A stretch of DNA of 39,724 nt. Source: Cyanobacteria bacterium QS_8_64_29. Lineage in GTDB: Bacteria; Cyanobacteriota; Cyanobacteriia; Cyanobacteriales; Rubidibacteraceae. A program made the translations under genes and the position numbers. The stretch spans positions 1 to 39,724 of the forward strand of contig PXQH01000062.1 in assembly GCA_003022125.1 (NCBI GenBank), read 5' to 3'. The notes under the pieces are model-generated. The model ran no database searches. It was given only the letters and a program-made list of their open reading frames with translations, and was not told where the DNA came from. Of this stretch, positions 1-39,724 are shown one piece after another (the stretch's first letter is position 1; every line of letters begins with the position of its first letter).

Positions 1-152
1 CGCAGCGGCAGCACGACTGCCCTGAGTGCGGCTATACCACGCACCGGGATGTTGCGGCCGCTCAGGTCATTAGTACCCGCGGGCAGCGGGGAATGGAAAC
101 AGCCCGTGGAGGGGATGCGCCGGGACGCCTTGGGGCGCTAGGTGGCACCTGA
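1..152 (+). CDS. tnpB: IS200/IS605-family TnpB (OrfB) transposase-associated nuclease, C-terminal end only
   Basis: Frame 3 reads open from the window edge to TGA at 150-152. The fragment contains CPECGYTTHRDVAAAQVI, which is the second half of the TnpB zinc ribbon (CPxCG) followed by the RuvC-III motif with its catalytic Asp (HRD, then a degenerate NAA region). The rest of the protein lies outside the window, so it is unknown whether the gene is intact. TnpB is an RNA-guided DNA nuclease that helps IS200/IS605 elements persist. The tail of about 25 residues after the RuvC-III motif is of ordinary length. The terminal hairpin of the element follows directly. Confidence 0.8.
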   Translation, partial: QRQHDCPECGYTTHRDVAAAQVISTRGQRGMETARGGDAPGRLGALGGT

Positions 153-160
153 TGAAGTGG

Positions 161-195
161 GAATCGCCGTCCTTTAGGGCGGCGAGGATGTCAAA
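161..195 (+). mobile_element. Right-end hairpin of the IS200/IS605-type element (probable omega-RNA 3' end)
   Basis: CGCCGTCC (165-172) pairs with GGGCGGCG (177-184) around a TTTA loop, with one G-T wobble, and is followed by GAGGATGTCAA. This hairpin and tail downstream of tnpB match the subterminal palindrome at the right end of IS200/IS605 elements. In this family the right end also forms the scaffold of the TnpB guide RNA, so the sequence just after about 195 would be the guide. The exact cleavage point (after TCAA, about 195) is inferred. Confidence 0.65.
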
Positions 196-227
196 ATGCC
201 CTCGCAGGCTTGCAGTCGGGATCGGCC

Positions 228-1433
228 ATGGGGCGCGCTAACAAAGCTGTCCTCGCTTACTCGGGCGGCGTCGATACCTCGGTTTGCATCCCCTACCTCA
301 AGCAGGAATGGGGGGTGGGTGAGGTCATTGCCCTCGCTGCCGATTTGGGGCAAGGCGAGGATCTGGAGGCACTGCGCACCAAGGCGCTGCAAGCAGGAGC
401 CTCGCACGCGCTGGTGGCAACGGCCACCGACCGCTTCGTTCGCGACTACGCCTTCCCGGCGATCCAAGCCAACGCCCTCTACGAAGACCGCTACCCGCTC
501 TCGACTGCCCTGGCGCGCCCGCTGATTGCCGAGTTGCTGGTGGAGACCGCCCACCAATACGGGGCAGATGCGGTCGCCCATGGCTGCACCGGCAAAGGCA
601 ACGATCAGGTGCGCTTCGATGTCTCGCTGATGGCGCTCGATCCCCAGCTAACCCGCCTGGCGCCGGCGCGGGAGTGGGGCATGAGCCGGGAAGCCGCGAT
701 CGCCTACGGCGAACGCTTCGGCTTACCGGCGCCTGTGGCCAAGGGCTCGCCCTACAGCATTGATCGCAACCTGCTCGGGCGCAGCATTGAGGCCGGCCCG
801 CTCGAGGATCCGGATGCAGAACCGCCAGAGGAAGCGTTTGCCCTCACCTGCGCTGCGACGGAGGCCCCCAATGCACCCGATTACCTCGAAATAACGTTCG
901 AGGGCGGCATCCCAACGGCGCTAGACGGCCAGGCGCTCGATCCCGTAGCGCTGATCGCGCAGCTCAACGAACGCGCCGGCCGGCACGGGGTGGGCCGCAT
1001 CGACATGCTGGAGAACCGCGTTGTGGGCATCAAATCGCGCGAGATCTACGAAACACCAGCGCTGTCGGTGCTCATTGCCGCGCACCGCGATCTGGAGAGC
1101 CTGACGCTCACTGGCGATGTCACCCAATACAAGCGCGGAGTCGAGGCCACCTACAGCCAGCTGGTCTATCAGGGCTTCTGGCACGGCCCGCTCAGGTCGG
1201 CCCTAGATGCCTTTGTGGGGCAGACCCAAGCCCGCGTTACGGGGACCGTCCGCCTCAAGTTGTTTAAAGGGAGCGCTACTGTGGTCGGGCGCCGCTCTCC
1301 CTACTCGCTCTACCAGCAAGATCTGGCAACCTACGGAACCGAGGACCAATTCGACCACAAGGCCGCCGAAGGTTTCATTACCATTTGGGGCCTGGGGACC
1401 AAGGTTTGGTCGCAGACGGGCTTGCGCGCCTAG
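228..1433 (+). CDS. argG: Argininosuccinate synthase
   Basis: ATP-dependent ligation of citrulline and aspartate to argininosuccinate, the penultimate step of arginine synthesis, in the cytosol. The 401-residue product has the usual length. The N-terminal ATP pyrophosphatase P-loop AYSGGVDTS is at residues 10-18, and [13 protein letters not shown] starts near residue 118. The C-terminal part keeps the SREIYETP and [11 protein letters not shown] segments typical of the family. ATG 228 is preferred over an in-frame TTG at 210 because the family starts just before the P-loop motif. The gene begins about 30 bp after the IS right end, so its promoter either lies in that short gap or comes from the element. 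Its TAG shares CTAG (1430-1433) with the opposing ycf34 stop. Confidence 0.97.
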
Positions 1434-1678
1434 GTGGGAACCGGCTCGCCCGGCCGCAGGCGCGCCCACTTGCCCGCCTCCTGTAGGAAGCTGTCGCAGC
1501 CAACGACATCCCACTCCATCTCGATGCTGTCTTGCTGGGGCCGGATGTGAACGTTGATGGTGGGATTGTCGGGCTCGAAATTGGGCGCGTCCGTCAGGTG
1601 CGGCTGCTGGTGCTGGGTCTCGACCGCGTGGTAGGTGGTGCAGCGATCGACGTAGTGACAGTTGACGCAGATGCACAT
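1430..1678 (-). CDS. ycf34: Ycf34 family iron-sulfur protein
   Basis: An 82-residue protein beginning [17 protein letters not shown], with cysteines at 2, 4, 7 and 13. This is the signature of Ycf34, a small protein conserved in cyanobacteria and red-lineage plastids. Published work on the Synechocystis homologue describes an iron-sulfur protein needed for normal photosynthetic electron transport; the cysteine cluster here fits that. The remainder ([27 protein letters not shown]) also matches the family. It is monocistronic, convergent with argG (4-bp CTAG overlap), and divergent from the CCA-adding enzyme, with only about 55-65 bp for both promoters. Confidence 0.9.
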
Positions 1679-1744
1679 GGCCCTGGATCGCGCTTTATCT
1701 TGCTAGCTTAGCTCACCCCCGGGCCATCGCGAGTGCCAGCCCGT

Positions 1745-3013
1745 ATGCCCAGCTCGCTCGAGGCAACGCCCCTATCGCCGCAGCAGTGGCCCTTCAATCT
1801 CAGCTGGCTGCCACCGCAAGCGCATTTGGTGGGGGGTGCCGTTCGCGATGCGCTGCTCGCTCGGCGGCAATCTCCCCTGGATTTGGACTTTATCGTGTGC
1901 GATGGCGCCATCGAGACGGCTCGCGCCATTGCCCGCCACTACGGGGCCGGTTTTGTCGTGCTGGATGCCGGGCGCCAGATCGCGCGGGTGGTGTTTGCTG
2001 GCGGCACGGTCGACTTTGCCTGCCTTGAGGGGGCAACGCTGGCCGCCGATTTGGCGCGGCGCGACTTTACGGTCAACGCGATCGCCTACGAACCGCGCGC
2101 GGGCGCAATCGTCGACCCGCTGCAGGGGCAAGCGGACCTGGAGCGCCGGTGCCTGCGCATGGTGGCCGCCGCCAACCTGCAAGCCGATCCGCTGCGCTTG
2201 CTGCGCGCTTACCGCCTGGCCGCCCAGCTTGATTTCGCCATTGAGGCGCAAACACGGGCCACTATCCGCCGCTGGGCCCCGCAATTGGCTCGGGTTGCAG
2301 CCGAGCGCGTCCAGACCGAGCTGCGCTACTTGCTAAGAGCCCCAGCGGGCAATGCCTGGCTGAAGGCAGCCGGCGCTGACGGTGTCCTATCGGCCTGGTT
2401 GCCCGATGCCGACGCGGCCGCTCTAGAATGTGCTGCCCGGGTCGATGGGGCGACTCGCTGGCTGAGCGAGCGCTGGCCGTCGCTGGCTCCCGAGCTGCAT
2501 GCCCCGCTAACCAACGATCCCACCGCGTGCTGGCCGCTGCTAGCCAAATTCGCCAGTCTGGCAGCTCCCAGCGCTGATCGCGCGCAAGCGCAGCTGGCGG
2601 CCTTGGGCCTCTCGCGGGCCGAGGTTCGCAGCGCCGCGACCGCCGTCCGCCACTGGGCGCGCGTGGCGGCGGCCCCGCGCTCGATCCGAGCGCAGTTCGA
2701 GCTGTTTCGGGCGGTGGGGGCCGCCTTTCCGGGGGTGGCCTTGCTGGTTGCCGCGGCCGGCAGCGATCGCGCAGCGATCACGCAGCTGCTTGATCGCTAC
2801 GCCCATCCGGGCGATCCGGTGGCGCATCCGCACTCGCCGGTCAGCGGCCGAGACCTGATGCGTGCGCTGGGCCTATCGCCCTCGCCCCAAATCGGCGAGC
2901 TGCTAACCGAGATTCAGCTGGCGCGCGCCTGCGGCGATATCGCAACGGCCGAGGAAGCACTGGCGTGGGCCGCCAGTTGGCTGGGCCAGCGCGCGCCCAA
3001 GACGGGCGACTAG
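1745..3013 (+). CDS. cca: CCA tRNA nucleotidyltransferase / poly(A) polymerase family protein
   Basis: Class II nucleotidyltransferase that adds or repairs the CCA end of tRNAs, needed here because the three tRNA genes in this window do not encode CCA. The head-domain motifs are present: VGGAVRDALL near the N-terminus, the catalytic LDLDFIV, RRDFTVNAIAYEP, and DPLRLLRAYRLAAQLDF in the neck. The body and tail are alanine-rich. In some bacteria the job is split between CC- and A-adding enzymes, and the sequence alone does not decide this. ATG 1745 is chosen; a GTG at 1733 in the same frame is possible. The stop shares CTAG (3010-3013) with ribE. Confidence 0.9.
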   Translation: MPSSLEATPLSPQQWPFNLSWLPPQAHLVGGAVRDALLARRQSPLDLDFIVCDGAIETARAIARHYGAGFVVLDAGRQIARVVFAGGTVDFACLEGATLAADLARRDFTVNAIAYEPRAGAIVDPLQGQADLERRCLRMVAAANLQADPLRLLRAYRLAAQLDFAIEAQTRATIRRWAPQLARVAAERVQTELRYLLRAPAGNAWLKAAGADGVLSAWLPDADAAALECAARVDGATRWLSERWPSLAPELHAPLTNDPTACWPLLAKFASLAAPSADRAQAQLAALGLSRAEVRSAATAVRHWARVAAAPRSIRAQFELFRAVGAAFPGVALLVAAAGSDRAAITQLLDRYAHPGDPVAHPHSPVSGRDLMRALGLSPSPQIGELLTEIQLARACGDIATAEEALAWAASWLGQRAPKTGD

Positions 3014-3699
3014 CCGTAGCCGTGCTCGGCCAAAAACGCTGGCGTAATGTCGCTGCTGCCTGCGGCTGCCGCTTGGGGATAGCCCAGCAGCTTGTCAGCG
3101 TATTTGCCCAACAGATCGCTTTCTAGGTTGACCCAGCTGCCGACGGCGAGTTGGGCCAGGTTGGTGCGGTGGTAGGTCAGCGGCACGACGGCCGCTTGGA
3201 ACCAGCGACCGTCGTGATCGCAGTCGGCGACGGTCAGGCTGATGCCGTTGACGGCCACGCTGCCTTTGGGCACCAGGTAGCGTGCGACCTGCCGCTGCCA
3301 CGCCTCGCCGCTCCCCGAGGGTGCGCGAAAGACCAACTCCCAGGCCCGCTCGGTGGCCCTCGCCTCGGCGAGATAGCCCACGCCATCCACGTGGCCGGTG
3401 ACAAAGTGGCCGCCTAGTTTGTCCCCCACCCGCAGGGCCGGTTCCAGGTTGACGGGGTCGCCACTTTGGCGGCGCTGGGCCAGAGCGCTGCGCTCGATCG
3501 TCTCGGGCGAGACCGTTGCCCTAAAGCCGCCAGCGCGCAGCGCTTCCACAGTGAGGCAAACGCCATCAACGGCAATGCTATCGCCCACCGCCAGCCCGGG
3601 CAGGATGGCAGCCTGGTCCTGAGCGTCAACCGTCACGACGGCGCGATCGGGGGCCGAGGGTACTAGGGTGCCTTGGGCGCAAACGAGGCCTGCAAACAC
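3010..3699 (-). CDS. ribE: Riboflavin synthase, alpha subunit type
   Basis: Converts two 6,7-dimethyl-8-ribityllumazine molecules to riboflavin. The two lumazine-binding repeats are visible: VFAGLV...GDSIAVDGVCLTVE...FRATVSPETIERS, then GHFVTGHVDGVG...VPKGSVAVNGISLTV. The family starts MFTGLI, which places the start at the GTG of VFAGLV (3699). The longer upstream frame (to 3774) encodes a basic extension with no family match and is not used. No Shine-Dalgarno sequence is evident. The length of about 229 residues is normal. Convergent with cca through a shared CTAG, and divergent from the bifunctional nuclease gene. Confidence 0.93.
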   Translation of the reverse strand: MFAGLVCAQGTLVPSAPDRAVVTVDAQDQAAILPGLAVGDSIAVDGVCLTVEALRAGGFRATVSPETIERSALAQRRQSGDPVNLEPALRVGDKLGGHFVTGHVDGVGYLAEARATERAWELVFRAPSGSGEAWQRQVARYLVPKGSVAVNGISLTVADCDHDGRWFQAAVVPLTYHRTNLAQLAVGSWVNLESDLLGKYADKLLGYPQAAAAGSSDITPAFLAEHGYG

Positions 3700-3861
3700 G
3701 GCGAATACAGAGACCAGCTGTAACGGATGGGACCGGCCGAAACGGATCGGGCGCACAACCCGGCCCCCTGCCATCTATCCTGATCGTTAGGAGCAACCAT
3801 AACGGTTTGCCCTGACCGCAGGCGAGGCCTTGCGTGCCGAGCGTTTTCAAGGGGCCAATCC

Positions 3862-4374
3862 ATGATCGAAATGAAAGTTGCCGGGATCGCGCTGGATGCC
3901 GTCACGCGCAGCCCGATCACGTTGCTGAAGGATGGTGCCGAGCGGCGCGCCCTACCGATCTACATCGGTCAGGATCAAGCCCGCTCCATCGTTGGGGCCC
4001 TGGAGCAGCAGCAACCGCCGCGGCCGCTGACCCACGATCTGATTGCCAACATTCTGGAAGCGTGGGAGATGGAGCTGGATCGCATCATCGTCCACTCGCT
4101 CCAGGACAATACCTTCTACGCGCTGCTGTGCTTGCGCCAAGGCGATCGCAGCCAGGAAATCGACTGCCGCCCCAGCGACGCGCTGGCGATCGCGCTTCGC
4201 ACCAACGCGCCCATTTGGGTGATGGAGGAGGTCGTTGCCGACGCCTCCATCCCGGTGGATCAGGACGCCGACGAGCAAGACCAACAGGCCTTTAAAGAGT
4301 TTGTCTCCAACGTCCGGCCGGAAGACTTCATCAAGCAGGGCGGCGGATCGGGCAGTAGCAGCGACTCAGCCTAA
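3862..4374 (+). CDS. Bifunctional nuclease family protein (DUF151)
   Basis: A 170-residue cytosolic protein starting MIEMKVAGIALDAVTRSPITLLKD and continuing RALPIYIGQDQARSI and IDCRPSDALAIALR, the conserved blocks of the DUF151 / bifunctional nuclease (BFN) family. Plant members have RNase and DNase activity; the cyanobacterial role is not established. The C-terminal 40 residues are acidic then Gly/Ser-rich and probably disordered. It is co-directional with the following aldo/keto reductase (20-bp gap), so the two may be co-transcribed. Confidence 0.9.
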   Translation: MIEMKVAGIALDAVTRSPITLLKDGAERRALPIYIGQDQARSIVGALEQQQPPRPLTHDLIANILEAWEMELDRIIVHSLQDNTFYALLCLRQGDRSQEIDCRPSDALAIALRTNAPIWVMEEVVADASIPVDQDADEQDQQAFKEFVSNVRPEDFIKQGGGSGSSSDSA

Positions 4375-4394
4375 CGGCAACTGGAGCTAGTCCC

Positions 4395-5528
4395 ATGCGC
4401 TACCGGCGGTTCGGTCGGACGGAACTGCCGCTCTCGGTCTTTTCGCTGGGCACCATGCGCTGCCTGGGGAACGAGTCAGAATCGGTGCAAACGCTAGAGC
4501 GGGCGCTCCAACAAGGCATCAACCATCTGGAAACGGCCCGCGGCTACGGTCAAAACGAGCGGCAGCTCGGGCGCGCGCTCCAGGCAGGATTGCCCGTACG
4601 GCGCGAGCAACTCTACATCACTACCAAGCTGCCGCCCACCCCCAATGCCGACGCCATGCGCCGCTGGATTGACGAGTCGCTGGCGCGCCTGCAGCTCGAT
4701 TATCTCGACTGCCTGGCCCTGCATGGGATCAACACCTGGACCCACCTCGATTGGATCGAGCGGGCCGATGGCTGCATGCAGGCTGTCGAAGAAGCGCTGG
4801 CCGACGGCCGCATCCGTAATGTGGGCTTTTCCACCCACGGCAGCCGCGAGCTCATCCTGGCCGCGATCGACACCGGGCGTTTTGCGTTTGTCAACCTGCA
4901 CTACTACTACTTTTTCCAGCACCACGAGCCGGCCATCGCTCGGGCAGCCGAGCAAGACATGGGGATTTTTATCATCTCGCCTGCTGACAAAGGCGGTCGG
5001 CTCTACGATCCGCCGGCCAAGCTGCAGCAACTCTGCCACCCCTTCTCGCCGCTCGCGCTCAACTACCGGTTTTTGCTCAGCGACCCGCGCATTACCACCC
5101 TCAGCATGGGACCGGCTAACCCCTCAGAGCTAGACGGGCCGCTGCAAGTCGCTGATCGCGACGGCCCGCTCGATAGCGCCGAGCGCGCCGCCTTGGCGCG
5201 GGTCGAGGCGCAGCTCGAGCAGGCGCTAGGCCCCGATAAGTGCAGCCAGTGCTACCAGTGCCTGCCCTGCCCCGAGCAAATCAATATCCCTGAGGTCTTG
5301 CGGTTGCGCAACCTAGCCGTTGCCTACGACATGCAAGATTACGGGCAGTACCGCTACCGCATGTTCGAAAATGCCGGCCATTGGTTCCCTGGGGCCAAGG
5401 GCAACCGCTGCACCGACTGCGGCGAGTGCCTGCCGCGCTGCCCGGAGAACCTCGACATCCCGCGCCTGTTGCGCGATACGCACCAGCGCCTAGGTGAGCG
5501 GCGCCGCCGCCTGTGGGAGAACGAGTAA
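4395..5528 (+). CDS. Aldo/keto reductase with C-terminal 4Fe-4S ferredoxin-like domain
   Basis: Residues 1 to about 275 form an aldo/keto reductase barrel (RYRRFGRTELPLSVFSLGTM, ITTKLPP, LDYLDCLALHGIN). The usual catalytic Asp position reads HLETARGYG, with Glu, as is common in this ferredoxin-fused subfamily. The tail carries two cysteine clusters, CSQCYQCLPCP and CTDCGECLPRCP, consistent with two 4Fe-4S clusters that could link NAD(P)H chemistry to iron-sulfur electron transfer. The substrate is unknown. ATG 4395 follows GGAGCTAGTCCC. The 3' end overlaps no neighbour, and a secreted hypothetical protein follows after 19 bp. Confidence 0.92.
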   Translation: MRYRRFGRTELPLSVFSLGTMRCLGNESESVQTLERALQQGINHLETARGYGQNERQLGRALQAGLPVRREQLYITTKLPPTPNADAMRRWIDESLARLQLDYLDCLALHGINTWTHLDWIERADGCMQAVEEALADGRIRNVGFSTHGSRELILAAIDTGRFAFVNLHYYYFFQHHEPAIARAAEQDMGIFIISPADKGGRLYDPPAKLQQLCHPFSPLALNYRFLLSDPRITTLSMGPANPSELDGPLQVADRDGPLDSAERAALARVEAQLEQALGPDKCSQCYQCLPCPEQINIPEVLRLRNLAVAYDMQDYGQYRYRMFENAGHWFPGAKGNRCTDCGECLPRCPENLDIPRLLRDTHQRLGERRRRLWENE

Positions 5529-5547
5529 CGTCGGGAGGGTCTTGGCA

Positions 5548-6042
5548 ATGCGCCCCTTCGCGCTAGCGCTTGTGGGATGGGTGAGCCTCATGGGGGGGTG
5601 GGGGGAGCTGGCATCGGCTCGCGTGGCAGCGTCCTCGGCAAGCTGCCAACCGCCCCCAGCCACAATCGAGGCAACCGTCAGCAGCGAGCGTCCCCCGCAG
5701 TCAGGGTTAGCCGTTCCCAGCCTGTGGTGGGCGCAAGCGCAATTCGATCCCGATAGCGGCTGCCTCATCAGGCGCTGGGTGGCCTATCCTGATCGCCAAC
5801 GCATCGATTTCATTGTCAACCGCCGGCGCTGGCGGCGCTTGGACTATCTGGACCGCTACCGCACGCTCAATCAGTTCGGCACAGTGGCTCGCTCCTACAG
5901 CTACGACCTCCAGGTCCTCGATGCCAAGCGGACGTGCCTGGCAACCTATCGCTGCCAGTTCCAGCGATCGCCACCCCGCTGCCGCGTTGCCTTTGGTTCC
6001 CTGTTGCAGCAGTACCTGCCAACCACCCCGGCCTCGCCCTAG
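5548..6042 (+). CDS. Secreted protein of unknown function
   Basis: A 164-residue protein with a hydrophobic N-terminus (MRPFALALVGWVSLMGGWGE, then ASA before the mature part), consistent with Sec export. The mature part has four cysteines and an Arg/Tyr-rich central block (FIVNRRRWRRLDYLDRYRTL), which suggests a compact disulfide-bonded domain. I do not recognise the family. ATG 5548 is chosen because GGGAGGGT lies just upstream and the signal peptide starts there; the frame is open further upstream into the previous gene. The stop TAG shares CTAG (6039-6042) with the convergent binding-protein gene. Confidence 0.75.
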   Translation: MRPFALALVGWVSLMGGWGELASARVAASSASCQPPPATIEATVSSERPPQSGLAVPSLWWAQAQFDPDSGCLIRRWVAYPDRQRIDFIVNRRRWRRLDYLDRYRTLNQFGTVARSYSYDLQVLDAKRTCLATYRCQFQRSPPRCRVAFGSLLQQYLPTTPASP

Positions 6043-7217
6043 CGCGCGGACTGGCGGATGCGGCGCCAGAGCGCTTGGTACTGCTGGCGCGCTGGCGTTG
6101 GCAGCGGTAGCAAGAACTCGCTGCGATCCAGCAGCGGCTGCGGCGGGTGGAGCAGTGGCTCCTGAGCCACCTCGCTCGGCAAGCGCTCGGCGGCCATGGC
6201 CGGCAGCAGCGGCGAGGCGGCGTTGCCCAACTGCGAAATTTGGCGGGCCGTTTGCAACTGCCAGCAAAAGCCAATCCAGTTGCCCAGCCGCGATCGCGCC
6301 TCCTGAGAGAGAGACTCCTTAGCCGCCGGTTTGACCCACAGATCCAGCCACAGCGCCGTGCCCGACTGGGGAAAAACCGCTTCAATTTGGGGGTAGCGCC
6401 GGCGCAGCGCTAGCAGATCGTGCGACCAACCCACCGCAGCCCACGTATCGCCCAGGATCAGCGGTTGCAGGTAGTGATTGCTGCTGTAGAACTTGACTTG
6501 GCGGTGCAGGGCTTGCAGCTTGCCCTCGAGCTGGGGCACTTGGCTCAGATCGCCCGTATTATACGAAGCGCCCAGTGCTTTGAGCGTCAGCCCGATGGTC
6601 TCGCGCGCGCTATCGAGCACCGAGATGCGATCGCGCAACTCGGGGCGCCAGAGGTCGGTCCAATCGCGGGGGCGCCAGCCCAGCGCGTCCAAGCGATCGC
6701 GATGGTAGGCAATCGCTGTGGCGCCCCAGCGGTAAGGCGCGCCCCAAATGGCACCACCCTCATCCGGCTGTCCTTGGGCATCGCGCCGCAGCGGCGCATG
6801 CCAGCGCGCTGGTAGCTGCGCCCAGTCTTGGAGCTCGGCCGCTTCAAAGGCGCGAATGGTGCCCTGTTGGATGGCCGGTTGCAGCCAATAGTCGCCTAGG
6901 GTTGCCAAATCGGCAACGGCCTCGGCACCACCGCCAAACGGCCAGAGGGCCCCAATGCCGGCTTGCTGTCCTGCCGAGTCCGCCTGGGCCTGCCACGCTT
7001 GCAAGCGCTCCCAAATGGTCCGGAGTTGGGGCTCGGGCGTGACGTTAAGGGCCGTATCGTTCCCGTGCTGCTGGCGGAATGCCGCCAAGACTTGCGGCGG
7101 CAGCGAATCCTGCAGCAGCCGCACGTCGAGGCCGCTGCGGGAGCGGCTGCAGCTGGCAGCAAGCGGGGCGAGGGCTAGGGCGCTCGTGCCCGCAAGAAAG
7201 CGGCGTCGGCTCGGCAT
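6039..7217 (-). CDS. PotD-like extracellular solute-binding lipoprotein
   Basis: A 392-residue ABC-transporter-type binding protein. The N-terminus MPSRRRFLAGTSALALAPL is a twin-arginine-like signal followed by LAASC, a lipobox with Cys about residue 23, so a membrane-anchored lipoprotein is expected. Segments such as IWGAPYRWGATAIAYHRDRL, WTDLWRPELRDRISVLDSARETIG and ILGDTWAAVGWSHDLLAL match the spermidine/putrescine-type (PotD/PotF) class. The ligand is unproven and no permease or ATPase of that class lies nearby. It is the last gene of a minus-strand run and starts 7 bp after cobT stops. Confidence 0.85.
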   Translation of the reverse strand: MPSRRRFLAGTSALALAPLAASCSRSRSGLDVRLLQDSLPPQVLAAFRQQHGNDTALNVTPEPQLRTIWERLQAWQAQADSAGQQAGIGALWPFGGGAEAVADLATLGDYWLQPAIQQGTIRAFEAAELQDWAQLPARWHAPLRRDAQGQPDEGGAIWGAPYRWGATAIAYHRDRLDALGWRPRDWTDLWRPELRDRISVLDSARETIGLTLKALGASYNTGDLSQVPQLEGKLQALHRQVKFYSSNHYLQPLILGDTWAAVGWSHDLLALRRRYPQIEAVFPQSGTALWLDLWVKPAAKESLSQEARSRLGNWIGFCWQLQTARQISQLGNAASPLLPAMAAERLPSEVAQEPLLHPPQPLLDRSEFLLPLPTPARQQYQALWRRIRQSAR

Positions 7218-7224
7218 GGCAAGC

Positions 7225-8340
7225 TCAGCTCGGTGGCGAAACGGCTTGATGGCGCTCGAGCATGCGCTCGATGGCGGTTAGGAGCTGCGGCTGCCTCCAA
7301 CCCAGATAGAGCGAGGCAGCGATGGCGCATCCACCAGCGCCAACGCCTTCTTTGACGCAGCCCCCTTCATAGGCGCGCAGTTGGGCATAACTGGCACGCG
7401 CGAGACTCAGCTGCGTTGCCAGCAGCCGCACCTGCCCCACGGCGCAGGCCAGTCCTACCGTATCGCTGGCGGCATCTTCGGCAACCCATCGCGTGGTCCC
7501 CACAGCCACGCGCTCTAGCTCGCCCGCCAAGCCATAGCGATCACTGAGCGCGCGCGCCAGCGCAAAAACGGCCAGCATTTGCGTTCCGCCAGCCAGCAGA
7601 ACGCCGCAGTGGCGGCTAGCTGCAATGGCCATCCCGGCAGCGGCAAGCTGCATGGGATCGCCCACCGCCGCCGCAACCGCCAGCGGATCGGCCCCGCGCG
7701 GTGCTAAACCGGCCCGCTGCAAGCCCCGCGCGGCCAGCTGCTGTTTCTGGGCGCCATTGCCGCCTGCATGGCTGCTGCTGACGCGCTGACTGCCGGCAAT
7801 CCCCAAGCCAGCCAGCAGGGCCAGTGCTGTAGTCGTGCCGCCCACAACGCATTCGCTGATGGCAAGGTAGCGACCGCGACCGGCTGCTTGGCTCCCCAAG
7901 CGGGTTCCCCAGGCCAAGCCACGCTCGAGCAACCGTTGGGCTACTGCCGGCGGTAGGGCCCGCCCGGTGCTGAGGCAGCGTGCCGGTTGTCCCCCCAAGC
8001 CGATCGTGGGGACGGCAGGCTGGCGTGCCAAGCCGGCATCGAATAGATAGATGGGAGCGGCTAGGGCTTCCACTAGCGCGCGCGCGACCAGTGCCGGCGA
8101 AGCCCCCACTGACAGTGGCGGCAGGGCGCAGTAAGGGGTTGCCTGCGGGCCGTTGGCCAAAAACTCGGCATCGGCGATCGCGGTGTTGCGGCGGGCCTCG
8201 GGCGTGCAACCCGCCGCCGAGATGCCGGAGACCGTTGCAGTCTCGGTAAAGCCCAGCACGCAAGCCAGCAGCGGCTGCCGGCCGCGATGCTGCTGCAACC
8301 ACTGCCGGCCGAACTCGGGGTGGGCGTAGGTGCCGATCAC
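7225..8340 (-). CDS. cobT: CobT-type nicotinate-nucleotide:dimethylbenzimidazole phosphoribosyltransferase family (TIGR00303/UPF0284)
   Basis: About 371 residues. GTG 8340 overlaps the upstream DUF2232 stop as GTGA, which fits translational coupling and the family start. Conserved blocks include PLLACVLGFTETATVSGISAAG, TGRALP, and SSHAGGNGAQKQQLAARGL. In cobalamin-type pathways CobT activates the lower-ligand base using nicotinate mononucleotide. Many cyanobacteria make pseudocobalamin, so the base could be adenine. The open frame continues upstream to 9390, but that extension is out-of-frame read-through of the next two genes. Confidence 0.85.
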   Translation of the reverse strand: MIGTYAHPEFGRQWLQQHRGRQPLLACVLGFTETATVSGISAAGCTPEARRNTAIADAEFLANGPQATPYCALPPLSVGASPALVARALVEALAAPIYLFDAGLARQPAVPTIGLGGQPARCLSTGRALPPAVAQRLLERGLAWGTRLGSQAAGRGRYLAISECVVGGTTTALALLAGLGIAGSQRVSSSHAGGNGAQKQQLAARGLQRAGLAPRGADPLAVAAAVGDPMQLAAAGMAIAASRHCGVLLAGGTQMLAVFALARALSDRYGLAGELERVAVGTTRWVAEDAASDTVGLACAVGQVRLLATQLSLARASYAQLRAYEGGCVKEGVGAGGCAIAASLYLGWRQPQLLTAIERMLERHQAVSPPS

Positions 8341-9080
8341 CCGCGGCTCCCCAACAGCGCTCGTACCCAGCGAGGTGGCTCCGGGATGGGGACTCCCAAG
8401 CGCCCTAGCAGTACCAACGACACCAGATGCACCACGAACGCGTACACCAGGTTCTCCACAAAGACCATCCCCAGGGCAGCGGTTTGGATGACGCCCAGGC
8501 TGGGCTGCGCGACGATCCCGAGCTGGATGAGCCCCCAATCGATCAACCCAGCGACTTGAGCGATGGTATAGCGCCACAGATCCTCGCCCACAAACACGGA
8601 TAGGAGGGCAATGCGAAAAAAAAAGCCCAAGGTTCCCAGCAGCGCGCCCACCGGCACCGAAAGCGGCCAAGGCACCCCGCGGCGCCACATGGCGCCGAAC
8701 TGGACGCCCATAACCCCGTAGGGCACCAGGTACAAAACGCTGCGCGGCGGTCCCATCAGGATCGAGAGCAAAAAACCAGTCGTTAGCGCGGCCATCCAAC
8801 CCGTACGCGCCCCCCAGCGCAGGTAGGCCAGGGCAATGGGCACGGGGAAAAAGATCCGCAGCAGCGGACCGGGCGGAAAGTAGGAATTGACCAGCCAGAT
8901 CAAGCTCGCCGTGCTGGCCAGAAAGGCGGTTTCGACTAGCGCTAGGGGCGCCTCGACTGGGGAGTGCGCCGAGCTCCTGGCCGATCGCTCGACTTCGGCT
9001 TCCTCGGCGGCATCGACCCAGTTGGGATCGGCGTTCTCCCGATGGGCCGCAGCATGGCGATGGTCGAATGCGTCGCTCAC
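8337..9080 (-). CDS. DUF2232 polytopic membrane protein
   Basis: A 247-residue protein with an acidic, His-rich cytoplasmic N-terminus of about 45 residues followed by six or so hydrophobic segments (LALVETAFLASTASLIWLV, then a GPLLRIFFPVPIALAYLRWG motif, and a C-terminal FVENLVYAFVVHLVSLVLL). The PPGPLLRIFFPVPIALAYLRWG stretch is characteristic of DUF2232 (YybS-like) proteins. This fold resembles ECF-transporter S components, but no substrate is known. It overlaps cobT by 4 bp (GTGA) and follows the natD gene by 21 bp, so these are probably one operon. Its pairing with a cobalamin gene invites a link to cobamide or precursor transport, which is inference. Confidence 0.85.
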   Translation of the reverse strand: MSDAFDHRHAAAHRENADPNWVDAAEEAEVERSARSSAHSPVEAPLALVETAFLASTASLIWLVNSYFPPGPLLRIFFPVPIALAYLRWGARTGWMAALTTGFLLSILMGPPRSVLYLVPYGVMGVQFGAMWRRGVPWPLSVPVGALLGTLGFFFRIALLSVFVGEDLWRYTIAQVAGLIDWGLIQLGIVAQPSLGVIQTAALGMVFVENLVYAFVVHLVSLVLLGRLGVPIPEPPRWVRALLGSRG

Positions 9081-9101
9081 GATCGCGCGCGGTACTTGGG
9101 G

Positions 9102-9962
9102 TTATAGGGTGCCGCGGAACAAGCCCTGGGGCCGCAAGAGCAAAACCAACACCATCACCACCAGAGCTGCCGCCAGCTTGTACTGGGATCCCAGCAGCGG
9201 GACGCTCAGTTCCTGGGCCATGCCAATGATAAACGCGCCCGTGATCGCGCCGTAGGGATTGCCGATGCCGCCGGCAATCGTGGCCGCGAAGATCGGCAGC
9301 AGCAGGAACCAGCCCATATCGGGCCGCACGGCAGTCATGAGGCCGTAGGTCGTGCCGCCGATGGCCGCCAGCGTCCCGGCCAGCCCCCACGTCCAGAGCA
9401 CCACGCGATCGACATCAATCCCCGAGATGCGCGCCAGATCGATGTTGTCAGCCACAGCGCGCATGGCTTTGCCCATTCGGGTCCGCTGCAGCAGCAAATG
9501 CACTCCCAAAATGGCAGCGCCCGCCAGCGCGATCGCCACCACGCGAAAGAAGGCAATGTCGAGGCCGAACGCGTTCAGCGCCGGCATTACCGGCAAATCG
9601 TAGGAGCGGTTGCTACCGCCCCAGATCAGCAGCACCCCGCTGCGGACGAACAACCCCAAGCCAATGGAGGTAATAATGAGCGTAGCAGCTGAGGCGCGCG
9701 CGCTGCGGGTGGGGCGCCACAGCAGGCGCTCGGCGAGCAACATGGCAGCCACCGTGCCCAGGGCCCCGAGCGGCATGGCCGCCCAGAGACTGGCACCGCC
9801 CGTATTGGCAGCCCAACTCACATAAGCCCCCAAAGTCAGGAAATCGCCGTGGGCAAAGTTGGGCAGGCGCAGCACCCCAAAGGTCAGGGTTAGCCCCATT
9901 GCTGCCATCGCCAGGGTGCTACCGATGGCTAAGCCATTGATTGCTAGCTGCAGGAGTTCCAT
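9102..9962 (-). CDS. natD: Branched-chain/neutral amino acid ABC transporter permease, LivH/NatD type
   Basis: A 286-residue inner-membrane permease with about eight hydrophobic segments. It has the LivH hallmarks: LGLTLTFGVLRLPNFAHGDFLTLGAY-like N-terminus, GKAMRAVADNIDLARISGIDVDRV (the EAA-type coupling loop contacting the ATPase), and GGIGNPYGAITGAFIIG. In cyanobacteria the Nat neutral amino-acid transporter genes are scattered over the chromosome, so the absence of LivM, LivF/G and binding-protein partners here is expected. The assignment to natD rather than another LivH paralogue (for example urtB) rests on general resemblance. Confidence 0.85.
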   Translation of the reverse strand: MELLQLAINGLAIGSTLAMAAMGLTLTFGVLRLPNFAHGDFLTLGAYVSWAANTGGASLWAAMPLGALGTVAAMLLAERLLWRPTRSARASAATLIITSIGLGLFVRSGVLLIWGGSNRSYDLPVMPALNAFGLDIAFFRVVAIALAGAAILGVHLLLQRTRMGKAMRAVADNIDLARISGIDVDRVVLWTWGLAGTLAAIGGTTYGLMTAVRPDMGWFLLLPIFAATIAGGIGNPYGAITGAFIIGMAQELSVPLLGSQYKLAAALVVMVLVLLLRPQGLFRGTL

Positions 9963-10037
9963 ACGCCGTCGCTCGTTTCGCCATCGGCCGGCCAGCGCGG
10001 ATCGTAGCCGATACCGAGTCTCCCACGGCGGTTGCAG

Positions 10038-10346
10038 CTAGTCTGACTCAGCATCCAGCGAGCGGCGCTGCCACGGCCCGTAGTGCCGGGCGTAGTAAGC
10101 CAAGATGGCCTCAGCGCGCTGCTTGCTCTCGCCATCGAGCTCGGCGCTATAGGTGAGTCGCAGCCCTAGGGTTTGACTGCGCTCGTAATCGAATTGCTGC
10201 GCCTGTTGCGGAATGAGCTCGGCTTGTACGCCCTCGACTTGGCGCAGGTGAGCCGCTACCTCACAGTAAACGGCCAGCGAGAGCTTGGGGCAGCGGATGC
10301 GCTCCTGCCGGGGGGGCTGAGGCCTAGCGGCGCTCGCGTTTGCCAT
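10038..10346 (-). CDS. Small conserved cyanobacterial protein of unknown function
   Basis: About 102 residues from ATG 10346; the start overlaps the end of the upstream lipoprotein gene by 23 bp. The core CPKLSLAVYCEVAAHLRQVEGVQAELIPQQAQQFDYERSQTLGL-type region looks well ordered, with a helix followed by a beta-rich part, and resembles small unannotated cyanobacterial proteins I cannot name. The first 20 residues are basic and Pro-rich, so translation might start further in. The overlap points to co-transcription with the lipoprotein. The C-terminus ends RRSLDAESD. Confidence 0.65.
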   Translation of the reverse strand: MANASAARPQPPRQERIRCPKLSLAVYCEVAAHLRQVEGVQAELIPQQAQQFDYERSQTLGLRLTYSAELDGESKQRAEAILAYYARHYGPWQRRSLDAESD

Positions 10347-11307
10347 TGGGCTTGCTGTCTGAGTCGGACTGGGGGGGAGGTGGCAGCCGCTGCGCCGCGG
10401 GGGCATCCGTTTTGGGAAGAGTGGGCGCAACGGAGCCCACAGTCGCATTCGACCCCACCGTTTCGATCACTTGCTGTCCCTGCTGGGCCAAGACCACAGC
10501 AGGCGCTGGCTTGCGATTGGGGGCGATCTGCTTGATGCGAACGTGGCCGTCGGCCAAGACATCGCCTTCGCTGACGCGCTGGACGGCGCCCTCAGGGAGT
10601 TCGACGATCGCCCGAGCGCTCCCGCCGATCTGAACGATCCCCGTCACGCGGAGGGCGCGGGCCTGTTGCGCTAGCGGCGTTGGCTCCTCCAACTCGCCCG
10701 CGGCTTTGGCTAACTCTGACTCGGTGGCCTCGGGTGGGGGACCGGCGGGCGAGCGGCGGGCAGGCGACGTTTCTTCCGGCGGCGCCGGTTTCCGCTTGTC
10801 AGGTTGCGATTGTGTTGTGGTGCTGTCAGAGGCCGACTTTGCCGTGGGGGAGCGTTTATTCCCAGGAGAGGTTTTCTCCTTCTCTGACGGCGCCGGTTTC
10901 TGTTCGCTAGGTTGCGATCCCGTTTTAGCGCCGTTGGAGGCCGATCCTGCCGTTGGGGAGCGTTGGTCCGGTGGCGGACTGGGTTGCGATCGGGCTGCGG
11001 TCTTGCCAGACGCTGGGGATTGGCCCTCATCCGAGCCAGGGGCCGGGCGAGCGGGAACGGCAAACCCGGCAAAGGGATCCTGCCCTGAGGGCTGCTTGGG
11101 GGTGTTTTGGGCAAGCTGCTCCGGATCGGCCGCCGAGCGCAACCCCGACAGCGGCTCGGGCGAGGGCTCAAACTCGCGCCCTTGGAACAGGTCCTCAGGT
11201 GGCTGCTGCTGCGAGTCTGAGCTCGGCGCCTGTTGCTCGCTATCGCCACCGCAGCCGCCTAGGGCGAGGGCGAACGCCCCAACCGCCGCTTGCCATTGCC
11301 GTCCCAT
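10324..11307 (-). CDS. Proline-rich repeat lipoprotein with C-terminal PilP/GspC-like domain
   Basis: The 327-residue product starts MGRQWQAAVGAFALALGGCGG, a lipoprotein signal with Cys 19. Residues 25-190 are low-complexity Pro/Ser/Lys/Gln, including imperfect 36-residue repeats (blocks beginning SQPSEQKPAPSEKEK and SQPDKRKPAPPEE). The C-terminal part, ALRVTGIVQIGGSARAIVELPEG through VSEGDVLADGHVRIKQI, resembles the small beta domain of PilP/GspC inner-membrane pilus or secretion proteins. A role in a periplasm-spanning complex is therefore possible but unproven. It is the first gene of the minus-strand run and divergent from the divinyl reductase gene. Confidence 0.75.
   Translation of the reverse strand: MGRQWQAAVGAFALALGGCGGDSEQQAPSSDSQQQPPEDLFQGREFEPSPEPLSGLRSAADPEQLAQNTPKQPSGQDPFAGFAVPARPAPGSDEGQSPASGKTAARSQPSPPPDQRSPTAGSASNGAKTGSQPSEQKPAPSEKEKTSPGNKRSPTAKSASDSTTTQSQPDKRKPAPPEETSPARRSPAGPPPEATESELAKAAGELEEPTPLAQQARALRVTGIVQIGGSARAIVELPEGAVQRVSEGDVLADGHVRIKQIAPNRKPAPAVVLAQQGQQVIETVGSNATVGSVAPTLPKTDAPAAQRLPPPPQSDSDSKPNGKRERR
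10775..11000 (-). repeat. Imperfect 108-bp (36-residue) tandem repeats inside the lipoprotein gene
   Basis: The block GCGCCGGTTT starts at 10782 and again at 10890, a 108-bp period that preserves frame. The flanking text (GGTTGCGAT, GAGGCCGA, GGGGAGCG) recurs in the same order, with a partial third copy near 10980. At protein level this gives repeated SQP...KPAP...SPT.SAS units. In-frame coding repeats like these can change copy number. Confidence 0.75.
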
Positions 11308-11403
11308 GTTGCGATTTACATTCGTTTAAATGCGCCTGGTTCGGCGCTGGGCGCTGGCTTACGGTAAGGGCACAGCCACCGCTAGCGAGGGAACGGTCGT
11401 CCC

Positions 11404-12597
11404 ATGAACGCGCCTGCGCCCCATCATAAGGCTCAAGGCCTCAAGCCCGGCAAGCCGCGCCCGGCTAAAGAGCTCTGCAGCGAGTGCGGCCTGTGCGATA
11501 CCTACTACATCCACTACGTCAAAGAGGCCTGCGCGTTTCTCAACGAGCAAATTGCCGAGCTGGAGGCCCAAGCCCACGGCCGCAGCCGCAACCTGGACGA
11601 CCCTGACGATTGGTACTTTGGCGTTCGCCAAAACATGGTGGCGGCGCGCAAGCAAGAGCCCATCGAGGGGGCGCAGTGGACTGGCATTGTCAGCACCATC
11701 GCCTGCGAAATGCTCCAGCAGGGCGAAGTCGAGGGTGTAGTTTGCGTGCAAAACAGCGAGCAGGACCGCTTCCAACCCGAGCCCATCATTGCCACCACCA
11801 CTGACGAGATCCTGGCCGCGCGCGTCAACAAGCCCACGCTCTCGCCCAATCTCTCGGTCCTGGAGCAGGTTGAGTGCTCGGGCATGAAGCGCTTGCTGAT
11901 CATTGGCGTGGGCTGCCAAATTCAAGCGTTGCGATCGGTCGAGCGCGAGCTGGGGCTCGAGAAGCTCTACGTGCTGGGCACGCCTTGCGTGGATAACGTC
12001 ACCCGCGAGGGGCTGCAAAAGTTTTTGGAAACGACTAGCCAATCCCCCGATACGGTCGTCCAGTACGAGTTCATGCAGGACTTTCGGGTACACTTCAAGC
12101 ACGAAGATGGCTCAGTCGAGAAAGTGCCGTTTTTCGGGCTCAATACCAAAGAACTCAAAGACATCTTTGCCCCCTCCTGCATGAGCTGCTTCGACTATGT
12201 CAACTCGCTAGCCGATCTGGTTGTGGGCTACATGGGGGCGCCGTTTGCCTACCAGTGGCTGGTGGTCCGCAACGAGACCGGGCAGCAGATGCTGGATATG
12301 GTCTGGGACCAGCTCGAGACCCAGCCGGTCACCTCCAAAGGCAACCGCAAAAATGCGGTCCAGCAGAGCATTCCCGCTTACGAAAAAGGCATTACGCTCC
12401 CCATGTGGGCCGCCCGCCTCATGGGGGTGATTATCGAGCGCATTGGCCCGCAAGGCCTGGAGTACGCGCGCTTTTCCATCGACTCGCACTTTGCGCGCAA
12501 CTACCTCTACGTGCAGCGCAACTACCCCAACAAGCTTGAGGACCACGTGCCCGAGTTTGCCAAGCGCATCGTCGGGCAGTATGAGCTGCCGGAGTGA
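11404..12597 (+). CDS. bciB: Slr1923-type divinyl (proto)chlorophyllide 8-vinyl reductase, FrhB family
   Basis: A 397-residue ferredoxin-dependent flavo/iron-sulfur reductase. The CSECGLCDTYY cluster near residue 24, GVGCQIQALRSVE, YVLGTPCVDNVTREGL and PSCMSCFDYVNSLADLVVGYMG are the conserved blocks of the FrhB/FdhB family branch that includes Synechocystis Slr1923. That protein reduces the 8-vinyl group in chlorophyll synthesis, and plant 7-hydroxymethyl chlorophyll a reductase is related. The substrate here is inferred from family membership. It is the only chlorophyll-pathway gene in the window. The stop is 1 bp from that of the convergent antiporter gene. Confidence 0.9.
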   Translation: MNAPAPHHKAQGLKPGKPRPAKELCSECGLCDTYYIHYVKEACAFLNEQIAELEAQAHGRSRNLDDPDDWYFGVRQNMVAARKQEPIEGAQWTGIVSTIACEMLQQGEVEGVVCVQNSEQDRFQPEPIIATTTDEILAARVNKPTLSPNLSVLEQVECSGMKRLLIIGVGCQIQALRSVERELGLEKLYVLGTPCVDNVTREGLQKFLETTSQSPDTVVQYEFMQDFRVHFKHEDGSVEKVPFFGLNTKELKDIFAPSCMSCFDYVNSLADLVVGYMGAPFAYQWLVVRNETGQQMLDMVWDQLETQPVTSKGNRKNAVQQSIPAYEKGITLPMWAARLMGVIIERIGPQGLEYARFSIDSHFARNYLYVQRNYPNKLEDHVPEFAKRIVGQYELPE

Positions 12598-12598
12598 C

Positions 12599-14215
12599 CT
12601 AGCGCTCGGCCAAGCGCTCTTGCGAGGGGGCGGCCGCGGCCGAGTCGCTACCGTCGCCCTGCTCCAGGATGGTCGGCACCAGCAGCGGTGGGGTCTGCTC
12701 CAAAAAACCTGCTCGCACGAAGGCAGCGTAAATGCCGGTCTCCATGGCAATGAGCTCGCGCTGCAGTTGCTCGTCCGCCATGGCCTCTAGGGAAGGGGGA
12801 TCCTGCTTTTGCCCTTCCAGTTCGCCTTGCAGCTTGCCCAGCTCCTGGCGCACGAGCTCGCGGTAGCGGAAAAACTTGGGGTTGAGCTCCCAGCGCTTGA
12901 CCACATCGTCTTGGTGGAGGTGATTGAGGATCTGGTTGAGGGCGACCGAGCGCGCGATCACGCGTACGTAGTTGTCCGGCGTTCCCGGATTGCTCCCTTT
13001 TAGGCCCAACCACTCCAGTAGCGGCTTGGCAGTTAACCCCTGCACCAGCAGCGTAAACAGCACCACCCCAAACACCGTGGCCTCAATTGCCTGCCGCTGC
13101 ACCAATACAATGGGGACGCTCAGCGCGAGCGCGATCGACACTGAGCCCCGCAATCCCGTCCACCACAGCAACGTCTGCTCGCGCCAATCAATCTGCGAGC
13201 CCGCCAGCCAATAGCTCAAGCCGCCCAAGCCGTAAACGGCTAGCGCGCGCGAGACCACAACGGCGCCAATGGCGGCTGCAATGGGCAAAAGGTTATTGCC
13301 CAAATTGGTAAAGTTGATCTGGTCGCCAATGAGCAAAAAGACGATCGAGTTGACCAGAAACGCCACAAACCCCAAAAACTCGGTCAGGACTTGGTGTTTT
13401 TGGGGATTGAGCCGGTGGGTGCCAAACGAGCCCAAAATGGCGCCGGCGGTAATAACTGCAACCACGCCCGAGCCGCCCAACTCCTCGGTCGCCAAGTACG
13501 TGCCGTAAGCCGCCACCAACAGCAACGAGCGGCCCAGAAAGCGCAGGTCGGAGCTGGGGATGAGATAGGACAGGGTCAGGCCCAGCAGCGACCCGACAAC
13601 CAAGCCGATGCCCACTAGCGCCAGCACCTGAGCGCTCAGGGCCAGCGAGTTCGTCATGGCGAGCTCGACTGGCAGATCCATCAGCAGTACAAAGGTGACG
13701 ACCGCCAGGGCCGAGTTGAACAAGTTTTCGCCCTCAGTCAACACCATCAGGCGTTTGCTAACGCCCAACTTGCCAAACAGGGCTGTGATGGGGGCGGGCG
13801 AGGTTGCGGCCAAGCTAGCCCCCGCGAGTAGGGCAATGTGAATCGAGACGCCAGCGAATGCCGTCAGGGCCAGCGCAACGCAGGCAATGGTGACCACAAC
13901 CCCCAGACCGGCGTAGAGCGCGATAGGAATCCACTCGCGCTTGAGCAGGGTCCAGTCCAGGTCCCAGGCCGTTTTAAACAGCAGCGGTGGGACGAAAACG
14001 AACAGCGTGACTTCGGGCGGCAGCGCGATCAGGCGCACGTCGAGCAGGGAGAACCCCAACCCGACAATCACCAGCAGCAGTGTATAGGGGATATCGCGAA
14101 ACGGGCGCAGCAGTTGCGATAGGGTGGCGACGCTCAGCGATACCGAAAGGACCAGCAGAAACTGCTTGAGGTTCTGTTGGACGGCGACTTCGCCGACAAC
14201 GTTTTCTAAAGCCAT
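12599..14215 (-). CDS. NhaP-type (CPA1) sodium/proton antiporter
   Basis: A 538-residue membrane protein with about twelve hydrophobic segments and a cytoplasmic C-terminal tail of about 110 residues. Segments include FVFVPPLLFKTAWDLDW, LLAGASLAATSPAPITALFGKLGVSKRL and TEGENLFNSALAVV. The usual CPA1 ion-binding ND motif reads NSALAVV here where others have N-D-G, which deserves attention. The late helix WWTGLRGSVSIALALSVP carries the conserved GLRGSVS-type motif. It probably exchanges Na+ or K+ for H+ in salt or pH homeostasis. No partner genes are adjacent. Confidence 0.87.
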   Translation of the reverse strand: MALENVVGEVAVQQNLKQFLLVLSVSLSVATLSQLLRPFRDIPYTLLLVIVGLGFSLLDVRLIALPPEVTLFVFVPPLLFKTAWDLDWTLLKREWIPIALYAGLGVVVTIACVALALTAFAGVSIHIALLAGASLAATSPAPITALFGKLGVSKRLMVLTEGENLFNSALAVVTFVLLMDLPVELAMTNSLALSAQVLALVGIGLVVGSLLGLTLSYLIPSSDLRFLGRSLLLVAAYGTYLATEELGGSGVVAVITAGAILGSFGTHRLNPQKHQVLTEFLGFVAFLVNSIVFLLIGDQINFTNLGNNLLPIAAAIGAVVVSRALAVYGLGGLSYWLAGSQIDWREQTLLWWTGLRGSVSIALALSVPIVLVQRQAIEATVFGVVLFTLLVQGLTAKPLLEWLGLKGSNPGTPDNYVRVIARSVALNQILNHLHQDDVVKRWELNPKFFRYRELVRQELGKLQGELEGQKQDPPSLEAMADEQLQRELIAMETGIYAAFVRAGFLEQTPPLLVPTILEQGDGSDSAAAAPSQERLAER

Positions 14216-14556
14216 AACGTGAGGTTGCGCCTAGCTCGCTACATGCGGCCTAGCTCACCCGCTAAAAGCCGTGGCGTTACGCACCTCACACCTCAAAACA
14301 AACGAGCAACCGGAGCGGCGTCCTAGGTTGCCATTAACTGGCTCCACTGGCTTTGCGCGCGATCGCGTGGCGTTAGAACCGTTTTGTTGGAGCAGCGCCT
14401 GCTAGATAGGGGTTGCTTCGCCTATGAGTGTAAACGATCGCGCCGCTTGGCGAAACAGTTGCAATGCCTAGTGAGCCGCCCGTTAGGGACCAGCGGGGGG
14501 CAGTTTGCTAAATTGAAGGTCTTAGCGCGAGCCGGGCAAGGGGCAACTCGCAGGGT
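14216..14556. promoter_or_regulatory. 341-bp divergent intergenic region with candidate lysC promoter
   Basis: No gene is supported here. An extended -10-like element TG-C-TAAATT lies at 14506-14514, about 43 bp before the lysC ATG; no clear -35 is seen. One HIP1-like GCGATCGC core lies near 14360. A 15-codon ATG frame at 14423-14470 has no lysine or threonine run and no convincing ribosome site, so it is not called as an attenuation leader. Confidence 0.35.
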
Positions 14557-16395
14557 ATGGCGCTAATCGTGCAGAAATACGGCGGTAGCTCGGTTGCCTC
14601 GGTCGAGCGCATCCAAGCCGTCGCCCAGCGGGTGGCACGCTCGGCGGCAGCAGGCGATCGGGTGGTAGCGGTCGTCTCGGCCATGGGCAAAACGACTGAC
14701 GAGCTCATCGCGCTGGCGGATCGGGTATCGGCCTCCCCCGATCGCCGCGAGATGGACATGTTGCTGTCCACCGGCGAGCAGGTCTCCATCGCGCTGCTGA
14801 GCATGGCCCTGCAGGCGCTGGACCAGCCGGCGATTTCGCTCACGGGCGCGCAGGTGGGCATTGTCACCGAAACCCAACACAACCGCGCCCGCATCCTCAA
14901 CATCCAGACCGAGCGGTTGTGGCGCCACCTGGCGCAGGGCAAGGTCGTAGTCGTCGCGGGATTTCAGGGGATTGCCGGTCAGGGCGAGCTCGAAATTACC
15001 ACCCTGGGGCGGGGCGGCTCGGACACCTCGGCTGTGGCCACCGCGACTGCCCTAGGCGCCGATCGCTGCGAGATCTATACCGATGTGCCCGGCATTCTGA
15101 CCGCAGACCCCAGCCTGGTTCCCCAGGCCCAAATCGTCTCGGCCATCACCTGCGATGAGATGTTGGAGCTGGCCAGCCTGGGGGCCAAGGTGCTGCATCC
15201 GCGCGCCGTTGAGATTGCGCGCAACTACGGCGTCCCGTTGGTCGTGCGCTCGGCCTGGAACGATGCCCCCGGTACGCGGGTCTTATCGCCGGTGCCTAAA
15301 CCCCGCTCCACCGACAACCTCGAAGTCGGCAAGGCTGTGGATGCCGTGGAGCTCGAGCGCGATCGCGCCAAGCTATCGCTCATGCGCGTGCCCGACTCGC
15401 CCGGCATTGCCGCCCGCCTGTTCGGTGAGATCGCCCATCAGGAGGTCGATGTGGATCTGATCGCGCAGTCGGTCTATGAGGGCAACACCAACGATATTGC
15501 CTTTACAGTGCGGCGCGCCTCGCTCGGGGTCGCCGAAGCCGTAGCCGAGGCGATCACGCCCGCGTTGGGCGACCCCACGGCTGCTGCCAGCCACCCGCCT
15601 GAGGTGGCCCTGGAGCGGGAGGTGGCCGAAATCGCCATCTCCGGGGCCGGGATGATCGGGCGCCCCGGCATCGCCGCCACCATGTTCTCGGCACTCAACG
15701 ACGCGGGCGTCAACATCCAGATCGTCTCCACCTCGGAGGTCAAAGTCAGCTGCATCATTGCGCTCCCGGCAGCGCCCGAGTCGCCCTCGAGCGAGGCGCT
15801 GCTTGATCGGGTCATTGCCGGGCTGTGCCGCACCTTCGAGATCGGCAGCTCCCCCGTTCACCTGCCAGCCGGCGATCGCGAGGCGGCAGCGCCGGCGGTG
15901 CGCGGGGTAGCCCTCGATACCGATCGGGCCCGACTGGCCGTCCGCCACGTCCCTGATCGCCCCGGAACGGCAGCCCGCATCTTCAACCACTTGGCTCAGG
16001 AGCGCGTTCAGATCGACACCATCGTGCAATCCCAGCGCTCGCGCCTGCACCGCGGACAACCCACCCGCGATATTGCCTTCACCGTGCCCTCGGCCGATGC
16101 CGAGGCCGCCCAGGCAGCCTTGCAGGCGCTGGCTCCGGGGCTGGACTGCGGCGAAGTGTTGCTCGATACGGCCATTTCTAAAGTGAGTGCCGTAGGCTCG
16201 GGGATGCTGGAGCAGCCCGGGGTGGCGGCGCGGATGTTTGCGGCCCTGGCCGAGCGCGGCATCAACATTCAAACCATTGCCACCTCCGAGATCAAAATCA
16301 GCTGCGTGGTGGCCCAAGCGCACGGTCCGGCCGCTCTGGAGGCCGTTCATACGGCTTTCGGGCTGGCCCAGCACCAAGCGCCCGTGCCGGCCTGA
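14557..16395 (+). CDS. lysC: Aspartate kinase with four ACT domains
   Basis: Phosphorylates aspartate, the first step to lysine, threonine and methionine. The kinase domain (residues 1 to about 245) has KYGGSSV at 7-13, STGEQVS, and FQGIAGQGELEITTLGRGGSDTSA. The C-terminal half holds two ACT pairs, seen as repeated RVPDSPGIAARLF / ISGAGMIGRPGIAATMFSAL and RHVPDRPGTAARIF / AVGSGMLEQPGVAARMFAAL, each with INIQ.I.TSE.K.SC. Length 612 matches the duplicated-ACT cyanobacterial form; the usual bacterial form has one pair. Feedback inhibition by Lys and Thr is expected for the family. Confidence 0.96.
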   Translation: MALIVQKYGGSSVASVERIQAVAQRVARSAAAGDRVVAVVSAMGKTTDELIALADRVSASPDRREMDMLLSTGEQVSIALLSMALQALDQPAISLTGAQVGIVTETQHNRARILNIQTERLWRHLAQGKVVVVAGFQGIAGQGELEITTLGRGGSDTSAVATATALGADRCEIYTDVPGILTADPSLVPQAQIVSAITCDEMLELASLGAKVLHPRAVEIARNYGVPLVVRSAWNDAPGTRVLSPVPKPRSTDNLEVGKAVDAVELERDRAKLSLMRVPDSPGIAARLFGEIAHQEVDVDLIAQSVYEGNTNDIAFTVRRASLGVAEAVAEAITPALGDPTAAASHPPEVALEREVAEIAISGAGMIGRPGIAATMFSALNDAGVNIQIVSTSEVKVSCIIALPAAPESPSSEALLDRVIAGLCRTFEIGSSPVHLPAGDREAAAPAVRGVALDTDRARLAVRHVPDRPGTAARIFNHLAQERVQIDTIVQSQRSRLHRGQPTRDIAFTVPSADAEAAQAALQALAPGLDCGEVLLDTAISKVSAVGSGMLEQPGVAARMFAALAERGINIQTIATSEIKISCVVAQAHGPAALEAVHTAFGLAQHQAPVPA

Positions 16396-16442
16396 ACCAG
16401 AGGCTATTAGATAGGAAGGGACTGTTGAGGTGAGGAGCTAGC

Positions 16443-16994
16443 ATGCACCAGCACGGCGTCACGATTTGGTTTACCGGGCTCAGCGGCGCTGGCAAAAGCA
16501 CGATCGCCCGAGCCCTGGCGGAGCAGCTGCGCGCGCGCGGCCACAATCTGGAACTGCTCGATGGCGATGTCGTCCGCCAGAACCTGACCAAGGGACTGGG
16601 CTTTAGCAAAGAAGATCGCGACGAAAACATCCGCCGCATCGGCTTTGTGGCGCATTTGCTCACCCGTAACGGCACCATCGCCATTGTCTCGGCCATCTCG
16701 CCCTACCGCGCCGTGCGCGAGGAGGTGCGGCAGCGCATCGGCCACTTTGTCGAGGTGTATGTCAGCACGCCGCTAGAGGTCTGCGAAGCCCGCGATGTCA
16801 AAGGGCTCTACCGCAAGGCTCGCTCGGGCGAAATCCAGCAGTTCACCGGCATCGACGATCCTTACGAACCGCCGCTGACCCCAGAAATCGAGTGCCAGAC
16901 TGATCGCGAAACCGTGCAGCAGAGCTTGGACAAGATCGAGGCGGCGCTGGCGTCGTGGGGCTATCTTCCCCAAACCAGCGACCTCAAGCGCTAG
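16443..16994 (+). CDS. cysC: Adenylyl-sulfate kinase
   Basis: Phosphorylates APS to PAPS in sulfate activation. The 183-residue protein has the P-loop GLSGAGKST at residues 12-20, [35 protein letters not shown], and [14 protein letters not shown], all standard for CysC. A ribosome site GAGGAG lies 9 bp upstream of the ATG. It is followed after 39 bp by an SLC13-type sulfate permease and then by a PAP phosphatase, a compact pathway cluster. Confidence 0.97.
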
Positions 16995-17033
16995 CAGCGG
17001 CAGCGCGCTCGGAGGCAACTGGCTGGCTCGCCA

Positions 17034-18818
17034 ATGGTGGAGTTGTTGGGGCTGGACTGGCAGGCATGGGCCACGCTCGCAACGATCGTTGCCATGCTGG
17101 CCGCCCTGCTCAAAAGCAGCGGCCACCCGGATCTGATCCTGCTGGGTGCGCTGGGGATGCTGCTGTTGCTGGGTATCCTGACGCCGAAGGAGGCGTTTGC
17201 CGGGCTGTCCAATCCGGCCCCGCTGGCGGTGGGGGCCCTGTTCGTGGTGGCCGCTGGCGTTCGCAACACCGGGGCGCTGAGCTGGGTGGATCCGCTGCTA
17301 TTCCAGCCGTCGCGCTATCTGCCTGCCACCTTGGGCCGCCTCATGCTTGCCAGCGCATCGCTCTCGGCGTTTTTGAATAACACGCCCATTGTGGCGATGC
17401 TCATCCCGCGGGTAGAGGCTTGGAGCGAAAAAAGCGGCATCCCTGTTTCCAAACTGATGATGCCGCTGTCGTTCGGTGCCATCTTGGGCGGGACAACCAC
17501 CCTGATCGGCACCTCGACTAACTTGCTAGTTTCGGGGCTGATGGAAGCTTCCGGCTACTCGGGGTTGGGCCTATTCGAGCTGACCCCGGTTGCCGTGCCG
17601 GCTGCTCTGGCAGCCATGGCCTATTTTGTCCTGGTGGGGTATCGCCTGCTGCCCGAGCGGCGCCAGGGTGGGGCTACTGTCTCCAGCGAGCTGCAAAATT
17701 GCCTGTTCGAGCTGCGCGTTGCGCCCAACTCGCCCCTGGCGGGCAAGACGGTGCAGCAGGCGGGGCTGCGTTCGCTGGGCGAGGCGTATTTGCCCTACCT
17801 GCACCGGGACGGCCACTTGCTGTGGGCTGCCCCGGAAACGGTGCTGCGCGAAGGGGACATCCTCGATTTTGTCGGCAATCCGTCTGCCATCGACAAACTG
17901 CTGGAGCGGCCGGGGCTGGAGCGGACCGTGGATGGCGTTGGTTCGCCAGAGCTTACCGCGCATCCGCTCTACGAGGCCATCGTTGCCCCTTCCTCGCCGC
18001 TGGTGGGCCGAACGCTGCGTGAAGTGGGGTTCCGCGAGCGCTATGATGGCGTCGTGCTGGGCATCCACCGGCGGGACGAGCAGATCCGAGCGCCGCTGGG
18101 GCGCGCCCCCATCCAAGCCGGCGATTTGCTGTTTGTCGAGGCCCCGCCCGGTTTCGATCGGCGCTGGAGCGGGCGCCGCGATGAGTTTTATCTGGTAGCG
18201 CCCTACCGCGGCGAGCAGCCCAAGCCGCAACCCCAGAAGGCCCCCATCGCGATCGCGATTTTGGTCGCCACAGTGGCGTTTGCCGCCACCGGCATTGCCC
18301 CCATTGCCATGACGGCCTTTTTGGGCGCGCTCGCCACCATTGCCACCGGCTGCCTCTCGCGACAGGATGCCCGCCGCGCCGTGGACCTATCGGTTTTGAT
18401 CGTGCTGGCCGCTTCGCTGGGGTTGGGGCGCGCGGTGGAAAAAACCGGCCTGGCCGATGCCATTGCCAACGGCATCATCGAGCGCGCGCCGCAGCTGGGG
18501 ACGCTCGGGGTCTTGGTGGCCATCTATGCCATCACGAGCTTGCTGACCGAGGTGGTGACCAACAATGGGGCAGCGGCGATCGTGCTGCCCATCGGCTTGG
18601 CAGCGAGTGCGGAGCTGGGGGCGCCGCCGGAGGCCTTTGCCATTGCTGTCGCGATCGCCGCCTCGACCAGCTTTTTGACCCCCATCGGGTACCAGACCAA
18701 CCTGATGGTCATGTCCCCCGGCGGCTACCGCTTTGGGGACTACGCGTGCAGCGGCATTGCTGTCGATGGCGTGGTAATGGTAACCAGCATCGCCGCGATC
18801 GCACAGCTCTGGCTGTGA
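17034..18818 (+). CDS. SLC13/DASS-type sulfate permease with two TrkA-C (RCK_C) domains
   Basis: A 594-residue membrane transporter. Hydrophobic N- and C-terminal halves flank a soluble central region of about 200 residues (roughly 200-390) containing two RCK_C-like units, each with GR/K TV/LR..G.R. Transport-site motifs occur in each half: SAFLNNTPIVAMLIP and GGTTTLIGTSTNLLVSG, then LTEVVTNNGAAAIVLP and TSFLTPIGYQTNLMV. This architecture fits the Slr1729/SAC1-like group. Its position between cysC and cysQ strongly supports sulfate as the substrate. It may have made the neighbouring ABC sulfate importer dispensable. Confidence 0.9.
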   Translation: MVELLGLDWQAWATLATIVAMLAALLKSSGHPDLILLGALGMLLLLGILTPKEAFAGLSNPAPLAVGALFVVAAGVRNTGALSWVDPLLFQPSRYLPATLGRLMLASASLSAFLNNTPIVAMLIPRVEAWSEKSGIPVSKLMMPLSFGAILGGTTTLIGTSTNLLVSGLMEASGYSGLGLFELTPVAVPAALAAMAYFVLVGYRLLPERRQGGATVSSELQNCLFELRVAPNSPLAGKTVQQAGLRSLGEAYLPYLHRDGHLLWAAPETVLREGDILDFVGNPSAIDKLLERPGLERTVDGVGSPELTAHPLYEAIVAPSSPLVGRTLREVGFRERYDGVVLGIHRRDEQIRAPLGRAPIQAGDLLFVEAPPGFDRRWSGRRDEFYLVAPYRGEQPKPQPQKAPIAIAILVATVAFAATGIAPIAMTAFLGALATIATGCLSRQDARRAVDLSVLIVLAASLGLGRAVEKTGLADAIANGIIERAPQLGTLGVLVAIYAITSLLTEVVTNNGAAAIVLPIGLAASAELGAPPEAFAIAVAIAASTSFLTPIGYQTNLMVMSPGGYRFGDYACSGIAVDGVVMVTSIAAIAQLWL

Positions 18819-18866
18819 GCGGGCCGGCGGGCTAGGGTGGAGCGCAGGAGTCTTATCGCAACCGCC

Positions 18867-19859
18867 ATGGCATACGAATCGGAGCGAGAAGCCGCCATCG
18901 AGGCCTGCCGCGCAGCATCGCGCCTATGCGAGCGCGTCCGCGCCGAAATGGCCCCAGACGCCATGGAAAAGCAAGACCGCAGCCCGGTCACAGTCGCCGA
19001 TTTTGGCTCGCAGGCGGTCATTTGCCAGGCACTGGCGGAGGCCTTTCCCCAGGATGCGGTCGTGGCGGAGGAGGACGCTGCGGCCCTGCGCCGACCGGAT
19101 GGCGCTGCCTCGCTCCAGCAAGTGACGCACTACGTGCAGGCGATTGTCCCCACAGCCCATGCCGAGGCCGTCGCAAGCTGGATCGATCGCGGCAACGGCT
19201 CGGTGGGCCCGCGCTACTGGACCTTGGATCCCATTGATGGGACCAAAGGGTTCCTGCGCGGCGATCAGTACGCGATCACGCTGGCGCTGGTCGAAGGCGG
19301 CGAGGTCAAGGTGGGCGTTTTGGGCTGTCCGTCCCTATCGGTCGATGCCGGACCGCTAGCGGGCGAAACGGGCTTGCTGTTTGCCGCCGTGCGCCACCAA
19401 GGGGCCACCATGGAGCCGCTGGCGGGTGGCTCGCCTCATCCCATTGGGGTCGCCACCCAGGACGCCAGCAAGCTGCGGTTTGTGGAAGGCGTCGAGCCCG
19501 CGCACAGCGACCACACCCAACAGGCCGAGTTGGCACAGCGCGTGGGCATTACGGCGCCCTCGCTTCGCGTGGACAGCCAAGCCAAATACGGCACGGTTGC
19601 CTGCGGTCAGGCCGCCCTCTACCTGCGCTTGCCACCGCCGCAGAACCCCGGTTACCGTGAAAACGTTTGGGACCACGCCGCCGGCACCATCGTGGTCGAG
19701 GAAGCCGGGGGCCGGGTAACCGACATGCACGGCCGAGCGCTGGATTTTACCCAGGGGGCCAAGCTCGAGCGCAACCAGGGCGTTATCGTTAGCAACGGCG
19801 CCCTGCACGATGCCGTCCTGCAGGCGTTGCGCGAGCAGCAGCAAGCGGTCTCGGGCTGA
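18867..19859 (+). CDS. cysQ: 3'(2'),5'-bisphosphate nucleotidase (PAP phosphatase)
   Basis: Removes the 3' phosphate of PAP (and PAPS), the by-product of PAPS reductase. A 330-residue inositol-monophosphatase-fold protein of the Hal2-like type. It has SPVTVADFGSQAVI near residue 35, AEEDA, the metal-binding DPIDGTKGF starting at D121, and the late ENVWDHAAGTIVVEEAGG motif. ATG 18867 is preferred over a GTG at 18837. It completes the cysC-permease-cysQ set. Its stop codon abuts the 3' end of the convergent tRNA-Thr gene with no spare base. Confidence 0.93.
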   Translation: MAYESEREAAIEACRAASRLCERVRAEMAPDAMEKQDRSPVTVADFGSQAVICQALAEAFPQDAVVAEEDAAALRRPDGAASLQQVTHYVQAIVPTAHAEAVASWIDRGNGSVGPRYWTLDPIDGTKGFLRGDQYAITLALVEGGEVKVGVLGCPSLSVDAGPLAGETGLLFAAVRHQGATMEPLAGGSPHPIGVATQDASKLRFVEGVEPAHSDHTQQAELAQRVGITAPSLRVDSQAKYGTVACGQAALYLRLPPPQNPGYRENVWDHAAGTIVVEEAGGRVTDMHGRALDFTQGAKLERNQGVIVSNGALHDAVLQALREQQQAVSG

Positions 19860-19931
19860 AGCTGGTGACAGGATTCGAACCTGCGACCGACGGTTTACAA
19901 AACCGTCGCTCTACCGCTGAGCTACACCAGC
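19860..19931 (-). tRNA. trnT: tRNA-Thr (anticodon TGT)
   Basis: A 72-nt cloverleaf on the minus strand: acceptor GCTGGTG/CACCAGC, D-arm GCTCAGCGGTAGAGC, anticodon stem ACGGT/ACCGT with loop TTTGTAA, T-arm with GGTTCGAATCC, discriminator T. CCA is not encoded. The 3' end touches the cysQ TGA. Confidence 0.97.
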
Positions 19932-19978
19932 ACGGTCCTCAAGCTAACAGACAGTACCACCGGCGGACTCGCTGTCAT

Positions 19979-20020
19979 ACTATCGGGAACTAGCTGCGGT
20001 TAACTCCGCTATCCCGACCG
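19979..20020 (+). promoter_or_regulatory. Dyad upstream of the sulfate-binding-protein remnant
   Basis: TCGGGA and TCCCGA flank an inner AG..GCGG / CCGCT pairing, making an interrupted hairpin or operator-like dyad. A -10-like CATACTAT lies at its left edge. It precedes the GTG of the old signal peptide (20038), so it may be the former sulfate-responsive control region. No regulator site is recognised with certainty. Confidence 0.25.
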
Positions 20021-20037
20021 ACAAACTAGAGATTGGT

Positions 20038-20127
20038 GTGGGCCGGCAACTGTCCCTGCCCTTACAGACGCGGTTCCGCCGCTGGGTGGCCTTGGGCCTG
20101 GCCGCCCTAGCGACCGCCGCGAGCTGA
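20038..20127 (+). pseudogene. Orphaned signal peptide of the sulfate-binding protein (out of frame)
   Basis: From GTG 20038 the frame encodes GRQLSLPLQTRFRRWVALG followed by LAALATAAS and TGA at 20125-20127. This is a textbook twin-basic, hydrophobic export signal. The mature sulfate-binding protein (ELTLVAHSTAREAYE) begins at once in another frame. Restoring one base around 20122-20126 (for example AGC-CTG-ACG) would join the two. So a 1-nt deletion, or a sequencing error, has separated the signal from its protein. Confidence 0.75.
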
Positions 20128-20132
20128 CGCTG

Positions 20133-21635
20133 GTGGCCCACTCGACCGCGCGCGAGGCCTACGAGGCGATCGTGCCGCAATTTGTCGAGCGCTGGGAGCA
20201 ACGAACCGGGGAGGCCCTAAGGGTGTACCCAAGCTATGGTCCCTCAGGGGGCCAAGCGCGCGCTGTGCTAGAAGGGCTCGAAGCGGACGTTGTGGCCCTG
20301 GCCCTGGGCGCGGACGTTGCGCCACTGCAAGCGGCAGGACTGGTTGCGCCCGGGTGGCGTCAGGCGCTACCCAATCGCGCGGTGCCGCACTACTCGGTGG
20401 TCGCGCTTTCGACCCGAGCGGGCAACCCCCAAGGCATCCGCGACTGGCCAGACTTGACCGATGCTGGCGTCTCGGTAGTTGCGCCCAATCCCAAAACCTC
20501 GGGCGGGGCACGCTGGACCTTTTTGGCCCTTTGGGGCGCTGCCACCCAGCGGGATGGCATGCCCGGAGCCTCAGCCTACGTGCGCCACGTATATGGCAAT
20601 GCCCCTATCCTGCCACGCAGCACCCGCGAAGCCAGCACGGTGTTTTGGCAGCAACAGCAAGGCGATGTCTTGCTCACCTACGAAAGCGTTGCCCGCTTTG
20701 CGCAGCGCAGCGGCCTAGAGCTGAGCTACACCGTGCCCGAGCCCAACCTGCGCGCCGACAACCCGGTGGCCGTTGTCGATCACCACGTCGAGCAGCACGG
20801 CAACCGCGCGGTTGCGGAAGCATTTGCCCGCTACTTGTTCTCGCCCCAGTGGCAAGGCAGTCGCCATCGCGATCGCGTGATTTATCTGACGCTGCTGCTA
20901 CTGGTGCCGGCAGCCAATGTCGCCTTTCAGGCCTTTCGCAGCGGCCTGGGGGCTTTTGCGGCCAACTTGGGCGATCCCGCCCTTGTGAGCGCCATTCGCG
21001 TCACGCTGCTGCTGGCGGTGCTAGTGGTCCCGCTCAATACGGCATTTGGGCTGTGCGCCGCCTGGGTGATCGCGCGCCACCAGTTTCCCGGCCGGACGTT
21101 GCTGGTCAGCCTGCTGGATTTGCCCTTTGCCGTGTCCTCGGTGGTGGCGGGGCTAGCGATCGCGCTGCTCTACGGTCGCGACGGTTGGTTCGGGCCGCTG
21201 CTCGAGGCCGCTGGCATTCCCATGCTGTTTGCGCTGCCGGGAATGGCGCTGGCCACGGCGTTCGAAACGCTGCCGTTTGTGGCGCGCGAGCTCATTCCCG
21301 TACTAGAGGAGACCGGCACCGAGCAAGAGGAAGCGGCCCGCACTTTGGGCGCGAGCGAGTGGCAAACCTTTTGGCGCGTGACGCTTCCCAACCTTCGCTG
21401 GGCGCTGCTGTACGGCATCATCCTGACCAACGCGCGCGCCATGGGGGTATTCGGCTCGGTGGCGGTCATCTCGGGCAATATCATTGGCAAGACCCAAACC
21501 CTGACCCTGTTTATCGATGACACCTACAAGCAGTACCAGACGCAGGCTGCCTTTGCGGCAGCCATGCTGTTGGCTGGCCTGGCCCTGGTGACGCTAGCGC
21601 TCAAAGCGCGCTTGGAAGGTGCCTCGGCCGAGTGA
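20133..21635 (+). CDS. Fused remnant of sulfate-binding protein (Sbp) and sulfate permease CysW
   Basis: One 500-codon frame. Residues 1 to about 247 are a sulfate-binding protein without its export signal (VAHSTAREAYEAIVPQF, PSYGPSGGQARAV, APNPKTSGGARWTF, VFWQQQQGDVLLTYES) that stops near ARYLFSPQWQ. Residues from about 255 are CysW (ALVSAIRVTLLLAVLVVPLNTAFGL-type start, WVIARHQFPGRTLL, LPFAVSSVVAGLAIALLYG, then the EAA loop TLGASEWQTFWRVTLPNLRW). Missing are the Sbp C-terminus, all of CysT and the CysW N-terminus, and no cysA follows. The GTG start is only formal. It is most likely a pseudogene made by an internal deletion; an assembly collapse is the alternative. Confidence 0.85.
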   Translation: MAHSTAREAYEAIVPQFVERWEQRTGEALRVYPSYGPSGGQARAVLEGLEADVVALALGADVAPLQAAGLVAPGWRQALPNRAVPHYSVVALSTRAGNPQGIRDWPDLTDAGVSVVAPNPKTSGGARWTFLALWGAATQRDGMPGASAYVRHVYGNAPILPRSTREASTVFWQQQQGDVLLTYESVARFAQRSGLELSYTVPEPNLRADNPVAVVDHHVEQHGNRAVAEAFARYLFSPQWQGSRHRDRVIYLTLLLLVPAANVAFQAFRSGLGAFAANLGDPALVSAIRVTLLLAVLVVPLNTAFGLCAAWVIARHQFPGRTLLVSLLDLPFAVSSVVAGLAIALLYGRDGWFGPLLEAAGIPMLFALPGMALATAFETLPFVARELIPVLEETGTEQEEAARTLGASEWQTFWRVTLPNLRWALLYGIILTNARAMGVFGSVAVISGNIIGKTQTLTLFIDDTYKQYQTQAAFAAAMLLAGLALVTLALKARLEGASAE

Positions 21636-21673
21636 CCGCCGGTCGCCTTGCACCAGGCAAGGGCGGCCGGCGG
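21636..21673 (+). terminator. Strong GC hairpin after the Sbp-CysW remnant
   Basis: CCGCCGG (21636-21642) pairs with CCGGCGG (21667-21673), with a second internal stem GCCTTGC/GCAAGGGC around ACCAG. It begins at the base after the TGA. No T-run follows, so it is a stem-loop that may stop transcription or protect RNA ends. It separates the old sulfate locus from the metal cassette. Confidence 0.5.
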
Positions 21674-21681
21674 CGCAAAGC

Positions 21682-21687
21682 TACAAT
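21682..21687 (+). promoter_or_regulatory. Candidate -10 element (TACAAT) for the ArsR/ZiaR-like gene
   Basis: TACAAT stands 48 bp before the ATG at 21736, just after the preceding hairpin. The -35 position is GC-rich and unconvincing. I did not find a clean 12-2-12 SmtB-type operator palindrome here. Confidence 0.35.
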
Positions 21688-21735
21688 GAGAAGCGCAATT
21701 CCGACGTGTTGGCGAGAAACGCGCGCTAGCCGCTC

Positions 21736-22134
21736 ATGAGCCCCTCCTCAGAACGCGATCCCAACGCTGCATCGGCCGAGGCCCCGACATGCGACTCGCC
21801 GCTGGTCGATCTCAACGGGGTCCGCCAAGTTCAGCCCGAGACGCTCTCGGCCCAGCGAGCCCAGCAGATGGCGGAGTTTTTCCGCGTCCTCGCCGATCCC
21901 AGCCGCTTGCGCTTGCTCTCGGCCCTGGCCCAGCGCGAGCTCTGCGTGTGCGATCTGGCCGCGATCGCCAAAATGAGCGAGTCTGCAGTCTCCCATCAGC
22001 TCCGAACCCTGCGCGCCATGCGCCTGGTGAACTACCGCCGGCAGGGGCGCAACGTCTACTATCACCTAGCCGATGCCCACGTCATCGAGCTCTATCGGAC
22101 CGTCGACGAGCACTTGGACGAACTGTGCCCGTAG
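21736..22134 (+). CDS. ArsR/SmtB-family metal-sensing repressor, ZiaR-like
   Basis: A 132-residue winged-helix repressor with two recognisable metal sites. The alpha-5 site has D113-x-H115 and H126-x-x-E129, the exact spacing of the zinc ligands of SmtB. The alpha-3N site has C70-V-C72-D73 in ELCVCDLA, the ZiaR/CadC form (SmtB has CVGD), with an extra N-terminal Cys 19. The recognition helix is [17 protein letters not shown]. Zinc, or a similar soft/borderline metal, is therefore the expected inducer. It lies 60 bp upstream of, and in line with, the multicopper oxidase and ZIP genes, which it probably regulates along with itself. Confidence 0.9.
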
Positions 22135-22194
22135 CAGCAGCGGCCGGTTCAAGCTGCTACTATCCGCCGTACTAGGCTAAATTGTGAACGAAAA

Positions 22195-23295
22195 ATGAAA
22201 GCCCGCCCCGCGGGTTGCCATCGAGGCCATGGCATGCGCAATGCAAGCTTGACGCGGCGAACGCTGCTCGGGGGTGCTTTGCTGGCAGCTGGTGCCGGCT
22301 TGATCGCGCGCCCTAGAGGCGCCCGGGCGCAAGCGTACTCGGACGCCTCGGTCACGCCGGGCGGCCTGGAAACGGTGGGCGATGTGGATCGCCGCTTTAA
22401 CGGCTTTGATGCCCACCAAATCCTGACCGATTGGGATACCGGCACCGTCTCGCGGCAAGCCAACGGCCAGCAGCTGCGCGAGTACGCCATTGAGGCCATC
22501 GAGCGCGAGATCGAGATCGCGCCGGGGGTGCGCTACCCGGCTTGGACCTACAACGGTCGGGTCCCGGGGCCCACGCTGCGCGCCACCGAAGGCGATCGCG
22601 TGCGCATTCGCTTTACCAACCGCGGATCGCACCCGCACACGATGCACTTCCACAGTATCCACGGCGCCAGCATGGACGGCGTTCCCGGTGCCGGGGAGGT
22701 GCCGCCCGGCGAGACCTTCGTCTACGAATTCGAGGCGCAGCCGTTCGGCTGCCACCTCTACCACTGCCACTCCATGCCCTTCAAGCAGCACTTGCACAAG
22801 GGGCTCTACGGCGCGTTCATTGTCGATCCCGACCCCGAGCGGCACCCCCAACAGGCTGAGGCCGCGAACGCGCGCCTGCTCGGCAGCGCTGCCAATGCGC
22901 GCTGGCAGGAGCTCGTCATGGTCATGAACGGGTTCGATACCAACTTCGACGGCGACAACGAGTTCTACGCCGCCAACACCATCCCGCACGCCTACTTCAA
23001 GCGGCCCATCCGCATCGAGCGCGATCAGCCCGTGCGGGTTTATTTGGTCAACGCCACCGAGTTCGATCCCATCAATTCGTTCCACCTCCACGCCAACTTT
23101 TTCGACTACTACGACCACGGCACGACGCTCGAGCCCACGCTCCCCACCGTGGACACGGTCAAGCTGGCGCAGGCCCAGCGCGGCATTCTGGAGTTCTCCT
23201 ATCGCGGCTTCGAGCCCGGCGATTACCCGTTTCACGCCCACCAAACCGAATTTGCCGAATTGGGATGGATGAGCTTGTTTCGCGTCGCCGCCTAA
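22195..23295 (+). CDS. Tat-exported two-domain multicopper oxidase
   Basis: A 366-residue protein with a twin-arginine signal (LTRRTLLGGALLAAGAGLI then ARA), so folded export with copper is expected. Domain 1 has H146-P-H148, H151-F-H153 and H190-C191-H192, giving the single type-1 copper cysteine. Domain 2 has INSFHLHANFF and DYPFHAHQTEFAELGWM with no second Cys. This resembles type-B two-domain laccase-like or nitrite-reductase-like oxidases, which act as homotrimers. The substrate could be Cu(I), Fe(II), Mn(II) or a phenolic compound. ATG 22234 is an alternative start nearer the Tat motif. Its end overlaps the ZIP gene by 31 bp. Confidence 0.88.
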   Translation: MKARPAGCHRGHGMRNASLTRRTLLGGALLAAGAGLIARPRGARAQAYSDASVTPGGLETVGDVDRRFNGFDAHQILTDWDTGTVSRQANGQQLREYAIEAIEREIEIAPGVRYPAWTYNGRVPGPTLRATEGDRVRIRFTNRGSHPHTMHFHSIHGASMDGVPGAGEVPPGETFVYEFEAQPFGCHLYHCHSMPFKQHLHKGLYGAFIVDPDPERHPQQAEAANARLLGSAANARWQELVMVMNGFDTNFDGDNEFYAANTIPHAYFKRPIRIERDQPVRVYLVNATEFDPINSFHLHANFFDYYDHGTTLEPTLPTVDTVKLAQAQRGILEFSYRGFEPGDYPFHAHQTEFAELGWMSLFRVAA

Positions 23296-24437
23296 AGCGC
23301 ACCACCGCCCAACTGGCCCTTCCCGTGGGGCTGCTGGCGCTACTGCTGGGGGCCTTCGTGCTGCTGGATCCGCTCCAACCCGCTGGCGCCCTGCCGCCGC
23401 TCGAGCGGCTGACGGTCGAGCGCACCATTTTGGATGACGCGGGTATCTCGCTGCTGGTGCGCGCTGGCGGTCCCGACCCAGTGGCGATCGCGCAGGTGCA
23501 AGTGGATGAGGCCTATTGGACCTTCGAGCAAAAGCCGGCGGGTGCCATTGCACCGCTCGAGCGCGCGCGCATCAACATCCCCTACCCCTGGACCCGCGGG
23601 GCGGACCACCACGTGCGGCTGGTCTCGCAGACGGGGGCAACCTTTGATCGCGCCATCGAACGGGCACTCCCCACCCCCACCCTCAATCCGGTGACGCTGC
23701 TGCGGCAGGCGCTGGTGGGGCTCTACGTGGGGCTCGTGCCGGTGGGGACGGGCATGCTGTTTTATCCGGCCCTGCGGCAGCTGGGCCGGCGCGGGCTGGA
23801 ATTCGTCCTGGCGCTGACGCTGGGGCTGCTCGCCTACCTGCTGGTCGATACGGCCCGCGAGGGGTTGGCACTGAGCGCGCAGGCCAACTTGGCGCTGAGC
23901 GCTGGCACCTTGCTTTGGATCGCAGCCGGGCTGACGTTTGCGGCATTGCTGGCAGTAGGCCGGCGCGGCGGCGCGCCGCCCCAGGGCAAAGCCCTGGCGC
24001 GCTACTTGGCGCTGGGCATTGGCTGGCACAATCTGGGTGAAGGTTTGGCCATTGGGGCAGCGTTTGCCACCGGCGAGATTGCGCTGGGCTCGTTCCTGGT
24101 GCTGGGGTTTGCCCTGCACAATCTTACCGAGGGCATTGGCATTGCCGCGCCGCTGGCCGAGCTACGACCGAGGCTGGCAACGTTCGCCCGCCTAGCGGCC
24201 CTGGCAGGTGCCCCGGCCATTGCCGGCATCTGGCTGGGAGCTTTTGCCTTCTCGCCGCATTGGGCCGCCCTGTTTTTGGGGGTCGGCGCCGGGGCAATCT
24301 TGCAAGTATTGGTGGAGGTAGGCGCCTACTTGCAGCGACTGTCCCCAACCGCCGGCTTGCTCTCGGCGCGAAGCCTGGCCGGCTCGGCCGCCGGCGCTGC
24401 CATCATGTACGGCACCAGCTTGGCCGTGCAGGTGTAA
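23265..24437 (+). CDS. ZIP-family metal permease with extracytoplasmic N-terminal domain
   Basis: 390 residues. One N-terminal membrane segment (LALPVGLLALLLGAFVLL) is followed by a soluble domain of about 110 residues (LTVERTILDDAGISLLVRAGG to RAIERALPTPT). Then come eight or so hydrophobic segments carrying the ZIP signatures HNLGEGLAIGAAF and LHNLTEGIGIAAP (metal-binding His, Asn, Glu in TM4/TM5). ZIP proteins usually import Zn, Fe or Mn; most bacterial ones lack such an N-terminal domain. The start lies inside the oxidase gene in another frame, implying coupled translation and a joint role in handling one metal. Confidence 0.87.
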   Translation: MDELVSRRRLKRTTAQLALPVGLLALLLGAFVLLDPLQPAGALPPLERLTVERTILDDAGISLLVRAGGPDPVAIAQVQVDEAYWTFEQKPAGAIAPLERARINIPYPWTRGADHHVRLVSQTGATFDRAIERALPTPTLNPVTLLRQALVGLYVGLVPVGTGMLFYPALRQLGRRGLEFVLALTLGLLAYLLVDTAREGLALSAQANLALSAGTLLWIAAGLTFAALLAVGRRGGAPPQGKALARYLALGIGWHNLGEGLAIGAAFATGEIALGSFLVLGFALHNLTEGIGIAAPLAELRPRLATFARLAALAGAPAIAGIWLGAFAFSPHWAALFLGVGAGAILQVLVEVGAYLQRLSPTAGLLSARSLAGSAAGAAIMYGTSLAVQV

Positions 24438-24450
24438 GCTGGCGCAGCAA

Positions 24451-24522
24451 TGGGCGGTACCGGATTCGAACCAGTGACAACCTGCTTGTAAGGCAGGCAC
24501 TCTACCGCTGAGTTAACCGCCC
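24451..24522 (-). tRNA. trnV: tRNA-Val (anticodon TAC)
   Basis: A 72-nt cloverleaf on the minus strand: acceptor GGGCGGT/ACCGCCC, D-arm CTCAGCGGTAGAG, anticodon stem CCTGC/GCAGG with loop CTTACAA, T-arm GGTTCGAATCC, discriminator A. CCA is not encoded. It is convergent with the ZIP gene (13-bp gap). Confidence 0.97.
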
Positions 24523-24565
24523 GCACGCACTGCTGAGGGTAGCACGCGCGCAGCAGGCTCCCGCC

Positions 24566-25108
24566 ATGCCCGCCGGGCGCACCCACGATCGCATCACGCT
24601 TTGGAGCCTGCCGGTGGTAGCGGTAGCCGCAGTGGCAATCGGGCGCAGCAGCACAGTTGCGCTGGCCGTTACGGGGGCTTTTTTGTTCAGCGGACTCATG
24701 TTCGGCCCCGATCTGGACGTGCGCTCCCGGCAGTTTGCCCGCTGGGGCTGGCTGCGCTGGATTTGGCTGCCCTACCAGCGGGCCTTGGCCCACCGCTCGG
24801 TGCTCTCGCACGGCCCCATTTTGGGGACGGTGCTGCGAGTGCTGTACCTGGGCGGCTGCCTGGCAGCGATCGCCGCAGCAGGACTGGCAATAGCCCAAGC
24901 CCTCGGCGACAGTGCCCCTCGCTGGCAGTCCTGGGTGACCCGCACCGGGCGCTGGCTGGCCCAGCACCGCGTGGCAGTGGCGGCTTCGTTTGTCGGGCTG
25001 GAGTTGGGCGCCATGAGCCACACCCTCAGCGATGGCGCCCAGTCACTGCGCCGGCGCTTGCGGCGCTCGCCCAGGGCCGCGCGTGACAAAAAGCGCCGCC
25101 CGCGCTAG
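24566..25108 (+). CDS. DUF2227 putative metal-binding membrane protein
   Basis: 180 residues. The start PAGRTHDRITLW, the central HRSVLSHGPILGT, and the late SHTLSDG give a set of His/Asp residues at conserved DUF2227 positions. Three hydrophobic segments surround FLFSGLMFGPDLDVRSRQF. DUF2227 proteins are predicted metal-binding hydrolases and are common in cyanobacteria; no function has been shown. The C-terminus is strongly basic (RRRLRRSPRAARDKKRRPR). It lies 29 bp before mazG, so co-transcription is likely. Confidence 0.85.
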   Translation: MPAGRTHDRITLWSLPVVAVAAVAIGRSSTVALAVTGAFLFSGLMFGPDLDVRSRQFARWGWLRWIWLPYQRALAHRSVLSHGPILGTVLRVLYLGGCLAAIAAAGLAIAQALGDSAPRWQSWVTRTGRWLAQHRVAVAASFVGLELGAMSHTLSDGAQSLRRRLRRSPRAARDKKRRPR

Positions 25109-25137
25109 GAAGGAACTTGCAGGTTGGGGAGGGAGCT

Positions 25138-25959
25138 ATGGCCTCGAGTGCGCCGCAAACCGAGCGAGCTGTACTGGATGCGCTGCAGCGGCTGATTGCG
25201 GTCGTTGCCGAGCTGCGCTCGCCCGAGCGCGGCTGCCCCTGGGATTTGGCCCAGACCCAGCAGAGTCTTATTCCCTACGCCATCGAGGAAGCTTACGAAG
25301 TCGCCGATGCCATTCGCAGCCAAGATCGCGACGCCATTGTCGAGGAACTGGGGGACCTGCTGCTGCAAGTGGTCCTGCACGCCCAAATTGCCAGCGAGTC
25401 CGATCACTTCGATCTGGGCGAGGTTGCCAGCGGCATTGCCGACAAGCTCGTCCGGCGCCACCCGCACGTCTTTGGCGACGACTCGGCCGAGAGTGCCGAG
25501 CAGGTGCACCGCAACTGGGAGCGCATCAAGGCGCAAGAAAAAGGCCAGTCCCCCGAGGCAGCCCCGCCGCTGAGCCACACCCTGGATCGCGATGCCCGCA
25601 CCCTGCCGCCGCTGTTGGGCGGCACCAAGATCTCGCAAAAGGCAGCGGCAGCCGGCTTCGAGTGGCCCGATGCCGACGGGGTTTGGGCCAAATTCGACGA
25701 GGAGTTGGCCGAGTTCAAGCAAGCGCTGCAGCACCAGGATGCCGAGGCCCAACAGGCCGAGCTGGGAGACCTGCTGTTTACCCTACTCAACCTCGCCCGC
25801 TGGTACGGGCTCGATCCCTCAGAGGCGCTGCACGGCACCAGCCGGCGGTTAGTGCAGCGGCTCGCGCACATGGAAGCCCAGGCCCAGCACCCGCTAACCG
25901 AGTACGGCCTTGAAGAACTGCAGCGCTTTTGGCAGCAAGCCAAGGCGCAGTCCGACTAG
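25138..25959 (+). CDS. mazG: MazG nucleoside triphosphate pyrophosphohydrolase
   Basis: A two-domain all-helical pyrophosphatase that clears non-canonical NTPs or lowers (d)NTP pools. The first domain has CPWDLAQTQQSL, IEEAYEVADAI and EELGDLLLQVVLHAQIA (ExxE...ExxD metal ligands). The second has WAKFDEELAEFKQAL and ELGDLLFTLLNLARW. The linker contains RRHPHVFGD, typical of the family. ATG 25138 follows a clear GGGGAGGGAG ribosome site, so the upstream TTG at 25117 is rejected. The stop shares CTAG (25956-25959) with the convergent aldo/keto reductase. Confidence 0.95.
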   Translation: MASSAPQTERAVLDALQRLIAVVAELRSPERGCPWDLAQTQQSLIPYAIEEAYEVADAIRSQDRDAIVEELGDLLLQVVLHAQIASESDHFDLGEVASGIADKLVRRHPHVFGDDSAESAEQVHRNWERIKAQEKGQSPEAAPPLSHTLDRDARTLPPLLGGTKISQKAAAAGFEWPDADGVWAKFDEELAEFKQALQHQDAEAQQAELGDLLFTLLNLARWYGLDPSEALHGTSRRLVQRLAHMEAQAQHPLTEYGLEELQRFWQQAKAQSD

Positions 25960-27008
25960 GGACAGGGATTGGGATTGCGCTGGTGCACTGCCTCAATCTC
26001 GGCCATGACCTCGTCCGAGAGGGTCAGCTCGGCTGCGTCGATGTTGGTTTGGAGCTGCTCCAGGGTGGTGGCGCCGATAATGTTGGCGCTCAAAAACGGC
26101 TGCCGGTTGACGAAGGCGAGCGCCATTTGCGCGGGGTCGAGCCCGTGGCGCTGCGCGATCGCCACGTACTCGCGCGTGGCGGCCTCGCCGCGCTCGGTTT
26201 CGTAGCGCGAGCCGCGCTCGTCGATGGTGCGGCGGCTGCCAGGTGGGCGCCGGCCGTCGAGGTACTTGCCGGTGAGCGTGCCCCCCGCCAGCGGCGAGTA
26301 GGCCAGCAGGCCGCAATCCTCGCGCACCGCAATCTCGGAGAGGTCGATTTCAAAGGTGCGGTTGAGCAGGCTGTAGGGGTTTTGGATGGCAATGGGGCGC
26401 GGCCATCCCTCCTGCTCGGCCAGCCGGAGGAAGGTCATGGTCCCCCACGCCGTTTCGTTGGAGAGCCCGATGTAGCGGATCTTGCCGGCTTCGACCGCGT
26501 CGTTGAGCGTGCTGAGAGTCTCGCGCATGCGATCACGCTCGCCCGGCTCGAGCGCCTCGGGCGCGCGGGCATAGCCCAGCTGCCCGAAGCGGTTGGTGGC
26601 GCGATCCGGCCAGTGCAGCTGGTAGAGATCGATGCAGTCGGTCTGGAGGCGGCGCAGGCTGTCCTCGAGCGCGGTCTTGATGTTGTCGCGATCCAGGCGC
26701 GTCCGGCCGCTGCGAACCCAGTACAGGCTGTCCGAGCCGCCCGCTACCTTGGTAGCCAGCACGACGTGATCGCGGGTACCGCGGCGCCGGAACCACTCGC
26801 CGATAATCTCCTCGGTGCGACCGTAGGTTTCGGGGCGCGGCGGCACGGCGTACATCTCGGCCGTATCGAAAAAGTTGATGCCGCGCTCGAGGGCGTAGTC
26901 CATCTGCTGGTGGGCGTCCTCGAGCGCGTTCTGCTCGCCCCAGGTCATGGTCCCCAGGCAAACAGCGCTCACGTTCAGCTCCGTACGGGCAAGGTGGTGG
27001 TATTGCAT
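25956..27008 (-). CDS. Aldo/keto reductase, Tas-like
   Basis: A 350-residue NADP(H)-dependent oxidoreductase with FFDTAEMY (catalytic Asp and Tyr), LATKVAG (Lys), and LYQLHWPDR (His). It also has IRYIGLSNETAWG and LAYSPLAGGTLTGKYLDG. The N-terminus MQYHHLARTELNVSAVCLGTMTWG and the overall length match the Tas / potassium-channel-beta-like branch. The physiological substrate is unknown. It stands alone on the minus strand, converging on mazG with a 4-bp overlap. Confidence 0.93.
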   Translation of the reverse strand: MQYHHLARTELNVSAVCLGTMTWGEQNALEDAHQQMDYALERGINFFDTAEMYAVPPRPETYGRTEEIIGEWFRRRGTRDHVVLATKVAGGSDSLYWVRSGRTRLDRDNIKTALEDSLRRLQTDCIDLYQLHWPDRATNRFGQLGYARAPEALEPGERDRMRETLSTLNDAVEAGKIRYIGLSNETAWGTMTFLRLAEQEGWPRPIAIQNPYSLLNRTFEIDLSEIAVREDCGLLAYSPLAGGTLTGKYLDGRRPPGSRRTIDERGSRYETERGEAATREYVAIAQRHGLDPAQMALAFVNRQPFLSANIIGATTLEQLQTNIDAAELTLSDEVMAEIEAVHQRNPNPCP

Positions 27009-27071
27009 GGCAATCCGCGGGCGGTCACAGTGAGCGTCCCCAGACGGTAACCGCCGGAGACGCTCGGGTGG

Positions 27072-27977
27072 TTACGACTGGTCGATTTTGCCCTGCGCGC
27101 GCGCCGCTTCAAAGCGCGCTTGGGCGTTGGCCATGACTTGCTGCGAGGACTCGATCAGCTCGCCCGGGTATTCCTCCAGCGCCTTGGTGGCAAGCGACAC
27201 GCGCCCTTGCCACTCATCGACCTCGAGCACGATGACCTGAACGGTCTGGCCGATCTCGAACAGCTCCGGCAGCGATTCCACCCGGTTTTGGCTGACGTGC
27301 TTGATGTGCAGCAAACCGGTAACGCCCCCCAGATCGACAAAGACGCCGTAGGGCTTGATGTTGGTAATGGTGCCTTCGGCGAGGCTCCCCGAGGCCAGCT
27401 GCTGCAGCGCCGAGGCCCGAGCGGCTTCGCGTTGCGAGAGGACGAGCTTGTTCTGCTCGGCATCCACCTCCAGAAAGCTAGCCGTCAGGGTCTGGCCGAC
27501 GAGTTCATCCAAATCGCCGCGCTCGAGCAGATGCGATCGCGGCACGAAGGCACGCAGGCCGCGCACGTTCCCGGTTACGCCCCCTCGGTTCGTACCGGTG
27601 ACGGTCACGCTGACCGGGCGGCCGTCGGCTTGAAGCTCGGCGATTTCGTCCCAAGCCTCCTGGCGCAGGATCTGGCGCCGCGAGAGCGGTAGCTGGCCCT
27701 CCGCATTGGGCGCGCCGATGATGGCCAAATCCAGCTCTTGCTCGAGCGGCATGACCTGGGCGAGGTCATCCACTTTTTCCAGGGCAGCCTCTTTGAGCGG
27801 GACAAAACCGGGCGCTTTGCCGGCAATATCGACGAGCGCCCCCTGGGAGGTGTGCTCTAGGATGCGGCCCCGAACGATTTTGCCCGGTTGGAGGTCGAAG
27901 TCGTAATCGTCTAGGGCTTGTGCAAATTCGCTTTCGGTGAATGCCGAGTTGGCAGCAGAGGTAGAGTCTGAGGTCAT
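27072..27977 (-). CDS. S1 RNA-binding-domain protein, ribosomal protein S1 paralogue (Rps1b type)
   Basis: About 301 residues with three S1 domains: GKIVRGRILEHTSQGALVDIAGKAPGF..., a degenerate middle one (VSVTVTGTNRGGVTGNVRGLRAFVPRS), and GTITNIKPYGVFVDLGGVTGLLHIKHVS. Cyanobacteria encode a main S1 and a shorter paralogue; this length and arrangement suit the paralogue, though the main S1 is not excluded. ATG 27977 is preferred over TTG 27989. RNA binding in translation initiation is expected from the family. Confidence 0.85.
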   Translation of the reverse strand: MTSDSTSAANSAFTESEFAQALDDYDFDLQPGKIVRGRILEHTSQGALVDIAGKAPGFVPLKEAALEKVDDLAQVMPLEQELDLAIIGAPNAEGQLPLSRRQILRQEAWDEIAELQADGRPVSVTVTGTNRGGVTGNVRGLRAFVPRSHLLERGDLDELVGQTLTASFLEVDAEQNKLVLSQREAARASALQQLASGSLAEGTITNIKPYGVFVDLGGVTGLLHIKHVSQNRVESLPELFEIGQTVQVIVLEVDEWQGRVSLATKALEEYPGELIESSQQVMANAQARFEAARAQGKIDQS

Positions 27978-28115
27978 GATGGATCGCAATACGCTCGATG
28001 CGGGACCTGCCGGCGTCGGTCCGCCCGTCGCGAAAGCGCCCGCAAGCGAGCGGTAGCTGGCTGAGGAAGTCCCCGCGATCCAGGGTAGCTGGAAATTGTC
28101 TGGCGAGTGCGCCCG

Positions 28116-28853
28116 TTACGGCAGCTGCTGCGCGAACAGCGCCTTGGTTTGGGCCCAGGCGTCGGCAGCCGCATTGGGATCGTAGCTATCGCGTTGGTCG
28201 CAGAAGAACCCGTGGGTGGCCCCTTCGTAGCGAACGACCCGGTGCGGGATCTGGTGCTTTTGCAGCTCGGCTTCGATGCGATCAACTTCTTCGAGCGGAA
28301 TGAGCGGATCTTGGGTGCCAAAGAAGGCATAAATCGTGCCTTGGATCTCGGGAGTGCGCGCGATCGTCGGATCCCCGCCGCCGGGCGTGGTATTGACAAT
28401 ACCTGCGCCGTAAAAGGACGCCGTCGCCTTGACCTCGGGCAACGTTGCTGCCAAATAGGCCACGTGGCCGCCAAAGCAGAAGCCCATGCAGCCAATGCCC
28501 CCGCGCTGGCACTGCGGCAGCCCCTTGATGTAGTTGATAGCGGACTGAATGTCGTTGAGCAGCTCTGGCGCGCGAGTTTGGTTTTTGTACTGCCGGCCGA
28601 GCTCGAGCGCTTCGTCGCTGTAGCCGGCTTCAAACCCTGGGGCCTGGCGCTGGTAGATGGCGGGCGCGATCGCGATGTAGCCTTCGCGCGCTACGCGCTG
28701 GGTGACATCGCGGATGTGATCGTTGACCCCAAACACTTCCTGGATGACGACGGCCCCTGGGTAGGAGCCTGGCTTGGTGGGCATGGCCAGATGGGCATCC
28801 AACCGGACGTCGCCGGCTTCGACCTTGACCGCGTCAGTGCGAATCGCTACCAC
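28116..28853 (-). CDS. Dienelactone hydrolase family protein
   Basis: A 245-residue alpha/beta hydrolase. The nucleophile is Cys in CMGFCFGGHVAYL, the acid is in FFGTQDPLIP, and the base is His in GATHGFFCDQRDSY. VIQEVFGVNDHIRD near residue 37 and the final AWAQTKALF are also typical. DLH enzymes open lactone rings such as dienelactone; many homologues have unknown substrates. It is monocistronic, divergent from the TIGR04282 gene across 94 bp. Confidence 0.93.
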   Translation of the reverse strand: MVAIRTDAVKVEAGDVRLDAHLAMPTKPGSYPGAVVIQEVFGVNDHIRDVTQRVAREGYIAIAPAIYQRQAPGFEAGYSDEALELGRQYKNQTRAPELLNDIQSAINYIKGLPQCQRGGIGCMGFCFGGHVAYLAATLPEVKATASFYGAGIVNTTPGGGDPTIARTPEIQGTIYAFFGTQDPLIPLEEVDRIEAELQKHQIPHRVVRYEGATHGFFCDQRDSYDPNAAADAWAQTKALFAQQLP

Positions 28854-28947
28854 GGTTGCTTGCGCTCGAGCTCGCTCACAGTCCCTTATCTTAGCCGAGT
28901 GCGGCGGATGTTAAGTTGCCGCAGTTGGGTGCGCTGCCCTAACGCCC

Positions 28948-29559
28948 ATGGCCCCGCCCGAGTGGCTGCTGGTGTTTGCACGCTACCCCCAACCGGGGAC
29001 CGCCAAAACGCGCCTCATCCCTGCGCTGGGCGCCCAGGGCGCGGCAGCCGTTCACGCGCGCCTGACCGAGTCCACCTTGGCGGTCGCGCGTGCCCTGCAG
29101 CGCGATCGCGGGGCGGCGGTCACTGTTTGCCATGCTGGGGCAACGCCGGCCCAAATGCAGGCGTGGCTGGGAGCTCAGGTAGCCTACGAAGCCCAGAGTG
29201 CGGGCGATCTGGGCGAGCGCTTGCGCGTTGCCTTCAACCGCGCCTTTGCTCGGGGCGCCCAGCGGGTAGTTGCCATCGGCACGGACTGTCCGGAGCTGGG
29301 GAGCGGAGCGCTGGCTGCCGCTTTCGAGCGCCTGCGGCGCCAGGACGTGGTGCTGGGCCCGGCTGCCGATGGTGGCTACTACCTCATCGGCCTGTCGGGA
29401 TTGGCGCCCGAGCTGTTCGCCGGCATCGATTGGGGCACGGCCCGCGTCTGGCAGCAGACCGCTGCCACCGCGGATCGCTTGGGCTTGGCGCGATCGCAGC
29501 TCGCCGTGCGGTACGACATCGACCGACCGGCCGATCTGGCGCGGTCAGTGCGGCTGTAG
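28948..29559 (+). CDS. TIGR04282 family glycosyltransferase (DUF2064), arsenosugar-associated
   Basis: 203 residues, GT-A-like nucleotidyltransferase fold: LLVFARYPQPGTAKTRLIPALG (G..KTRL sugar-nucleotide loop), VVAIGTDCPELG (metal DxD-like), and VVLGPAADGGYYLIGL. This family is named for its occurrence beside arsenosugar biosynthesis genes, but it is also widespread without them. No arsM or radical-SAM arsS gene lies in this window. It is followed after 59 bp by the partner TIGR04283 gene on the same strand. Confidence 0.9.
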   Translation: MAPPEWLLVFARYPQPGTAKTRLIPALGAQGAAAVHARLTESTLAVARALQRDRGAAVTVCHAGATPAQMQAWLGAQVAYEAQSAGDLGERLRVAFNRAFARGAQRVVAIGTDCPELGSGALAAAFERLRRQDVVLGPAADGGYYLIGLSGLAPELFAGIDWGTARVWQQTAATADRLGLARSQLAVRYDIDRPADLARSVRL

Positions 29560-29618
29560 CTTACCGGTAGTTCAGCTTCGCGGTTTAGCGTTGCCCCTAC
29601 TGCCAGCAACGAGCGCTT

Positions 29619-30308
29619 ATGGCTGCCGAGCGGCTCTCGGTCATCCTGCCCGTTTTAAACGAAGCCTCCACCCTGCCAGCAGTGCTGGCCCGCGTTGGGG
29701 CCGGCACCAATGTGGAGGCCATTGCGGTCGATGGCGGCAGCGCGGACGCCACGCCTTCGGTTGCCCGCGATTGGGGGGCAGATACCGTTCTGAGCGCAAG
29801 CGGCGGTCGCGCCCGGCAAATGAACGCCGGCGCGGCTGCGGCAACCGGCGCGATCCTGCTGTTTTTGCATGCCGATACCCGCTTGCCCGCCGGCTACGAT
29901 GCCCTGGCGCGCGATGCCCTGGTAGCCCCCGCCGCGATCGCCGGGGCATTTCCGCTCGCGATCGCCGGTCGCGGCTGGGGCCTGCGGCTAGTCGAGGCTG
30001 GGGTTAACGGGCGCTCGCGCTGGTGCGCGCTGCCCTACGGCGACCAGGCTCTGTTCCTCAAAACCAGCACGTTTTGGGCGTTGGGGGGGTTCCCCGAGCT
30101 GCCGATTATGGAAGACTTTGAGTTGGTGCGGCGGCTGCGGCAGCGGGGCCGAATCGCGCTGGCGCCGGCGCCCGTAGTAACCTCGGGCCGCCGCTGGCAG
30201 CAGTTGGGCGTGGTGCAAACCACCTTGATCAACCAGGCCCTCATTGCGGGCTATGTTGCCGGGATATCGCCCCAGCGGTTGCGCCGCTGGTATCGCGGCG
30301 GCTACTGA
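29619..30308 (+). CDS. TIGR04283 family glycosyltransferase (GT2), arsenosugar-associated
   Basis: 229 residues: SVILPVLNEASTLPAVLARV, AVDGGSADATPSVAR, GRARQMNAGAAAATGAILLFLHADTRLP (DxD metal site HAD), and IMEDFELVRRLRQRG. These are the standard blocks of TIGR04283. Adjacent to the TIGR04282 gene, as is usual for this pair. The role in arsenosugar or another glycan is inferred by family name only. The final 7 bp overlap the convergent M61 peptidase stop. Confidence 0.92.
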   Translation: MAAERLSVILPVLNEASTLPAVLARVGAGTNVEAIAVDGGSADATPSVARDWGADTVLSASGGRARQMNAGAAAATGAILLFLHADTRLPAGYDALARDALVAPAAIAGAFPLAIAGRGWGLRLVEAGVNGRSRWCALPYGDQALFLKTSTFWALGGFPELPIMEDFELVRRLRQRGRIALAPAPVVTSGRRWQQLGVVQTTLINQALIAGYVAGISPQRLRRWYRGGY

Positions 30309-32110
30309 AGCGCCGCCAGCTCTTCGCCCAACCAGCTGCGAAAGCGCTGGGCTTGCTCGGCACTGGGCGCAGCGAGCGGCACGATGGCGTAGCGCCCGGG
30401 CTGCGGTGGGGCTAGCGTCAGGGAGTGCGTTTGCAGCGCGTCTTGGTGAAAGATGCTAACCGCCACCGTATCGCCAGGTTGGTAGTCGTGCAGGCGCTGC
30501 TCGAGCTGCTCGACACTGACGCGCCAGCCATCCAGGGCCAGCAGCTCGTCCCCAGCATCGATGCCCGCCCGACCAGCAGGCGACTCGGCATCCACAAACC
30601 CAATTTGGGCGCGATCGCCGTCGGGTTTGACGCTCAAGCCCAAATAGGGCGGCGGTTCTTGCTCGTCGGCAGCCGAGACTTGCAGCCCAAACGGGGCCAG
30701 ATAGCCATCGAACGGTAGTGCCTCGGTGCCATCGATATAGCGCTGCCAGAACGCGCTCAGATCGGTACCGGCCACGGCCTCGAGTTCCGCCTGCAGCTGC
30801 GGCGGGGTCAGGCCCGTCTCGGCCCGGCCGAAGCGCTGCCAAAGCCGGCGCATGAGGTCATCGAGCGAGCGTGCGTTGTCGTGGCGCGCCCGAATGAGCA
30901 AATCTAGCAGCAGTGCCACCAGCTCGCCTTTGAGGTAGTACGAGACCTGCTCGTTATCGCTGTTGGCATCGCGCTGGTAGAGCTTAATCCAGGCATCGAA
31001 GCTGGCATCGCTCAGCGGCTGTACCCGCCGCCCGGGGGTCTTGAGCAGCCGCGTGATGTCTTTGCCCAAGGTCTCGAGCACCGAGCGGGCGCCATAGCAC
31101 CCCGCGCGCTGCGGGATCAGGCTGTCGTAGTAGGTGGTGACGCCTTCAAAAAACCACAGCAGCGAGGTATAGTTCTCGCGCTCGTAGTCGATGGTTTCTA
31201 GGGCCTTGGGCCGGATGCGCTTGACGTTCCAGAGGTGGAAGAATTCGTGCGCTACTAGCTGCAAAAAACGCTCGTACTTGTCGCGATCGCGAAAGCCCCA
31301 GCGCGGGTAGTTGAGCGAGCAGCTAGCCCGGTGCTCTAGGCCACCGAAGCCGCTGCTGCTCTGGTGCAGCAAAAAAACGTAGCGATCGTAGGGCAGCTCG
31401 CCGTAGAGCTCGGCCTCAGCGGCCACGATGGCCTGGGTATCGGCGACGATCGAGTGGGGATCGGCGTTGCCTTGCCCCCAAATGGCGAGCTGGTGGGGCT
31501 TGCCCCAAACCTCGAACGCGTAAACCGGATGGGTGCCAATCTCGAACGGACTGTCAGCGAGCGCATCGAAATCCGGCGCCTCAAACGTATGGGCTTGGTC
31601 GGCAACGGCCGGGAGCGCGGTCGTGACGTGCCAATTGGGGTGCGGCGGCCGAATGGCGACCCGAACTGGCTGTTGCTCGCACCCGAGCGGCAAGCAGAAC
31701 AGCGCCGCCCCGTTGAAGTAACCGTGGGTAGCATCGAGGTGGTTGGTGCGGACGGTCAGCTCGTTGGCATAGACCTGATAGCGGACGGTAATGTCGGTCG
31801 CTGCGGTCGTATCGACCTGCCAGCGGTTTTTGCTGACTTTGTGACAAGCGAGCAGCTCGCCGTCGCTGTTGGTGGCGCTCAACGCGCGCACGTGCCGGGC
31901 GTATTCGCGCACCAGGTAGGAGCCGGGCGTCCAGACCGGCATGGCCAATGTCAGCCCGCTCGGCTGCCAATCGAGCACCTCGAGCGTGACTTCGAACAAG
32001 TGGGATGCCGGCTGGGGCATGGCCACCTGATAGCGCACGCTTGGGAGTACCTGTTGGTCCTCGGGCGCGGCGGATTCGGCAAGCGAGGCGAAGCGGTCGC
32101 GGCGGGTCAT
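30302..32110 (-). CDS. M61 family metallopeptidase with C-terminal PDZ domain
   Basis: 602 residues. The zinc motif is H288-E289-F-F-H292 within HEFFHLWNVKRIRP, and the following ENYTSLLWFFEGVTTYYDSL supplies the third ligand glutamate. The N-terminal beta domain (MPQPASHLFEVTLEVLDW, LTLAMPVWTPGSYLVREYARH) and the PDZ region near residues 500-570 (SPAGRAGIDAGDELLALDGWRV) complete the glycyl-aminopeptidase-like architecture. No signal peptide is seen, so a cytosolic role is likely. It is divergent from the small membrane protein gene at 32173. Confidence 0.93.
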   Translation of the reverse strand: MTRRDRFASLAESAAPEDQQVLPSVRYQVAMPQPASHLFEVTLEVLDWQPSGLTLAMPVWTPGSYLVREYARHVRALSATNSDGELLACHKVSKNRWQVDTTAATDITVRYQVYANELTVRTNHLDATHGYFNGAALFCLPLGCEQQPVRVAIRPPHPNWHVTTALPAVADQAHTFEAPDFDALADSPFEIGTHPVYAFEVWGKPHQLAIWGQGNADPHSIVADTQAIVAAEAELYGELPYDRYVFLLHQSSSGFGGLEHRASCSLNYPRWGFRDRDKYERFLQLVAHEFFHLWNVKRIRPKALETIDYERENYTSLLWFFEGVTTYYDSLIPQRAGCYGARSVLETLGKDITRLLKTPGRRVQPLSDASFDAWIKLYQRDANSDNEQVSYYLKGELVALLLDLLIRARHDNARSLDDLMRRLWQRFGRAETGLTPPQLQAELEAVAGTDLSAFWQRYIDGTEALPFDGYLAPFGLQVSAADEQEPPPYLGLSVKPDGDRAQIGFVDAESPAGRAGIDAGDELLALDGWRVSVEQLEQRLHDYQPGDTVAVSIFHQDALQTHSLTLAPPQPGRYAIVPLAAPSAEQAQRFRSWLGEELAALQ

Positions 32111-32172
32111 GGCGATGGGGAGCGCGCTACCCTGACTGGCAGTAACTTACAACGGCAGCTGAGTGGGGCAGT

Positions 32173-32295
32173 ATGGACGTTCAAGCCTTGGTTTTCATCC
32201 TAGCGGTTGCCTTTTCGGGGGCAGCGCTGTTTTTCGGCACGCAAAACGGCTACTACGACACCGAGTACTACCACGGCGACGGCTCCTCGCACTAA
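32173..32295 (+). CDS. 40-residue single-pass membrane protein, candidate NdhP
   Basis: The 40-codon frame encodes an N-terminal membrane helix (QALVFILAVAFSGAALFF) followed by GTQNGYYDTEYYHGDGSSH, a Tyr/Asp/His-rich tail. I associate this arrangement (one helix, FGT.xGYYD, ending HGDG.xH) with small cyanobacterial photosynthetic-complex subunits, most likely NdhP of the NDH-1 complex. The identification is from memory and unconfirmed. It ends TAA, and CTAA (32292-32295) also contains the stop of the opposing hydrolase gene, a further sign that both are real. Confidence 0.6.
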   Translation: MDVQALVFILAVAFSGAALFFGTQNGYYDTEYYHGDGSSH

Positions 32296-33158
32296 GCCAT
32301 GGGTTGGGCTGCGGCCAAGATGCCGTCGATGAGCTGCGCGATCGCACCCGGTCGCTCCACCATGGCCATGTGGCCGCAGTCAGCTAGCTCTGTAACGTTG
32401 CTACCCTCAGCGCGGAACAAGCGGTGAAAGCTGGCCAAGTGGCGGACGTAGCGGGGCTCCATGACTCGATCCTGCTGCCCGGCAATAAAATAAACGGGTT
32501 GTTTGAGCTGCGCGACTAACTGCGGGAGTCGGTGGACCTCGGCTTCGGTGGTTGAGTTCAGCAAGCTCCCCAGCGCCGCATTGGCGTCAGCCCGGGTAAA
32601 ATCCAGCGCCCGCTGATAGCCCCACTGGCGGGCGAGCGGCTGGCCTACCATGGAGCGCGCAAACACCCAATCGATGCCAGGCATGCGGTGCAACCAGCGC
32701 GGACGCCATTTCACCAAGCGGCGGCCGGCCGTGCGGAAGCGCTCGAACGCCTCCTGGATATAGATTCCCCCACCGGCATTCAGGCAAATTGCCCCCATGA
32801 CCTGCGGGCAGCAGGCAGCACTCCAGAGCGCAATACTGCCACCTAGCGAGTGGCCGATTAGCCACGCCCGCTCGATCTCCAGGCGTTGCAGCAGCTCCTG
32901 CAAATCGCGCGCATAGACTTGCAAGCTGTAGTCGGCATTCTCGCCGGCGGGCGAGCTTTGCGAGTCGCCAAAGCCGCGCAAATCGTAGGCCAGGCACTGG
33001 TATTGCGGTTCCAACTGGGCGATGAGGGGGTGCCAGTACTGGCGGCTAAGCAGCCAACCGTGGATGAAGACCAATACCAGCTCGGAGGGGCGCGGCGGTG
33101 TCAGATCGTAAGCGTGCGCAGCGCCTCGAATCGCAATTGCGGCCATGGCCTCCATCAT
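32292..33158 (-). CDS. Alpha/beta fold hydrolase
   Basis: 288 residues with VFIHGWLLSRQYW (oxyanion region), LAYDLRGFGDSQSS, the nucleophile elbow LIGHSLGGSIAL, FIAGQQDRVMEP (acid) and ELADCGHMAMVERP (His). The closest general class is haloperoxidase or esterase-like hydrolases; the substrate is unknown. Either ATG 33158 or the internal ATG 33146 could be the start. It is convergent with the small membrane protein (4-bp overlap) and divergent from the GNAT gene. Confidence 0.9.
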   Translation of the reverse strand: MMEAMAAIAIRGAAHAYDLTPPRPSELVLVFIHGWLLSRQYWHPLIAQLEPQYQCLAYDLRGFGDSQSSPAGENADYSLQVYARDLQELLQRLEIERAWLIGHSLGGSIALWSAACCPQVMGAICLNAGGGIYIQEAFERFRTAGRRLVKWRPRWLHRMPGIDWVFARSMVGQPLARQWGYQRALDFTRADANAALGSLLNSTTEAEVHRLPQLVAQLKQPVYFIAGQQDRVMEPRYVRHLASFHRLFRAEGSNVTELADCGHMAMVERPGAIAQLIDGILAAAQPMA

Positions 33159-33930
<772 letters not shown>

Positions 33931-33969
33931 GGGTAGTACCTCTAGGATACACTAGGGTGCACCGCGTAC

Positions 33970-34043
33970 CGGGATGTAGCGCAGTTTGGTAGCGCGCCTG
34001 CTTTGGGAGCAGGATGCCGCAGGTTCAAATCCTGCCATCCCGA
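33970..34043 (+). tRNA. trnP: tRNA-Pro (anticodon TGG)
   Basis: A 74-nt cloverleaf: acceptor CGGGATG/CATCCCG, D-arm GCGCAGTTTGGTAGCGC, anticodon stem CCTGC/GCAGG with loop TTTGGGA, T-arm GGTTCAAATCC, discriminator A. CCA is not encoded. Confidence 0.97.
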
Positions 34044-34087
34044 TCGCTTAGTCCGAGCACGCTAATTTGCCAGGGGACTACTGCTAC

Positions 34088-34107
34088 CGCTAGGGAGGAT
34101 CCTAGCG
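34088..34107 (+). promoter_or_regulatory. Hairpin presenting a Shine-Dalgarno sequence in its loop
   Basis: CGCTAGG (34088-34094) and CCTAGCG (34101-34107) form a perfect 7-bp stem with the loop GAGGAT. The purine run spanning the stem-loop boundary (AGGGAGGAT) is a good ribosome-binding sequence set 9 bases before ATG 34108, the start of a short frame coupled to the Tic22 gene. Folding could therefore modulate access. Confidence 0.45.
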
Positions 34108-34227
34108 ATGGCACCCGCCAACAGTGGCTCTCAGGTCAGGATGCGGAACCCTCACACCCAGATGGCAGTCAACCTGCAGCAGAGCCCAATGGCGTGCTTG
34201 GAAACCTTATTGAGGAAACGATTATGA
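34108..34227 (+). CDS. 39-codon upstream frame coupled to the Tic22 gene
   Basis: ATG 34108 to TGA 34225-34227 encodes a 39-residue peptide ending CLETLLRKRL, with no recognised relatives and no membrane segment. The arguments for translation are the strong ribosome-binding sequence in front of it and the ATGA overlap between its stop and the Tic22 start at 34224. The argument against is that short frames are common by chance. It may be a regulatory leader whose translation opens the downstream start. Confidence 0.4.
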   Translation: MAPANSGSQVRMRNPHTQMAVNLQQSPMACLETLLRKRL

Positions 34228-35012
34228 CTTCACTCGTTCGTCGCAGTGCAACGGCAGGATTGGCTGGCGGCGCGCTGGTTGCCACGCTGGGGGGAACTGC
34301 ATTGCGCACTACCGCTCTCCCCGAAGAAGAAGTCGTTAAGCAACTCAAGCCCGTGCCGGTGTTTATGCTGGCCAAGCAAACCGATGATGGAGCTGCGTTT
34401 GTCGACAGCAAGATTGAGGGTAACAACGTGACGCCTGCCTATTTGAACCAAAGCGATGCCAAGCAGGCCCTCAAGCAGCTCAAGCAAAAACAACCCGACG
34501 TTGCCAAGCAGGTCGAGGTTTTGCCGGTCTCGCTGGCTAAAGCCTACCAGCTCAGCAACTCGGACGAAAAGCAGTCCTCCGACATTGTCTTCGTCCCGTC
34601 TAAATCGGATGTCAAATCGGCGGTTTCCACGCTCAAAAAGCAGGGGCAAAAGGACGTCTCGGTTAAAAACTTTCCCGGCGCTCCCCTGTTTGCGGCAACG
34701 GTCGGGGATAAATACGTCACGGTTAGCTCGCAACAGGATGGTGAAAGCACCGTGCCGTTCTTTTTCGATGCCAAGCAAGCCCAGCAGCTCATCAAGCGCT
34801 TCAAAAAGCAGCGCTCTGACATGAGCGAGCAAGTGCAAATGAAGGTCGTTCCGCTGCAAGGCGTGCTCAAGGCTTTTCGCACGAGCGACAACGAGGCGCT
34901 CAAACAAGTCCGGCTCGTCCCTTCAAAAGAATCGCTTGAGTTCATGCGCTCGCAAGCGCAGCAGCAACAGCAGCAGGGGAATTCGCAGCAGCAGGGGGAT
35001 TCTTCGAGCTAG
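34224..35012 (+). CDS. Tic22 family protein
   Basis: 262 residues, with an N-terminal signal-like segment (SLVRRSATAGLAGGALVATL) pointing to export into the periplasm or thylakoid lumen. The mature part has two related halves: VPVFMLAKQTDDGAAFVD...AYLNQSDAKQALKQLKQKQPDV and APLFAATVGDKYVTV...PFFFDAKQAQQLIKRFKKQ. This is the duplicated Tic22 fold; in cyanobacteria these proteins are periplasmic and implicated in outer-membrane biogenesis with Omp85. The C-terminal 20 residues are Gln/Ser-rich. ATG 34224 with GAGGA upstream is chosen; the frame is open farther back through tRNA-Pro. Confidence 0.88.
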   Translation: MTSLVRRSATAGLAGGALVATLGGTALRTTALPEEEVVKQLKPVPVFMLAKQTDDGAAFVDSKIEGNNVTPAYLNQSDAKQALKQLKQKQPDVAKQVEVLPVSLAKAYQLSNSDEKQSSDIVFVPSKSDVKSAVSTLKKQGQKDVSVKNFPGAPLFAATVGDKYVTVSSQQDGESTVPFFFDAKQAQQLIKRFKKQRSDMSEQVQMKVVPLQGVLKAFRTSDNEALKQVRLVPSKESLEFMRSQAQQQQQQGNSQQQGDSSS

Positions 35013-35036
35013 CAGCAAGCGGCGCCCAGGTCGCCC

Positions 35037-35936
35037 ATGGTGCTAGCTGAAGCCGTATCGGGCGCCTGGTTGCTGGCTTGGCGGCGCCGAGCCCGCCAAG
35101 CCGCAGCAGCAACCGAATTGGACCCAGCAGAAGTCGATTGGCTGCTACGCGAGGTCACCGATCTGGGTAGTCTGGCGCTGCGCTTGGAGTCGTTTGGCGC
35201 TCGCACTGCAATTCCGCTGGCCTGGACAGCAGTGACGCTCGAGCAACGCTGGCAGCAGCGCCTTCGGCAGCGCGTGCCGTTGCAGCATCTGCTCGGTCGC
35301 GCGCCCTGGCGCGATTTTTCGCTGACCGTCTCGCCGGCGGTTTTGGTGCCACGCCCCGAGACGGAGCTGCTGGTCGATCTTGCTGCCGAAGCAGCCTGCG
35401 GCCGCTGGAGCGAGCGCGGCCACTGGGTCGATCTGGGCACAGGCAGCGGTGCCCTTGCGCTGGGCCTGGCTCGAGCCCTGCCCCAAGCGACCGTTCACGC
35501 TGTCGATTGCAGTGCCGCCGCCATCCAGATCGCGCAGACCAACGCCCGGGAGTTGGGCTTGCAGGATTGCATCCGCTTTTATCAGGGTGACTGGTGGGAA
35601 CCGTTTGAGGCAATGCGCGGCCAAATTGCGGGCATGGTGGCCAATCCGCCCTACATTCCCAGCGCGCAACTGCCGCAACTGCAACCCGAGGTCGCCCGCC
35701 ACGAACCCCATCAAGCACTGGATGGCGGCTGGGATGGCCTCGCTTGCATCCGTTACCTGGTTGCGAGCGCGCCGGCTTACTTGCAGCCAGGCGGCCTGTG
35801 GGCCATCGAGCTCATGGCCGGCCAGGCAGAGGCCGTAACGGCCTTGCTAAGCCAGCAGAGCCGTTATAGCGACATTCGCTGCCAGCGCGATCTGGCTGGA
35901 ATCGAGCGCTTCGCCCTAGCCCGCTGCCATCGCTAG
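35037..35936 (+). CDS. prmC: Peptide chain release factor N5-glutamine methyltransferase
   Basis: Methylates the GGQ glutamine of release factors. The 299-residue protein has an N-terminal helical domain ending in VPLQHLLGRAPWRDFSLTVSPAVLVPRPETELLVD (the family's PRPETE motif). The methyltransferase domain follows, with VDLGTGSGALALGLA (SAM loop) and the catalytic NPPY at residues 203-206, followed by IPS. Normal length. It is the first of three co-directional translation-related genes (prmC, tsaC, rsmD) spaced by 33 and 7 bp, probably an operon. Confidence 0.95.
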   Translation: MVLAEAVSGAWLLAWRRRARQAAAATELDPAEVDWLLREVTDLGSLALRLESFGARTAIPLAWTAVTLEQRWQQRLRQRVPLQHLLGRAPWRDFSLTVSPAVLVPRPETELLVDLAAEAACGRWSERGHWVDLGTGSGALALGLARALPQATVHAVDCSAAAIQIAQTNARELGLQDCIRFYQGDWWEPFEAMRGQIAGMVANPPYIPSAQLPQLQPEVARHEPHQALDGGWDGLACIRYLVASAPAYLQPGGLWAIELMAGQAEAVTALLSQQSRYSDIRCQRDLAGIERFALARCHR

Positions 35937-35969
35937 CGTGGAGAGGAGGCACCTCGCGCGCAGACGCTC

Positions 35970-36563
35970 ATGACGCAGGTATCGCCAGCCGCGCTGATCG
36001 CCAGCGCCCTAGCGGGTGAGGCAGTAAGCTTTCCCACCGATACTGTTCCGGCGCTAGCTGCACTGCCGGAGCAAGCTAAGGTGTTGTTTGAGCTCAAGGG
36101 ACGCGATCGCAGCAAGCCGCTCATTTTGATGGCAGCCGCAGCTGCCGAGCTCTGGCCTTACGCACGCGGCAGTGCTGCCGAGTTTGAGGCTTGGCAGCAA
36201 ATTGCCCAGGCACACTGGCCCGGCCCGCTGACGTTAGTCTTACCGGCATCGGCGGCGGTGCCGGCCGCGCTCAATCCCAGCGATCCCGGCACTATTGGGA
36301 TGCGCGTTCCCAATTGCCGCACGGCGCGCACAATTCTGGCCCGTACCGGACCGCTGGCCACCACCAGCGCCAACCGCTCGGGCGAGCCGTCCCTAACCCG
36401 GCTGTCGGCTGTTACCGCTGCATTTCCGGGCATCGCGGTCTTGGCCGCCGACGCCTCCGAAACCGCAAGCGGGCAACCCTCGACCGTGGCAAGATGGAAC
36501 GGCACGGACTGGACGGTCTTGCGCCAAGGCCCCGTCCGGCTGACCGGCAGCAACCCCGATTGA
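35970..36563 (+). CDS. tsaC: L-threonylcarbamoyladenylate synthase, YrdC/Sua5 family
   Basis: Makes threonylcarbamoyl-AMP for t6A37 tRNA modification. 197 residues: AVSFPTDTVPALAA (substrate loop), LKGRDRSKPLILM (K-x-R...KPL ATP/threonine site), WPGPLTLVLPAS, TIGMRVPNC and ATTSANRSGEPS, all diagnostic of YrdC. There is no extra Sua5 domain, so this is the short TsaC form. It lies between prmC and rsmD. Confidence 0.94.
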   Translation: MTQVSPAALIASALAGEAVSFPTDTVPALAALPEQAKVLFELKGRDRSKPLILMAAAAAELWPYARGSAAEFEAWQQIAQAHWPGPLTLVLPASAAVPAALNPSDPGTIGMRVPNCRTARTILARTGPLATTSANRSGEPSLTRLSAVTAAFPGIAVLAADASETASGQPSTVARWNGTDWTVLRQGPVRLTGSNPD

Positions 36564-36570
36564 CGGGCGC

Positions 36571-37107
36571 ATGCGGATTTACGGCAATCGCCGGCTGGAA
36601 ACGCTGCCTGGCCGCGCGATTCGACCGACGCCCTCGCGCGTGCGTGAGGCACTATTCGATTACTGGCAGGGCCAAATTCAGGACTGCCGCTGGCTAGATT
36701 TGTGCGCGGGCAGTGGGGCCATGGGCGCCGAAGCCCTGTGCCGCGGCGCCAGCTGGGTGGTGGGCATCGAGCGCTCGGGGCGTGCCTGCCGCGCGATCGC
36801 GCACAATTGGCAGCGGCTCGCGCCATCGCCGCATGCGTTCCAACTACTGCGCGGCGGGGTTTGCGAGCGCCTGCCTGCACTAGCAGGCCAACAGTTCGAC
36901 CGCGCCTACTTTGACCCGCCTTATGGCAGCGGCCTCTACCAACCGGTTCTGAGCGCAATCGCGGCGCTGGAGCTACTCGCCCCTAATGGGGAATTGGCCG
37001 TCGAGTACGACCCGCAGGCCTGGGAAGCGGCTTCGTTTGGCGACCTGCGGCTCATCCGCTGCAAACCCTACGGCAGCACCGCACTAGCTTTTTACCGCCG
37101 GTCCTAG
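36571..37107 (+). CDS. rsmD: 16S rRNA (guanine(966)-N(2))-methyltransferase RsmD
   Basis: 178 residues: [26 protein letters not shown] (the RsmD N-terminal RPT..R.REALF motif), [19 protein letters not shown] (SAM loop), and [15 protein letters not shown] (catalytic DPPY). It modifies 16S rRNA during 30S assembly. It starts 7 bp after tsaC. Its TAG shares CTAG (37104-37107) with petG on the opposite strand. Confidence 0.95.
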
Positions 37108-37205
37108 CCGCCGCGCCGGTACTGCCGGTAGGCGTCAAAGAACAGCCCAGCCAGTGTAATAAAGACCAGCCCCAGCACAATGCCAAGCAGTAGCGGCTCG
37201 ATCAT
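37104..37205 (-). CDS. petG: Cytochrome b6f complex subunit V, PetG
   Basis: A 33-residue membrane protein, too short for routine ORF lists: [20 protein letters not shown] followed by [13 protein letters not shown]. It matches PetG (MVEPLLxGIVLG...LAGLFxAAYxQYxR), which is essential for b6f assembly and stability in the thylakoid. Divergently transcribed from cytM across 244 bp, a pairing that suits joint control of electron transport. Its stop lies in the CTAG shared with rsmD. Confidence 0.93.
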
Positions 37206-37449
37206 GGCGTCTCTTCCTCGTGAGGCAGCTCCTGCTCCCTATTGTGGCATTGCAGCCCCGTCACGCGTACTGCCGGCTGGCGGTTGCCAAGCTTGATGGA
37301 TCCTTCAATGAAACTTAATATAGATATAGGAAAACTTTAATTAGTAATTAAGCAATCGTAATGACGTCGTCCGCTCGGGCAAAGTGGCTCCGGCCGAGCC
37401 CTGGCCGCTCGCCCGTTGCAAAATGCCGCACCGGTCCCCCCGATAGCCC
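37206..37449. promoter_or_regulatory. AT-rich divergent promoter region between petG and cytM
   Basis: Bases 37300-37360 are strikingly AT-rich in a GC-rich chromosome. TTAATTA (37337-37343), G, TAATTAA (37345-37351) is a perfect 7-1-7 dyad. Next to it TATAGATATAGG (from about 37321) offers -10-like hexamers in both directions. The region probably holds both promoters and a regulator site; no specific regulator is recognised. Confidence 0.45.
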
Positions 37450-37824
37450 GTGATCGACCGCCTCGCTTTGCCCCCAAGCGCAGTTCGGTGGGTAGCAATC
37501 GGGCTGCTGGCATTCGTGCTGTTGGCATTGCTTGGCTGGTGGGGCAGCTACTGGTACCGCAGCTCAGATCCCTTCGTCCAGCAAGCGCTCTCGCTAGAGC
37601 GCCATCCCGAGCAGGGCCGCGAAATCTTTCAAGTGAACTGTGCTGGGTGCCATGGCGTCAATGCCGACGGGCACGTGGGGCCCAGCTTGCACGGTGTGAC
37701 CCAACGCAAATCCGATGCCGAGCTGATCCGCCAAGTAACCAGCGGGACCACGCCCCCCATGCCGGAGTTTCAGCCCGATCCGCAAGAAATGGCTGACCTG
37801 CTGGGCTACCTTGAGCAGCTATAG
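37450..37824 (+). CDS. cytM: Cytochrome M (c6-like, membrane-anchored)
   Basis: 124 residues from GTG 37450. The N-terminal membrane anchor (WVAIGLLAFVLLALLGWWGSYW) is followed by a class I c-type cytochrome domain: GREIFQVNCAGCHG with heme motif C64-A-G-C67-H68, then GPSLHGVTQRKS, and TSGTTPPMPEFQP with the axial Met. These match cyanobacterial CytM rather than soluble c6 (PetJ). CytM has been proposed to act under stress or in regulating photosynthetic and respiratory electron flow. The GTG is accepted because the anchor begins there. Confidence 0.92.
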   Translation: MIDRLALPPSAVRWVAIGLLAFVLLALLGWWGSYWYRSSDPFVQQALSLERHPEQGREIFQVNCAGCHGVNADGHVGPSLHGVTQRKSDAELIRQVTSGTTPPMPEFQPDPQEMADLLGYLEQL

Positions 37825-37827
37825 GTT

Positions 37828-37887
37828 GCTCTCGGCCTGATACAACAGTGCCTTTACCGGCAAAAGCCGTTTTGCCAAGCCGAGAGC
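37828..37887 (+). terminator. Nested hairpins just after cytM, possible terminator or switch
   Basis: Outer stem GCTCTCGGC (37828-37836) with GCCGAGAGC (37879-37887), both perfect. An inner hairpin GGCAAAA (37859-37865), loop GCCG, TTTTGCC (37870-37876) lies within. It starts 4 bases after the cytM stop. A second exact GCTCTCGGC at 37964-37972 could compete for the same partner strand. Confidence 0.5.
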
Positions 37888-37906
37888 CCTCGCCGCTATT
37901 AACGGT

Positions 37907-37934
37907 GAGTCCGGTCCCGACAGGGACCGGACTC
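37907..37934. repeat. Perfect 12-bp inverted repeat with GACA tetraloop
   Basis: GAGTCCGGTCCC (37907-37918) and GGGACCGGACTC (37923-37934) are exactly complementary. No T-tract follows on either side, so it is not a standard terminator. It sits between the cytM hairpins and the MITE-like repeat. The rest of 37825-38067 shows no gene. Confidence 0.6.
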
Positions 37935-38067
37935 GGACGCAGGCGCTCCTTGTCGGTCACCGAGCTCTCGGCTCGATGCCTTACATTGTGCGCGCTCAAA
38001 GTGAAAGATCGGGGAAGCTGACAGGATGGGGGAGGTTGAGCCCCCAAGCGATCGCTGCCGGAGCCTT

Positions 38068-38171
38068 ATACCAGTTTGAGCAGCAGATGCACGCTTGCCA
38101 AACAGCATGACTCCCATATTGAGAGGGTTCTGAAGGTCAGAATCTAGTGCATAAGCCACGAGAATTGGTAT
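38068..38171 (+). repeat. MITE-like repeat, copy 1, just upstream of galE
   Basis: A 104-bp element bounded by ATACCA(G/A)TT and AATTGGTAT inverted ends. It is about 80% identical to copy 2 at 39425-39528 with the same length and no gaps. TA dinucleotides border it, suggesting a TA-targeting transposase such as the IS630/Tc1 group, but no transposase is present. It ends 6 bp before the galE ATG, so it forms most of the galE 5' region. Confidence 0.8.
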
Positions 38172-38177
38172 TACCCC

Positions 38178-39176
38178 ATGGCAACATCTCCAACCGTTTT
38201 AGTAACCGGCGGAGCTGGCTATATTGGCGCCCATGCTGTCCTGGCGCTACAGCAGCGCGGCTATCGCACTGTTGTCCTCGATAATTTGAGCTGCGGGCAC
38301 CGCGAGTTTGTCGAGCGGGCCCTCAAGACCGAGCTCGTTATAGGCGACACGTGCGATCGCGACTGCCTCGATGCGCTCTTTCGCGACCGCACCATCGATG
38401 CCGTCATGCACTTTGCGGCCAACGCCTACGTGGGCGAATCGGTTGCCAATCCAGCCAAGTACTACCGCAATAACGTTGCGGGAACCCTAACGCTGCTCGA
38501 AGCCATGCAGGCGGCTGGGGTGCAGCAATTCGTGTTCTCCTCTACCTGCGCAACCTACGGCATTCCCCAGACCATCCCCATTCCCGAAGATCACCCCCAG
38601 CAGCCCATCAATCCCTACGGGCGCACCAAGCTGACCGTCGAGTGCATGCTGCAGGATTTTGAAGCGGCCTATGGGCTGCAGTCCGTCACGTTTCGCTACT
38701 TCAATGCGGCCGGCGCCGAGCCCAACGGCACCATTGGCGAAGCGCATGAGCCCGAAACGCACCTCATTCCGCTCATTTTGTTGGCGGCACTGGGCCAGCG
38801 CGACGCCATTCAGATCTTTGGGACGGACTATCCCACCCGGGATGGCACCTGCATTCGCGACTACGTCCACGTCAGCGACCTCGCCCAGGCGCACGTGCTG
38901 GGGCTCGACTACCTCCGTCGCGGTGGTGAGACGGCATTTTTCAACCTCGGCAATGGCAACGGTTTCTCCGTGCGCGAGGCGATCGCGGCAGCCGAGGCAG
39001 TAACCGGTCGCGCCATTCCGGCGATCGAGACCGAGCGCCGCCCGGGCGATCCGCCCAGCCTGGTAGGCAGCAGCGAGCGCGCCCGCCGCGTGTTGGGCTG
39101 GTCGCCCCAATACCCCGAGCTAGAGACCATTGTTGCCCATGCGTGGCAGTGGCACCGCCAACACGCTGGTGTCTAG
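38178..39176 (+). CDS. galE: UDP-glucose 4-epimerase
   Basis: Interconverts UDP-glucose and UDP-galactose. The 332-residue SDR protein has GGAGYIGAH at 11-19, VLDNLSCGH, FAANAYVGESV, the active-site Y147-G-R-T-K151, and FRYFNAAGAEPNGTIGE. DYPTRDGTCIRDYVHVSDLAQAH near residue 215 is standard for GalE. No Shine-Dalgarno sequence is visible because the MITE-like repeat ends 6 bp upstream. The TAG shares CTAG (39173-39176) with the former stop of the ABC ATPase relic. Confidence 0.96.
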   Translation: MATSPTVLVTGGAGYIGAHAVLALQQRGYRTVVLDNLSCGHREFVERALKTELVIGDTCDRDCLDALFRDRTIDAVMHFAANAYVGESVANPAKYYRNNVAGTLTLLEAMQAAGVQQFVFSSTCATYGIPQTIPIPEDHPQQPINPYGRTKLTVECMLQDFEAAYGLQSVTFRYFNAAGAEPNGTIGEAHEPETHLIPLILLAALGQRDAIQIFGTDYPTRDGTCIRDYVHVSDLAQAHVLGLDYLRRGGETAFFNLGNGNGFSVREAIAAAEAVTGRAIPAIETERRPGDPPSLVGSSERARRVLGWSPQYPELETIVAHAWQWHRQHAGV

Positions 39177-39424
39177 CGCGCGGGATCGATCCCGCGCTCG
39201 CGCATCTGTTGCAAAAAAAAACGCCTCCAAGGAGGGACGGGCGCGCTCTAGATGCTCCAGCCGAGCGCCCATGCGCGCCAGCTCGGCCGCAAAGGCATCG
39301 GGATCGCCCACCAACCAACCGTGCCAGCGCTCGCCCTGCCAGGCGAGCTCGCTCACCCAGGGAGTCAGCTTCTCGGGCCGACCGCCTACCCCGGCAACGC
39401 GGTAGGCCTGGTCCGTTCCCAGTA

Positions 39425-39528
39425 ATACCAATTTGAGCAGTGGATGCACGCTTTCCAAAGAATATGACTCCCATATTGAGGGAGTTTCGGAGATCGAAAT
39501 CTAGTGCGCAAGCTACGAGAACTGGTAT
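39425..39528 (+). repeat. MITE-like repeat, copy 2, inside the ABC ATPase relic
   Basis: 104 bp, same orientation as copy 1, starting ATACCAATTTGAGCAG and ending CGAGAACTGGTAT. By hand alignment it differs from copy 1 at about 19 positions with no gaps. It interrupts the ABC ATPase coding sequence. Confidence 0.8.
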
Positions 39529-39698
39529 GACGCGCCCGCGGCAGCCCGCGCAGCGCCGCGCTCGAGCGCAGAAACTCCCACGCCGTCAGCTGATCGTCGA
39601 AGGCCGGTGTCTTAGGGAGATAGCCCACGTGCTGGCGCACGGCCCGGTCCCCACTGGGGCGCCCAAAGACCCAGGCGCTACCGCCACTCGGGCGAGTC

Positions 39699-39724
39699 AT
39701 ACCAATTCTCGTGGCTTGTGCACT
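39699..39724 (-). repeat. MITE-like repeat, copy 3 (inverted, cut by window end)
   Basis: The last 26 bases are the reverse complement of the 3' end of copy 1, with one mismatch (ATACCAATTCTCGTGGCTT then GTGCACT). The element faces copy 2, so the two enclose a 170-bp piece of the ABC ATPase gene. The remainder lies beyond the window. Confidence 0.75.

Follow-up and report, generated by a model that had tools for sequence, protein, structure and literature searches.

Gene organization of the locus

The window analyzed here, i.e. the whole 39,724-nt stretch of DNA from Cyanobacteria bacterium QS_8_64_29 (assembly GCA_003022125.1, contig PXQH01000062.1, positions 1-39,724), contains three tandem genes on the + strand. 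By ORF analysis, the first encodes a repressor of the SmtB type and the second a multicopper oxidase (MCO) of two domains that carries a Tat export signal; the third encodes a ZIP permease bearing an additional extracytoplasmic domain. The features of the locus are:

21736..22134, + strand: ArsR/SmtB-family repressor, 132 aa; local controller, outside the conserved pair
22131..22160, no strand: inverted repeat GTAGCAGC-N14-GCTGCTAC, spanning the repressor stop and the repressor-MCO gap; candidate operator
22195..23295, + strand: two-domain MCO, 366 aa; Tat signal, HCH motif with Cys191 in domain 1
23265..23295, + strand: overlap of MCO end and ZIP start, 31 bp
23265..24437, + strand: ZIP permease, 390 aa; one extra N-terminal helix, beta-sandwich domain, eight-helix ZIP core
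23301..23366, + strand: extra hydrophobic helix, about residues 13-34, preceded by a positively charged start
23394..23678, + strand: Ig-like beta-sandwich, residues 44-138; invariant E52, R66, Q77, D81, W109
24027..24044, + strand: HNLGEG motif, ZIP metal site; H255, N256, E259 invariant in 77/77
24117..24134, + strand: HNLTEG motif, ZIP metal site; H285, N286, E289 invariant in 77/77

The co-directional arrangement, the metal-site residues, and the 31-bp overlap described in the initial annotation were all confirmed on the ORFs and residues. The next in-frame ZIP start after 23265 is codon 21, which lies within the first hydrophobic helix. The repressor is an ArsR-type winged-helix protein (Pfam HTH_5, 69.1 bits vs. 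a cut-off of 22) with SmtB (1r1t) as closest solved relative (E 4.2e-32). Both of its claimed metal sites exist: D113, H115, H126, and E129 of the alpha-5 site align at a constant offset of 9 with SmtB positions 104, 106, 117, and 120, which we take to be the SmtB zinc ligands, and the CxC site is present as C70-V-C72, along with C19. The inverted repeat 22131..22160 differs from the MntR box. GC content gave no signature of recent transfer for the locus, and its flanking DUF2227 gene was found in 3/10 relative genomes, in an empty-site comparison that is uninformative.

Oxidase and permease

The MCO has two cupredoxin domains with, by sequence, T1 and trinuclear copper ligands, the second domain being devoid of Cys. 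All His and Cys residues expected at the copper sites are conserved in 80/80 alignment rows, with H201 (79/80) as the sole exception, the assignment of these residues to individual coppers being our assumption, and the twin arginine R21/R22 is retained in 78 and 77 of the 80 rows. Best solved relative is 7rab/7rac (E 1.5e-161, alignment covering residues 36-364), and 3gdc matches at E 4.9e-95, the two being presumably the MCOs of Marinithermus hydrothermalis and Arthrobacter FB24, respectively, both of the same oxidase family as the window MCO. According to the accessible text on the M. hydrothermalis enzyme, it has laccase activity and forms a dodecamer of four trimers (PMC10673308).

The permease scores 28.1 bits with Pfam PF02535, under the gathering cut-off of 35.1, and 76/77 ZIP members match this family at E ≤0.01. 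It is a ZIP protein by sequence and fold, with an eight-helix core carrying the TM4/TM5 HNxxE motifs (AlphaFold2, alignment) and BbZIP as best Foldseek matches (E down to 5.4e-6). The core and the HNxxEG motifs are shared with ZupT and BbZIP, whereas the extra helix, the beta-sandwich, and the oxidase partner are found on the side of the window ZIP. In TM4, BbZIP has HNLPEG and the window ZIP HNLGEG; moreover, the window ZIP core lacks a glutamate at the position of the BbZIP TM6 glutamate, which we take to be a metal ligand, and this counts against manganese as the metal.

A non-ZIP N-terminal domain of about 110 residues had been noted in the permease; the domain is there and is smaller, as the AlphaFold2 model (mean pLDDT 90) shows a helix followed by a beta-sandwich of 95 residues (about residues 44-138). 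Homologues have neither lost nor eroded it (0/77 gap rows), and it is conserved as well as the transporter part, with mean majority-residue frequencies of 0.69 and 0.67, respectively, in the 77 rows. Because helix 13-34 comes after a positively charged N-terminus, the beta-sandwich should face outside, and this inferred topology places it on the same side as the exported MCO. As a metal-binding domain it offers no obvious site, since the invariant residues E52, R66, Q77, D81, and W109, together with H115 (75/77), do not form one. The beta-sandwich alone had no match among sequences of solved structures, while the full ZIP profile matched an archaeal pilin (8fk7, E 0.0015), which was also found by Foldseek (E 2.7e-3) ahead of weaker FlaG, DsbD, and CopC domains; this is only suggestive of a pilin/FlaG-like kinship.

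The combination of a copper oxidase and a permease at the membrane resembles Fet3/Ftr1 of yeast, although Fet3 has three domains and a membrane anchor, and Ftr1 has no relationship to ZIP. A Fet3/Ftr1-type system was rejected because both sequence and fold make the window permease a ZIP protein and not a member of the Ftr1 family, and the metal probably differs as well, i.e. manganese here instead of iron.

Conservation and spread of the gene pair

The exported oxidase and the permease constitute a tightly kept gene pair. MCO and ZIP were adjacent and co-directional in 80/80 genome loci, selected solely as those of the 80 best genome relatives of the MCO, and in 13/13 plasmid loci examined out of 148 records, bearing out the claimed oxidase-permease pairing. 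Since it recurs in every locus picked by MCO alone, the pairing goes beyond chance. The pair occurs in six bacterial phyla and in a haloarchaeon, and among 386 cyanobacteria it was present in 5/5 ZIP-bearing genomes. Gene ends overlap in 66/80 pairs (79 of the 80 loci plus the window, L005 being left out) with a widest gap of 56 bp, and in many relatives the overlap is 4 bp, of the ATGA type. The idea that two-domain MCOs are generally paired was rejected: a more distant cyanobacterial clade (40-46% by tblastn) had no ZIP match in 26/26 loci (L086-L111, a subset of the matches, considered within the flanks only, which in L111 extend 288 bp downstream).

Adjacency of all three families, by contrast, held for MCO and ZIP and failed for the repressor. 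ArsR-like matches within ~4 kb were found in just 4/80 loci, in L005 at ~360 bp past the ZIP gene and in L014, L041, and L073 farther away, so the repressor was dismissed as a core component of the system. The window is the one place where an ArsR gene lies immediately 5' of the MCO; Leptolyngbya boryana shares this order, but a small ORF separates the two genes. In the window lineage and some cyanobacterial plasmids, the pair might represent a zinc/cadmium stress cassette in which ZIP and oxidase serve resistance under an SmtB-like sensor. The closeness of the repressor to SmtB points in this direction, as do the ArsR and P-type ATPase genes that accompany the pair, adjacent or close by, in Leptolyngbya and Chroococcidiopsis, although the ArsR proteins there are only 38% identical to the window repressor. 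We regard such a cassette as improbable: judged by sequence and domain matches of the neighboring ORFs, no ATPase gene adjoins the window's copy, and a cell would be harmed by a ZIP importer that is switched on by a surplus of the very metal it takes up.

Many copies of the pair are plasmid-borne and sit in metal-resistance clusters that also contain genes for P-type ATPases, CopZ, SCO, or CopD, a setting that suits copper or zinc and speaks against manganese. Copper would also agree with the plastocyanin/azurin gene that follows ZIP in Halobaculum and with the Cu-type genes near several plasmid copies, whereas island neighbors are mixed and include Zn-, Hg-, and Co-type annotations, so that copper was rejected on neighbor evidence alone and kept as a rival. 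A precedent comes from ammonia-oxidizing archaea, in which a two-domain MCO1 gene stands in direct linkage with a gene for a zinc/iron permease (NVIE_000600/000590), and for which an uptake role with copper as the metal and an analogy to Fet3 were put forward (PMC7785015). The initial assertion that known ZIP proteins act alone is contradicted by this linkage. Copper limitation raises expression of these linked genes in Nitrososphaera (PMC7785015), which would count against manganese if the two systems are homologous. The archaeal pair resembles the window in gene linkage and may or may not belong to the same clade, and the accessible text of PMC7785015 mentions neither an extra permease domain nor manganese regulation, in contrast to the added domain and the manganese-type operators of the window's family. 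A module in which the oxidase converts Cu(I) to Cu(II) and ZIP takes up or handles copper, as suggested for these archaea, seems distinctly unlikely to us, given that the regulation most often readable around the pair consists of manganese operators and MntR-family genes.

Probable manganese regulation in related loci

MntR-family genes adjoin the pair in several phyla. They are immediate neighbors in 15/80 loci, in three arrangements, and account for 15/150 of the immediate vs. 0/397 of the more distant neighbor ORFs; the one in L003 reaches 213 bits vs. an equivalog cut-off of 153. Likewise, an mntR or 'metal-dependent' regulator lies next to the pair in 6/13 plasmid loci, in Deinococcus accompanied by Nramp, and on the Arthrobacter FB24 plasmid the MCO adjoins ZIP with a metal-dependent regulator in divergent orientation.

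Operator boxes were scanned within 250 bp upstream of the MCO in 94 regions. Exact MntR boxes (TAGC-N4-GCTA) were found in 22/94 and Mur-type boxes (≤1 mismatch) in 26/94, compared to 5 and 4 of 2612 control windows and 0 and 0 of 421 upstream regions of other ORFs in the same loci. At the family level, 47/94 MCO upstream regions thus carry a box of the MntR or Mur regulon (one region has both), and the 47/94 with neither box count against manganese. With one mismatch allowed in the MntR box, the contrast was weaker (41/94 vs. 28/421 other upstream regions and 132/2612 windows). A motif-free scan of all short palindromes ranked TAGC-N4-GCTA (18/90) third by enrichment and as the most frequent among the 15 listed, and the same palindrome lies upstream of mntH in E. 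coli. Such boxes are found in many proteobacteria, and several cover a -10-like element. The Mur-type score upstream of the MCO is partly circular because the pattern was first spotted there; the independent part of this evidence comes from sitA-type genes, where a Mur-type palindrome (≤3 mismatches) precedes 6/13 non-His-rich vs. 0/14 His-rich (zinc-type) binding-protein genes. According to the accessible text of PMC5575495, Mur with manganese represses sitABCD and mntH. Both the E. coli-type MntH/MntR and the rhizobial SitABCD/Mur systems have their operator boxes in common with the MCO-ZIP pair, while they employ other transporter families and no oxidase. Operator boxes and MntR-family neighbors narrow the metal, originally given as copper, iron, or manganese, in favor of manganese.

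None of 12 cyanobacterial MCO upstream regions contained an exact MntR or a Mur-type box, and three had an MntR site with one mismatch. Neither box was found near the window operon, none of the 21 one-mismatch MntR matches in the 39.7 kb lies close to it, and an MntR box in the window was rejected for want of any exact match in the 39.7 kb. The SmtB-like repressor, the genome without MntR, and the operon without boxes all argue against manganese in the window organism, and for an importer gene it would be strange to be derepressed by an excess of zinc.

Manganese supply in the genome

The genome encodes PsbO, the manganese-stabilizing protein of photosystem II. Searches of this genome returned no Nramp, no DtxR/MntR C-domain, and no MntABC-type permease, the latter being present in 14/15 other cyanobacteria examined. 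Its one ABC-3 permease shares 44-51% identity with a group whose binding proteins are His-rich, has a long branch in the tree, and stays below the cut-off of every permease model, and the adjacent ATPase scores equally with the AztA (zinc) and MntA (manganese) models, far below cut-off in both cases; we are thus unsure about assigning this ABC system to zinc. Since the searches detected no Nramp and no permease of the MntABC type, the MCO-ZIP module may be a main entry route for manganese in this organism.

A putative manganese import system

On sequence evidence, the MCO-ZIP pair is probably an undescribed manganese import system. That both proteins act as one manganese acquisition unit, outside and in the membrane, with the oxidase clearing Fe(II)/Cu(I), is a tentative reading to which we give a little less than an even chance. 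Expression would be shut off by adequate manganese and turned on by its scarcity, as expected of an importer. The ZIP core would import Mn(II), the beta-sandwich might hold the oxidase near the permease mouth, and oxidation of Fe(II) and/or Cu(I) could leave Mn(II) to a carrier of broad specificity. By analogy with Fet3/Ftr1, the oxidase of the same manganese module could also act on the cargo itself, turning Mn(II) into Mn(III), which the permease would then receive directly or have reserved for it. Such a hand-over would be in keeping with the close pairing and with a conserved domain on the side of the oxidase, yet ZIP proteins with HNxxE sites are known to handle divalent cations, and we consider it unlikely. 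A possible parallel in its favor is that Mn-oxidizing wild-type Pseudomonas putida GB-1 exceeds non-oxidizing mutants in intracellular manganese, according to the accessible text of PMC3798386.

For manganese import by the pair, a wider claim is possible and more doubtful, namely that an exported oxidase and a ZIP permease with a pilin/FlaG-like beta-sandwich, encoded by overlapping genes, form a system that is repressed by manganese in many lineages, has partly spread by plasmids (at least six bacterial phyla, haloarchaea), and replaces MntABC and MntH in a PsbO-bearing cyanobacterium. In the window organism, the module would be under an SmtB-like (Zn/Cd-type) sensor, perhaps securing manganese when competing metals are in excess. 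The pairing itself was already proposed for copper in ammonia-oxidizing archaea, and its manganese link appears to be new: a literature search, mainly of titles and abstract openings with subscription journals mostly outside, found no MCO-ZIP pair tied to manganese.

If true, annotations such as 'multicopper oxidase domain-containing protein' next to a 'metal transporter' or 'zinc transporter ZupT' would be reinterpreted as manganese supply. A bacterial ZIP importer gated by an oxidase would then offer a new way for cells to tell Mn(II) apart from Fe(II), Cu(I), and Zn(II). This raises the concrete, testable question of why some bacteria would spend a copper oxidase on getting manganese.

Conservation and spread of the MCO-ZIP pair

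A search with the multicopper oxidase (MCO) alone confirmed at least 573 stretches encoding a relative, and in all of the best 80 of these a ZIP permease gene lay immediately downstream on the same strand. With gene starts picked by script, the two genes overlapped in 66 of 80 measured pairs and were never more than 56 bp apart (79 of the 80 loci plus the window; the locus L005 is absent because its ZIP match shifts frame). Searching plasmids with the ZIP gave 148 records, and in each of the 13 read an MCO gene immediately preceded the ZIP gene. These plasmid loci belong to cyanobacteria, alphaproteobacteria, Deinococcus, Rhodococcus, Arthrobacter, Peribacillus and the haloarchaeon Halobaculum; including Balneolota (Fodinibius), the pair spans six bacterial phyla and one archaeal group. 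One copy, with a Mur-type box (a Fur-type palindrome), was found in ‘Bacterium MnTg02’ (L037).

A ZIP of this type occurred in 5 of 386 cyanobacterial genomes, always beside MCO sequence. Two of these copies are damaged: at L084 (genome G145, ~346-1500) a 332-aa ORF, transposase-like by eye, splits the MCO gene close to the HCH motif and the ZIP frame is broken, and at L085 (G123) a deletion within the pair joins the first MCO half to the end portion of the ZIP. A second, more distant clade of two-domain MCOs (tblastn identity 40-46%) occurs commonly among cyanobacteria, and no ZIP was present in the flanks of the 26 loci retrieved from it (L086-L111). In the ZIP tree the window stood apart from other cyanobacteria, on a long branch with a weak fork (84/73).

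Operators and regulators of the pair

The manganese operator TAGC-N4-GCTA (MntR box) was present in all nine divergent regulator-MCO intergenic regions, seven times exactly and twice with one mismatch. Within 300 bp upstream of MCO (window counted twice), exact boxes occurred in 23/95 regions vs 2/1708 control windows, and in 43/95 vs 108/1708 when one mismatch was allowed. A motif-free search of all 4-N(0-12)-4 palindromes recovered the same box (18/90 upstreams vs 5/2508 controls) and a second family, GCAA-N11-TTGC (17/90 vs 13/2508), which is a Fur-type TGCAAAT-N-ATT motif. Across 250-bp MCO upstreams, 22 of 94 carried an exact MntR box and 26 a Mur-type box (up to one mismatch), giving 47 with either and one with both; exact MntR and Mur-type boxes were found in 5 and 4 of 2612 control windows and in none of 421 other upstream regions. 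With one mismatch allowed, MntR sites preceded 41/94 MCO genes vs 28/421 others. All 47 boxed upstreams fall within 71 of the 94 loci, the other 23 being 12 cyanobacterial (including the window), three Halomonas, two Trueperaceae, Fodinibius and five plasmids of other groups. Several boxes extend into TATAAT-like elements, the arrangement expected for repression, and a Stenotrophomonas MntR target is reported to have its box between -10 and -35 (PMC13217887). In Escherichia coli the box lies 18 bp upstream of mntH, with a second exact match inside the gene.

In 15 genomes with both kinds of locus, the Fur-type motif (15-base palindrome, up to three mismatches) was found before 6 of 13 binding-protein genes that are not His-rich (manganese type) and before none of the 14 that are (zinc type), in a comparison where some ORF calls are wrong. 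Five of these six genes came from genomes whose MCO carries a Mur-type box; in Thalassospira the binding-protein gene had an MntR-like site (one mismatch) instead. Rhizobial Mur is described as a manganese-dependent repressor of sitABCD and mntH with its box at both (PMC5575495).

Regulator genes were also found next to the pair. When 547 neighbour ORFs over the 80 loci were clustered, the group present in most loci was an MntR-type regulator (15/80), confined to immediate neighbours (15/150 vs 0/397 other ORFs; Fisher p 2e-9, ignoring relatedness, with L053 and L054 sharing one MAG). Nine were upstream and divergent, two upstream and co-directional (Trueperaceae), and four downstream and co-directional. 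The NCBIfam MntR model matched 11 of 76 nearest upstream ORFs (E up to 1e-10), and the one score displayed, that of L003, exceeded its cut-off. On plasmids, mntR or a metal-dependent regulator adjoined the pair at 6 of 13 loci, including Arthrobacter, Halobaculum and Deinococcus (there together with Nramp), and at the other seven there was none.

Judged from these upstream sequences and neighbours, regulation of the pair points to manganese. An MCO-ZIP link and the Fet3 analogy have already been published for archaeal copper (PMC7785015), and the accessible parts of the literature searched held no link of the pair to manganese.

The locus and its proteins in the window

The three ORFs of the initial annotation were recovered where it had placed them, including the ZIP start 31 bp within the MCO gene. 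The repressor belongs to the ArsR/SmtB family (closest solved relative SmtB, E 4.2e-32), and both metal sites proposed for it are present: C70-x-C72 and the alpha-5 residues D113, H115, H126 and E129, which align with SmtB positions 104, 106, 117 and 120. The surrounding features are:

19860-19931 (-), tRNA-Thr gene
20133-21635 (+), sulfate-binding protein and CysW-type permease fused in frame, adjoining the repressor gene
24451-24522 (-), tRNA-Val gene

In the fusion, the sulfate-binding match ends ~55 model positions early and the CysW-type part begins at model position 11; it could be either a natural fusion or a deletion remnant. The tRNA genes flank the fusion and the three-gene operon on either side and are possible island borders; GC content shows no change at this stretch.

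The two-domain MCO has a twin-arginine signal and, among solved structures, is most closely related to 7rab/7rac and 3gdc. Every residue expected to bind copper is conserved in all 80 aligned rows, except H201 (79/80). The permease is a divergent ZIP: Pfam matched its second half, under the gathering cut-off, a profile of 77 relatives matched BbZIP (E 6.6e-4), and Foldseek with the AlphaFold2 model ranked BbZIP first. The model contains one extra helix, eight strands (residues 49-131) and eight ZIP helices. Behind the ZIP structures, Foldseek placed archaeal pilin 8fk7 (E 2.7e-3) and FlaG of the archaellum (5tuh; E 0.014, target TM-score 0.67), with weaker matches to DsbD and CopC domains; the added N-terminal domain is thus predicted to be an Ig-like sandwich preceded by a membrane helix. 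It is gap-free across the 77 relatives and no less conserved than the transporter part (0.69 vs 0.67).

Manganese supply in the window genome

Near the window operon there is no MntR or Mur-type box. The genome encodes PsbO, and its 69-contig draft contains no Nramp and no DtxR/MntR C-domain. Its sole ABC-3 permease (L138, contig C69) adjoins its ATPase gene, and none of the surrounding ORFs listed encodes a binding protein. This permease, on a long tree branch, is 44-51% identical to a seven-row group, with a His-rich binding protein in the two operons inspected, and 21-29% identical to the remaining permeases. Another permease group, whose single inspected operon has a binding protein that is not His-rich, is represented in 14 of the 15 further cyanobacterial genomes (G159 has fragments only). 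NCBIfam models for these permeases all scored under cut-off, as did the zinc (161.9 bits) and manganese (162.3 bits) models for the adjoining ATPase. Given no Nramp and a sole ABC-3 permease nearer the His-rich-type group, the organism seems to be without the usual manganese importers.

Possible mechanism

As the operators suggest, the pair would import under manganese shortage. The MCO might keep a broad carrier clear of Fe(II) and Cu(I) or, alternatively, might oxidise the cargo itself. Since ZIP carriers with such motifs transport divalent ions, we prefer the reading in which the MCO would clear Fe(II) and Cu(I). At 4 of the 13 plasmid loci (L119, L120, L123, L125) the gene immediately after the ZIP gene encodes a redox protein, which is a Rieske-type iron-sulfur protein in three (Gloeocapsa, Chroococcidiopsis, Rhodococcus) and a plastocyanin/azurin in the haloarchaeon Halobaculum. 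These proteins are possible electron partners of the MCO, and their genes are to be explained by any mechanism proposed for the pair.
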